DNA of 50,641 nt from Fidelibacterota bacterium (GTDB lineage: Bacteria > Fidelibacterota > Marinisomatia > Marinisomatales > Marinisomataceae). The position numbers and the translations under genes are program-made. A model generated the notes under the pieces. It was given only the letters and a program-made list of their open reading frames with translations. It made no database searches and was not told the origin of the DNA. The stretch is from the NCBI GenBank assembly GCA_016777965.1, contig JADHQL010000002.1, forward strand, positions 1 to 50,641, in the 5' to 3' direction. Of the stretch, positions 1-50,641 are shown in pieces; position 1 is the first letter of the stretch; the number at the start of each line of letters is the position of its first letter.

Positions 1-2
1 CT

Positions 3-311
3 GTGGAAATTTTTCATAAAAATTCCATTACAAAGCAAAGATGGGACAATGTAACTCCTTCATCCAAAAGGTGTTATATGGGACCTTACAATCCTTCAGA
101 TATCTTAGAAGAATATCATCCTAATATTCCAGATAATGTCCAATTCAAAGATCCAACTGACCAAGACTCCTTATCTGGCTATAATAACTTTGTAATAATT
201 AGATGTCATTTTTATGAAATTGATTTTTTAAAGCTTAAATATAGCGGTCATCAGAGATGCAAGTTCATTTTCGATAAAGAAAAAATTAATGTAAGTTGGG
301 TTGCTCCTTAA
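3..311 (+). CDS. Pyridoxamine 5'-phosphate oxidase-like flavin-binding split-barrel protein, C-terminal part (5' end probably outside window)
   Basis: Translation VEIFHKNSITKQRWD...SKRCYMGPYNPS...HQRCKFIFDKE...VSWVAP resembles the C-terminal part of PNPOx-like proteins; frame is open to the window edge. Confidence 0.55.
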   Translation: MEIFHKNSITKQRWDNVTPSSKRCYMGPYNPSDILEEYHPNIPDNVQFKDPTDQDSLSGYNNFVIIRCHFYEIDFLKLKYSGHQRCKFIFDKEKINVSWVAP

Positions 312-312
312 T

Positions 313-420
313 ATGAAAGGAACAATCATATTAATGACGTTACTTGTCATTTTTGGAACAATATTTAATTTTTTAACCATCAAACGATATTTGAGAAAAA
401 AGCAAGATGAAGAAAAGTAA
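313..420 (+). CDS. 35-aa single-TM microprotein, not in ORF track
   Basis: Read directly: MKGTIILMTLLVIFGTIFNFLTIKRYLRKKQDEEK*. One hydrophobic segment followed by a basic/charged tail; begins 2 nt after the previous stop and overlaps the next ATG (407). Confidence 0.45.
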   Translation: MKGTIILMTLLVIFGTIFNFLTIKRYLRKKQDEEK

Positions 421-787
421 ATTAATCCTATTATTTTTTGTAGTAACTTTTTCTATGAATTGTTGCTCAAAAAAAGTTGATGTTATAAGCATGCATGAAT
501 TCCAAGATAAAATTCTTGATAATAAAACTGTTGTGTTGGATGTAAGAACAGAAGAAGAGTATTATGGTCCACTTGGACACATTAATGGATCCATTTTAAT
601 TCCAATAAATGAGTTAGAAGATAGGCTTAGTGAGTTAAACGATTATAAAGAAAATACTATTTATGTTGTATGCAGAAGTGGAAACAGGTCAGGGTTTGGA
701 AAAGACATTTTAAATGAAAATAATTTTACTGCAGTCAATGTAGATGGCGGTATGCTTGATTGGAAGACAGATAAGAATGAAAGATAA
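407..787 (+). CDS. Rhodanese-domain lipoprotein
   Basis: Signal/lipobox-like N-terminus (LLFFVVTFSMNCCS), VLDVRTEEEY...GHINGSILIP and active loop CRSGNRSG. Confidence 0.85.
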   Translation: MKKSKLILLFFVVTFSMNCCSKKVDVISMHEFQDKILDNKTVVLDVRTEEEYYGPLGHINGSILIPINELEDRLSELNDYKENTIYVVCRSGNRSGFGKDILNENNFTAVNVDGGMLDWKTDKNER

Positions 788-881
788 AAAAGAATTAGCT
801 TTGTATTACAGGAAGTCTTTACTAACAATTATAATAATGTTGATTATTTTATTCATTCCATTTTTTTTCTATGCGAATTAA
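777..881 (+). CDS. 34-aa single-TM microprotein, not in ORF track
   Basis: Read directly: MKDKKELALYYRKSLLTIIIMLIILFIPFFFYAN*. Overlaps both the rhodanese stop and the next start (871). Confidence 0.4.
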   Translation: MKDKKELALYYRKSLLTIIIMLIILFIPFFFYAN

Positions 882-1506
882 ACAGAAATATATGATTGAT
901 TTTGCCAAGGGCGTGACATGGCTTTTGGTGCTCTATCTAATTTACTATTATAACCAGGCTGACAATCTTACTGCATGGGTTTATTTTTGCTTGCATGGTT
1001 CTTATGGTATTATGTGGGTTTTAAAAAGTTATATTTTTCCTGATAAAACCTGGGAAAGTAAAGTTGGAATACCTTACGCTTTATTGATTTTAATTGGTTT
1101 GGTTTTATATTGGGCACCTGCGTATATAATTACTTCTTCAGGACATCAAGCTTCTTTAAAAATTATTGTTTTAGCTATATGCACTTTTTCAATTGGAGTG
1201 TTCTATCATTTTGCTTCGGATATGCAAAAATTCATTTTTTTAAAATACCAATCTGGTCTAATAACTGATGGTTTTTGGAAACAATGTAGACATCCAAATT
1301 ATTTTGGAGAATTATTAATATATCTTAGTTTTGTTATAATGGTAATTGAAACACCTTTATGGTGGTTGCCAACAGTGATTTTGACATTATTTATAATAGC
1401 TGTGTGGATTCCTAATATGATTAAAATTGATAAATCTCTTTCGAGGTTTGAAGAGCATAAATTTTATAAAGAAAAAACAGCTTTTATCATACCCTATATT
1501 TTATAA
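871..1506 (+). CDS. DUF1295/isoprenylcysteine methyltransferase-like integral membrane protein
   Basis: Multiple TM segments; GFWKQCRHPNYFGELLIYLSF resembles the C-terminal motif of the ICMT/steroid 5-alpha-reductase-like group. Confidence 0.65.
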   Translation: MRIKQKYMIDFAKGVTWLLVLYLIYYYNQADNLTAWVYFCLHGSYGIMWVLKSYIFPDKTWESKVGIPYALLILIGLVLYWAPAYIITSSGHQASLKIIVLAICTFSIGVFYHFASDMQKFIFLKYQSGLITDGFWKQCRHPNYFGELLIYLSFVIMVIETPLWWLPTVILTLFIIAVWIPNMIKIDKSLSRFEEHKFYKEKTAFIIPYIL

Positions 1507-1892
1507 TGAAATCCAAAATAGTAATATATTACGATGGAGTTTGTTTTGTTTGTTCGTCTGCAATTAATGCCTTAATCAAAATGGACAAAAGTGATATTTT
1601 GTATTTTAGTCCTTTGCAATCAAATTATGCAAGATCTACTATCAATAAAAAGTTTTTGAAGGACATGAATTCTGTAATTGTTAAAAAAGATGAAGAGGTT
1701 TTTTCTAAATCTTATGCAGCTTTTGTAATTTTAAGAGAGCTTAAAAGTCCTTTAAGATATTTATTTTATTTGGTCCCAACTTTTTTTGCAGATTTCATTT
1801 ATAACTTGATAGCAAAAAGAAGATATAGCTGGTTTGGAAAAAAAGAAAAATGTATTTTTCCTATGAACAATCCAAAATTTTTAATTGATTAA
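1506..1892 (+). CDS. DCC-family thiol-disulfide oxidoreductase-like protein (DUF393)
   Basis: IYYDGVCFVCSSAINALIKMDK...LYFSPLQSNYA matches the family signature DGxCxxC. Confidence 0.85.
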   Translation: MKSKIVIYYDGVCFVCSSAINALIKMDKSDILYFSPLQSNYARSTINKKFLKDMNSVIVKKDEEVFSKSYAAFVILRELKSPLRYLFYLVPTFFADFIYNLIAKRRYSWFGKKEKCIFPMNNPKFLID

Positions 1893-2302
1893 TGAAAAAA
1901 GAGCAATTTTCTAGATTTTATGAAATGGAAACCAGATGGTATGATGAGGATATGCTTGGTCATATTAATCATGGAACAGCCGTTGCTTATTTCGAAGATG
2001 CAAGAGTTAGGCATGCTCACGATATTGGTCTTTTTCCATATGATGCTGATAAATTTCCATTTATTGTAGCATCAATGACTTTTAATTTTTTAAAGCAAAT
2101 TAAACACCCAAAAAATTTAACTGTTGGGTTAAAAATTTCTCGAATTGGCGGTAAAAGTTTTGATTACGAGTATGGTCTATTTATGGAAAATGATGATGAA
2201 TGTGCTATATCATGTAATATGACAATGGTTTGCTTTGACTTTTTAAGCCAACAAAGTGTACAAGTATTTGATGAAATTAAAAAAGAGTTTCAGGGAGAAT
2301 GA
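1892..2302 (+). CDS. Acyl-CoA thioesterase, hotdog fold (4-hydroxybenzoyl-CoA thioesterase-like)
   Basis: TRWYDEDMLGHINHGTAVAYFEDAR motif. Confidence 0.8.
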   Translation: MKKEQFSRFYEMETRWYDEDMLGHINHGTAVAYFEDARVRHAHDIGLFPYDADKFPFIVASMTFNFLKQIKHPKNLTVGLKISRIGGKSFDYEYGLFMENDDECAISCNMTMVCFDFLSQQSVQVFDEIKKEFQGE

Positions 2303-2305
2303 AAA

Positions 2306-3049
2306 ATGAATATATCCGTTGAAAATGATATTAAAATTATAGATATGGGAGAAAAAGGTCCAAATCTCCTAAGCGTTGAAAGAGCAAAGAAACTCATAAA
2401 AGAACTTGATTATAATGATTGTAAAGCAGTAATTATTTTAGGTAATGATAAGGTATTTAGTGCAGGGCTAAATCTTAAAGATTTATCGAATGCTAAAGAA
2501 CCTAATGAGGTCGCTTTAATTTTCAATACTCTTGGAGAGCTTTTAAGGGCTTGCAGGGATTTTCCAGGGCCAGTTATTAGTATTGTAGGTGGTCATGCTA
2601 TTGCTGGAGGATGTTTGTTAGCTCTTGCATCAGATTATAGGTATGGAATGCACGGTATGCACAGAATGGGTTTAAATGAAATGGCAATTGGAATAGATCT
2701 TCCTCCGGATATGCTTTCAATTATATCGCACTCTATTAGTAGAGATAATCTCTTCGAAGTTGCGTCTCAGTGTAAAATGTATACACCTAAAGAAGCTTTA
2801 AATAAAGGGTTAATAAATGAAATGGTTGGAAACAGATTTTCTGGAAAGAAGAAGGCCACATCTCAGGCATTAATCAAAGCAAAAAAATTAGCAGAATTTT
2901 ATATCAGCGCTGGGGAACCTTTTGTAAGGTTAAAACAATCGTTAATGCGTGAAACAGATTTTGACTATCAAATTTTAATTGATAACTGGTTTAGTCCATC
3001 GACACAAGCTAAAGTAAAATCTGTTATGTCATCTCTCAATAAAAAATGA
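2306..3049 (+). CDS. Enoyl-CoA hydratase/isomerase family protein
   Basis: FSAGLNLKDL and GGHAIAGGCLLALASDYR crotonase motifs. Confidence 0.85.
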   Translation: MNISVENDIKIIDMGEKGPNLLSVERAKKLIKELDYNDCKAVIILGNDKVFSAGLNLKDLSNAKEPNEVALIFNTLGELLRACRDFPGPVISIVGGHAIAGGCLLALASDYRYGMHGMHRMGLNEMAIGIDLPPDMLSIISHSISRDNLFEVASQCKMYTPKEALNKGLINEMVGNRFSGKKKATSQALIKAKKLAEFYISAGEPFVRLKQSLMRETDFDYQILIDNWFSPSTQAKVKSVMSSLNKK

Positions 3050-3948
3050 AAATAATTGTTGCGGGCGGTACTGGTTTTCTTGGCAAAAAGATTGTCTCCT
3101 CATTAGCTGACAAAGGTCATAGTGTTTGTGTTTTAACAAGAAATCTCCATAAACATAAAAATACATTCTCAAATAATGTTGCTGTGATTGATTGGTCAAC
3201 AATCAATCCTTCTTTTTTAAGTGATACAAATATTTTGATTAAGCTTAATGGAGAAAAAGTTGACCAATTATGGACCAAATCAGTTAAAAGTAAAATTTTA
3301 AATAGTAGAATCGATTCAACTAAAATGCTCTTTGATTTTTGCATTAAAAATGAGATAAACCCTAAAAAATTTATTAATGCATCAGCAGTTGGGATTTATG
3401 CCAAAGAAACTGCTAATTATGATTTTTCAGTAGATGAAAATTCTGAATTAGGTAATACCTTTTTAGCAAAGGTGTGTGTTGAAAATGAAAGAAATTCAGA
3501 TATATTTAAAGTTTTTGAAGATATTGATATTATTCAGTTAAGAATTGGAGTTGTTCTTCAAAAGAAAATCATCAATTTGTTATCTTTAAATTTGTTGCTT
3601 TCTATACCTATACCAGGAAATAAAAATCATTATTTTCCTTGGGTTCATGCTGATGATATTGTTGGATTTATTAATCATTCCTTGGACAATAATTTAATTG
3701 GAGCATTTAATTTAGTTGGATCAGAGCTTACAACACATGATACATTTTTTAAATCAATTTTAAAGAATAAAAAAAGTATTATTTCATGGGTATTTTTCCT
3801 ACCAAAATTCCTTATAAAATTTATTTTCGGTAATATGAGTGAAATGTTCCTTTATGGTCCAAAAACTAAGCCTGCTAGAACCTTAGAAAGCAATTATCAG
3901 TTCAAATATTCTTCTTTGCAAGAAGCTTTATTGAATTTGCCTGAATAA
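3046..3948 (+). CDS. TIGR01777-like NAD-dependent epimerase (SDR39U1-like)
   Basis: VAGGTGFLGKKIV nucleotide-binding motif, INASAVGIYA, PWVHADDIVGFI. Confidence 0.85.
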   Translation: MKIIVAGGTGFLGKKIVSSLADKGHSVCVLTRNLHKHKNTFSNNVAVIDWSTINPSFLSDTNILIKLNGEKVDQLWTKSVKSKILNSRIDSTKMLFDFCIKNEINPKKFINASAVGIYAKETANYDFSVDENSELGNTFLAKVCVENERNSDIFKVFEDIDIIQLRIGVVLQKKIINLLSLNLLLSIPIPGNKNHYFPWVHADDIVGFINHSLDNNLIGAFNLVGSELTTHDTFFKSILKNKKSIISWVFFLPKFLIKFIFGNMSEMFLYGPKTKPARTLESNYQFKYSSLQEALLNLPE

Positions 3949-4026
3949 ATACCTTGGAAAATTTTTAAAATTTGGTAAATTTTGGGCTATGAAATACTTT
4001 AATATTTTATCAAAAGGACTACTCAA

Positions 4027-5019
4027 TTGACTGCTAAAAAAATCTCAAAAAAACTATCTAAAGAACTTCAGAATTTAGAAAATCTGGGCCCAGACGCACA
4101 TGCTGTTGAAGTGCAGAAGGAGTTGGATGCTGAGGAAAAAAGAAAAAATGCTTTAGGTAGAGCTGACGAAAGAATTAAAAGATCAAAGGTAGCTAGTGGA
4201 ACAATCAGTATGTATTTATCAGAAATTTCTCAGTATGAGCCACTATCTCCAGATAGAGAAGTTGAACTAGCAGTGTTAATTGCTAAGGGCGATAAAAAAG
4301 CAATGAAAGAATTGGTTGAAGCAAACCTAAGATTTGTAGTTTCAGTTGCTAAAAAATATCAGGGGAACGGCTTGTCATTGTCAGATATTATTAACGAAGG
4401 AAACCTAGGATTAATCAAAGCTGCTAAAAGATTCGACCCTTCTAGAGGTTTTAAATTTATCTCTTATGCTGTTTGGTGGATTAGGCAGGCTATTCTTCAA
4501 GCATTAGCAGAACAAGGTAGACTTATTAGGTTGCCATTAAATAGGGTTGGTACAATTACTAAGATTACCAAAGCTGCTGAAAAGCTTGAAGCTGAAATGG
4601 GTCGTCCTCCAAAAGTTGAAGAAATTAGTCACCAGCTTGACGTAAAAACTGAAGAAGTGTTCAATGCGCTTCAATATTCAAGAAGGCATAGTTCGCTTGA
4701 TGCTCCTTTTGCAGAAGGAGAGGATAGTTCTTTAATAAATGTCATTGAAGATGAACAAGAAAAAGATCCTGACAACAATGTAATGGATACTTCTATGAAA
4801 GAAGAAATTGCTTCTGCACTTAGCACCTTAACCGAAAGAGAGCGTTCTGTAATTGAAATGTATTTTGGAATTAATCGAGATAGATCTTTTACTTTAAATG
4901 AAATTGGAGAACAATTTAGTTTAACTAGAGAGCGCGTAAGGCAGATTAAAGAAAAAGCTATTCGAAGATTAGCTCACAAGACAAGAAGTGAACCTCTAAG
5001 AGTTTATCTTGGACAATAG
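4027..5019 (+). CDS. rpoD: Primary RNA polymerase sigma factor (sigma-70), TTG start, lacking region 1.1
   Basis: LVEANLRFVVSVAKKYQGNGLSLSDIINEGNLGLIKAAKRFDPSRGFKFISYAVWWIRQAI and the C-terminal TRERVRQIKEKAIRRL. Confidence 0.95.
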   Translation: MTAKKISKKLSKELQNLENLGPDAHAVEVQKELDAEEKRKNALGRADERIKRSKVASGTISMYLSEISQYEPLSPDREVELAVLIAKGDKKAMKELVEANLRFVVSVAKKYQGNGLSLSDIINEGNLGLIKAAKRFDPSRGFKFISYAVWWIRQAILQALAEQGRLIRLPLNRVGTITKITKAAEKLEAEMGRPPKVEEISHQLDVKTEEVFNALQYSRRHSSLDAPFAEGEDSSLINVIEDEQEKDPDNNVMDTSMKEEIASALSTLTERERSVIEMYFGINRDRSFTLNEIGEQFSLTRERVRQIKEKAIRRLAHKTRSEPLRVYLGQ

Positions 5020-5443
5020 TTTGAATCCAATTCTTATTTTATTTCCTATTTTCCCCCTAATCTTGATTATGCACATTCATACTGTTGTTAATGCGCTTCA
5101 AATTAGAAAGTCTATCATAAGTAAAGAACTTGACTCACGATGGTTAAAGTATATGCCAGGATGGCAAGAAATTCCTTTAAATATTCAAGCTTCAAGAGAG
5201 CTATACAAAAATCTTTTTGAAGCTCCTTTGCCTTTTCTAGTATACTGTTTATTAACTTATACTGTTGATCATGTTACAATGTTGAATCTTGTTTTAGCAT
5301 GGCTCTATGTTGCTTTTAGGCTTTGGCATTACTTTGTTAGAATGTCTAATCCAAAAATTTCAAAAAGAAGAGTTCCTTTTCAATATTCATTGATTGTTAC
5401 ATTTATTCTCTGGACAGAATTATTCATTTTTTTAGTAAAATAA
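5009..5443 (+). CDS. MAPEG family membrane protein
   Basis: Four-TM pattern with QASRELYKNLFEAPLPFLVYCLL...LAWLYVAFRLWHYF; TTG start overlapping rpoD. Confidence 0.75.
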   Translation: MDNSLNPILILFPIFPLILIMHIHTVVNALQIRKSIISKELDSRWLKYMPGWQEIPLNIQASRELYKNLFEAPLPFLVYCLLTYTVDHVTMLNLVLAWLYVAFRLWHYFVRMSNPKISKRRVPFQYSLIVTFILWTELFIFLVK

Positions 5444-5485
5444 TTTTATAGCAGAACAGTTATCGAAGTCGTATAATCTTTTCAA

Positions 5486-6802
5486 ATGGCAAAAAAACCA
5501 AAAATTGCAATTGTGGGAAGACCAAATGTTGGTAAATCAACGCTTTTTAATAAGCTATCAGGTAAAAGAACGTCTATTGTTGACCAAATGGAAGGTGTAA
5601 CTCGAGATCGGGTTTATTCTTCTGCAGAATGGTTGTCACAAGAGTTTAATATTATTGATACTGGAGGATATGTTAGCTCAAATGAAGATGTATTTAATAA
5701 AAAAATTAAAGAACAAATTTCAGCTGCATTAAATGAGTGTGATGGAATTATTTTTCTTGTTGATGGAAAAGCTGGGCTAAATCCTAACGATCAATTTTTA
5801 TCTAAGCTTGTAAGAAAATCTGGAAAGAAATTTGTAATGGGAGTCAATAAGTGTGATATCCCAGAACATAATTTAAGAAAAGACCAATTTTTTGATATTG
5901 GTTTTGAAAATCCAATTCCAATATCAGCCTTGAATGGTGCTGGTGTTGGAGATATGCTCGATAATTTGTTTGAATCAATTGATTTTAATTCTATTTCTCA
6001 ATTTGATGATAATACTGATTGTTCTATCACTATAGTAGGAATGCCGAATGTTGGTAAATCTTCATTATTAAATGCTTTAATTCAGAGAGAACAGGCAATT
6101 GTGTCTGACATAGCAGGCACTACTAGAGATTCAGTTGACACAGTCATTAAATGGCATGGAAAGGATATTAAAATTGTTGATACAGCTGGTCTTAGGAAGA
6201 AAAGTAAAGTTGATTCAGATATTGAATTTTATAGTTCCTTAAGAGCTATGGATTCACTTTTAAGATCTGATCTTGTTTTGCTTGTAGTTGACGCTGAAAA
6301 AGGATTTACTAAACAAGAAAAAACTATTGCCAAAGAGGTTATTAAAAAAGGCAAGAGGATGGTTATTCTTGTTAATAAATGGGATTTAGCTTCCGGAACA
6401 AATGTTTCTGCTGAATTGTATAAAGAGGACATGTATATGGAGTTCAAAGATCTCCAGCATTATCCTATACTTTTTGTTTCTGCTTTAACTAAAAGAAGAG
6501 TTTCAAATATTTTAGAAATTGCATGGGAAATTTTTACAAAACATAGAGATAAGCTATCCACAAAGGAATTAAATGTTTGGATAGAAAAAGCTGTAAGAAA
6601 TTATCCTCCTCCAGCTACGCAAGGTAAATCAATTAAAATTAAATTTGTTGAACAAGTACAACAATCTCCTCCAATTTTTGCACTATTTAGCAATTATCCC
6701 AAACTTATATCTGTTCAATACTTAAGATATCTACATAATCAGCTTAGGGAATCATTTGATTTAAAAGGGATAACCATTAAGTTTTCATTAAGAAAAGGCT
6801 AA
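5486..6802 (+). CDS. der: Ribosome biogenesis GTPase Der (EngA)
   Basis: Two tandem G domains (GRPNVGKSTLFN, GMPNVGKSSLLN) and a C-terminal KH-like domain. Confidence 0.97.
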   Translation: MAKKPKIAIVGRPNVGKSTLFNKLSGKRTSIVDQMEGVTRDRVYSSAEWLSQEFNIIDTGGYVSSNEDVFNKKIKEQISAALNECDGIIFLVDGKAGLNPNDQFLSKLVRKSGKKFVMGVNKCDIPEHNLRKDQFFDIGFENPIPISALNGAGVGDMLDNLFESIDFNSISQFDDNTDCSITIVGMPNVGKSSLLNALIQREQAIVSDIAGTTRDSVDTVIKWHGKDIKIVDTAGLRKKSKVDSDIEFYSSLRAMDSLLRSDLVLLVVDAEKGFTKQEKTIAKEVIKKGKRMVILVNKWDLASGTNVSAELYKEDMYMEFKDLQHYPILFVSALTKRRVSNILEIAWEIFTKHRDKLSTKELNVWIEKAVRNYPPPATQGKSIKIKFVEQVQQSPPIFALFSNYPKLISVQYLRYLHNQLRESFDLKGITIKFSLRKG

Positions 6803-8088
6803 TGAATAAAAAACAAATTTATAGTTGGGCTCTTTACGATTGGGCAAATTCAGCTTTTGCAACCACTGTCATGGCTGGTTTTTTTCCAATTTTCTTTGCA
6901 CAATACTGGTCAAATCCAGACAACTTATCTATCAGTACATTTTATTTGGGTTTAGGTAATTCAGTTGCTTCTTTAATAGTTGCTTTGCTTGCACCAATTT
7001 TAGGTGCAATTGCTGATAGAGGTAGTTTTAAGAAAAAATTTCTGATTTTCTTTGCTTTTTTAGGTATTGTAATGACTTTAGGCCTGGGATTTATTGCTCA
7101 AGGAATGTGGCCAATCGCTTTAATGGTTTACATCTTTTCTACAATTGGATTTTCAGGGGCAAATATTTTTTATGACTCGCTTCTTCCATCTGTTTCAAAT
7201 GAAGAAAATGTAGATGATGTATCTGCTTTAGGTTTTTCATTAGGATATCTTGGAGGTGGTGTGTTAATTATTATTAATTTTTTAATGATATCTTATCCTG
7301 CTTCTTTTGGTTTAGTTGATGCAGTTGAAGCAACAAAATATGCATTTATTTCCGTTGGAGTTTGGTGGGCACTTTTCTCACTTCCTTTAATTCTTTTTGT
7401 TGATGAACCAAAATATCATGAGAGTGAAAGTGTATCTGATTCTATAATAAACGGTTTTATTCAATTCAGAAATACATTCAATGATTTAAAAAAACTTAAA
7501 GTAGTTGCTACATTTCTTTTAGCCTATTGGTTATATATTGACGGAGTTGATACTGTAGTACGAATGGCAGCAAACTTTGCTCTTACCTTAGGGTTTGATC
7601 AAGCTTCTATTATGGGTGCTCTGGTAATGATTCAACTTGTAGCTTTTTTTGCTACTTTAATTTATATCAAATTCGTAAATTATATAGGCCTAAAGAATGG
7701 TATCTATTTAGGAATTTTTGGTTATTGTATTATTCTATTTGCTGGATATTTTGTTGAAAGTATTACTCACTTTTATATTGTGGCATTATTGATTGGTTGT
7801 TTTCAAGGAGGAATTCAAACAATTAGTAGAAGTCTGTATTCAAGAATTATTCCTCAGAAAAAATCTGCTGAGTTTTATGGCTTCTACAATATGTTAGGAA
7901 AATTTGCTGCAGTATTTGGCCCAGTTCTTATGGGTTCAGTTACTTTAGTGTTAAGTAATGTAGTTGAAGATGAAGTCAAAGCTGCTAGATTTGGATTATT
8001 ATCAATAATGATATTATTTATTCTAGGTGCTTATGTATTCTCTAAAGTAGACATCAATGAAGGCGAAGCAATAGCTAAAAATCTTTGA
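6802..8088 (+). CDS. MFS transporter, UMF1/Atg22-like
   Basis: SWALYDWANSAFATTVMAGFFPIFFAQYW motif, about 12 TM segments. Confidence 0.85.
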   Translation: MNKKQIYSWALYDWANSAFATTVMAGFFPIFFAQYWSNPDNLSISTFYLGLGNSVASLIVALLAPILGAIADRGSFKKKFLIFFAFLGIVMTLGLGFIAQGMWPIALMVYIFSTIGFSGANIFYDSLLPSVSNEENVDDVSALGFSLGYLGGGVLIIINFLMISYPASFGLVDAVEATKYAFISVGVWWALFSLPLILFVDEPKYHESESVSDSIINGFIQFRNTFNDLKKLKVVATFLLAYWLYIDGVDTVVRMAANFALTLGFDQASIMGALVMIQLVAFFATLIYIKFVNYIGLKNGIYLGIFGYCIILFAGYFVESITHFYIVALLIGCFQGGIQTISRSLYSRIIPQKKSAEFYGFYNMLGKFAAVFGPVLMGSVTLVLSNVVEDEVKAARFGLLSIMILFILGAYVFSKVDINEGEAIAKNL

Positions 8089-8154
8089 TTTAAAAATTGT
8101 AATTTTTTCTAAATATCACTAGGTTTAATTTCATTTTTAAAGGGAGGGGGAATC

Positions 8155-9726
8155 ATTTTAAACTTTTCAAAAGAAATTTCTAGTTCAGGCTCTGAAATTT
8201 TTTCTGAAGATGCACTCAATTTTTTAGAAAAAATTCATCTCAAATTCAACAATAGAATTGATAATCTTATTGAGGATAGAACTGAATATCAAAATAGTGT
8301 TGATGAAGGAATTTTACCAAGTTTTGACCCAAAAACAGAAGATATCAGAAACTCTGAATGGTCTGTGAGACCTATTCCAAACAATCTTAAGGATAGAAGA
8401 GTAGAAATTACTGGCCCTGTAGATCGCAAAATGATTATCAATGCTCTTAATTCTAATGTTAATGTTTTTATGGCAGATTTCGAAGATTCTCTTTCTCCTA
8501 CTTGGGAAAATATTCAAAATGGACTAATTAACATGCGAGATGCTGCCCATAGAACAATTTCTTTCCAGCATAGGGTGACTTTAAAAAAATATAATTTACG
8601 TTCAAATCCTGCAATTCTTATGTGTAGAGTCAGGGGATTGCATCTTAAGGAAAAGCATATTTCATGCAATGGAGTATCATTATATGGGGCTTTAGTTGAT
8701 TTTGCAATGTACTTATATCATAATCACAATGCTTTAGAAAAATTTGGATCAGGTCCATATTTTTATATTCCAAAATTACAGTCCTATCATGAGGCTAAAT
8801 TGTGGAATGATATCATCTCATATTGTGAGGACGAGCTAAGATTAAACAGGGGAACAGTTAGAGTAACATGTCTTATTGAAACTTTGCCAGCAGTTTTTCA
8901 AATGGAAGAAATATTATACTACCTCAAAGACCATATCATTGGTTTGAATTGTGGAAGGTGGGATTATATCTTTAGTTTTATTAAAACATTACAATCTTAT
9001 CCTGAAAAATTATTGCCCGACAGAAGCATTATTACAATGAATCAACCATTTTTAACCAGCTATTCTACATTGTTGGTAAATACTTGCCATAAAAGAGGTG
9101 CTTTTGCAATGGGAGGAATGGCAGCTTTTGTTCCATCAAAAAATCACGATGAAAATAGAAAGATTCTACAGAAAGTCAATGAAGATAAATTATTTGAAAT
9201 AAAGAATGGTCACGATGGTACGTGGATTGCTCATCCTGGATTAGCTGATTATGTAAACGAAATTTTCAAAGATAGATTTGATACTTTTCAAACTAACCAG
9301 TTAGATTTTATTTCAGATGAAAAAATTACTGCTGAACAATTATTGCAGGGATGTAATGGGATTAGCTCCGAAGAATGTCTTAGATCGAATATAAGAATTT
9401 CTCTTAAATATATTGAAGCTTGGGTTTCTGGATTGGGTTGCGTTTCTATATATGGATTAATGGAAGATGCTGCTACAGCAGAGATATCTAGAACTTCAAT
9501 TTGGCAGTGGATAAAACATAAAAATAAATTAGATAATGGAAAAATTGTTGACGAAAAGTTATTTAAAACATATTTACAAGAAGAATTGTTGAATGTAAAA
9601 AATGAAGTAGGAATTGAAATTTTTGAAAATGGAAAATTTGATTTAGCGAAATCAATCTTTGAACAAATAACGTTAACAGAAAATGTTGAAGAATTTTTAA
9701 CCACTAAAGCGTACGAGGAGTTGTAA
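8155..9726 (+). CDS. aceB: Malate synthase A, probable non-AUG (ATT or ATC) start
   Basis: [43 protein letters not shown]; the family N-terminus ([28 protein letters not shown]...[24 protein letters not shown]) is in frame upstream of the tracked GTG at 8365. Confidence 0.9.
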
Positions 9727-11003
9727 TGAATTTAAATGAGCAAGTATTAGAATTAAAAAATGACTGGGAAATGAATGAAAGATGGGCTTATATCAAAAGA
9801 CCATATTCAGCTGAGGAAGTTGTTAAGCTAAGAGGTTCTCTTCAGCCTGAATACACTTTAGCAAGAATTGGAGCTGAGAAGCTTTGGAATATGCTTCATA
9901 ATGAAGATTATGTTCATTGCTTAGGTACATTAACCGGTGGACAGGCAGTTCAAGGGGTTAAAGCTGGTGCAAAAGCAATTTATGTATCTGGATGGCAAGT
10001 AGCAGCAGATAATAATAGCGCTGAAGCAATGTATCCAGATCAGTCATTATACCCTGTTGATTCAGTTCCTTCTTTAGTGAAAAGAATTAATAGTTCTTTT
10101 AAAAGAGCAGACCAAATAGAATGGATGAACTCTAACGGTAATCCAAAATTTGACTTTTTTACACCTATAGTAGCTGATGCAGAAGCTGGTTTTGGTGGAG
10201 TTCTAAACGCTTTTGAACTTATGAAAGCTATGATTAAAGCTGGAGCTGCTGGAGTTCATTTTGAAGATCAGCTAGCAAGTGTGAAAAAATGTGGTCATAT
10301 GGGTGGAAAAGTCCTTGTACCAACACAGGAAGCAATAAATAAGCTTGTTGCAGCAAGATTGGCTGCAGATGTTTCAAATGTTCCAACCCTATTAATTGCT
10401 AGAACTGATGCTAATGCAGCAGAATTACTTACTTCTGATATTGATGAGAGAGATGCTGAGTTTGTTACTGGAGAAAGGACATCCGAAGGTTTTTATAGAG
10501 TTAAATCGGGTATTCAACAAGCAATTTCAAGGGGACTTTCATACGCTCCATACTCTGATTTATTATGGTGTGAAACAGGCAAGCCTAACCTTGAAGAAGC
10601 AAAACTATTTGCTGAATCAATTAAGAAAAATCATCCTGAATTAATGTTAGCATATAATTGTTCTCCATCATTTAATTGGAAAAAAAATCTTGATGATGCT
10701 TCAATAGCTAAATTCCAAAGAGAGCTTGGTGCAATGGGTTATAAATTTCAATTTATTACTCTTGCTGGAATTCATTCAATGTGGCATGGCATGTTTGATT
10801 TAACAAAAAATTATGTTAAATCTGGCATGACTGCTTATGTAGAATTACAAGAGAAAGAATTTGCAGACCATGATAAAGGATATACTTTTTCTGCACATCA
10901 ACAAGAGGTTGGTACAGGCTACTTTGATGCAGTGAATAATTGTATTGTTGGAGACTCTTCAACAAGTGCTATGGACGGTTCAACAGAAAAAGAACAGTTT
11001 TAA
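9726..11003 (+). CDS. aceA: Isocitrate lyase
   Basis: [30 protein letters not shown], the [16 protein letters not shown] active-site region, [10 protein letters not shown]. Confidence 0.97.
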
Positions 11004-11057
11004 TTATTTTTTGAAATAAAGTACTGAAAAAGTCACAATTTTTTATAAATTATCCTC

Positions 11058-11450
11058 GTGAATAAAGTTTCAGAATTTTCAGAATTAGTACAACCTACTC
11101 ATATCAATACGGCAGGTACGCTCTTTGGTGGATATATGCTTTCATGGCTTGACTTGGCTGCTGCTAAAGCAGCATCTGAATTTCTAGAAGAAACCGATGC
11201 TTGGGGCTCTGTGACCAGGGCTTTGGACAAAGTAGAATTTAAAGAACCAGTTTATCTTGGTGATTGGGTAAAGTGTAAATCAACAATAATTGATGCTGGA
11301 AATACGTCAGTCAAAGTTCAAGTTAAAGCATACGCAGAAAGTAAAGATCACGGAAAAAGACTAGCATGTACAGCTGATATAACATTTGTTGCGGTAATTA
11401 AAGATGAGAATGGTAAGCTAGTAAGTTTTAAACACAATCTAAGTTTGTAA
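11058..11450 (+). CDS. Acyl-CoA thioesterase, YciA/BACH-like hotdog
   Basis: VQPTHINTAGTLFGGYMLSWLDLAAAKAA...VTRALDKVEFKEPV; GTG start. Confidence 0.85.
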   Translation: MNKVSEFSELVQPTHINTAGTLFGGYMLSWLDLAAAKAASEFLEETDAWGSVTRALDKVEFKEPVYLGDWVKCKSTIIDAGNTSVKVQVKAYAESKDHGKRLACTADITFVAVIKDENGKLVSFKHNLSL

Positions 11451-11459
11451 GGGGAAAAA

Positions 11460-12899
11460 ATGGCACATATAAAAAAATTAAATTTTTTAAAAAATTATAA
11501 AGATTTAGTAGATGAAAATTATGGTATGGTTGCGGTACCAACATTTTCAGATAAAATGGATAAAGATCTAGCAGAATTGTTTAAATCTCAAAATAAAACA
11601 GGAAAAGTTGGAGATCTTGTTTTTGAAATCGACAATAATTCAAGAATAGTTTATTACGGACTAGGTGATTCATCAGATAAAACAGCAGAAAATTTTAGAA
11701 GAGCAGCTGGGGAAGTCGTAGGCTATGCTTTACAGCATAAATACAGCGATATTGCAGTTGAGTGTCCTGTTACAGATGAGGGTGAATACTTCTGTCAAGC
11801 GTTTGCAGAAGGTTTAATCCTTTCAAGTTATAGATTTTTAGATTATTTCACTGATGAAAGAGGAGTATATCATTTAAAGAGCATCACAATGGTTGATGCT
11901 TGTAATCAAGATGCAGCAAAAAAAGGTGCAATCATTGCAAGTGCTGTTTGTGATTCAAGAGATCTTGGCAATCATCCTGGAAATGTGACTACTCCAACAA
12001 GGTTGGCAAATTTTGCCAAAGAAGTTGGTAAAAAAGGTAATATGAAAGTTACAATTTTTGATAGAGAAGAATTTACAAAGATGGGCATGGGATCATTTGC
12101 AGGTGTTGCTCAAGGCACAAATGAACCTCCTAAGTTTATCATTATGGAATATTTCGGAGGAAAGAAAAGTGAAAAGCCAGTATTGCTTGTAGGAAAAGGT
12201 CTAACTTTTGATACAGGAGGAGTTTCACTAAAACCTGGTTTAAATATGGACCAAATGAAATTTGATATGTGCGGTTCAGCGGTTGTATTTGGTGTGATGA
12301 ATGCTATAGCTGAATTACAACCTAAGATGAACGTTGTAGCTATTGTTCCTTCAACGCATAATATGTTAGGTGGATCAGCTTATAAACCTGGAGATATTCT
12401 AACTGCATACAATGGAAAAACTATTGAAGTTTTAAATACTGATGCAGAGGGTAGATTAATTCTTGCCGATGCTTTGGCGTATGCAAGTAAGCACTACGAC
12501 CCTGAGTATATGCTAGATTTTGCTACATTGACGGGCGCTGTGGTTGTTACTCTTGGTCATATAGCCACAGGAATAATGAGTAATAATGAATCATTAGTAG
12601 AAAACATTAAAGTTTCTTCTGATAATACTGGAGAACTTGTATGGCAACTACCATTATGGGATGAATATTGTGATCAAGTCAAATCTGAGGTTGCCGATGT
12701 AAAGAACTTAGGATCACCAGGTCAAGCAGGAACTATTGCTGGAGGAGCATTTCTTAAAGCATTCGTTGGTAAAGATATCCCATGGGCCCATTTTGACGTT
12801 GCTGGAACTTCATATCATGTAGAAAACAGAAGCTATATTCAAAAAAATAGTGCTTCTGGACAAGTGATTAGATTAGTGCTCGATATGCTCGGTGCTTAA
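11460..12899 (+). CDS. pepA: Leucyl aminopeptidase (M17)
   Basis: VGKGLTFDTGGVSLKPGLNMDQMKFDMCGSA, NTDAEGRLILADAL. Confidence 0.95.
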   Translation: MAHIKKLNFLKNYKDLVDENYGMVAVPTFSDKMDKDLAELFKSQNKTGKVGDLVFEIDNNSRIVYYGLGDSSDKTAENFRRAAGEVVGYALQHKYSDIAVECPVTDEGEYFCQAFAEGLILSSYRFLDYFTDERGVYHLKSITMVDACNQDAAKKGAIIASAVCDSRDLGNHPGNVTTPTRLANFAKEVGKKGNMKVTIFDREEFTKMGMGSFAGVAQGTNEPPKFIIMEYFGGKKSEKPVLLVGKGLTFDTGGVSLKPGLNMDQMKFDMCGSAVVFGVMNAIAELQPKMNVVAIVPSTHNMLGGSAYKPGDILTAYNGKTIEVLNTDAEGRLILADALAYASKHYDPEYMLDFATLTGAVVVTLGHIATGIMSNNESLVENIKVSSDNTGELVWQLPLWDEYCDQVKSEVADVKNLGSPGQAGTIAGGAFLKAFVGKDIPWAHFDVAGTSYHVENRSYIQKNSASGQVIRLVLDMLGA

Positions 12900-13123
12900 T
12901 GAATAAACTGCAAGCGATTAATTCAATTCAGTTTTCAATACAATTGATAACTGCATTGCTACTTTTATACTTTACATTAAATTCTGATGCTCCTAATCGA
13001 GCTATAATTCCAATTTTATTGCTTATAGGATGGTCGCTTGGTTTTTATCAGAGAAGAGTTACTCGAATAAGAATTAATAAGCTTCGAGGTTCTAAAAATA
13101 AAGATGTTTTACATGAAGGTTAA
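12899..13123 (+). CDS. Small two-TM membrane protein, unknown function
   Basis: 74 aa, two hydrophobic segments, basic tail; TAATG overlap with pepA. Confidence 0.5.
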   Translation: MNKLQAINSIQFSIQLITALLLLYFTLNSDAPNRAIIPILLLIGWSLGFYQRRVTRIRINKLRGSKNKDVLHEG

Positions 13124-13125
13124 GA

Positions 13126-13881
13126 ATGAATGAATTATTCAAAAACAATATTACTTTAGATCAAGAAAATCATAAATATATTTTAAAAGAAAACCCTGAT
13201 TTTGAATTCACAAGCGTTACTGAATTCATCCATAAATTTTTTAAAAAGTTTGACAAAGATAAAGTTGCAAAGAAGCAATTAAAGAATAATCCAAAATATT
13301 TTGGTAAAACAATAGAAGATGTAATTGAAGATTGGAATAAAGGTTCTCAAAGAGGAAACATTGTTCATAATGAACTAGAAGACTATATCAATGAAAAAAT
13401 AAAGCAGCCAACCCATTATATGTCCAAAATAGGAGCAGCTTGGATCGATTATAAAAAAAGTAAGGGTAATAAATTTAATTCTGAAGTAATTGTATACTCA
13501 AAGCAGCTTCAGATTGCAGGAACAATTGATGTTTTGCTATACAATGAAAAACAAAACGCATACCATATTGTTGATTGGAAGACTAATAAAAGAATTAATG
13601 AAACAGCGTTTAATAAACAAAAAGGTATAAAGGATTCGACAAAACATTTACCTGACTGTAACTATATTCACTATTCTCTTCAATTATCATTTTATAAAAG
13701 AATTCTTGAGAGTTATTATGGCATTGATGTTGGTAGTTTAACAATTATCCACTTCAAAGAAGATGCGAAGAATCAAATGAATTCAAAAAAATTTCTCCAG
13801 AATGTTCATTATAAAATTTATTCTATAACTGATATGTCCTCTGATATTGACAGCATGTTGAGAGAGATGGATTTAGTTTAA
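13126..13881 (+). CDS. PD-(D/E)XK nuclease, RecB/phage type
   Basis: ITLDQENHKYILKE...SVTEFIHKFFKKFD; GNIVHNELE, IAGTIDVLLYNEKQNAYHIVDWKTNK, YSLQLSFYKRIL give the H...E...GxxD...DxK...QxxxY series. Confidence 0.75.
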   Translation: MNELFKNNITLDQENHKYILKENPDFEFTSVTEFIHKFFKKFDKDKVAKKQLKNNPKYFGKTIEDVIEDWNKGSQRGNIVHNELEDYINEKIKQPTHYMSKIGAAWIDYKKSKGNKFNSEVIVYSKQLQIAGTIDVLLYNEKQNAYHIVDWKTNKRINETAFNKQKGIKDSTKHLPDCNYIHYSLQLSFYKRILESYYGIDVGSLTIIHFKEDAKNQMNSKKFLQNVHYKIYSITDMSSDIDSMLREMDLV

Positions 13882-14463
13882 TATAAAATAAATTATATCT
13901 ATCACTGTATATAGAAATAAATATCCAATTACTTCAATAAGAACACTATTTATTCGGCTAATATTAACTAATACTTTTTCCTCACTTGCTGGTCTGTTGT
14001 ACTTAAAAATGTTTGGTATTAATCTTGGAGTAGATTTCATATAGCTTTCAAATTTATCTCCATGATTTTTCCTAAGTTTTCTTTCTTCATTAGCAATAGT
14101 TGGTACATGAAATAACACAAAAATCAATAGGAGAGCCAAGGGAAGATAAATAGCTTTTAATGCTAAACTAAAACCTATCAACATTATTAAACTGAAAAAG
14201 TATAATGGATTTCTTACCATTGAGAAAGGCCCAGCAGTAATAAGATTTTTTGTTTTATTTCCTTCAATATATAATGAAGCCCAAATTCTACCAAATGAAC
14301 CAAAAACAACCATTATAAAGCCTAAAATACTCATTTGTAAAGATTCGATAGTGGTTATTTCAAGAGTGTAGGCTCTGAAGTCATTATTTGTAACTGATAA
14401 AACTATGAGAAGTAAAATACAGACTCTTAAAAAATACACCCTATATTTTGCTAAAAATTTCAT
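13873..14463 (-). CDS. ICMT/phospholipid methyltransferase-like membrane protein
   Basis: AGPFSMVRNPLYFFSLIMLIGFSL...NEERKLRKNHGDKFESYMKSTPRLIP. Confidence 0.75.
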   Translation of the reverse strand: MKFLAKYRVYFLRVCILLLIVLSVTNNDFRAYTLEITTIESLQMSILGFIMVVFGSFGRIWASLYIEGNKTKNLITAGPFSMVRNPLYFFSLIMLIGFSLALKAIYLPLALLLIFVLFHVPTIANEERKLRKNHGDKFESYMKSTPRLIPNIFKYNRPASEEKVLVNISRINSVLIEVIGYLFLYTVIDIIYFILN

Positions 14464-14469
14464 AATAAC

Positions 14470-14961
14470 TTATTTAATGATTATTCTCTTTTCTTGAATT
14501 AGCTGGCATCCTGGAATATCTTCGCCATTTTTTAATGATTCTTTTATTTTATCTTTGTTCAATAATTTAGTTTCTTTTACTTGAAAGAATTCGTCAGGTA
14601 TTTTTTCTTCATCAACAATACGTACTTTTACAGGATTTTTATAAATAGCAATAAATATATCATCGCTTTCAATTTTTTCTGTGTTTGTTTTTTCAAAATT
14701 AATTCGAAGATAATCTTTTAATCTTGCAATTTTCTTTTCCAAAGAGTTTCTACGATATTTTTGATTACTTTCTATCTCTTTAATTCCTAAAGCCAAATGT
14801 TCAAGATTTCGGATATATTTAGCTACGTTAGCTGATTTTGATTTGAATTCACCCTCGATCGATTCTATTTCTTTTATTAAATCTGAATCATCATGATCTA
14901 ATAAGTTATCTAAAGATTTTTCAAATTCATTTGCGATCTCATAGAGAGTTGATTTTGACAT
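14470..14961 (-). CDS. Siphovirus Gp157-like protein
   Basis: Long coiled-coil, then LEKKIARLKDYLRINFEKTNTEKIESDDIFIAIYKNPVKVRIVDEEKIPDEFFQVKETKLLNKDKIKESLKNGEDIPGCQLIQEKRIIIK, matching the remembered Gp157 C-terminal pattern. Confidence 0.75.
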   Translation of the reverse strand: MSKSTLYEIANEFEKSLDNLLDHDDSDLIKEIESIEGEFKSKSANVAKYIRNLEHLALGIKEIESNQKYRRNSLEKKIARLKDYLRINFEKTNTEKIESDDIFIAIYKNPVKVRIVDEEKIPDEFFQVKETKLLNKDKIKESLKNGEDIPGCQLIQEKRIIIK

Positions 14962-14992
14962 GATTTAATATAGAAAAAAAAATAAAAGAAAT

Positions 14993-16381
14993 TTATAATT
15001 CTTTTACTTCTTTAAGTAAATCATTTAGCATGTCTTTTGCGTCACCAAAAACCATAATAGAATTGTCATATCCAAATAATTCATTTTGCACTCCAGCAAA
15101 ACCTGGATTCATACTTCTTTTATTTATAATTACTGTTCTTGATTTATCTACATTCAAAATTGGCATACCATAAATAGGACTAGATTGATCGTGTCTAGCT
15201 GCAGGGTTTACCACATCATTTGCCCCAAGAATAAGTGCTACATCACAATCTTCAAATTCTGGATTAATTTCATCTAAATCTTTTAAAACGTCATAAGAAA
15301 CATTTGCCTCAGCTAGCAAAACATTCATGTGTCCAGGCATTCTCCCAGCAACTGGATGAATTGCATATAATACTTTTTTACCCATAGCTTCAAGAGACTC
15401 GGCTACTTCTCTGGCAACGTGTTGTGCTTGAGCAACTGCGAGTCCATATCCTGGAACAATAATAATTTTTTCTGCAGCATCTAAAATCATAGCCGCTTCA
15501 GTTGTTGAATAGCTCTTAATATTCATTTCTTTTCCATCTGAGCTTCCACCTTCAGGCTCAGCTCCAACTGCACCAAATATTACGTTTACAAGAGAACGAT
15601 TCATTCCTTTACACATAATGTTTGTTAAAATCAGTCCTGAAGCTCCAACAAGAGATCCGCTGATAATAAGGGCATTGTTACTAATTAAAAATCCTGTAGC
15701 TGCCGCAGCAATTCCGGAATATGAATTAAGAAGCGAGATAACAACTGGCATATCTGCACCACCAATTGGAATTGTAAGACCAACACCAAGAATTAATGCA
15801 AGAACAATAATAACAAAGAATGCATTTAAATAACCACTGTACATTGATGAATCAAAAAATAGACCAGGTGCAAGTATTAGAGAAATTGAAAGCAGAGCAA
15901 TCACAGCATTGATGGCTTGTTGACCTTTAAACGTAACGGCTCTTCCTGATATAAATCCTTGAAGTTTTCCAAATGCAACAAAACTACCAGTAAAAGTCAA
16001 TGATCCAATAAAAACACTTAAACATACAATGATAAATGGACTATTTGGTGATGATAAAAATTCTGAAGAAGCAACAAAAGCAGATGCTGCTCCACCAAGA
16101 CCATTGAAAATTGCAACCATTTGAGGCATTTCAGTCATTTGAACTCTTGTTGCAAAGATTGCTCCAATAACTGCTCCGATTCCAACTCCAGTAAGAATCA
16201 AGGTAAAGTCAAATTCTTTTCCTGGATATGTTAATGTCGCTATGATAGCTATTAACATTCCTAATGAAGATAATATGTTTCCACTTCTAGCAGTTTTCGG
16301 ATGCGATAATCTTTTAATACCTAAAATAAAGGCTACTGCTGATATTAAATAAAGGATGTTTGTTATTTGAATAGCTTCCAT
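14993..16381 (-). CDS. pntB: NAD(P) transhydrogenase beta subunit
   Basis: VIVPGYGLAVAQAQHVAREVAESLEAMGKKVLYAIHPVAGRMPGHMNVLLAEA, VALILGANDVVNPAA. Confidence 0.96.
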   Translation of the reverse strand: MEAIQITNILYLISAVAFILGIKRLSHPKTARSGNILSSLGMLIAIIATLTYPGKEFDFTLILTGVGIGAVIGAIFATRVQMTEMPQMVAIFNGLGGAASAFVASSEFLSSPNSPFIIVCLSVFIGSLTFTGSFVAFGKLQGFISGRAVTFKGQQAINAVIALLSISLILAPGLFFDSSMYSGYLNAFFVIIVLALILGVGLTIPIGGADMPVVISLLNSYSGIAAAATGFLISNNALIISGSLVGASGLILTNIMCKGMNRSLVNVIFGAVGAEPEGGSSDGKEMNIKSYSTTEAAMILDAAEKIIIVPGYGLAVAQAQHVAREVAESLEAMGKKVLYAIHPVAGRMPGHMNVLLAEANVSYDVLKDLDEINPEFEDCDVALILGANDVVNPAARHDQSSPIYGMPILNVDKSRTVIINKRSMNPGFAGVQNELFGYDNSIMVFGDAKDMLNDLLKEVKEL

Positions 16382-16385
16382 TTTT

Positions 16386-16667
16386 TTACTTCTTTTTAAA
16401 CATTTTTAACATTCTATCAGTAACAAGAAAGCCGCCAACAACATTAATAGTTGCACAAATTAAAGCAGCTAAACCGATATATTTACTTGCGTCACCTGCA
16501 TCTACTAATATTGCTAGAATTGCACCAACAATAGCAATTCCTGAAATAGCATTTGAACCAGACATTAAAGGTGTGTGTAATGTAGGTGGAACTTTGTTTA
16601 TAATTTCATTTCCAACAAATACTGCGAGAATAAAAATAGTAATCAAGCTAACAATATCAATTTGCAT
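16386..16667 (-). CDS. NAD(P) transhydrogenase alpha subunit, membrane part
   Basis: 93 aa, TM; VGNEIINKVPPTLHTPLMSGSNAISGIAIVGA is typical of PntA domain II as a separate polypeptide. Confidence 0.93.
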   Translation of the reverse strand: MQIDIVSLITIFILAVFVGNEIINKVPPTLHTPLMSGSNAISGIAIVGAILAILVDAGDASKYIGLAALICATINVVGGFLVTDRMLKMFKKK

Positions 16668-17788
16668 TACATTGACTCCTTCGTTGGTTGATGTCGAACT
16701 TCGCCATTTTCAATAAATAGCATTCCATCAATTATCTCATCTTCTTTATCAAGTTTAAATCCTTCTTCTGAATGGCAATGATCGATAATAGCCTCAATAT
16801 TTTTTGAGAAAAGTTGGCTTGAGTGATATGCCATTGTGCTTGGTAAGTTTGAATTACCATCTATTAAAACGCCATTGTGATTGACGATTTCATTTTCTTG
16901 AGTTAATTCACAGTTACCACCATTTTCAGAAGCTAAATCCATAATAACTGAACCAGGCGCCATTGTTTCAACCATGCTTTTTGGTATTAACATGGGTGCA
17001 GGTTTATTTGGGATCAATGCAGTTGTGATTACTATATCTGACTTTCCAACTCTTTCTTTCATTAATTCTTGCTGTTTTGCTTTGTATTCATCGCTGGTTT
17101 CTGATGCATAACCACCAGAACCAACACCATCATCTGAATTGCTTTCAACTTCGATGAATTTTGCACCTAAGCTTTCTACCTGTTCTTTTACTTCAGGTCT
17201 TACATCAAATGCTTCTACTTGAGATCCCAATCTTTTGGCAGTTGCAATCGCTTGTAATCCAGCAACTCCAGCACCAATTACTAAAGTTCTAGCAGGAGAA
17301 ATTGTTCCAGCAGCAGTCATTAAAAGTGGCATATATTTTCCAATATGATTTGAAGCAATTAAAACTGCCTTATAACCTGCAATGTTAGCTTGTGAGCTAA
17401 GTACATCCATTTTTTGTGCCAAAGTGGTTCTTGGAAGCAGGTTTAAAGAAAATGCAGACACTTTTTTATCTGCTAATTTTTTCACACAATCAATTTCTTT
17501 AATTGTCTGTAATAAAGAGATAAAGAGTGTTCCTGATTTTAGAAGTGAAACCTCCTCATCTGATGGAGCATTTACTTTACAAACAATGTCACAATCAAAA
17601 ACTTCGTTTTGGCTTACAACTTTAGCTCCAGCTTCTTTATAGTCATTATCCGAATAGTTTGATGATAGTCCTGAATCGGATACCAGAAAGAATTCATATC
17701 CTTTTTTAGATAATGCAGAAACGGTAGATGGCACGATGGCCACTCTTTTTTCTCCAGATTTGTTTTCTTTTAAAATTCCAATTTTCAT
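16667..17788 (-). CDS. pntA: NAD(P) transhydrogenase alpha subunit, soluble part
   Basis: KENKSGEKRVAIVPSTV, VIGAGVAGLQAIATAKRLGSQVEAFDVRPEVKEQVESLGAKF. Confidence 0.95.
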   Translation of the reverse strand: MKIGILKENKSGEKRVAIVPSTVSALSKKGYEFFLVSDSGLSSNYSDNDYKEAGAKVVSQNEVFDCDIVCKVNAPSDEEVSLLKSGTLFISLLQTIKEIDCVKKLADKKVSAFSLNLLPRTTLAQKMDVLSSQANIAGYKAVLIASNHIGKYMPLLMTAAGTISPARTLVIGAGVAGLQAIATAKRLGSQVEAFDVRPEVKEQVESLGAKFIEVESNSDDGVGSGGYASETSDEYKAKQQELMKERVGKSDIVITTALIPNKPAPMLIPKSMVETMAPGSVIMDLASENGGNCELTQENEIVNHNGVLIDGNSNLPSTMAYHSSQLFSKNIEAIIDHCHSEEGFKLDKEDEIIDGMLFIENGEVRHQPTKESM

Positions 17789-17877
17789 AGCAGTAAAATC
17801 GACGTAAAATTACGCATTTTAGAACATTCATCAAGAACTTTATTCATATTAAAATTTTTTTTTAATTAAATTAGAAA

Positions 17878-18822
17878 ATGCAATTATATCCAAAAGCAAA
17901 AGTTTTCAATTCTTTCAAGCTAAAAGTATCTGAATTACATACAATTTTTGTTGAAGAATCAGGAAATAAAAATGGAAAACCGGTAATTTTTCTTCACGGA
18001 GGACCTGGAGGTGGAATTAATTCTACTTATAGACAATATTTTAATCCAGATGAGTGGAGAATAATTATGTTTGACCAAAGAGGTTGCGGTAAAAGCACGC
18101 CTTTTGCAGAACTTGAAGAGAATACTACATGGAATTTGGTGGCAGACATAGAAAAGATAAGAGGCCATCTTCAAATTGATAAATGGGTAGTTTTTGGGGG
18201 AAGTTGGGGAAGCACTTTGTCTTTGGCATATAGTCAAAAACATCCCAATGCCTGCAAGGGTCTAATTTTAAGAGGTATTTTTTTAGTTCGTAAGAAAGAA
18301 ATTGATTGGTTTTATCAATATGGGGCAAGCAACATCTATCCAGATAAATGGGAATCTTATTTAGCACCAATTCCCGAAAATAAAAGAGATAATTTATTAA
18401 GTGCATATTATGAAATTTTAACTGGCGATGATCATAAAAAGAAAATTGAAGCAGCAAAAGCCTGGAGCATATGGGAGGGAAGTTCTGTTAGGCTCATCTT
18501 AGATGATGATTTTATATCTGATTTTGGGAATGCAAAATTTGCTGAAGCGTTTGCTAGAATTGAATGCCATTATTTTATGAACAATTGTTGGCTTCCAACT
18601 GAAAATTATTTAATCGAGAATGTTGACAAAATAAGACATATTCCAGCAGTTATAGTTCATGGAAGATATGATATAATTTGTCCTGTTGTTCAAGCTTGGG
18701 ATTTACATAAAGCATGGCCGGAAGCAGATTTACATATTATTCCTGATGCAGGACATTCAATTTATGAAGAAGGTATTAAAAATAAACTACTTGAATACAC
18801 TGACAAATTTCTTAAGCTTTAG
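17878..18822 (+). CDS. pip: Prolyl aminopeptidase (alpha/beta hydrolase)
   Basis: FLHGGPGGGINSTYRQYFNPDEWRIIMFDQRGCGKSTP, FGGSWGSTLSLAYSQKHP. Confidence 0.92.
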   Translation: MQLYPKAKVFNSFKLKVSELHTIFVEESGNKNGKPVIFLHGGPGGGINSTYRQYFNPDEWRIIMFDQRGCGKSTPFAELEENTTWNLVADIEKIRGHLQIDKWVVFGGSWGSTLSLAYSQKHPNACKGLILRGIFLVRKKEIDWFYQYGASNIYPDKWESYLAPIPENKRDNLLSAYYEILTGDDHKKKIEAAKAWSIWEGSSVRLILDDDFISDFGNAKFAEAFARIECHYFMNNCWLPTENYLIENVDKIRHIPAVIVHGRYDIICPVVQAWDLHKAWPEADLHIIPDAGHSIYEEGIKNKLLEYTDKFLKL

Positions 18823-18823
18823 T

Positions 18824-19426
18824 TTATAAGAAATTCGCAATTATTGCTATTAATGCTCCAGCTGAAAAAGATGTTGAGTTTGTAATATCTACAGCAGAAA
18901 CAATCAAGCCAGCAATGACTATCAATTTATTATTAGCATTTCTTGGTTGCTCTTTTTCATAGATAATATCTTTTTCTTTTGGAGTTTTTTCTTCTGTTTG
19001 AACAATATCAATTTCTTCTTCAACAGAAATACTATTTTTGGCAACTGATTGACTGTTTCTCAGTAAAAATTGCAAAGTTTTTCTGTTCAGAGTATTTATT
19101 TCAAAAGATTCAATCTCTGAAAATAATTGAATAGCAATTTGAGTAGATTCATCGCTATTTGAAACTTCAATATTTTTTAAAGAATCATTTTTGTAATTAG
19201 CTAAAGATAAGCTATCTGCATTAGCATCATATATAGTCATGTAGAACCATTCTGAAGAATACCAAGCAGTAACATTTTCAAGATTTACTTTTTTGTTTGA
19301 ATCAAGCTGGATAACTGTACCGTTATTTTTTGATTCAATTTGCAAATTTTTAATTCTTAAATCTTGAGATAGAATAATAGAACTGGAAGCTAAAAATAAA
19401 ATAGTTACTAATAGATTATTTCTCAT
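18824..19426 (-). CDS. Secreted protein, possibly AMIN-domain-like
   Basis: Signal peptide MRNNLLVTILFLASSSIILSQ; beta-rich TVIQLDSNKKVN...WFYMTIYDAN; hydrophobic C-terminus. Confidence 0.45.
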   Translation of the reverse strand: MRNNLLVTILFLASSSIILSQDLRIKNLQIESKNNGTVIQLDSNKKVNLENVTAWYSSEWFYMTIYDANADSLSLANYKNDSLKNIEVSNSDESTQIAIQLFSEIESFEINTLNRKTLQFLLRNSQSVAKNSISVEEEIDIVQTEEKTPKEKDIIYEKEQPRNANNKLIVIAGLIVSAVDITNSTSFSAGALIAIIANFL

Positions 19427-19473
19427 CCATTGAATATATTATTTGTTTAGATTCATATGAAACAATTTTATCG

Positions 19474-22011
19474 ATGAAAAGTTCACAAATTAGAGAATCA
19501 TTTATCAGCTTTTTTGAAAGCAAAAGTCATGCTCGTGTACCAAGTGCGCCGGTTCTTCCAATTGGAGATAAGTCCTTGCTATTTACAAATGCTGGAATGA
19601 ATCAGTTCAAAGCAATTTTCTTGAATACAGAAGAACCTAAAGATTTACGAGTAGCAAATAGTCAAAAATGCATTAGAGTTAGCGGAAAGCATAATGATTT
19701 AGAAGAAGTTGGAAGAGACGGATTCCATCATACTTTTTTTGAAATGCTTGGCAATTGGTCATTCGGTGATTATTACAAAAAAGAAGCAATTGAATGGTCA
19801 TGGGAATTGTTTACAAAAGTTTGGAAACTAGATAAATCCAGATTGTGGGTTACTGTTTATGAAGAAGACGACGAAGCTTTCGACTTATGGAAAACTCAAA
19901 CAGATATAGACCCAAATCGAATAATTCGTTCTGGTGCAAAGGATAATTTTTGGGAAATGGCTGAAACTGGACCATGTGGTCCATGTTCTGAAATTCATTA
20001 CTATGTTGGAAGCAATCCAACAGATCAACAAGCTGAGCTGGTTAATAATTCTTCAGAGTATTGGGAATTATGGAATCTTGTATTTATTCAATTTAATCGC
20101 CTCAAAGATGGAAATATGGAGGATTTGCCAAAAAAACATGTAGACACTGGTGCAGGACTTGAAAGAATTTGTTCAGTATTGCAAAACAAAGATTCCAATT
20201 ATAAAACTGATTTATTTTCAAAAACGATTGAAGATTTAGAAAATTTTTCTAACACAAAATATCAAGATTTTGAGGTTTCATATAATGTTATTTGTGATCA
20301 TATAAGAATGCTGTCATTTGCAATTGCTGATGGAGTTATTCCATCAAATGATGGTAGAGGTTATGTTCTGAGAAGAGTTCTAAGAAGAGGTTCAAAATTT
20401 GCTATGAATTTAGAAATTAAAGAACCGATTCTATACAAATTGGTTGATTCAGTGGTTTCGACTATGTCTTCTCATTATCCAGAGCTAAAAGAAAAACAAG
20501 AATATATTGAGCAAACTATTCTTTCAGAAGAACAGTCATTCTTGCGAACGCTTGAAAATGGAGTTATTCAATTTGAAAAAATTGTAAGCAGTACATCTGG
20601 ATCAGAAATACATGGGAAAGATGCATTTAAGCTATATGATACTTATGGATTTCCACTTGATTTAACTCAGCTTATGGCTGAAGAAAGAAAGATGACTGTT
20701 GATATTGATGGTTTTGATGTTGAAATGAAAAATCAAAAAGAGTTAGCTAAATCTGGTCAAAAATTTGAAATGGATAATCTTCATTTAAAATGGAACTTAG
20801 AAACTAAAAGCAGCCATTCGATTTTTGTTGGTTATGAAAATGAGAGTATTTCTTCGAAAATTATAAATCATGCTGAAAGCGGAGACGACATAATAATCAT
20901 TCTAGAAAATACACCTTTTTATTCCGAGTCTGGAGGTCAAATTGGCGATACAGGTATAATAAAGAATGATGACTTTTCAGCTAGAGTCAATGATACCCAA
21001 AAAAATGGAGATTATGTTTTACATATATGCACACTAACAAATGGTGCTATTGGTGACAATCTTTCTGTAGATTGCATGATAGACGCTGATAGAAGAAATA
21101 ACATTAAATTGAATCATACAGCAACCCACTTACTTCATCAATCGTTAAAAGATGTTTTAGGTAGCCATGTAAATCAGGCAGGGTCTTTAGTTCATCCAGA
21201 ATATTTAAGGTTTGATATTACCCATCCAAATAAAATTTCTTCAAAGGAATTAGAATCTATCGAGTTAATTGTAAACCAGAAAATAGATGATAATATCACA
21301 GTTGAAACAAGTATCAAAAGTTTGGAAGAGGCAAAAAAAGAGGGCGCTTCTGCATTGTTTGGTGAAAAATATGGAGATCAAGTAAGGGTAGTTACAATAG
21401 GCGAGTTTTCAAAAGAATTATGTGGAGGAACCCATGTTACAAGTACAGGTAAAATACATAAATTCAAAATTAAGCATGATAAAGCAATCTCATCTGGAAT
21501 TCGAAGAATAAACGCTGTCACTCATAATCAAGTTGATTTGTATTTAAAGGAAAATTTAGAAGTACTAGGATTACAAAAAAAAGCAGAGCAGAAGAAAGCA
21601 GAAGAAAAGCAAAGCCAATCCATTTTACTTGATAGTGTAAATGTTGATTTAATAGTAAGTAAGCCAATAAAGGAAATTAATGGAACTCATTTATTTTTTA
21701 GCAAAGCTGAGCTAGGAATCGCTTCAGATTTAAAAAGCTTGAATAAAAAAATTAAAAGTAAGATAGATTCAGGAATAATATTTCTGTTTACTGAAATTGA
21801 AAATAAAACAACAATATCTGTTGGCATCTCTGATGACTTAATTGCTAAAAATTTAAAAGCTGGAGATTTGGTAAAATCTATTGCATTAGAACTTCAAGGC
21901 GGAGGTGGTGGTAGAGAGGATTTTGCTATGGCTGGAATACCTCATACGAATGCAGATGATTTAAAAGCAGTTGTTGAAAAAATAATTTTAAGTATTTTGG
22001 AGGAAATATAA
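19474..22011 (+). CDS. alaS: Alanyl-tRNA synthetase
   Basis: FFESKSHARVPSAPVLP, HHTFFEMLGNWSFGDYYKKEAI, NHTATHLLH, CGGTHV, GGGGGREDFAMAG. Confidence 0.97.
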   Translation: MKSSQIRESFISFFESKSHARVPSAPVLPIGDKSLLFTNAGMNQFKAIFLNTEEPKDLRVANSQKCIRVSGKHNDLEEVGRDGFHHTFFEMLGNWSFGDYYKKEAIEWSWELFTKVWKLDKSRLWVTVYEEDDEAFDLWKTQTDIDPNRIIRSGAKDNFWEMAETGPCGPCSEIHYYVGSNPTDQQAELVNNSSEYWELWNLVFIQFNRLKDGNMEDLPKKHVDTGAGLERICSVLQNKDSNYKTDLFSKTIEDLENFSNTKYQDFEVSYNVICDHIRMLSFAIADGVIPSNDGRGYVLRRVLRRGSKFAMNLEIKEPILYKLVDSVVSTMSSHYPELKEKQEYIEQTILSEEQSFLRTLENGVIQFEKIVSSTSGSEIHGKDAFKLYDTYGFPLDLTQLMAEERKMTVDIDGFDVEMKNQKELAKSGQKFEMDNLHLKWNLETKSSHSIFVGYENESISSKIINHAESGDDIIIILENTPFYSESGGQIGDTGIIKNDDFSARVNDTQKNGDYVLHICTLTNGAIGDNLSVDCMIDADRRNNIKLNHTATHLLHQSLKDVLGSHVNQAGSLVHPEYLRFDITHPNKISSKELESIELIVNQKIDDNITVETSIKSLEEAKKEGASALFGEKYGDQVRVVTIGEFSKELCGGTHVTSTGKIHKFKIKHDKAISSGIRRINAVTHNQVDLYLKENLEVLGLQKKAEQKKAEEKQSQSILLDSVNVDLIVSKPIKEINGTHLFFSKAELGIASDLKSLNKKIKSKIDSGIIFLFTEIENKTTISVGISDDLIAKNLKAGDLVKSIALELQGGGGGREDFAMAGIPHTNADDLKAVVEKIILSILEEI

Positions 22012-22445
22012 TGCAATTTCAAAAATTAAATAATTCATTCATCGTTTATGTAGAGAAGGGTGAAAAAGTTATAGAAACATTAACCAACTTTTGTATTGAA
22101 AATAATATTCATTCAGGACAATTAGCAGGAATTGGAGCAGTCAAAAATGTTGACATTGGAGCATACGATATTAATACAAAAGATTATATTCGTAGAAAAT
22201 TTGATGAAATATTAGAGTTATTATCATTTCAAGGAAATGTAGCATTGAAAGATGGAAAACCATTATTACATGCTCACATCACCCTAGGAACCCATAAAAT
22301 GGAGGTTTTTGGAGGGCATTTATTTGAAATGGAAGTAGCTGCAGTTGGAGAATTCATTATTCATAATTTTAGAGATGAAACTCATCGAAAAATGAATGAT
22401 GAAATAGGACTTGCAACATTAAGTTTATGTAAAATCGAGGAGTAA
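22011..22445 (+). CDS. PPC/DUF296-domain DNA-binding-like protein
   Basis: IHSGQLAGIGAVKNVDIGAYD...LHAHITLGTHKMEVFGGHLFEMEVAAVGEFII. Confidence 0.85.
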   Translation: MQFQKLNNSFIVYVEKGEKVIETLTNFCIENNIHSGQLAGIGAVKNVDIGAYDINTKDYIRRKFDEILELLSFQGNVALKDGKPLLHAHITLGTHKMEVFGGHLFEMEVAAVGEFIIHNFRDETHRKMNDEIGLATLSLCKIEE

Positions 22446-22447
22446 TT

Positions 22448-22810
22448 ATGTCAAAATTTAAATCACCAAATCCTGTTGGGCCATACTCAATGTTTAGAAA
22501 ATTATCTTCCGGAGGTTGGATAACCTCAGGACAGATTCCCATCGATCCTGAAAATGGTACTTTGAACAATAATAGTGTCGAAGAAGAGGTTATACAAGTT
22601 TTTGATAATCTTGAAGCTGTTTTATCTGATAATGGAAAATCTTTAAATGATGTTAGAAAATTTTTAGTTTTTTTAACAGATTTGTCAATTACTCCATTGG
22701 TTAATGCTGAAATTGAAAAAAGGCTTAATAAACCATTTCCTGCTAGATCAACAATTCAAGTTGCAGGTTTACCAATGGGAGCAAATGTTGAGGTAGAATG
22801 CTTAGGGTAA
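22448..22810 (+). CDS. RidA/YjgF family reactive enamine/imine deaminase
   Basis: NPVGPYSMFRKLSSGGWITSGQIPIDPENG...FPARSTIQVAGLPMGANVEVE. Confidence 0.9.
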   Translation: MSKFKSPNPVGPYSMFRKLSSGGWITSGQIPIDPENGTLNNNSVEEEVIQVFDNLEAVLSDNGKSLNDVRKFLVFLTDLSITPLVNAEIEKRLNKPFPARSTIQVAGLPMGANVEVECLG

Positions 22811-23235
22811 TAAAGAAGATTTTCATAGGGATGATTCTAATTTCTCTATGTTTTACCCAGCAGAAGATTGATTTTAGAACTGCAGAAGAACAAGCGAAAG
22901 ATCCTAATATAGCTCTAAAAAAATCTTTGATTTTTCCAGGTGTAGGACAATTATACAATGATCAAAAAATCAAGGGATATACCTTAATTGTTGCTGAACT
23001 TTTTTCTTTATATAGTTTTAACGAAAATAGAAAAAAATATAAAAATTACAATGAGAGTTATAACAAATCTCAAGATTATTATTTAAGAGAGAGAAATCGT
23101 TTTGCTTGGATTGCAATTGGATTATATTTTTATGGAATTTTAGATTCTGTTGTTGAAGCACATCTAGATGATTTTGATAAAATAGTTAAAGAAAACGATC
23201 CGCAATCAGAGGCAGGAGATATTGATGGAAAATAA
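22798..23235 (+). CDS. DUF5683-like membrane protein
   Basis: KKSLIFPGVGQLYNDQKIKGYTLIVAELFSLYSF, TM segments. Confidence 0.6.
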   Translation: MLRVIKKIFIGMILISLCFTQQKIDFRTAEEQAKDPNIALKKSLIFPGVGQLYNDQKIKGYTLIVAELFSLYSFNENRKKYKNYNESYNKSQDYYLRERNRFAWIAIGLYFYGILDSVVEAHLDDFDKIVKENDPQSEAGDIDGK

Positions 23236-24622
23236 TAGAGAACAATGGAGTTCAAAAGCTAGTTTCATTTTAGCAGCTGCAGGATCAGCTGTAGGTCTTG
23301 GAAATATTTGGAAATTTCCATATATAGCTGGAGAAAATGGCGGAGCTGCTTTCTTATTTATTTATTTAATTTGCATTATTTTAATTGGTCTACCAATTCT
23401 TAACATTGAAATATTGTTAGGTAGAGCTACTAAAAAAAATCCAGTGGGAGCATTTAAAACGCTCACAAATAATCCTTTTTGGAAATATGTAGGAGCCTTG
23501 GGCGTTCTAGCAAGTTTTACCATTTTGTCATTTTATAGTATTGTTGGTGGATGGTCTTTGGCTTACACGTATGAAGCTTTAGTAGGAACTTTCAATACTC
23601 CAGCATTTGCAAATCCTTCAACGGCAGGTGATTTTTTTAATTTTAGAAATAGTAGTCCTCTATGGGTATTAGGATATCATACTCTATTTCTATCTGTGGT
23701 TGTGTTTATTCTTTTATCAGGGGTAAGGGCAGGTCTTGAAAAAGCCAGCAAGTTTCTTATGCCAATATTGCTATTTATTTTGATGATATTGGTTGTGCAG
23801 GGATTAATTCTTCCAGATGCCAATAAAGGTGTATCATTCTTATTTGAGCCAGATTGGTCCAAGATTAATGGCCAGACATTCCTCCTTGCTTTAGGACATG
23901 CTTTTTTTACTTTGAGTTTAGGTATGGGAGCAATGATGACATACGGAAGCTATTTATCAGATAAAGACGATATTGTCAATGCATCGTATTTGGTTGCATT
24001 TTTAGATACTACCATTGCTATTTTAGCAGGGGTGGCAATATTCACTGTAGTGTTTTCATCGGGCTATGATCCTACAGCTGGACCAGGACTGGTATTTCAT
24101 GTACTACCACCTTTATTATCAAACCTAGTTGGAGGGTATATATTTGCATTTTTATTCTTTTTACTACTATCTATCGCTGCAGTTACATCTGGAATTTCAA
24201 TTTTAGAGGTAAGCGTTGCTTATTTAGTTGATGAGAGAAAAATGTCTAGAAATAAATCAGTATTACTTATGGCTGGCTTAGTATATCTTGCAGCTATTCC
24301 ATGTGCATTGTCGTTTAATGTTCTTTCTGACTATACTTTTAACTTTCAAGATAAAGCTCTTACATTTTTTGATGTTGCTGATTATTTGGCTTCAAATATT
24401 CTACTGCCTTTTGGAGGATTCTTCTTAGCAGTTTTTTGTGGATATGTGTGGGGTATTGATGAGGTTATTAGAAATTTATTAATTGGTGAATCAAATTCGA
24501 TATATTTTGGTAATGGAATTTTAAAATCAAAAGGATTTAAGCCTGTATTTAGTTTCACTGTAAAATATATTTGTCCAGTACTTATTTTTCTTGTCTTCCT
24601 TTACTCAATTGGATGGATATAA
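23222..24622 (+). CDS. Sodium-dependent transporter, NSS/SNF family
   Basis: QWSSKASFILAAAGSAVGLGNIWKFPYIAGENGGAAFLFIYL. Confidence 0.95.
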   Translation: MMENNREQWSSKASFILAAAGSAVGLGNIWKFPYIAGENGGAAFLFIYLICIILIGLPILNIEILLGRATKKNPVGAFKTLTNNPFWKYVGALGVLASFTILSFYSIVGGWSLAYTYEALVGTFNTPAFANPSTAGDFFNFRNSSPLWVLGYHTLFLSVVVFILLSGVRAGLEKASKFLMPILLFILMILVVQGLILPDANKGVSFLFEPDWSKINGQTFLLALGHAFFTLSLGMGAMMTYGSYLSDKDDIVNASYLVAFLDTTIAILAGVAIFTVVFSSGYDPTAGPGLVFHVLPPLLSNLVGGYIFAFLFFLLLSIAAVTSGISILEVSVAYLVDERKMSRNKSVLLMAGLVYLAAIPCALSFNVLSDYTFNFQDKALTFFDVADYLASNILLPFGGFFLAVFCGYVWGIDEVIRNLLIGESNSIYFGNGILKSKGFKPVFSFTVKYICPVLIFLVFLYSIGWI

Positions 24623-24627
24623 ATTAA

Positions 24628-25389
24628 ATGATAAAAAGACTTTTTCCAGAAGATTCAAGTCAGTTTAATTTTCTGCAGAATATTTTTAAATCTATTGATA
24701 AGGAATTAATCGACAGATTAGAAATGTTTTTTCCAATGTGGTGCGTATTATCTTTTAAACATTATTTAATCAAGTCATATGATATTTATGTTATTTTCAA
24801 TCCCATTGATTTTGAAAATAATGAAAAATATATTTTTTCACTTAACAGCTATGATTGGTTTGGTGTAATTAGTATCGTTTTACATACCATTTTTCTTTTA
24901 TACCTAATGAAAAAATTTGATTATTTTGGTCCATTTAGAACAGTAAAATCGGATTTCCAAACAAATTTCCTATTGCTTGTTTCACTTTTTAGTTTAATAA
25001 ATATTTTTATCCATGGAAAGTTGATGATAGGGTTATTTTTATTGAATGTTGTTCTATATGTAATTTATAGATCATACAGTTATTTCAGTATTTCTCTAGG
25101 ACTATTTTTAAGCACTCTTACTTTATTTTTATCTCTAAGATTTAATGAGCCAGTACTTGCTACTAGCGCAGCCATATATATACCTTTTTTAGTTTCTTCT
25201 TTATTATTTAAATCAAGGGAACAAATTGTTTATGCTCAAAAATATCTTCCCTTAATTATTTTTATTTTCATTTCTTCTAAAGAATTATGGTTTGGATTTA
25301 TTGGTCTTCTATACTTCCTCTTTTTTAATATGTATTACTATTTTTCCTCTAAAAGAAAGTATGATTTTTTAAGGTTTGATCAGGAATAA
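24628..25389 (+). CDS. Polytopic membrane protein, unknown function
   Basis: 253 aa, multiple hydrophobic segments; no family recognised. Confidence 0.5.
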   Translation: MIKRLFPEDSSQFNFLQNIFKSIDKELIDRLEMFFPMWCVLSFKHYLIKSYDIYVIFNPIDFENNEKYIFSLNSYDWFGVISIVLHTIFLLYLMKKFDYFGPFRTVKSDFQTNFLLLVSLFSLINIFIHGKLMIGLFLLNVVLYVIYRSYSYFSISLGLFLSTLTLFLSLRFNEPVLATSAAIYIPFLVSSLLFKSREQIVYAQKYLPLIIFIFISSKELWFGFIGLLYFLFFNMYYYFSSKRKYDFLRFDQE

Positions 25390-25410
25390 TAATATCCTGT
25401 TTTTTTTTAT
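25381..25410 (+). terminator. Putative Rho-independent terminator overlapping the end of the upstream ORF
   Basis: CAGGA-N9-TCCTG immediately followed by a run of T. Confidence 0.45.
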
Positions 25411-25509
25411 CTTTTTTGTTAAATTGTCCAATGTTAACCTTAGTTAAAGCTTTTTGTTCTAAAAAGTTGGTTACACAAACCATTCCACTAATTACGTCTG
25501 GAGATATTT

Positions 25510-26973
25510 ATGTCAAATAACGTTGAAAAGAAATTAACATTTGATGATGTTTTATTAGTTCCTAGAAAATCCTCTGTTTTACCCAAAGAAGTAGATTGTG
25601 CTACTAATCTTACAAAAAACATTACTTTAAATATTCCTATAATGAGTGCAGCTATGGACACTGTCACTGAATCTGAAATGGCAATTGCCTTGGCAAGACA
25701 AGGAGGTATCGGCGTTATTCACAAAAATTTAAGTATTGAAGCTCAAGCTTTAATGGTAGATAAAGTGAAAAGATATGAAAGTGGTATGATTAGAAATCCT
25801 ATTACTTTAGATCAAGAAAAGACAGTGCGAGATGCAAAACAACTAATGGAACAATATTCTATAGGAGGTTTACCTGTGTTATCCAAGGGTAAATTAGTGG
25901 GAATTATCACAAAAAGAGATATTCGTTTTGAATCAGATTTAAACACTCTTGTTAAAGATAGAATGACTTCAAAAAATTTAATTACAGTAGACTCTGATAC
26001 AAGTAACGAAGATGCCAAGAAAATTCTTCAAAAACACAGAATTGAAAGATTGTTAGTTGTTGATAAGCAAAATAATCTTGATGGTTTAATTACTGTTAAA
26101 GATTTAACCAAGAAAGAGGAATTTCCTTTCTCAACAAAAGATAATAATGGAAGATTGAGAGTTGCAGCTGCTATCAGTGTTAGAGAAGATTGGAAAGAAA
26201 GGATCAAAGCGCTTATAAAAGTAGCAGTAGATGCAATTGTTGTTGATACAGCGCATGGCCACTCTGAATTTGTTTTAAAATTAGTTAAGGAATTAAAAAA
26301 AGAATTTCCAAATTTAGATTTGATTGCGGGAAATGTAGCAACTCCTGAAGCTACTGAAGATTTGATAAAAGCTGGTGCAGATTGCGTAAAAATTGGTATT
26401 GGTGCAGGCTCTAGTTGCACTACAAGAATCATTGCTGGAGTTGGAGTGCCACAGTTATCAGCTGTAATGGACTGTGCTCAGGTTGGAATAAAGCACAAAA
26501 TACCTATCATTGCTGACGGCGGTATAAGGTATAGTGGAGATATTGCTAAATCTTTGGCTGTTGGTGCAAATGTAGTAATGCTTGGAGGTATGCTTGCCGG
26601 AATGGATGAAAGCCCAGGAGAGACAATCGTTTTTGAAGGAAGAAGATATAAATCTTATAGAGGAATGGGCTCACTAGCTGCAATGAAAGAGGGGGGCGGA
26701 GAAAGATATTTTCAGCAAGAAAAAGATGAATTAAAATTGGTTCCAGAAGGAATCGAAGGAATGGTTCCATTTAGAGGTCCAGTTAATAATACAATTTTTC
26801 AGTTAATTGGAGGTTTAAAATCTTCAATGGGCTATTGCGGTGCTAAAGATTTGAAATCATTTTATAAAAATAAAAAACTTATTGAAATTTCATCTGCAGG
26901 AATTAAAGAAAGTCACCCTCACGAAGTGAGTATTATAAAGGAAGCCCCAAACTACCAGGGACACAATAAGTAA
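25510..26973 (+). CDS. guaB: IMP dehydrogenase
   Basis: LTFDDVLLVPRKSSVLPKEV, CBS domains, GIGAGSSCTTRIIAGVGVPQ. Confidence 0.97.
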   Translation: MSNNVEKKLTFDDVLLVPRKSSVLPKEVDCATNLTKNITLNIPIMSAAMDTVTESEMAIALARQGGIGVIHKNLSIEAQALMVDKVKRYESGMIRNPITLDQEKTVRDAKQLMEQYSIGGLPVLSKGKLVGIITKRDIRFESDLNTLVKDRMTSKNLITVDSDTSNEDAKKILQKHRIERLLVVDKQNNLDGLITVKDLTKKEEFPFSTKDNNGRLRVAAAISVREDWKERIKALIKVAVDAIVVDTAHGHSEFVLKLVKELKKEFPNLDLIAGNVATPEATEDLIKAGADCVKIGIGAGSSCTTRIIAGVGVPQLSAVMDCAQVGIKHKIPIIADGGIRYSGDIAKSLAVGANVVMLGGMLAGMDESPGETIVFEGRRYKSYRGMGSLAAMKEGGGERYFQQEKDELKLVPEGIEGMVPFRGPVNNTIFQLIGGLKSSMGYCGAKDLKSFYKNKKLIEISSAGIKESHPHEVSIIKEAPNYQGHNK

Positions 26974-26992
26974 TTCTTTATTTTAAAGAATT
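26972..26992. terminator. AT-rich hairpin between convergent guaB and rpsT, possible bidirectional terminator
   Basis: AATTCTTT-ATTTT-AAAGAATT, perfect 8-bp inverted repeat touching both stop codons. Confidence 0.35.
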
Positions 26993-27247
26993 TAAATAAT
27001 TAGCAATCTTAGATTTCTGCCTAGCAGCATTATTTTTATGGATAATATTTTTGCTGGCCATTTTATCAATGAATGAAACTGCACTTGAATAATATTCATC
27101 AGCAGCTTTTTTAGAGTCAGAAGATAATACATTTTTAATAAGTGTACGCATTCTTGACTTGTTTTGAGAGTTGATAGCTCTTCTCTTTAAGTCTTGTCTA
27201 TCTCTTTTAATTTGTTGTTTATGTCTATCCATAAAATGTAACCGCAA
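26978..27247 (-). CDS. rpsT: 30S ribosomal protein S20
   Basis: RRAINSQNKSRMRTLIKNV...IDKMASKNIIHKNNAARQKSKIANYLNSL. Confidence 0.93.
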   Translation of the reverse strand: MRLHFMDRHKQQIKRDRQDLKRRAINSQNKSRMRTLIKNVLSSDSKKAADEYYSSAVSFIDKMASKNIIHKNNAARQKSKIANYLNSLK

Positions 27248-27324
27248 CTTATTCTATTCAGAAATAGATGTCAATAATTTTCTAATTTGATTATGGTTTT
27301 AAGTTTTATCCTTTAAATTAAGCT

Positions 27325-28269
27325 ATGTCGTCAAAGAATTTGAAAGAAATAGCAGATAAAGCCAGAAAAAATGATTTTATTTCCATTTCTGAGTTAATGA
27401 CTGGTATTGAAAATAGAGTTTTTACAAGAAAAGAAGTATCCCAACTAATCTTCAAGGAATCTCATAAATCATTAAAGATTGGAATTACAGGTCCTCCTGG
27501 TGCAGGAAAAAGTTCACTAATGAACAAGCTTATTCCACTAATAAGGAAAGAAAATTTATCGATAGGAGTAATTGCAATTGATCCTTCAAGCCCAATTACT
27601 GGAGGTTCTTTTTTGGGAGATAGAGTAAGAATTAATAATGCTGTAAATGATAATAATGTTTTTGTAAGAAGTATGGGATCTAGAGCAGAGCTTGGTGGAG
27701 TAACTGAGTTAGCAGAAGATTTTAGTGATATTTTGGCGTTTAGTGGAAAAGATATAATTTTTATAGAAACCGTTGGAGTAGGACAATCTGAGTACAGTGT
27801 GTCAGAAATTGCTGATTTGACCACTTTAGTTTTTGTTCCTGAATCTGGAGATGAAATTCAACTTTTAAAAGCTGGAATTTTGGAATTAGCTGATATATTT
27901 GTTGTTAATAAGTCAGATAGAAAAGATTCTAATCTATTAGTAAAATCTATAAATAATATTTTATCATCAACTAAAAAAGACTCAAAGAAAATTCCAATTT
28001 TCAAAACAAGCTGTAAAACAGGAGAGGGTATTGAAGATTTTTCACAAGCTATTAGTTCATACTTCAAATCAATGAAAGACAATAAAGATATACAAGAAAA
28101 GCAAGTTTTAAGATATAATCGAAGAATAAAATCAATAGTTGAAAAAGATATTTTAAGTCAATTTTGGAATGAGGAAAGAACTGCTCTTTTAGATGGTATT
28201 GATAAAGCCTCAATAAAAGTAAAGTCACCATACGAGCTTGTTGATGAAATTAAAGGAAAAAATGAATAA
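27325..28269 (+). CDS. meaB: MeaB/ArgK family G-protein chaperone
   Basis: IGITGPPGAGKSSLMNKL, VIAIDPSSPITGGSFLGDRVRI, FIETVGVGQSE. Confidence 0.93.
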   Translation: MSSKNLKEIADKARKNDFISISELMTGIENRVFTRKEVSQLIFKESHKSLKIGITGPPGAGKSSLMNKLIPLIRKENLSIGVIAIDPSSPITGGSFLGDRVRINNAVNDNNVFVRSMGSRAELGGVTELAEDFSDILAFSGKDIIFIETVGVGQSEYSVSEIADLTTLVFVPESGDEIQLLKAGILELADIFVVNKSDRKDSNLLVKSINNILSSTKKDSKKIPIFKTSCKTGEGIEDFSQAISSYFKSMKDNKDIQEKQVLRYNRRIKSIVEKDILSQFWNEERTALLDGIDKASIKVKSPYELVDEIKGKNE

Positions 28270-28990
28270 TAATGATATGTCGATTGTAGATCATCTTGAA
28301 GAACTAAGATGGAGAATTTTAAAGTCTTTAGGTTCGATACTTTTAATGTCAGTTTTAACATTTAATTTTGCAAATTTTCTTGTAGATATTCTAATAAAAC
28401 CTGCTTCTCAAATTAATTCAGATTTAAACCTTCAGGTTTTAACAATTCAAGGTATGTTTCTTTTAAAATGGAATTTGGCTATCATTGGAGGAATTATTTT
28501 ATCTCTTCCAGTTATAACAGTTCAAGTTTGGAAATTTTTATCTCCAGGCCTTTATGATAAAGAAAAGAAGATACTAATTCCGCTGATTCTTACCGCATTT
28601 ATTTGTTTTATTTTAGGAGGTTTTTTTGCTTATAAGGTAATCTTACCTTTTTCTTTAGATTTTTTTGCATCTATGATAACAGCAGATATACAAAATAATT
28701 TCTCAATCAATTATTATTTTAGTTTTGTATTATCTTTGATGATTGGAGCAGGATTAATTTTCGAATTGCCTGTCGCATCCTTCTTATTTTCTTCAATTGG
28801 ATTAATTAATCCAGAATTTTTAAAAACATATAGAAGAGAAGCTATTGCTATAACAGTTGTTCTTTCTGCGATAATTACGCCTCCAGATCCAATTAGTCTT
28901 ATTATAATGTCTATTCCAATGTTAATCTTGTATGAAATAAGTATAGCCGTATCCTGGTTTGCTAATAAACTTTTTAATAATGAGAAATGA
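28262..28990 (+). CDS. tatC: Twin-arginine translocase subunit TatC (start moved from 28238)
   Basis: MSIVDHLEELRWRILKSL and six-TM pattern with LSAIITPPDPISLIIMSIPM. Confidence 0.93.
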   Translation: MNNNDMSIVDHLEELRWRILKSLGSILLMSVLTFNFANFLVDILIKPASQINSDLNLQVLTIQGMFLLKWNLAIIGGIILSLPVITVQVWKFLSPGLYDKEKKILIPLILTAFICFILGGFFAYKVILPFSLDFFASMITADIQNNFSINYYFSFVLSLMIGAGLIFELPVASFLFSSIGLINPEFLKTYRREAIAITVVLSAIITPPDPISLIIMSIPMLILYEISIAVSWFANKLFNNEK

Positions 28991-29988
28991 AAAAGATTTT
29001 AGTCATCAGAATGAGTGCAATTGGTGATATTGTTCTTGCAACATCATTTCTAGAATCAGTAAAACAAAAATATCCTGATAGTGAGATACATTTTCTTATC
29101 AAGAAAGAGTTCTCTGATCTTTTAAAGAAACATCCAATTATTGATAAGCTTGTATCTTTTGATAAAAAACTAGGATTAAATGAGCTATTTCGATTGGGAA
29201 GATTTTTAAGAAGTAATAATTATGACATAATTTTTGATATCCATAGCGTTTTTAGAACAAGAGTTTTATCACTTTTTTTAAGAAATAATTTATTTAAGCA
29301 GATAAAAAAACCAAGATTAAGAAGATTCCTATTGTTTTACGGTTATAAAAATTATTTTGAAGAAAGCTTCAGTCATATAAAAATGTATCATACCTTATTA
29401 GGACAAGATAAAACTTTTCCTCAAACCAACTTGTATATTGATCAACTTGAGGAAGATAAAACTAAACAGTTTTTAAGAGAAAATAACATTGGAAATAATT
29501 ATATAGCTATTGTCCCAGGTGCTGCGTGGAGTCAAAAGCAATGGTCGATTGACAATTATAATAATTTAATAAAAAAGTTAATACGTTCGTTTAATTCAAC
29601 AATTGTAATTCTTGGATCCTCAAATGATGTTATTTGTGATAAAATTATTAAACATGACAAAATCATAAACTTAAAAGATAAAACATCTTTAAGAAAGGCA
29701 ATGGGTATAGTTAAATATGCAAAGCATACTTTAGGAAGTGATACTGGTCTTTTACATATTTCTGAAGCAATGGGGACACCAGTAACAATGATTTTAGGTC
29801 CTACATCCAAAGAAACAGGCGCCAGAGTTACATTAAGTGACTCAAGAGTCATTGAAAATAAAGATTTATGGTGCAGACCATGCTCACAAAATGGTAGTAG
29901 GCCTTGTTATAGAAAACAACAGTACTGTATGACTGAAATTGACAGCGAAAAAGTGTATAGCAATGTAAGTAAGGCTTTAACATTATGA
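28987..29988 (+). CDS. Glycosyltransferase family 9, heptosyltransferase (WaaF-like)
   Basis: ILVIRMSAIGDIVLATSFLE, VPGAAWSQKQW, GSDTGLLHISEAMGTPVTMILGPT. Confidence 0.88.
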   Translation: MKKILVIRMSAIGDIVLATSFLESVKQKYPDSEIHFLIKKEFSDLLKKHPIIDKLVSFDKKLGLNELFRLGRFLRSNNYDIIFDIHSVFRTRVLSLFLRNNLFKQIKKPRLRRFLLFYGYKNYFEESFSHIKMYHTLLGQDKTFPQTNLYIDQLEEDKTKQFLRENNIGNNYIAIVPGAAWSQKQWSIDNYNNLIKKLIRSFNSTIVILGSSNDVICDKIIKHDKIINLKDKTSLRKAMGIVKYAKHTLGSDTGLLHISEAMGTPVTMILGPTSKETGARVTLSDSRVIENKDLWCRPCSQNGSRPCYRKQQYCMTEIDSEKVYSNVSKALTL

Positions 29989-31220
29989 TGGTTCTAATAT
30001 TTTTATACAACCTTGTAGCTCTTCCAATTATTTTTCTTTTATCAATTATTTTTTCAATTTTTAACACAAAAATAAGAAAAGGATTAATTGGGAGATTTAA
30101 TTCTTTTTCAGCACTCAAATCATTTCCAACGAACAAGTTTTCACAGATTTATTGGTTTCATTGCGCATCTTTTGGAGAATATCAACAAGTTGAGACATTA
30201 ATTGAACAAATAAAAAAAAGAGATCAAGGTATAGGAATTATAACCTCCTTTTTTTCATCATCAGGATTTGAAAATGTAAATGATAGAAATATTGATATGA
30301 AAATTTATTTACCATTTGATTTTATTTTTTCATCATTTAAGGCTTTAAGAACAATAAAACCTAGTAAAATATTCTTTACTTCAAGTGATTTTTGGCCAAG
30401 TTTTTTATTTGCGGCAAATCAGTTAAATATTACAACAGTTTTAACATCAGCAAGATATAGAAAATCATATAACATATTTTTGAAAATGTTTAATAAGATA
30501 TTTTGTGTAAGTGATAATGATTATCATCAAATAAAAAAGAATATTTCAAATGATGAAATTTATAAAATTGGAAATCCCCGATATGATAGAATATTAAATA
30601 ATTTAGAAAATGTTGAATACAAACTTGATTCTTCTAGAAAGGATGAAGTCAATATATTGATTTTTGCAAGTATGTGGGATGAAGACAATAAAATGATTTT
30701 TGAAAAGTTTATTAATTCACCATTAGTTAATCATTTTGAAAAAGTGATAATTGTTCCTCATGAAGTAACTAATTCCTATTTAAATTACTATTGCTCTGTT
30801 CTCAAGGATAATGATTTTTCATTCAAAAAAATAAATCAGTATCAAAATTTTAACAAATTTGAAGAAAAGTATATTATTATAAATAAAGTAGGTTTTCTTT
30901 CAAAATTATACGCTCAAAGTACTGTTGCCTATGTTGGAGGAGGCTTTTCAAAATCGGGAATACATAATATTATTGAGCCCGCAGCTGCTTCAAATCCAGT
31001 TATTTTTGGTGCTAATTTTATGAATTCTAATGAATCTGACGCTGAAGGTTTAATAGATGTTTTAGGTGGTTTTTCTGTTGATTCTTATGAGATATTTACT
31101 GAAAAAATAAATTGGCTTTTAGATAAAAATAATTATAATAATTCATCAAAAAATTGTAAATCTTTTGTTGCTGAAAATTCTGGCGCCACTAAAGAAATTT
31201 TACAGAAATTATATGAGTAA
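29985..31220 (+). CDS. waaA: 3-deoxy-D-manno-octulosonic acid transferase
   Basis: WFHCASFGEYQQVETLIEQ, AYVGGGFSKSGIHNIIEPAAASNPVIFGAN. Confidence 0.88.
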   Translation: MMVLIFLYNLVALPIIFLLSIIFSIFNTKIRKGLIGRFNSFSALKSFPTNKFSQIYWFHCASFGEYQQVETLIEQIKKRDQGIGIITSFFSSSGFENVNDRNIDMKIYLPFDFIFSSFKALRTIKPSKIFFTSSDFWPSFLFAANQLNITTVLTSARYRKSYNIFLKMFNKIFCVSDNDYHQIKKNISNDEIYKIGNPRYDRILNNLENVEYKLDSSRKDEVNILIFASMWDEDNKMIFEKFINSPLVNHFEKVIIVPHEVTNSYLNYYCSVLKDNDFSFKKINQYQNFNKFEEKYIIINKVGFLSKLYAQSTVAYVGGGFSKSGIHNIIEPAAASNPVIFGANFMNSNESDAEGLIDVLGGFSVDSYEIFTEKINWLLDKNNYNNSSKNCKSFVAENSGATKEILQKLYE

Positions 31221-31755
31221 ATTGTTTAAAGTTAGCGATATATTTCTTGTTCCTAATCTAATTACAATTCTGAGATTTTTTCTTATTGCTCCAATGATTA
31301 TATCTTACAAGAATGGAATGCAATCGTATTTTTTAATAATACTTTTTGTATCATTATTATCAGATTTTCTAGATGGAATTGCTGCTAGAATTCTTGACCA
31401 GAAATCAGAGCTTGGCAAAACACTTGATCCAATTGCAGATGGAATTACACTATTTGCTTTTATAATTCTTTTTAATAAAGAAGGTCTAATCTCAACTTCG
31501 TTTATGATTTTTTATTTTTTAAGACAATTGACAATTTTAATATTTTCATTATGGTATTTACCAAAATTGAAAACGGTTTATGGATCTAATATTTTAGGCA
31601 AAACTGGAGTATGTTTTTTAGGAGCTGCACTATGTATTTTTGCATTTAAGGCGCAGAGTATGTATTACATTACGCCCGTTTTATTGAATATTACTGCTAT
31701 TCTATTATTTATCAGCCTTCTTGATTATCTAAGGTTTTTTCTAAGTATAAAATAA
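31213..31755 (+). CDS. CDP-alcohol phosphatidyltransferase family protein (start moved from 31165)
   Basis: Near-canonical motif SDFLDGIAARILDQKSELGKTLDPIADG. Confidence 0.88.
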   Translation: MSKLFKVSDIFLVPNLITILRFFLIAPMIISYKNGMQSYFLIILFVSLLSDFLDGIAARILDQKSELGKTLDPIADGITLFAFIILFNKEGLISTSFMIFYFLRQLTILIFSLWYLPKLKTVYGSNILGKTGVCFLGAALCIFAFKAQSMYYITPVLLNITAILLFISLLDYLRFFLSIK

Positions 31756-31768
31756 AAAATAGACCTAA

Positions 31769-31797
31769 TTGTCATACAAATTATTTTACTTTATAGT
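31769..31797 (+). promoter_or_regulatory. Candidate sigma-70 promoter for uvrB
   Basis: TTGTCA - 17 nt - TATAGT, about 26 nt upstream of the uvrB start. Confidence 0.45.
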
Positions 31798-31823
31798 AGT
31801 TAATATCTAAATTATTGGTCATT

Positions 31824-33818
31824 ATGGCAGACTTTAAGGTAGAATCAAAATTTTCTCCAGCAGGAGACCAGCCAACAGCAATATCTGAATTATCAGATGG
31901 ATTGAAGGAAAATGCATCTCATCAGACTTTACTTGGTGTAACTGGATCAGGAAAAACATATACAATAGCAAAGGTAATTGAGGAAGTTCAAAAGCCGACT
32001 CTGGTTATTTCTCATAATAAAACTTTAGCAGCTCAGCTTTATGGAGAATTTAAAAACTTATTTCCAAATAATGCTGTTGAATACTTTATTAGCTATTACG
32101 ATTATTATCAGCCTGAATCATATATGCCAGTAACTGATACATTTATAGAAAAAGACTTCTCTATGAATGAAGAAATTGATCGTCTAAGATTAAAAGCAAC
32201 CAGCTCTTTACTTCAAAGGAAAGATGTCATTGTCGTTAGCTCTGTTTCTTGCATATATGGTTTAGGTAATCCAAAAGAGTGGAAGAAGCAAGTGGTTCAT
32301 TTAAAACTCGATGATTCCATTAGCAGGTCTAGCTTAACTGAAAACCTTATTGATATTTATTATCAAAGAAATGATCAAGTTTTAGAGAGATGTAATTTTA
32401 GAATTTTAGGAGATATTTTTGAAATCTTTCCAGCATATGAGGATAAGGCTATCAGAGTTGATATTTTTGACAATATTATTCAATCAATAGTATCGTTTGA
32501 TTCTTTAACAGGAGAAGAACATTCTGAGCATGATGAATTTTATCTATATCCCGCAAGACATTTCATTTCTGATAAAGATAAAAATGATTCGGTTATTAAA
32601 GAGATAAAAAGAGACTTAATTGAGAGGACTAAGTTCTTTAATGAAAACGAAAAGTTTTTAGAAGAACAAAGAATTAGTCAAAGAACTAATTTTGATATTG
32701 AAATGATTCAAGAGATTGGATATTGTTCTGGCATTGAAAATTATTCAAGATATTTTGATGGAAGAAAAGAAGGCGAAAGACCTTTTACATTGATTGATTT
32801 TTTCCCTGAAGATTTTTTAACTGTAATAGATGAGTCACATGTTACTTTGCCTCAAATCCAGGCTATGTATGGAGGAGATAGAAAGCGTAAAGATAATTTG
32901 ATTGATTATGGGTTTAGGTTGCCCTCAGCATATGATAATAGACCGTTAAAATCAGATGAATTTTCAACACTTCAAAATCAAGTTATTTACGCATCTGCAA
33001 CTCCATCACATAGAGAGTTAGAACTCTCTCAGGGGGCAATCACTGAATTAATTAATAGGCCTACTGGATTGATAGATCCTGAGTTGATGATTAGACCTTC
33101 TGCTGGTCAAATTGATGATCTTATTTCAGAGATAAAAATTAGGTCATTAAAAGATGAAAGATGTTTAGTTACTACATTAACTAAGAAAATGGCTGAAGAC
33201 CTATCCGAGTATTTAAGTTCTGTTGGTTTAAGAGTTCGATACCTTCATTCAGAAGTGAAAACCATTGAAAGAGTTAAAATTTTAAGAGATTTAAGATTAG
33301 GTCATTTTGATGTTTTAGTTGGAATCAATCTATTGAGAGAAGGATTAGATCTTCCTGAAGTATCATTGGTTGCAATTTTAGATGCTGATAAGGAGGGATT
33401 TCTTAGATCTAAAAGTTCATTGGTTCAAACAGCAGGTAGGGCAGCTCGACATGAGCAAGGTAAAGTAATTTTATATGCTGATAAAATAACAGATTCGATG
33501 AAATATTTGATTGATGAAACTGATCGAAGAAGAAAAATTCAAATGAAATACAATAAAGAAAACAACATTACTCCAAAAACAGTTAAAAAATCAGTTGAGG
33601 AAATTATGCAATCAACTAGAGTCGCTGAATCTTACAGAGATAGTGAAATTGAAGTTAAAAGAGATGTTGCGACAGACAAGTTTTTAATGGAGGATAAAAA
33701 AATTGTTGTAGAAATGATTAGAGAAGAGATGCTTGAAGCAGCTGAAAATTTAGAATTTGAAAAAGCAGCCAAGCTAAGAGATGAAATGAACAAACTAGAA
33801 AAAGAAATTAAGTTATAA
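31824..33818 (+). CDS. uvrB: Excinuclease ABC subunit B (start moved from 31815)
   Basis: FSPAGDQPTAISEL, LLGVTGSGKTYTIAKVI, YYDYYQPESYMP, C-terminal UVR motif. Confidence 0.97.
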   Translation: MADFKVESKFSPAGDQPTAISELSDGLKENASHQTLLGVTGSGKTYTIAKVIEEVQKPTLVISHNKTLAAQLYGEFKNLFPNNAVEYFISYYDYYQPESYMPVTDTFIEKDFSMNEEIDRLRLKATSSLLQRKDVIVVSSVSCIYGLGNPKEWKKQVVHLKLDDSISRSSLTENLIDIYYQRNDQVLERCNFRILGDIFEIFPAYEDKAIRVDIFDNIIQSIVSFDSLTGEEHSEHDEFYLYPARHFISDKDKNDSVIKEIKRDLIERTKFFNENEKFLEEQRISQRTNFDIEMIQEIGYCSGIENYSRYFDGRKEGERPFTLIDFFPEDFLTVIDESHVTLPQIQAMYGGDRKRKDNLIDYGFRLPSAYDNRPLKSDEFSTLQNQVIYASATPSHRELELSQGAITELINRPTGLIDPELMIRPSAGQIDDLISEIKIRSLKDERCLVTTLTKKMAEDLSEYLSSVGLRVRYLHSEVKTIERVKILRDLRLGHFDVLVGINLLREGLDLPEVSLVAILDADKEGFLRSKSSLVQTAGRAARHEQGKVILYADKITDSMKYLIDETDRRRKIQMKYNKENNITPKTVKKSVEEIMQSTRVAESYRDSEIEVKRDVATDKFLMEDKKIVVEMIREEMLEAAENLEFEKAAKLRDEMNKLEKEIKL

Positions 33819-33832
33819 TCAACGGAGATATT

Positions 33833-35035
33833 ATGAATATAGATTTAATTAAACAAAAAGCAGGTATTATTGGAGAAAGCGATGCTATTAATCAGGTTTT
33901 AGAAATGGTTGCCCAAGTAGCAAATGTAGATATTTCAGTTTTAATTAATGGAGAGTCAGGAACTGGAAAAGAGTTAGTAAGCAAAGCATTACATTTAGGC
34001 AGTAAGCGTTTATCAAATGAGCTTGTAATTGTTAATTGTGGAGCTATTCCAGAAGGAATCATAGAAAGCGAGCTTTTTGGACATAAAAAAGGGGCGTATA
34101 CAGATGCTACAGACTCCAGAAAAGGATACTTCGAAACTGCCAATAAGGGGACAATTTTTTTGGATGAAATTGGTGATATGCCATTGGAGACTCAGGTTAA
34201 AGTTCTTCGAGTCTTAGAATCAGGTGAGTTTATGAGAGTGGGTGACTCTGTAACAAAGAAAACAGATGTAAGAGTTATTGCTGCAACGAACAAGGATTTG
34301 GCAAAGCTAGTCCAAGAAGGGAAGTTTAGGCAAGATTTGTATTATAGATTGAAAACCGTCACAATAAATATTCCACCCTTAAGGAAAAGAACCAATGATA
34401 TTAGGCTACTAGTGGATAGGTTTGCATTACAATTTAGCAGAACAAATGATATTAAGTATAAAGGCTTTACACCCGAATCAATTAAAGAAATGCAGGATTA
34501 TCATTGGCCAGGAAATGTAAGAGAATTGAGAAACTTTGTAGAAAGTATTTTAATCTTGCAGAAAGGTGAAAGAATTACTGCAGATATGGTTGCTAATCAG
34601 TTGATTGGAGATAAAATTGAGCCTATGGAAAATAATACCTCTCTACCTGTAGTTGTAAACAGAGATCCTGATCAAGCAGAAAGAGAACTGATACTTCGTC
34701 AACTTCTTTTCTTAAGACAAGACATTGAAGATTTAAAATTAATGATGAAAGAATCTAGCTTTTCTGAACTAAATTCATCGAGAAGCATTAATCAATCATT
34801 TGGTTCAGCAATTCAGGATAATGAAATATTTAATGAGAATGAAAATCTTATTAAAGGTAAGATGATTGGAGCTTTTAACACTAAGGATCTTGAAAAAGAA
34901 ATGATTATAAGAACTTTAGAGCATTTTAATAACAATAGAAGAGCCGCAGCTAAATCACTTGATATGAGCGAAAGAACTCTTTATAGAAAAATAAATGATT
35001 ATGCTATTGAAAAGAAAATTAAAAAAGATAGTTAA
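33833..35035 (+). CDS. Sigma-54-dependent-type AAA+ transcriptional regulator with Fis-type HTH, no N-terminal sensory domain
   Basis: INGESGTGKELVSKALH, ELFGHKKGAYTDATDSRKGYFETANKGTIFLDEIGDMP, C-terminal NRRAAAKSLDMSERTLYRKI. Confidence 0.92.
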   Translation: MNIDLIKQKAGIIGESDAINQVLEMVAQVANVDISVLINGESGTGKELVSKALHLGSKRLSNELVIVNCGAIPEGIIESELFGHKKGAYTDATDSRKGYFETANKGTIFLDEIGDMPLETQVKVLRVLESGEFMRVGDSVTKKTDVRVIAATNKDLAKLVQEGKFRQDLYYRLKTVTINIPPLRKRTNDIRLLVDRFALQFSRTNDIKYKGFTPESIKEMQDYHWPGNVRELRNFVESILILQKGERITADMVANQLIGDKIEPMENNTSLPVVVNRDPDQAERELILRQLLFLRQDIEDLKLMMKESSFSELNSSRSINQSFGSAIQDNEIFNENENLIKGKMIGAFNTKDLEKEMIIRTLEHFNNNRRAAAKSLDMSERTLYRKINDYAIEKKIKKDS

Positions 35036-35570
35036 TTTTATATCAATTTTCCTGATTTTTGGATGTAGTTATTATTCCATGGCAGGATCAATTCCAGCCG
35101 GGATCAATAACGTTTATATCCCATTAATAGAAAATGATACTGCGGAATTTGAGATTTCTGAAAATTTAACTTCAAAAATAACGCAAGAAATTGCTATTCA
35201 AAATATTTTAAAAATTACAGATAATAGTGATAGTGATAGTACTATTCTGGGAGTGATAACCAGTGCTACCGATGGACCATTTACTTTTGATAGTAACGAG
35301 CAGGTAGATGAGTATCGATTTTCAATTTCTTTAAAAATTTTGTGGGTTGATAATGAAAATGAAAAAAGTTTAATTGAAAAAACTTTTACAGGTTTCGGAA
35401 ATTATAGTATAAATAATGATCCTTCTTCGGATGGAATAGATAATGATAACGATGGGATTCTTGATGAAAATGATGATGATGAATTTGGAGATTCAAGAGA
35501 GTTGGCAATTAATATTGCCATTAACAAAATTGCATCAGATGTTGTAAATTCTATCCTTTCTACATGGTAA
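34995..35570 (+). CDS. LptE-like lipoprotein with Asp-rich insertion (exact start uncertain)
   Basis: Lipobox LIFGCS, then YYSMAGSIPAGINNVYIPLIENDTAEFEISENLTSKITQEI, typical of the FCB-type LptE family. Confidence 0.7.
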   Translation: MIMLLKRKLKKIVNFISIFLIFGCSYYSMAGSIPAGINNVYIPLIENDTAEFEISENLTSKITQEIAIQNILKITDNSDSDSTILGVITSATDGPFTFDSNEQVDEYRFSISLKILWVDNENEKSLIEKTFTGFGNYSINNDPSSDGIDNDNDGILDENDDDEFGDSRELAINIAINKIASDVVNSILSTW

Positions 35571-36865
35571 AGAAAATGAAAAATATATCAATAAATAAAT
35601 TAAAAGATTTTATAGGAAAAGAAGTTCAGCTAAATGGATGGATTTATAATCTCAGATCCGTTGGAAAAATTTGGTTTGCAATCGTTAGAGACGGTACTGG
35701 TTTTGTCCAATGCGTTGTTACAAGCAATGATGTTTCAATTGATGTTTTTGAACTTGAATCCGCTCTTACTCAAGAATCAGCTGTTACTGTGACGGGAATT
35801 GTTCAAGAGGATTCTCGTTCTGATTTGGGAGTTGAGATTCTAGTAAAAGATATGGAAGTAATTCACATTGCTGAAGAATATCCGATTGCTTTGAAAGAGC
35901 ACGGCGTAAGCTTTTTAATGGATAATAGACACCTTTGGTTACGATCAAAGAAACAGTACGCCATAATGAAAGTTCGTCAAAATGTAATTAAATCAATTAG
36001 AGATTTTTTTGATACCAGAGATTTTGTACTAATTGACTCACCTATGTTTACTGGAAATGCAGTTGAAGGCACTACTACATTATTTGAAACTGAATATTTT
36101 AATAGATCAGCTTATTTAACTCAAAGTGGACAGCTATATCAGGAAGCCGGGGCAATGGCCTTTGGAAAAACATATTGTTTCGGTCCATGTTTTAGAGCTG
36201 AAAAATCAAAAACCAGAAAACATTTAACAGAATTTTGGATGGTAGAACCGGAGATGGCATTTTATGATTTAAAAGATAATATGGATTTGATTGAGGAGTT
36301 TATTGTACATATCGTTTCTCAAAGTATTGAAAATTGTAAAGAAGAGTTAAAAATTTTGGAAAGAGATATTACATTGCTCGAGAAAGTAAAATCTCCATTT
36401 CCGAGAATAACCTATGATGAAGCTGTTAAGCTCTTACATGATAATGGCCAAGAATTTAAGTACGGTAGTGATTTTGGAGCACCGGATGAAGAATTGATTG
36501 CCTCAAAGTTTGATAGCCCTGTGATGATACATAGCTGGCCTCATGAAACTAAAGCTTTTTATATGAAAAGAGATGATACTGACAAACTTGCTTTAGGGGT
36601 AGATGTTATTGCGCCAGAAGGTTATGGTGAAATTGTTGGTGGTGGACAAAGAGAAGATGATCACGACACCTTGGTTAAGAGAATAGAAGATCATGGACTG
36701 CCTTTAAGTGCATTTAAGTGGTATTTAGACTTAAGAAAATATGGTTCAGTTACTCATTCCGGATTTGGATTGGGGCTTGAAAGAACAGTTTCATGGATAT
36801 GTGGGATAGATCATGTAAGACAAACCATTCCTTTTCCAAGAACAATGGGAAGATTGGAGCCATAA
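35564..36865 (+). CDS. asnS: Asparaginyl-tRNA synthetase
   Basis: OB-fold QLNGWIYNLRSVGKIWFAIVRDGTG; LTQSGQLYQEAGAMAFGKTYCFGPCFRAEKSKTRKHLTEFWMVEPEMAF. Confidence 0.95.
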   Translation: MVKKMKNISINKLKDFIGKEVQLNGWIYNLRSVGKIWFAIVRDGTGFVQCVVTSNDVSIDVFELESALTQESAVTVTGIVQEDSRSDLGVEILVKDMEVIHIAEEYPIALKEHGVSFLMDNRHLWLRSKKQYAIMKVRQNVIKSIRDFFDTRDFVLIDSPMFTGNAVEGTTTLFETEYFNRSAYLTQSGQLYQEAGAMAFGKTYCFGPCFRAEKSKTRKHLTEFWMVEPEMAFYDLKDNMDLIEEFIVHIVSQSIENCKEELKILERDITLLEKVKSPFPRITYDEAVKLLHDNGQEFKYGSDFGAPDEELIASKFDSPVMIHSWPHETKAFYMKRDDTDKLALGVDVIAPEGYGEIVGGGQREDDHDTLVKRIEDHGLPLSAFKWYLDLRKYGSVTHSGFGLGLERTVSWICGIDHVRQTIPFPRTMGRLEP

Positions 36866-37323
36866 TGAAGTTTGATGGAAGAATTGCTGTTTTTGGAGGA
36901 AGGTTTATTACAGAAGAAATTTATAATGATACCCTAGAAATTGGGAAACGAATGGCCGAAAAAAATTGGTTAGTTTTCTGCGGCGGCGGTGAAGGTGTAA
37001 TGGAAGCTATTGCTAAAGGCGTATCACTTGGCAGTGGAACATGTATTGGAATTTTAAAAGACAAAGATTTTAAAACTGGAAATGAATATCTCAGTATTCC
37101 AATTTCAACTGGATTGGATATTACTAGAAATGCCTTAATTAGCTATAATTGCGATTTAGGTGTTGCAATTTCTGGAGCCTATGGAACTCTTAGTGAAATA
37201 GCCTTCACATTAGCTCAAGAAAAGCAATTAATTGCTTATAATAGTTGGGATATTCCAAAATCAATTCAAGTTAAAACTATAGATTCTTTAATTGAGGAAG
37301 TAGATAAGTGTCTAAAGCATTAA
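36865..37323 (+). CDS. TIGR00725-like LOG/lysine-decarboxylase-fold protein (start moved from 36793)
   Basis: VFCGGGEGVMEAIAKGVSLGSGTCIGIL...VAISGAYGTLSEIAFTLAQ. Confidence 0.8.
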   Translation: MKFDGRIAVFGGRFITEEIYNDTLEIGKRMAEKNWLVFCGGGEGVMEAIAKGVSLGSGTCIGILKDKDFKTGNEYLSIPISTGLDITRNALISYNCDLGVAISGAYGTLSEIAFTLAQEKQLIAYNSWDIPKSIQVKTIDSLIEEVDKCLKH

Positions 37324-38891
37324 ATGTTGCAGTTTGTCAAATAAACCCTACATTAGGAAATTTTCAAAAAAATATTGATATAATTTCTAAAAACTATAAA
37401 TACGCAGTAGAAAAAGGTGTAGACTTAGTGGTTTTTCCAGAAATGTCTATAACAGGTTATCCCCCTCAAGATCTACTCAATAATAAAGAATTTATTAGCC
37501 AAAATATTTCCTGCTTGAATGAGCTTGCTAAGTCAATTACCATTCCATGTATTTTGGGTTATGTTGATTTTGAGGATAATAAAAAATTCAATGCAGCTGC
37601 TGTGTTCCAAGATGGAGAAATAGTTTATAAATATCACAAAATTCATTTACCAAATTATGATGTATTTGATGAAAGAAGATATTTTCATAGCGGTAATTCA
37701 GTTGGAATATTTGATTTAAAAGTAAATAATTCTGATTACAAAATTGCGTTACAAATTTGTGAAGATTTATGGGAAGATGAATATGAACGAAAAATATCAG
37801 GAGAGATTATTGAAAATAGCCCTGATTTGATTATTAATATTTCAGCTTCTCCATTTGCAAAAGATAGAAAAAATGACAGGATGAAATTAATTCAAAGCAA
37901 ATACAAGGATGCAAATTGTCCATTTATTTATTGCAATCTTGTTGGTGGCCAAGATGAATTGATTTTTGATGGTTTCTCGATGGTTTTTAACAGCGAATCA
38001 GAATTAATTGATCTTGCTAATGGTTTTGAAGAACAAATTCTAATAACTGATCTCAATACAAGAGAATCAATTGAAAATATATCTCCAAATGAGCAGTTAT
38101 TTAAGGCATTATCTTTAGGAATAAAGGATTATTTCATTAAAACAGGACATGAAAAAGCTCTTATTGGACTAAGTGGAGGTATTGATTCAGCGTTGGTAGC
38201 TTGTCTTGCTGTAGATGCTCTTGGTTCAGAAAATGTATCTTTGATTTCAATGCCTTCAAGGTTTTCAAGTGATCATAGTAAAAGTGATGCGAAACAATTA
38301 GCTAAAAATCTTGATACAAATTTTAAAACAGTAGACATTGATAGCTTATTTCAAGCTTATTTAGATGTTATGAATGCACATTTTGATGGATCAAATCCAA
38401 ATGTAGCTGAAGAAAATATTCAATCAAGAATAAGAGGAAATATTTTAATGGCATTTTCAAACAAGTTTGGTTCCTTAGTTTTATCTACAGGAAATAAAAC
38501 AGAATTGGCGCTTGGATATTGTACTTTATACGGAGATATGAGTGGAGGGTTATCAGCTATTGGAGATTTAAATAAAACTGAAGTATATGAACTTTCAAAG
38601 TGGATTAATCAAGATAATGAAACTATTCCTAAAAATATTATATATAAAGAACCATCAGCAGAGCTTGCTCCCAATCAGGTTGATCCATTTGATTATGATT
38701 TAATTAGTCCAATTGTAGATAAAATTGTTTTCGGAGATGAAAATGAGCAAAATGAACAGTATTTAAACCTAAAAAGGAAGATAAATATTAACGAACATAA
38801 AAGAAGACAAGCTGCTCCCGTTCTTAGAGTAAGTAAAAAAGCTTTTGGTATTGGAAGAAGAATTCCAATTGTAAATCATTTTCATGAGTAG
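37308..38891 (+). CDS. nadE: Glutamine-dependent NAD+ synthetase
   Basis: N-terminal nitrilase domain (VVFPEMSITGYPPQDLL) and C-terminal IGLSGGIDSALVACLA. Confidence 0.95.
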   Translation: MSKALNVAVCQINPTLGNFQKNIDIISKNYKYAVEKGVDLVVFPEMSITGYPPQDLLNNKEFISQNISCLNELAKSITIPCILGYVDFEDNKKFNAAAVFQDGEIVYKYHKIHLPNYDVFDERRYFHSGNSVGIFDLKVNNSDYKIALQICEDLWEDEYERKISGEIIENSPDLIINISASPFAKDRKNDRMKLIQSKYKDANCPFIYCNLVGGQDELIFDGFSMVFNSESELIDLANGFEEQILITDLNTRESIENISPNEQLFKALSLGIKDYFIKTGHEKALIGLSGGIDSALVACLAVDALGSENVSLISMPSRFSSDHSKSDAKQLAKNLDTNFKTVDIDSLFQAYLDVMNAHFDGSNPNVAEENIQSRIRGNILMAFSNKFGSLVLSTGNKTELALGYCTLYGDMSGGLSAIGDLNKTEVYELSKWINQDNETIPKNIIYKEPSAELAPNQVDPFDYDLISPIVDKIVFGDENEQNEQYLNLKRKININEHKRRQAAPVLRVSKKAFGIGRRIPIVNHFHE

Positions 38892-40668
38892 TACGATAAA
38901 ACCTATAAGAAATTTCTGTATTATTGCACATATAGATCACGGTAAGTCCACACTTGCCGATAGACTTCTTGAGCATACTGGAACCATTTCAAAGAAGATG
39001 ATGCAAGATCAAGTTTTAGATAATATGGAACTGGAGAGAGAAAGAGGTATTACCATTAAAAGCCATTCGATTCGAATTGATTATAATGGACATATTTTAA
39101 ATTTAATTGACACACCAGGTCATGTTGATTTTACTTATGAAGTTTCAAGAACATTATCTGCAAGTGAAGGTGCATTACTAATTGTAGATGCAGCTCAAGG
39201 AATAGAAGCTCAAACTGTTACAAATTATTTACTAGCTATTGATAATGATTTAGAAATCATCCCTATTATAAATAAAGTTGATTTACCTAATGCCGATATA
39301 GAAAATGTTACATCTCAAATTATTGAATTAGTTGGTTGTTCAAAGGATGATATTTTGCTAGCAAGCGCTAAAACAGGAGAAGGAATAGAAGATATTTTAA
39401 GTACAATCATTGATAAAATTCCTCCTCCAGATGAACCAAAAAATGAAGAATTTAAAGGTTTAATTTTTGACTCAATATATGATAGATATAGAGGAGTTGT
39501 TGCTTATGTAAGGGTGTACGAAGGTTCATTGAAAAAAGGTAGTAGAATTAAGTTTTTTGCCCATAATACATACTATGATGTAGATGAAGTAGGTCACTTT
39601 GTTATTGAAAGAAAAAAAGCAGATTCCATTAAAGCTGGAGAAGTAGGATATATAATAGCGAATGTAAGAGATATTGAACATGTTTTGGCTGGAGACACTG
39701 TTACAAATTTTAATAAGCCTTGTAAAAACCCTTTACCTGGATTCCAAAAGATAAAACCTATGGTTTTTTCAGGTCTTTTTCCATCGGATTCTGGAGATTA
39801 TGACGATTTACGAACTGCACTTGAAAAACTTAAGCTGAATGATGCTTCGTTATCTTTTGAGCCGGAGGTTAGTGATGCGCTTGGTTTTGGTTATAGATGT
39901 GGATTCCTTGGGTTGCTTCATATGGAAATCATTCAAGAAAGATTGGAGAGGGAGTTTGACCTTTCAATTGTTACCACCAGTCCAAATGTAAAATATTTGG
40001 CTAATCTAAAAGACGGCTCTCAAGTTGAGGTTCAACGTCCTGCTTTATTACCTGAACCAAAATTTCTTGAAAGTTTAATGGAGCCTATTGTTACAGCAGA
40101 AATTCTTACTCCTGTTGATTATATAGGCAATGTAATGAAGATATGTGAAGAGAAAAGAGGGAAATACAAATTCACTCAATATTTATCTAAATCAAAAGTG
40201 CAACTTATATATGAACTACCTTTAGGTGAAATTATTTTTGATTTCTACGATAAAATGAAATCTGGCTCAAAAGGTTACGCTTCATTTGACTACACATTCA
40301 AAGAATATCAAACTAGCAAGCTCGATAAGCTAGATATTTTAATAAATAAAGAACCTGTTGATGCATTATCGATGATATGTGCCAAGAAAGACTCGTACCA
40401 TAGAGGTTTAGCCTTATGCCAGAAATTAAAGGAGTTAATTCCAAGACATCAAATTCAGATTCCTATTCAAGCTTCAATTGGATCAAGGGTTGTTGCAAGA
40501 ACAAATATTGCTCCATTTAGAAAAAATGTTACTGAAAAACTCTATGGTGGAGATGTTACTAGAAAAAATAAATTACTTCAAAAGCAGAAAAAGGGTAAAA
40601 AAAGAATGCGAATGATTGGAAGGGTTGAAGTTCCTCAAGAAGCCCTATTGGCAGTTCTTAAAATATAG
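38884..40668 (+). CDS. lepA: Elongation factor 4 (LepA)
   Basis: RNFCIIAHIDHGKSTLADRLLE, IDTPGHVDFTYEVSR, LepA C-terminal domain. Confidence 0.97.
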   Translation: MSSTIKPIRNFCIIAHIDHGKSTLADRLLEHTGTISKKMMQDQVLDNMELERERGITIKSHSIRIDYNGHILNLIDTPGHVDFTYEVSRTLSASEGALLIVDAAQGIEAQTVTNYLLAIDNDLEIIPIINKVDLPNADIENVTSQIIELVGCSKDDILLASAKTGEGIEDILSTIIDKIPPPDEPKNEEFKGLIFDSIYDRYRGVVAYVRVYEGSLKKGSRIKFFAHNTYYDVDEVGHFVIERKKADSIKAGEVGYIIANVRDIEHVLAGDTVTNFNKPCKNPLPGFQKIKPMVFSGLFPSDSGDYDDLRTALEKLKLNDASLSFEPEVSDALGFGYRCGFLGLLHMEIIQERLEREFDLSIVTTSPNVKYLANLKDGSQVEVQRPALLPEPKFLESLMEPIVTAEILTPVDYIGNVMKICEEKRGKYKFTQYLSKSKVQLIYELPLGEIIFDFYDKMKSGSKGYASFDYTFKEYQTSKLDKLDILINKEPVDALSMICAKKDSYHRGLALCQKLKELIPRHQIQIPIQASIGSRVVARTNIAPFRKNVTEKLYGGDVTRKNKLLQKQKKGKKRMRMIGRVEVPQEALLAVLKI

Positions 40669-40669
40669 T

Positions 40670-41365
40670 ATGTTTTCTGAATATTTTTTTAAATCTAAAT
40701 CTTTATTTTATAGCTTACTTGTCACTTTACCTCTCTTTATAATTTATGAAGTCGGTATTCTCTTTTTGTTCCAAGCAGATATATCGTTTTCTAAAAATGG
40801 AGCAGATGTTTTAATTGAAGAATTTGTAAAAATGTTAGGATTGAATGGATACTATGCAGCTAGTTCTATTTTTATAATTGTACTTTTTTTTGTTCTTTTC
40901 AGTCAAAGAAGAAATTTTAAAACGTTTGATATATCTATTAAATATATTTCAATTATGATTATTGAATCTTTGCTTTATGCAGGTGTTTTATTGTTAGTTC
41001 TTCAAAATATTCATTTAATTCAGGGTTTGACAATTAATTTAATAAATAATATCATTTTATCTATTGGGGCAGGGTTGTATGAAGAGCTTATTTTCCGTTT
41101 TTTATTATTATTTATTTTAAAAAAATCATTTTCATTCATTTTCAAAACCAATGAATCTTCTTCCCTAATTCTATCGATTATTTTTAGTTCAATTCTGTTT
41201 TCATCATTTCATTATATTGGAATTGAGTCATTTACTGCATTATCATTTACTTTGAGATTTATTGCTGGTGTTTATTTATCGTTAATATACATAAACCGCG
41301 GTTTCGGTATTGTTGCTTTAACTCATGCATTTTATGATTTATTTGTTATTTTTCAATTAACTTAG
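40670..41365 (+). CDS. CPBP family intramembrane metalloprotease (start moved from 40616)
   Basis: GAGLYEELIFRFLLLF, SSFHYIG, IVALTHAFYDL motifs. Confidence 0.85.
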   Translation: MFSEYFFKSKSLFYSLLVTLPLFIIYEVGILFLFQADISFSKNGADVLIEEFVKMLGLNGYYAASSIFIIVLFFVLFSQRRNFKTFDISIKYISIMIIESLLYAGVLLLVLQNIHLIQGLTINLINNIILSIGAGLYEELIFRFLLLFILKKSFSFIFKTNESSSLILSIIFSSILFSSFHYIGIESFTALSFTLRFIAGVYLSLIYINRGFGIVALTHAFYDLFVIFQLT

Positions 41366-41368
41366 CGT

Positions 41369-42094
41369 ATGAAAAAAATATGTTTTTATTTGATCGTGAC
41401 AAGCCAAATTTTTGCTCAAACAACTATTGATACGTTATCAGTAACAATTTATCCTGAATTCTCTTATCCTGGGGTAGCAATAGAATATAAGTTTGATAAA
41501 TTTGGAAGTGATGAGATAGAATTCCCTGTATCTTCAGATATAGATTCTGTGCTTTATACAGTTTCAGGAGGAGGATTAGAATTTGAACAAATTTTGAAAA
41601 CAAATGATAATTCTTTACAAGCTATAAATCAGGATGGAAATCACACTATTTATTTATTTTTAGATAGATTTATTAAAGATCCCGGTCCAAGAAAATTTTC
41701 ATATGATTTTGGATCTAATCAAACAATTAAAACTTTTATTTTAGGAGTTCAAATACCTTTCGCTTCAGAAGATTTCACAGTTAATGCGGAAGGTTTTTCT
41801 CTTGAAAAAGTTAGAGATCAAAATGGTCTAACATTTTTACAGGGAATTATAAATGATTTTTCAAAATCATCATCGTCAAAGATTAATTTAAGTTATTATA
41901 ATCCACATGGAAATACGTCAATTGAATATGCTGCAAATATAAGCACTCAAGATTCTGTTGTTCAGCCACCACCAACTGCAAGTGATAGATTTGTTAGATA
42001 TCCTTTCATCACCCGGGAGCCAATTATAGCCTTTTTACTATTATCAATTATTTTAGTTGTTATCTATGAGTTTCAAAGGATTAGAGATGAATAG
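41369..42094 (+). CDS. Exported protein with C-terminal TM anchor, unknown function
   Basis: Signal peptide MKKICFYLIVTSQIFAQ; beta-rich body; C-terminal IIAFLLLSIILVVIYEFQRIRDE. Confidence 0.55.
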   Translation: MKKICFYLIVTSQIFAQTTIDTLSVTIYPEFSYPGVAIEYKFDKFGSDEIEFPVSSDIDSVLYTVSGGGLEFEQILKTNDNSLQAINQDGNHTIYLFLDRFIKDPGPRKFSYDFGSNQTIKTFILGVQIPFASEDFTVNAEGFSLEKVRDQNGLTFLQGIINDFSKSSSSKINLSYYNPHGNTSIEYAANISTQDSVVQPPPTASDRFVRYPFITREPIIAFLLLSIILVVIYEFQRIRDE

Positions 42095-43076
42095 AATATT
42101 AATTATTACAATATTTTTATTTATATCACAAGCCTGTGACTATAAACGAGATGCTATTGGTGGAAACGATGATATTGTTGTGCTTGCTGCAAAGGAAGAT
42201 AGAGAAAAAATAAGTTCTTTATTATCCATTGTTTTCAATGATACACTTTTAACCCCATCTCCTGAATTATTTTATAATATTAAATTTGCTGAACCAGAGA
42301 GCTTTTCAGCACTTAAAACTCAGACAAATCTTGTAATTGCATCTATTGGTGATTATGAACTAAATCCTGCAACTAAGCTAACCAAAGATTTATTGGGAGA
42401 AAGCGCATTTAAAAAAACACTAAATGATACTCCTTTAATTTTATCAAAAAATCAATTCGCTAAAAATCAATTATTTATGATTATAAGTGGTAATGATTAT
42501 GAGCAAATAAATGATTACTTAATTCAGAATAGCACTTTCATAAAACAACAATTCGATGAAAATTTTTTCAAAAAACAAGCTCAATATTTCTTAGAAAATG
42601 AAAGACAGGAAGAATTAGAGTCTGAAATATTTAGCTTATATGATTGGACAATGAAAATTCCTTGGGGATGGGAATTGATAAGAAATGATAGTGATAAATC
42701 ATTTTTTTGGATTGGTCAAGAACTTCCATTTAGATGGATTGCTGTTCATTGGAGAGATGGAAATCATTTTAGCAAGGAAGATGCTTTAGAATATCTTTCA
42801 GACTTTCCTCAAGAGCATTTTAGTTCTATTAGATATAATCAAGATTATTTGAATATCGAATTTGATGATTTCAATGATGAATCAGCTTATAGAATTTTTG
42901 GTTTATGGGAATCAATTGATGATGCTAAGGGCGGTCCTTTTGAAGGATATATCTTTTATGATTATGAAAATGATAGAACCTTTTATATAAGTTATATAGT
43001 TTTTAATCCTGGAGGACAAAAAGCATTTTATATGCGCCAAATGGAAATGATTGCTAAAACAATAGATATCAGTTAG
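42087..43076 (+). CDS. DUF4837-like lipoprotein (start moved from 42057)
   Basis: Lipobox-like FISQAC; MKIPWGWELIRNDSDKSFFWIGQELPFRWIAVHWRDG. Confidence 0.7.
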   Translation: MNRILIITIFLFISQACDYKRDAIGGNDDIVVLAAKEDREKISSLLSIVFNDTLLTPSPELFYNIKFAEPESFSALKTQTNLVIASIGDYELNPATKLTKDLLGESAFKKTLNDTPLILSKNQFAKNQLFMIISGNDYEQINDYLIQNSTFIKQQFDENFFKKQAQYFLENERQEELESEIFSLYDWTMKIPWGWELIRNDSDKSFFWIGQELPFRWIAVHWRDGNHFSKEDALEYLSDFPQEHFSSIRYNQDYLNIEFDDFNDESAYRIFGLWESIDDAKGGPFEGYIFYDYENDRTFYISYIVFNPGGQKAFYMRQMEMIAKTIDIS

Positions 43077-43787
43077 ATGAAAAACTTAGTTATCCTGCCA
43101 ACGTACAATGAATCAAAAAATATTGTTAAAACTATCAATTTAGTTTTAGCCCAAAGAAATGATTTAAATATTCTTATCATAGATGATAATTCTCCTGATG
43201 GAACTGCGAAAATTGTTAAAGATTTAAACAATGAAAAAATTTTTATAATTGAGCGTGAATCAAAAAAAGGTTTAGGCTCAGCATATGTAGAAGGTTTTTC
43301 ATGGTCTTTAAAAAATAACTATCAAAAAATAATTCAAATGGATGCAGACTTATCTCACGATCCTAAAGAAATTAATCCTATGTTGAATTTATTGGAAAGT
43401 AATGACCTCGTTATTGGTAGTAGGTATGAAGGAGGTTTGAGAGTAATTAATTGGCCTATCAGAAGGCTGTACATCAGTTATTTCGCTAATATTTATGCAA
43501 GAATAATTACTGGTGTTCCTGTTAAAGACTTGACAGCGGGATTCAAGGGTTGGACAAAAGATGCTCTATATAGAATTAATTTTCAGGAATGTTCTTCTCA
43601 GGGATATTGTTTTCAAATTGAGACTTCTTTTAGAGCTTTTCAAAAAGGTTGTAAGTTGATTGAGCATCCTGTAGTTTTTACAGACCGAACTGTTGGAGAA
43701 TCAAAAATGAGTAAGGCTGTAATGATAGAGGCAGTATTTAAGGTTTGGATTTTTGGTTTATGGAGATTGCTTAGGTTGAAAAGATGA
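43077..43787 (+). CDS. Polyprenol monophosphomannose synthase-like GT2
   Basis: ILPTYNESKNIVKTI, IIDDNSPDGTAKI, QMDADLSHDPKEI, DLTAGFKGW. Confidence 0.9.
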   Translation: MKNLVILPTYNESKNIVKTINLVLAQRNDLNILIIDDNSPDGTAKIVKDLNNEKIFIIERESKKGLGSAYVEGFSWSLKNNYQKIIQMDADLSHDPKEINPMLNLLESNDLVIGSRYEGGLRVINWPIRRLYISYFANIYARIITGVPVKDLTAGFKGWTKDALYRINFQECSSQGYCFQIETSFRAFQKGCKLIEHPVVFTDRTVGESKMSKAVMIEAVFKVWIFGLWRLLRLKR

Positions 43788-44728
43788 AAAGACATTATTT
43801 ACCATTTGAAAAACCGTTAAAAGATTTAGATTTTGAAATTGAAAAATTGACAACATCCGAATCTGATTCAAAACAATTAAAAGATTTAATTGTTGAAAGG
43901 GAAAATTTGGAAAAAGAAATTTTTGCAGATTTATCTCCTTGGGAGACTGTCCAACTAGCCAGACATCCAAATAGACCTTATACCCTCGATTACATCAACG
44001 CTTGGTGTGAGAATTTCACAGAATTGCATGGAGACAAAGCTTTTTCAGATGATAACGCAGTTGTTGCAGGAATTGGAATCATCGACAAATTAAAGGTTGC
44101 CATTATCGGTCAACAAAAAGGAAGAAATATTAAAGATAATATTTTTAGAAATTTTGGAATGATGAAACCTGAGGGTTATAGAAAAGCATTAAGAGTTATG
44201 AAGTTAGCTGAGAAATTTAAATTACCAATAATTACATTGATTGACACCCCTGGAGCTGATCCAGGTATTGGAGCTGAAGAAAGGGGGCAAGGGTATGCTA
44301 TAGCAAATAATCTTTTTGAAATGGCTTCAATTAAAACTCAAATTTTATCAATTGTTATTGGAGAGGGAGCTAGCGGTGGCGCATTAGGCATTGGACTTTG
44401 CGACAAGATGATTATGCTTGAGAACACTTGGTTTTCTGTTATCAGTCCAGAGGGCTGTGCATCTATTTTATGGAAAGACTCTTCAAAAGCACCAGAAGCT
44501 GCTAAATCCTTAAAACTCACTCCCAAAGATTTGATGGAACACGATATTTGTAATATGATTGTTTACGAGCCTTCTGGAGGTGCACACAGACATTTTGATG
44601 CAACTGCAGACATTCTTAAGGAAACAATTTTAAGCGAAATAAAAGAATTGCAAAATAACTTGAGTAGCGATTTCTTGGAGTCTAGAGTTTCAAGATATGA
44701 TAAGCTTGGTGTTTTTAGAGAAAATTAA
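43784..44728 (+). CDS. accA: Acetyl-CoA carboxylase carboxyltransferase subunit alpha
   Basis: FEKPLKDLDFEIEKL, RHPNRPYTLDYI, NFGMMKPEGYRKALRVMKLAEKF, IGEGASGGALGIG. Confidence 0.97.
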   Translation: MKRHYLPFEKPLKDLDFEIEKLTTSESDSKQLKDLIVERENLEKEIFADLSPWETVQLARHPNRPYTLDYINAWCENFTELHGDKAFSDDNAVVAGIGIIDKLKVAIIGQQKGRNIKDNIFRNFGMMKPEGYRKALRVMKLAEKFKLPIITLIDTPGADPGIGAEERGQGYAIANNLFEMASIKTQILSIVIGEGASGGALGIGLCDKMIMLENTWFSVISPEGCASILWKDSSKAPEAAKSLKLTPKDLMEHDICNMIVYEPSGGAHRHFDATADILKETILSEIKELQNNLSSDFLESRVSRYDKLGVFREN

Positions 44729-46578
44729 TAAAAATCGTATCTGTAATCTTTAAGATCAGCATTATCTCTTAATGCTTGTAGCCAATTACCCCAAATAGCA
44801 TTTTGTCTATCAATAAGTAAGCTAAATTTTATAGCCTCTTTCTTTTCTTCAAAATCACTCATTACAACATCAGCGATATCAATTACTCTTAAAAATGCTT
44901 GACCTCTTAAAGTTGGTAAGGGACCAAGAATATCGCCTTCTTTAGCGTTAGCTAATGCACCAACTATAAAGTTACTTTTACCAATAGATTCAAAACTCCC
45001 AATTAAAGCTGAATTCGCTTCAGCCACGTATTCAAGATTTTCATTATTTTGATATATAGCTGAAAGGTTCATTTCGCCCTTATTACTATCTTTTATCGAT
45101 TCAGCTAAATTTTTTATGTGATTTTTTTTGAAATCAGATAAATATTCATTCTTCAAATCTTTTTTAACAACTTCAAAAGGTATAGTATTTTCTTTTTCAA
45201 CTTTATCAAGGAAAAATACTCCATAGAAATTATCATTCTTAATTGGATCAGAAGTTGAACCTTCAACATTTTTGAATGCAAAATTGACTGCACTTCTCCC
45301 AACTCCAAAATTATCAACAAAAATTGACTCTTTTCTGAGACCGCCAGTTACCTGAACTTCTAATCCCAAAGAATCAGCTAATGCAAAAAATCCATATTCC
45401 GTTGCTTCTAAGGCAAAGATGCTAGCAGTATCTTTAAGTTCGTTTTCAGTACCTCTTCCAGGTTGAATAGTTAAAAGAATATGAGAAGCATTAACTTGCT
45501 CATTACTGTCCACAGTTCGCTTGTCATTAACTTTTATTACATGATATCCATATTCTGTTAAAATTGGACCAACAATTGAACCTTTTTCAGCTTCAAAGGA
45601 TGCTATTTCAAACTCAGGCAATAACTGTCCTTTATTAAACCATCCAAGACTTCCACCTTTTAGATTTTGTGGATCAGCACTATTGCTTGGATCTTCTGTA
45701 AAAGTATTAGCTAATAAAGCGAAATTTTCGCCTTCGTTTAATCTGAAAATTAAATCTTCTGCTTCAAGCTTGACGCGCAATGTATCAGTCGCATTAGACA
45801 TAATTGGCCATTTGACATACTTTAAATACCTTAATTCAGGTTGATCATAATCTGAAATATTTTCATTATAAAGATTGCGTAACTCATCATCAGATGGTCT
45901 ATCTGCTAATAGTCCGTTATAAAAATCCTGATCGATTGCCTTATCGGTAACATGAAGAATTTCAACTTTATAGTTTAAAAATCTTTTTTTGTAATCTTCT
46001 AATACATCGTTTGAAGTGATAGCTGCTGCATTAGAAACATATTGTTGTAGTTTATAGCTAGGTAAATAAACATTCTGCATGAAATCTTCAATTGGTTTCC
46101 AATCAATTTGATTAGGGTTTAAGACAGCATCTAAATATTTTTCCAAATCAAATCTTCCAAATGATTGGAAGGCATCTGAGTTTTTTAGAAACGGAGGAGG
46201 ATTATTTTTCATTTGAAATAAAACTTCTTCATCTCCAACCACAATTTTATTTTTTTTAATTTGCTCTTGTACTATTAAATCAGCAATTAATCGCTCCCAT
46301 ACAACAGCTCTGATATATTCTCTTTCCTCATCGGAGATTAAACGACCAGATTGTTGATCTAATCTATTAATTTCATTAGAAACTAATTGATTAAAATCTT
46401 CAAATAATATTGGTTTCCCATTTAATGAACCAACTTCATTACCTTGACGACCACCAAAAATATCAGTAATGCTGGCACCACCAACTAGACCACCAATTGC
46501 CATACTTGTAACAAAGAGAACCAAGATAGTCCACATTACTACTTGCATTCTACTTCTCATGTTTGTTATTAAGCCCAT
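44725..46578 (-). CDS. SurA_N/PPIC-domain peptidylprolyl isomerase (PpiD-like)
   Basis: N-terminal TM; SLNGKPILFEDFNQLVSNEI; PPIC domain with GGSLGWFNKGQLLPEFEIASFEAEKGSIVGPILTEYGYHVIKVNDKR. Confidence 0.9.
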   Translation of the reverse strand: MGLITNMRSRMQVVMWTILVLFVTSMAIGGLVGGASITDIFGGRQGNEVGSLNGKPILFEDFNQLVSNEINRLDQQSGRLISDEEREYIRAVVWERLIADLIVQEQIKKNKIVVGDEEVLFQMKNNPPPFLKNSDAFQSFGRFDLEKYLDAVLNPNQIDWKPIEDFMQNVYLPSYKLQQYVSNAAAITSNDVLEDYKKRFLNYKVEILHVTDKAIDQDFYNGLLADRPSDDELRNLYNENISDYDQPELRYLKYVKWPIMSNATDTLRVKLEAEDLIFRLNEGENFALLANTFTEDPSNSADPQNLKGGSLGWFNKGQLLPEFEIASFEAEKGSIVGPILTEYGYHVIKVNDKRTVDSNEQVNASHILLTIQPGRGTENELKDTASIFALEATEYGFFALADSLGLEVQVTGGLRKESIFVDNFGVGRSAVNFAFKNVEGSTSDPIKNDNFYGVFFLDKVEKENTIPFEVVKKDLKNEYLSDFKKNHIKNLAESIKDSNKGEMNLSAIYQNNENLEYVAEANSALIGSFESIGKSNFIVGALANAKEGDILGPLPTLRGQAFLRVIDIADVVMSDFEEKKEAIKFSLLIDRQNAIWGNWLQALRDNADLKDYRYDFY

Positions 46579-46663
46579 AAACAGCGAATTTATAACAGCA
46601 TCAATGTTAATGCAAATTTATTAAAGTTAGATTTTTTTCATAAAAAATTTATATATTCAAAAT

Positions 46664-48901
46664 ATGAGATATAAATACTTAACTATTTCTTTAATTTTTA
46701 GTGCTCTTTTTGCTCAAAGTAAAATATCTTTGGATAGTGTTCTTGATGGCACATTTAGGACCGAATCAATAGGAAGATATGATTGGAAGAATAGTTCTGA
46801 TTCATATTATTTTTCGGAAAGAAGTGATGAAGGGTTAGAATTTTATGAATATAATCTTGCTTCGAATGATACTTTAAAAGCTTTTACAGTCAACAAAAAT
46901 ATTATTAGTAATTTTTCGTATTCATTTAATCCAGATCAAACAAAGTTGCTTTTGAAAAAGAATTCAGTAAAACTATGGAGACATTCTTCTTATGGTTCAT
47001 ATTATGTTTACGATATATCATCAGAATCTTTAACCCCTGTCACTACTGATCCTGATAGTTTAAGAAATGTAAAATTTTCTCCAGATTCCAAAAAGCTAGC
47101 ATTCGTTCGAAATGATAACAATCTATACCTTTTTGATTTAACTAATGAGCTTGAAGAACAACTAACTTTTGATGGGAGCGAAGATATTCTGAACGGACAT
47201 TTTGGATGGGTTTATGAAGAAGAGTTTGGTACTTATGATTCATATAAGTGGAGTCCTAATAGTGAATACATTGCGTTTATAAGAGAGGACCAGACATATG
47301 TTAAAGAGTATGCCTTGGTTGATTATGAAGCACAATATCCAGTTGTAAAGTACATCAGGTATCCGAAAACTGGAGAAGATAATCCTATTGTTTCGATTAG
47401 TATATTAGATTTAAAAAATAAAGAATATAGATCAGTCAACTTACCAAATACTGCATATTATATTCCTGATATTATTTGGCAAACAAATTCATCTAATCTT
47501 TATTTTGCTACTTTAAATAGGAAGCAAAATGATTGGAATTTATACAAATATGATTTCGATACTAATGGGGCAGAATTAATTCTAAATGATTCAAATGATT
47601 CTTGGATTGATAGAGATCTGTTTATAATTCCTGGTGAAATTGGAACATGGACTACTAAAGGCGGTTTTAGCTTTGCAATCATGGAGGACGGAGAAATAAT
47701 ATGGCTATCAGAGCAAGATGGGTTTAATCATATTTACAGAAATAGGCCCGATGGTGGACCAATAAATCAAGTTACAAGAGGAGATTGGGAGGTAAATAAC
47801 ATAAGTGCTATTGATTATAAGAATGAAATAATTTATTTCTCAGCTAAGAAAGAAACAGAAACAGAAAATCATCTTTATTCAGTTAGATTTAATGGCTCAA
47901 GACTCAAAAGGCTTACAAAAGAAAAAGGCTCTCATTCATCATCTTTTTCACCAACATTAAATTATTTCATTAATTCATATTCAAGTTTTACAGTTCCTCC
48001 AAAAACACTCATTAGAGAAGATAATGGAAAGATTGTTAGAATTCTCAGAGAAACAGATAGGTCTAAATTTGACGCTTATAATCTAACCTATCCTCAACTA
48101 ATTAATATTTTTACGGATGACGGCACTAGGCTTAATGCCTTAATTACATATCCTCATAATTTTGATCCAATGAAACAGTATCCTGTTATTCTTTATAATT
48201 ATGGTGGTCCTGGTTCTCAATTAGTTATAAACAGATGGGGTGCAGGAAGTCACACTTTGCATCAATATTTTGCTAGTAGAGATTTTATCATTTTTTCATT
48301 TGATAATAGAGGTACTGGCGGAAGAGGAAAAGCATTCAAAGATTTAGCTTATGGTGATTATGGTAAATATCTTGTTAAGGATCATATTGAAGCAGCAAAA
48401 TATTTACAAGGTCTAACTTATGTTGACGGAGATAACATAGGAATATGGGGCTGGAGTGGCGGCGGTTATTTGACTAACATGTGTATGACTTTAGCTAGCG
48501 ATTATTTTAAAGCTGGTATATCTATTGCTCCAAATGTTGAGCCGTTACTGTATGATACTATTTGGACAGAAAGATATATGGGGTTAGTTGAAGAAAATCC
48601 AGAAGGATATAAAAATGCCTCAGTACTTACTCATGTAGATAAAGCCAAAGGACATTTACTCCAAATACATGGAAATGCAGATGATAACGTTCATCATCAG
48701 CATTCGATAAAGCTTGCTAAAGCATATGCAGAACATGGAAAAGATATGGAGATGTTTATTTATTCAAATGCTAACCACGGAATGTCTAATAACAATTTTT
48801 TAAGTGAAGAATATCCAGCTGATGGATGGAAAAATAGATACCATCTTTATAAAAAGATGGCTGATTTTTTCATGGAACATTTAGTTTCAGATACTTTCTA
48901 A
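46664..48901 (+). CDS. S9 family peptidase, dipeptidyl peptidase IV-like
   Basis: Signal peptide; DPP-IV N-terminal beta-propeller; GIWGWSGGGYLTNMCM, LLQIHGNADDNVHHQHS, catalytic His in NANHGMS. Confidence 0.92.
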   Translation: MRYKYLTISLIFSALFAQSKISLDSVLDGTFRTESIGRYDWKNSSDSYYFSERSDEGLEFYEYNLASNDTLKAFTVNKNIISNFSYSFNPDQTKLLLKKNSVKLWRHSSYGSYYVYDISSESLTPVTTDPDSLRNVKFSPDSKKLAFVRNDNNLYLFDLTNELEEQLTFDGSEDILNGHFGWVYEEEFGTYDSYKWSPNSEYIAFIREDQTYVKEYALVDYEAQYPVVKYIRYPKTGEDNPIVSISILDLKNKEYRSVNLPNTAYYIPDIIWQTNSSNLYFATLNRKQNDWNLYKYDFDTNGAELILNDSNDSWIDRDLFIIPGEIGTWTTKGGFSFAIMEDGEIIWLSEQDGFNHIYRNRPDGGPINQVTRGDWEVNNISAIDYKNEIIYFSAKKETETENHLYSVRFNGSRLKRLTKEKGSHSSSFSPTLNYFINSYSSFTVPPKTLIREDNGKIVRILRETDRSKFDAYNLTYPQLINIFTDDGTRLNALITYPHNFDPMKQYPVILYNYGGPGSQLVINRWGAGSHTLHQYFASRDFIIFSFDNRGTGGRGKAFKDLAYGDYGKYLVKDHIEAAKYLQGLTYVDGDNIGIWGWSGGGYLTNMCMTLASDYFKAGISIAPNVEPLLYDTIWTERYMGLVEENPEGYKNASVLTHVDKAKGHLLQIHGNADDNVHHQHSIKLAKAYAEHGKDMEMFIYSNANHGMSNNNFLSEEYPADGWKNRYHLYKKMADFFMEHLVSDTF

Positions 48902-50490
48902 TCTTTTTGTTGCATTGCAATTTTTTTAAATTCATGCATTGCAGTTTCAGAGTTTGACATTATCGCTATAAGTTGGTTTGCCCAGGGTAGATTTTCATTC
49001 TCTACTAAAATTTTTAATCTATCAATGCTGTTAACAAACATCCTTGGTAAATAAGTTGGAGTTGGTGTTCCTCCAGTACCCACACCTTTACTTTGATTTC
49101 TGTAAGGATCTGGTGCTTTTAAAATATAGTTTACAACCATATGATAATGATCAATTCTATGTTTAATTATCCATCGAATAGTATTAGCTAATAATTTTTT
49201 ATAATGATTTATTGATTCAACTTTTGAAAGAAAATTTGATTCGATTATTGTTTTTCTAATTTTAACAATTAATGCATGATGTGCTGGAGGTCTGTAACCA
49301 ACTCTAAATGATTTTAACAATCTTGATAAAGAATCCTGTTCAAAATTTTTTGGAAAGTCTTCATTTTCAACATGACCTTTTGTTAGAATGCTGTTTATTA
49401 TAATTTCATCTGTTTTTTTATCAAGATTATACGCCCCTGTATGATTACCAATACCTGTTATTTCATCTGCTATTGGGTAGTATGAACTATTAGCTCCAGT
49501 TTGACCATGGAGATTTGATATGTACAATCCTTTAGAATTATATTCTTTATCAAAAGTATCCCCACAATTTTCAAAAAATAATCCTTTAGTAGGATAGATT
49601 TTACCTTGATTTCCATATAATCCTTGAATGAAGATTCTAACTTCTTTGTTATATAGTGAAGGTTCAGATACTTTCCACATTGTATTAAATAATTGATTTG
49701 AATGCAAAGTAGCTAATTCAATCTTTTCAAGATTTTCTTTAATATCATCTTTTTTTACAGCTTGGAGTAAATTTTCAATCATCATTTTTGATGTTCGTTC
49801 CATCGCAAGATGAGTCATTCTAAATCCTTGTTCATTTCCATCAAAGTCATGAAAAGCCACTAAAGGCTTAATTGATCTTATGTAATCAATATTTTTACTT
49901 AAATCATCATAATTATCTAGCTCTTGATCTGGAAGTGCCCCAGAGCGTAATACATAATCTGCAGCATACTCAAATTCAGGTTGTTGGCCTGTAATTCTTG
50001 AAGATAATAAAAGCAATCCTGATAGTGGCCATGGAATGAATGCATTTGCTTTTTTTTGACTATTAAATATTGGTTCGATTTTAATTCCATTAGCAAGCCA
50101 TGAAGACCAACATCTCACATTTGCAATTAGTTCAGCTGATTCTTTTGTTGGGTTAGCAATGTAATTTTGTACATCTAAAATAAATTTATCCATTAATCCA
50201 TCATCAATTAATTTTACTTCATCAAAAAGTGCATTCTGTCCAATTAAACCTGTTTTTGAATTACTGTGCACGGTCATTTCAAGTGCAATATCTGATAAAA
50301 TGTTATAAGGAGGAGGAAGTTTTTTAAGGGTTGAATATGGCAATGTTGAATTAGGGTGCCAAATTAATTCTGATGTTTGTTGAATTAGACTTGCATCAAA
50401 CTCTAACCCAAATAAATGTTCATTAAATTGAATTCCATTCCCAAGGTACGGAAAGTAATCTTCTGTTGAAATTTGAATATTAGACTTCAT
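48898..50490 (-). CDS. Indoleamine/tryptophan 2,3-dioxygenase superfamily-like heme protein
   Basis: FRVGYRPPAHHALI, HRIDHYHMVVNYIL, GTGGTPTPTYL, VRIFIQGLYGN and HGQTGANSSYYPIADEITGI align in order with IDO1 segments recalled from memory. Confidence 0.7.
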   Translation of the reverse strand: MKSNIQISTEDYFPYLGNGIQFNEHLFGLEFDASLIQQTSELIWHPNSTLPYSTLKKLPPPYNILSDIALEMTVHSNSKTGLIGQNALFDEVKLIDDGLMDKFILDVQNYIANPTKESAELIANVRCWSSWLANGIKIEPIFNSQKKANAFIPWPLSGLLLLSSRITGQQPEFEYAADYVLRSGALPDQELDNYDDLSKNIDYIRSIKPLVAFHDFDGNEQGFRMTHLAMERTSKMMIENLLQAVKKDDIKENLEKIELATLHSNQLFNTMWKVSEPSLYNKEVRIFIQGLYGNQGKIYPTKGLFFENCGDTFDKEYNSKGLYISNLHGQTGANSSYYPIADEITGIGNHTGAYNLDKKTDEIIINSILTKGHVENEDFPKNFEQDSLSRLLKSFRVGYRPPAHHALIVKIRKTIIESNFLSKVESINHYKKLLANTIRWIIKHRIDHYHMVVNYILKAPDPYRNQSKGVGTGGTPTPTYLPRMFVNSIDRLKILVENENLPWANQLIAIMSNSETAMHEFKKIAMQQKD

Positions 50491-50641
50491 TGTTTCTAAC
50501 TAAATCATTAATGAACTTGAAAACAGATTCGTCGTTCCAAAAGGCACTTCCAATATCTTTTACAACTACTTCTCCATTTGAGTTAATGATAAATGTTGTC
50601 GGAATACCTGAAGTTGCAAAAAATTCGTCATCTGTTAAAAC
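50480..50641 (-). CDS. TlpA/ResA-like thioredoxin-fold protein, C-terminal fragment (cut by window edge)
   Basis: Read directly: VLTDDEFFATSGIPTTFIINSNGEVVVKDIGSAFWNDESVFKFINDLVRNNEV*; cis-Pro GIPTTFIIN motif. Confidence 0.7.
   Translation of the reverse strand, partial: VLTDDEFFATSGIPTTFIINSNGEVVVKDIGSAFWNDESVFKFINDLVRNNEV

Follow-up and report, generated by a model that had tools for sequence, protein, structure and literature searches.

Gene organization at the locus

We analysed a window of 50,641 nucleotides, near one end of which a minus-strand open reading frame encodes a 530-aa protein with the hallmarks of the IDO family. The first-pass annotation had singled out this reading frame as a candidate heme dioxygenase gene of the IDO/TDO superfamily, and its boundaries, strand and ATG start stand as given there. 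The genes and one gene segment of the locus are as follows:

43784-44728, plus strand: accA, near the IDO-like gene
44725-46578, minus strand: gene for a SurA/PpiD-like PPIase, near the IDO-like gene
46664-48901, plus strand: gene for DPP4, convergent with the IDO-like gene
48898-50490, minus strand: gene for the IDO-family heme oxygenase-like protein, 530 aa plus stop codon, ATG start (open reading frame call, Pfam, profile, model and Foldseek)
50356-50490, minus strand: N-terminal extension of that protein, residues 1-45, absent from ordinary IDOs, conserved in the subfamily and modelled with strands
50480-50641, minus strand: 3' end of the upstream gene for a ResA/TlpA-like thiol-disulfide oxidoreductase (210 aa, remainder beyond the window; L040:10484-11113)

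No other IDO gene was found in the window's own assembly (400 kb, about 57% complete). The neighbours are the DPP4, PPIase, accA and ResA/TlpA genes, with no biosynthetic or natural-product cluster around the IDO-like gene. In several relatives (L002, L003, L005-L007, L009 and L050) the DPP4 and PPIase genes are separated by an inserted gene whose 575-aa product has no Pfam match (L003:9873-11597); this insert is absent from the window.

The ResA/TlpA-like gene overlaps the start of the IDO-like gene by 11 bases, stop codon counted. A ResA/TlpA-like protein of 204-210 aa is encoded directly upstream and on the same strand in all 12 Neomarinimicrobiota loci having upstream DNA, and in each of them the two genes overlap or lie a few bases apart, a tight pairing that suggests co-expression. 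In the window's copy of the partner, a hydrophobic N-terminal stretch is accompanied by a WCNPC redox motif, and among NCBIfam models ResA scores best, though below cut-off. A functional link between the two is a guess, given that the oxidoreductase seems to be exported or anchored in the membrane, while inspection by eye shows no obvious signal peptide on the IDO-like protein.

Membership in the IDO family

The first-pass annotation had proposed an HMM search against the IDO, TDO and PrnB families and a superposition of a predicted structure on IDO1 as checks, and we ran both. A Pfam scan of the 530-aa protein matched IDO (PF01231) with a score of 44.6 bits, where the cut-off is 26 (E=1.1e-11); TDO (PF03301) was not listed at E<=1, and PrnB was likewise unlisted. 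A sub-cut-off Pfam match to monomeric isocitrate dehydrogenase (11 bits, E 0.12) was set aside as noise, and no NCBIfam family scored above cut-off. A single-sequence phmmer search against the PDB came back empty, so a profile was needed: with a 16-member family profile, IDO1 and IDO2 were the only PDB matches at E<0.01 (best 8e-6). The top match was the human IDO1 S167H mutant 6CXU, in whose alignment residue 167 is matched by H227 and the His346 motif by R-x-x-H448. Profile-profile comparison (hhalign) of the family with two prokaryotic IDO groups gave probabilities of 99.1% and 98.0%, with E-values of 1.6e-18 (the 99% comparison) and 1.8e-13.

The predicted structure points the same way. 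An AlphaFold2 model made from a 31-row alignment, which contained IDO cousins (nine from two IDO groups) as well as extra family members, reached a pLDDT of 86.3 and a pTM of 0.90, and Foldseek matched it to IDO1 with a TM of 0.81 over the length of IDO1 as target (E=3.4e-11). In a first model built from family-only rows the pLDDT was 59.5, and IDO1 already ranked top. In the 31-row model H448 lies within helix 428-457, matching the long C-terminal helix of the proximal His. All Foldseek matches listed for it were IDO1 or IDO2, with no TDO and no PrnB among them. Superfamily membership is thus borne out by HMM, profile and structure searches, and we regard the 530-aa protein, on sequence and model evidence, as a divergent IDO-family member, a subfamily-level variant of a known family.

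The annotation had also offered a PrnB-like enzyme with another substrate. As a statement of membership this label does not hold, given that Pfam returned IDO and a sub-cut-off isocitrate dehydrogenase, that the Foldseek matches listed were all IDO1 or IDO2, and that PrnB did not appear among the matches of the 16-member profile; a substrate other than tryptophan, as suggested there, is possible. Aromatic-oxygenase chemistry of the kind found in PrnB/MarE-type superfamily members is a separate question. Members with similar pockets do act in this way (PMC11904535, PMC11791213), and the N-terminal, inserted and C-terminal segments that set the protein apart, described below, suggest a different substrate environment. 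The absence of a PrnB or TDO match in Pfam and of a biosynthetic cluster near the gene speaks against it, and we think such chemistry improbable.

Active site and distal histidine

The residues that define the predicted heme pocket map to the following codons:

49069-49080, minus strand: G471-G474, start of the GTGG JK-loop motif, including Thr472 (IDO1 Thr379); T472-G473-G474 invariant in 31 sequences
49147-49149, minus strand: His448, predicted proximal heme ligand (IDO1 His346); invariant in 31 sequences, HMMER alignment to IDO1
49636-49638, minus strand: Arg285 (IDO1 Arg231, substrate carboxylate); invariant in 31 sequences
49810-49812, minus strand: His227, distal-pocket His (IDO1 Ser167 position); aligned to His167 of 6CXU, family-invariant
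49822-49824, minus strand: Phe223 (IDO1 Phe163); invariant in 31 sequences

R445 joins F223, R285, H448 and T472-G473-G474 in being invariant across the 31 diverse sequences. The annotation had assigned H448, R285, F223 and H227 to H346, R231, F163 and S167 by a hand alignment to IDO1; all four equivalences proved right in the HMM, profile and structure searches, every motif it listed is found within the translation, and the position it gave for the His448 codon agrees by arithmetic. To this set we add T472 as the equivalent of T379. Residues with a bearing on tryptophan binding in human IDO1 and TDO are Ser167/His76, Arg231/Arg144 and Thr379/Thr342, respectively (PMC5758539), and the distal His of MarE forms a bond to the nitrogen of the indole (PMC11904535). 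Invariance of the catalytic residues, read with these known roles, indicates that the protein retains what it needs to hold an aromatic substrate resembling an amino acid; heme binding and catalysis are inferred.

The annotation had read His227 as a mixed signature, an IDO scaffold carrying a distal residue of the TDO type. This description is literally true but not distinctive, as 8 of 12 comparison prokaryotic IDOs have His at this position. All five 475-aa relatives (Neomarinimicrobiota, Bacteroidota) carry it, as do all three plasmid IDOs examined (Methylocystis, Haladaptatus, Sphingobium); ordinary Neomarinimicrobiota IDOs have Thr. The His-type gene of Haladaptatus is annotated as IDO and adjoins kynU and an alpha/beta hydrolase gene. 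A distal His is therefore common in prokaryotic and microbial IDO sequences, and alone it marks neither a hybrid nor a new function.

The 530-aa subfamily and its distribution

In a phylogenetic tree the 530-aa sequences group as a clade of their own, fully supported and on a long branch. Alignment shows three additions: the conserved 45-residue N-terminal extension, for which the model predicts strands at residues 2-7, 18-26 and 29-32, an insertion at about residues 350-386, and a C-terminal tail. Sampling covered 245 Neomarinimicrobiota and 396 Bacteroidota genomes. Within Neomarinimicrobiota (SAR406), the 530-aa form occurs in 22 of the 24 genomes of one streamlined ocean genus, the genus of the window (G000 and G036-G058), and the two genomes without it are 72% complete. 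Pairwise dN/dS of 0.05-0.17 indicates that the protein is under functional constraint (purifying selection). A copy assigned to another Neomarinimicrobiota family (G124, loci L023/L047) was discounted as a probable binning error, its gene order being that of the genus throughout; the 88 kb contig concerned (G124:C76:64500-84000, L047) is probably a contaminant.

Among the Bacteroidota the 530-aa form was found in one genome, a Flavobacteriaceae MAG (AqS4), with 75% identity to the window protein. This copy lies between sdhA and sdhB with hemH (ferrochelatase) adjacent. Mis-binning was first suspected here too, but hemH and sdhC-sdhA flank the gene on one side and sdhB on the other, and the gene order differs from that of the genus, so that horizontal transfer is the likelier account and the flavobacterium probably gained its copy in this way. 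The sdhC-sdhA-...-sdhB operon (L008:2809-8765) also holds a glyoxalase-like gene. No relative of the 530-aa protein turned up in tblastn searches of plasmid and phage collections or among viral contigs.

Metabolic setting and possible functions

The annotation saw no other kynurenine-pathway gene in the window, a statement that we can extend to the genus. Kynureninase (PF22580; the same search was positive in four control genomes), the KynB-type formamidase/cyclase (PF04199, the one formamidase family covered) and TDO (PF03301) were each found in none of the 24 genus genomes, eight of which are of high quality. Any product would probably lie off the classical kynurenine route, since these three enzymes were not found. 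A trpB match above cut-off is present in 6 of the 24 genomes. In four IDO-like-gene-bearing genomes that are nearly complete (G039, G040, G045 and G055) the TrpB model gave only matches of about 20 bits, so these four probably cannot make tryptophan. Loss of tryptophan without recovery would be odd in such genomes, and the genus setting thus argues weakly for another substrate or purpose. Our literature search turned up no paper dealing with kynurenine metabolism or with heme auxotrophy in Marinimicrobia. Elsewhere in Neomarinimicrobiota, an ordinary IDO gene of another family adjoins a gene for an iron-sulfur/dehalogenase-like protein (L011/L052), and another (L010/L053) adjoins a gene for an aminotransferase-fold enzyme preceded by an apparent threonine dehydrogenase gene; neither locus has recognisable kynurenine genes.

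These data bear directly on the simplest alternative, that the protein is an ordinary tryptophan 2,3-dioxygenase that makes N-formylkynurenine for a kynurenine pathway whose downstream enzymes belong to unrecognised families. Every residue by which TDO and IDO hold tryptophan is present, and a TDO-like distal His is also found in the haloarchaeal IDO encoded beside kynU and an alpha/beta hydrolase. Nevertheless, we judge this unlikely, in view of 24 genomes, eight of them of high quality, without kynureninase, KynB-type formamidase or TDO, and of four nearly complete gene-bearing genomes that are probably unable to make tryptophan.

Heme supply was considered as well. COX1 (heme-copper oxidase subunit I) occurs in 21 of the 24 genus genomes, which marks these organisms as aerobic heme users, yet ferrochelatase was found in only 4 of the 24 and in none of the best eight, so heme may come from outside; it may be imported or scarce, or the terminal step may be an unrecognised one. 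Ferrochelatase missing from most of the genus would also suit a non-catalytic heme protein on an IDO fold (a carrier or sensor of O2, NO or heme), comparable to the molluscan IDO-like myoglobin that shows such a fold to be possible (PMC1821046). The heme- and respiration-flavoured contexts, namely the ResA/TlpA-like partner and the flavobacterial sdhCAB operon beside ferrochelatase, fit this idea. It is nonetheless the least probable account that we considered, and we give it little credence, because Arg285, Thr472 and the GTGG loop are invariant and are needed for substrate rather than for heme.

The explanation that we favour, with moderate confidence and from sequence and model together, is that the protein is a heme oxygenase with a His ligand whose substrate is tryptophan or an amino acid like it, and that it works apart from the classical kynurenine pathway. 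Heme would be bound through His448, and a tryptophan-like amino acid would be held by Arg285 at its carboxylate and by Thr472 of the mobile GTGG loop at its ammonium group, with His227 contacting the indole N-H of the substrate as in TDO. The ferrous heme-O2 would then insert one or two oxygen atoms, and the cell may excrete the product, detoxify it or make it for some other end; alternatively, a different aromatic amino acid or a derivative may be the real substrate. Points against this explanation are the identity of only 20-25% to other prokaryotic IDO proteins, the IDO cousins in the alignment behind the model of pLDDT 86.3, the finding of ferrochelatase in only 4 of the 24 genomes, and the very low tryptophan turnover of some members of other IDO branches (PMC4217691). 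A more specific version, in which the protein is a distinct core heme aromatic oxygenase of the SAR406 genus, with chemistry other than on tryptophan (or other than to N-formylkynurenine) and dependent on the ResA/TlpA-like partner, is one that we put forward tentatively.

Comparison with known systems

IDO genes of marine bacteria have been on record since the Global Ocean Sampling survey of 2007 (PMC1821046). Two of the three IDO branches include members with very low tryptophan turnover (PMC4217691), which puts the real job of many prokaryotic IDOs in question. With its near-universal retention, its fixed partner gene and the rest of the pathway not found, the genus offers a clean system for probing non-kynurenine IDO function.

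With the IDO family (PF01231; human IDO1/IDO2 and prokaryotic members) the 530-aa protein shares a common fold over the whole length of IDO1, the proximal His, and equivalents of Arg231, Phe163 and the Thr379/GTGG loop. It differs in its greater length, in having His for human Ser167, in its extra N-terminal, internal and C-terminal segments, and in lacking kynurenine neighbours. The distal His (His76 in human TDO, PMC5758539), the Arg and the GTGG loop recall TDO, whereas there is no PF03301 match and no TDO among the Foldseek matches listed. PrnB, MarE and SfmD are likewise His-ligated heme aromatic oxygenases of the superfamily (PMC11904535, PMC11791213), but the 530-aa protein has no PrnB sequence match and no natural-product cluster nearby.

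A further comparison is with the 475-aa His-type IDO-like proteins of one Neomarinimicrobiota and four Bacteroidota genomes (L016, L055, L057-L059). Both forms have the distal His, the GQTGA, MWK.S, YRP and TGGTP motifs, the C-terminal tail and an extra GLIG/GLLA segment, but the 475-aa proteins are only 23-25% identical to the 530-aa form, have neither the N-terminal extension of 45 aa nor the insertion at 350-386, and form a separate clade with full support. What is distinctive here, as far as sequence comparison tells, is the 530-aa subfamily and not the distal His.
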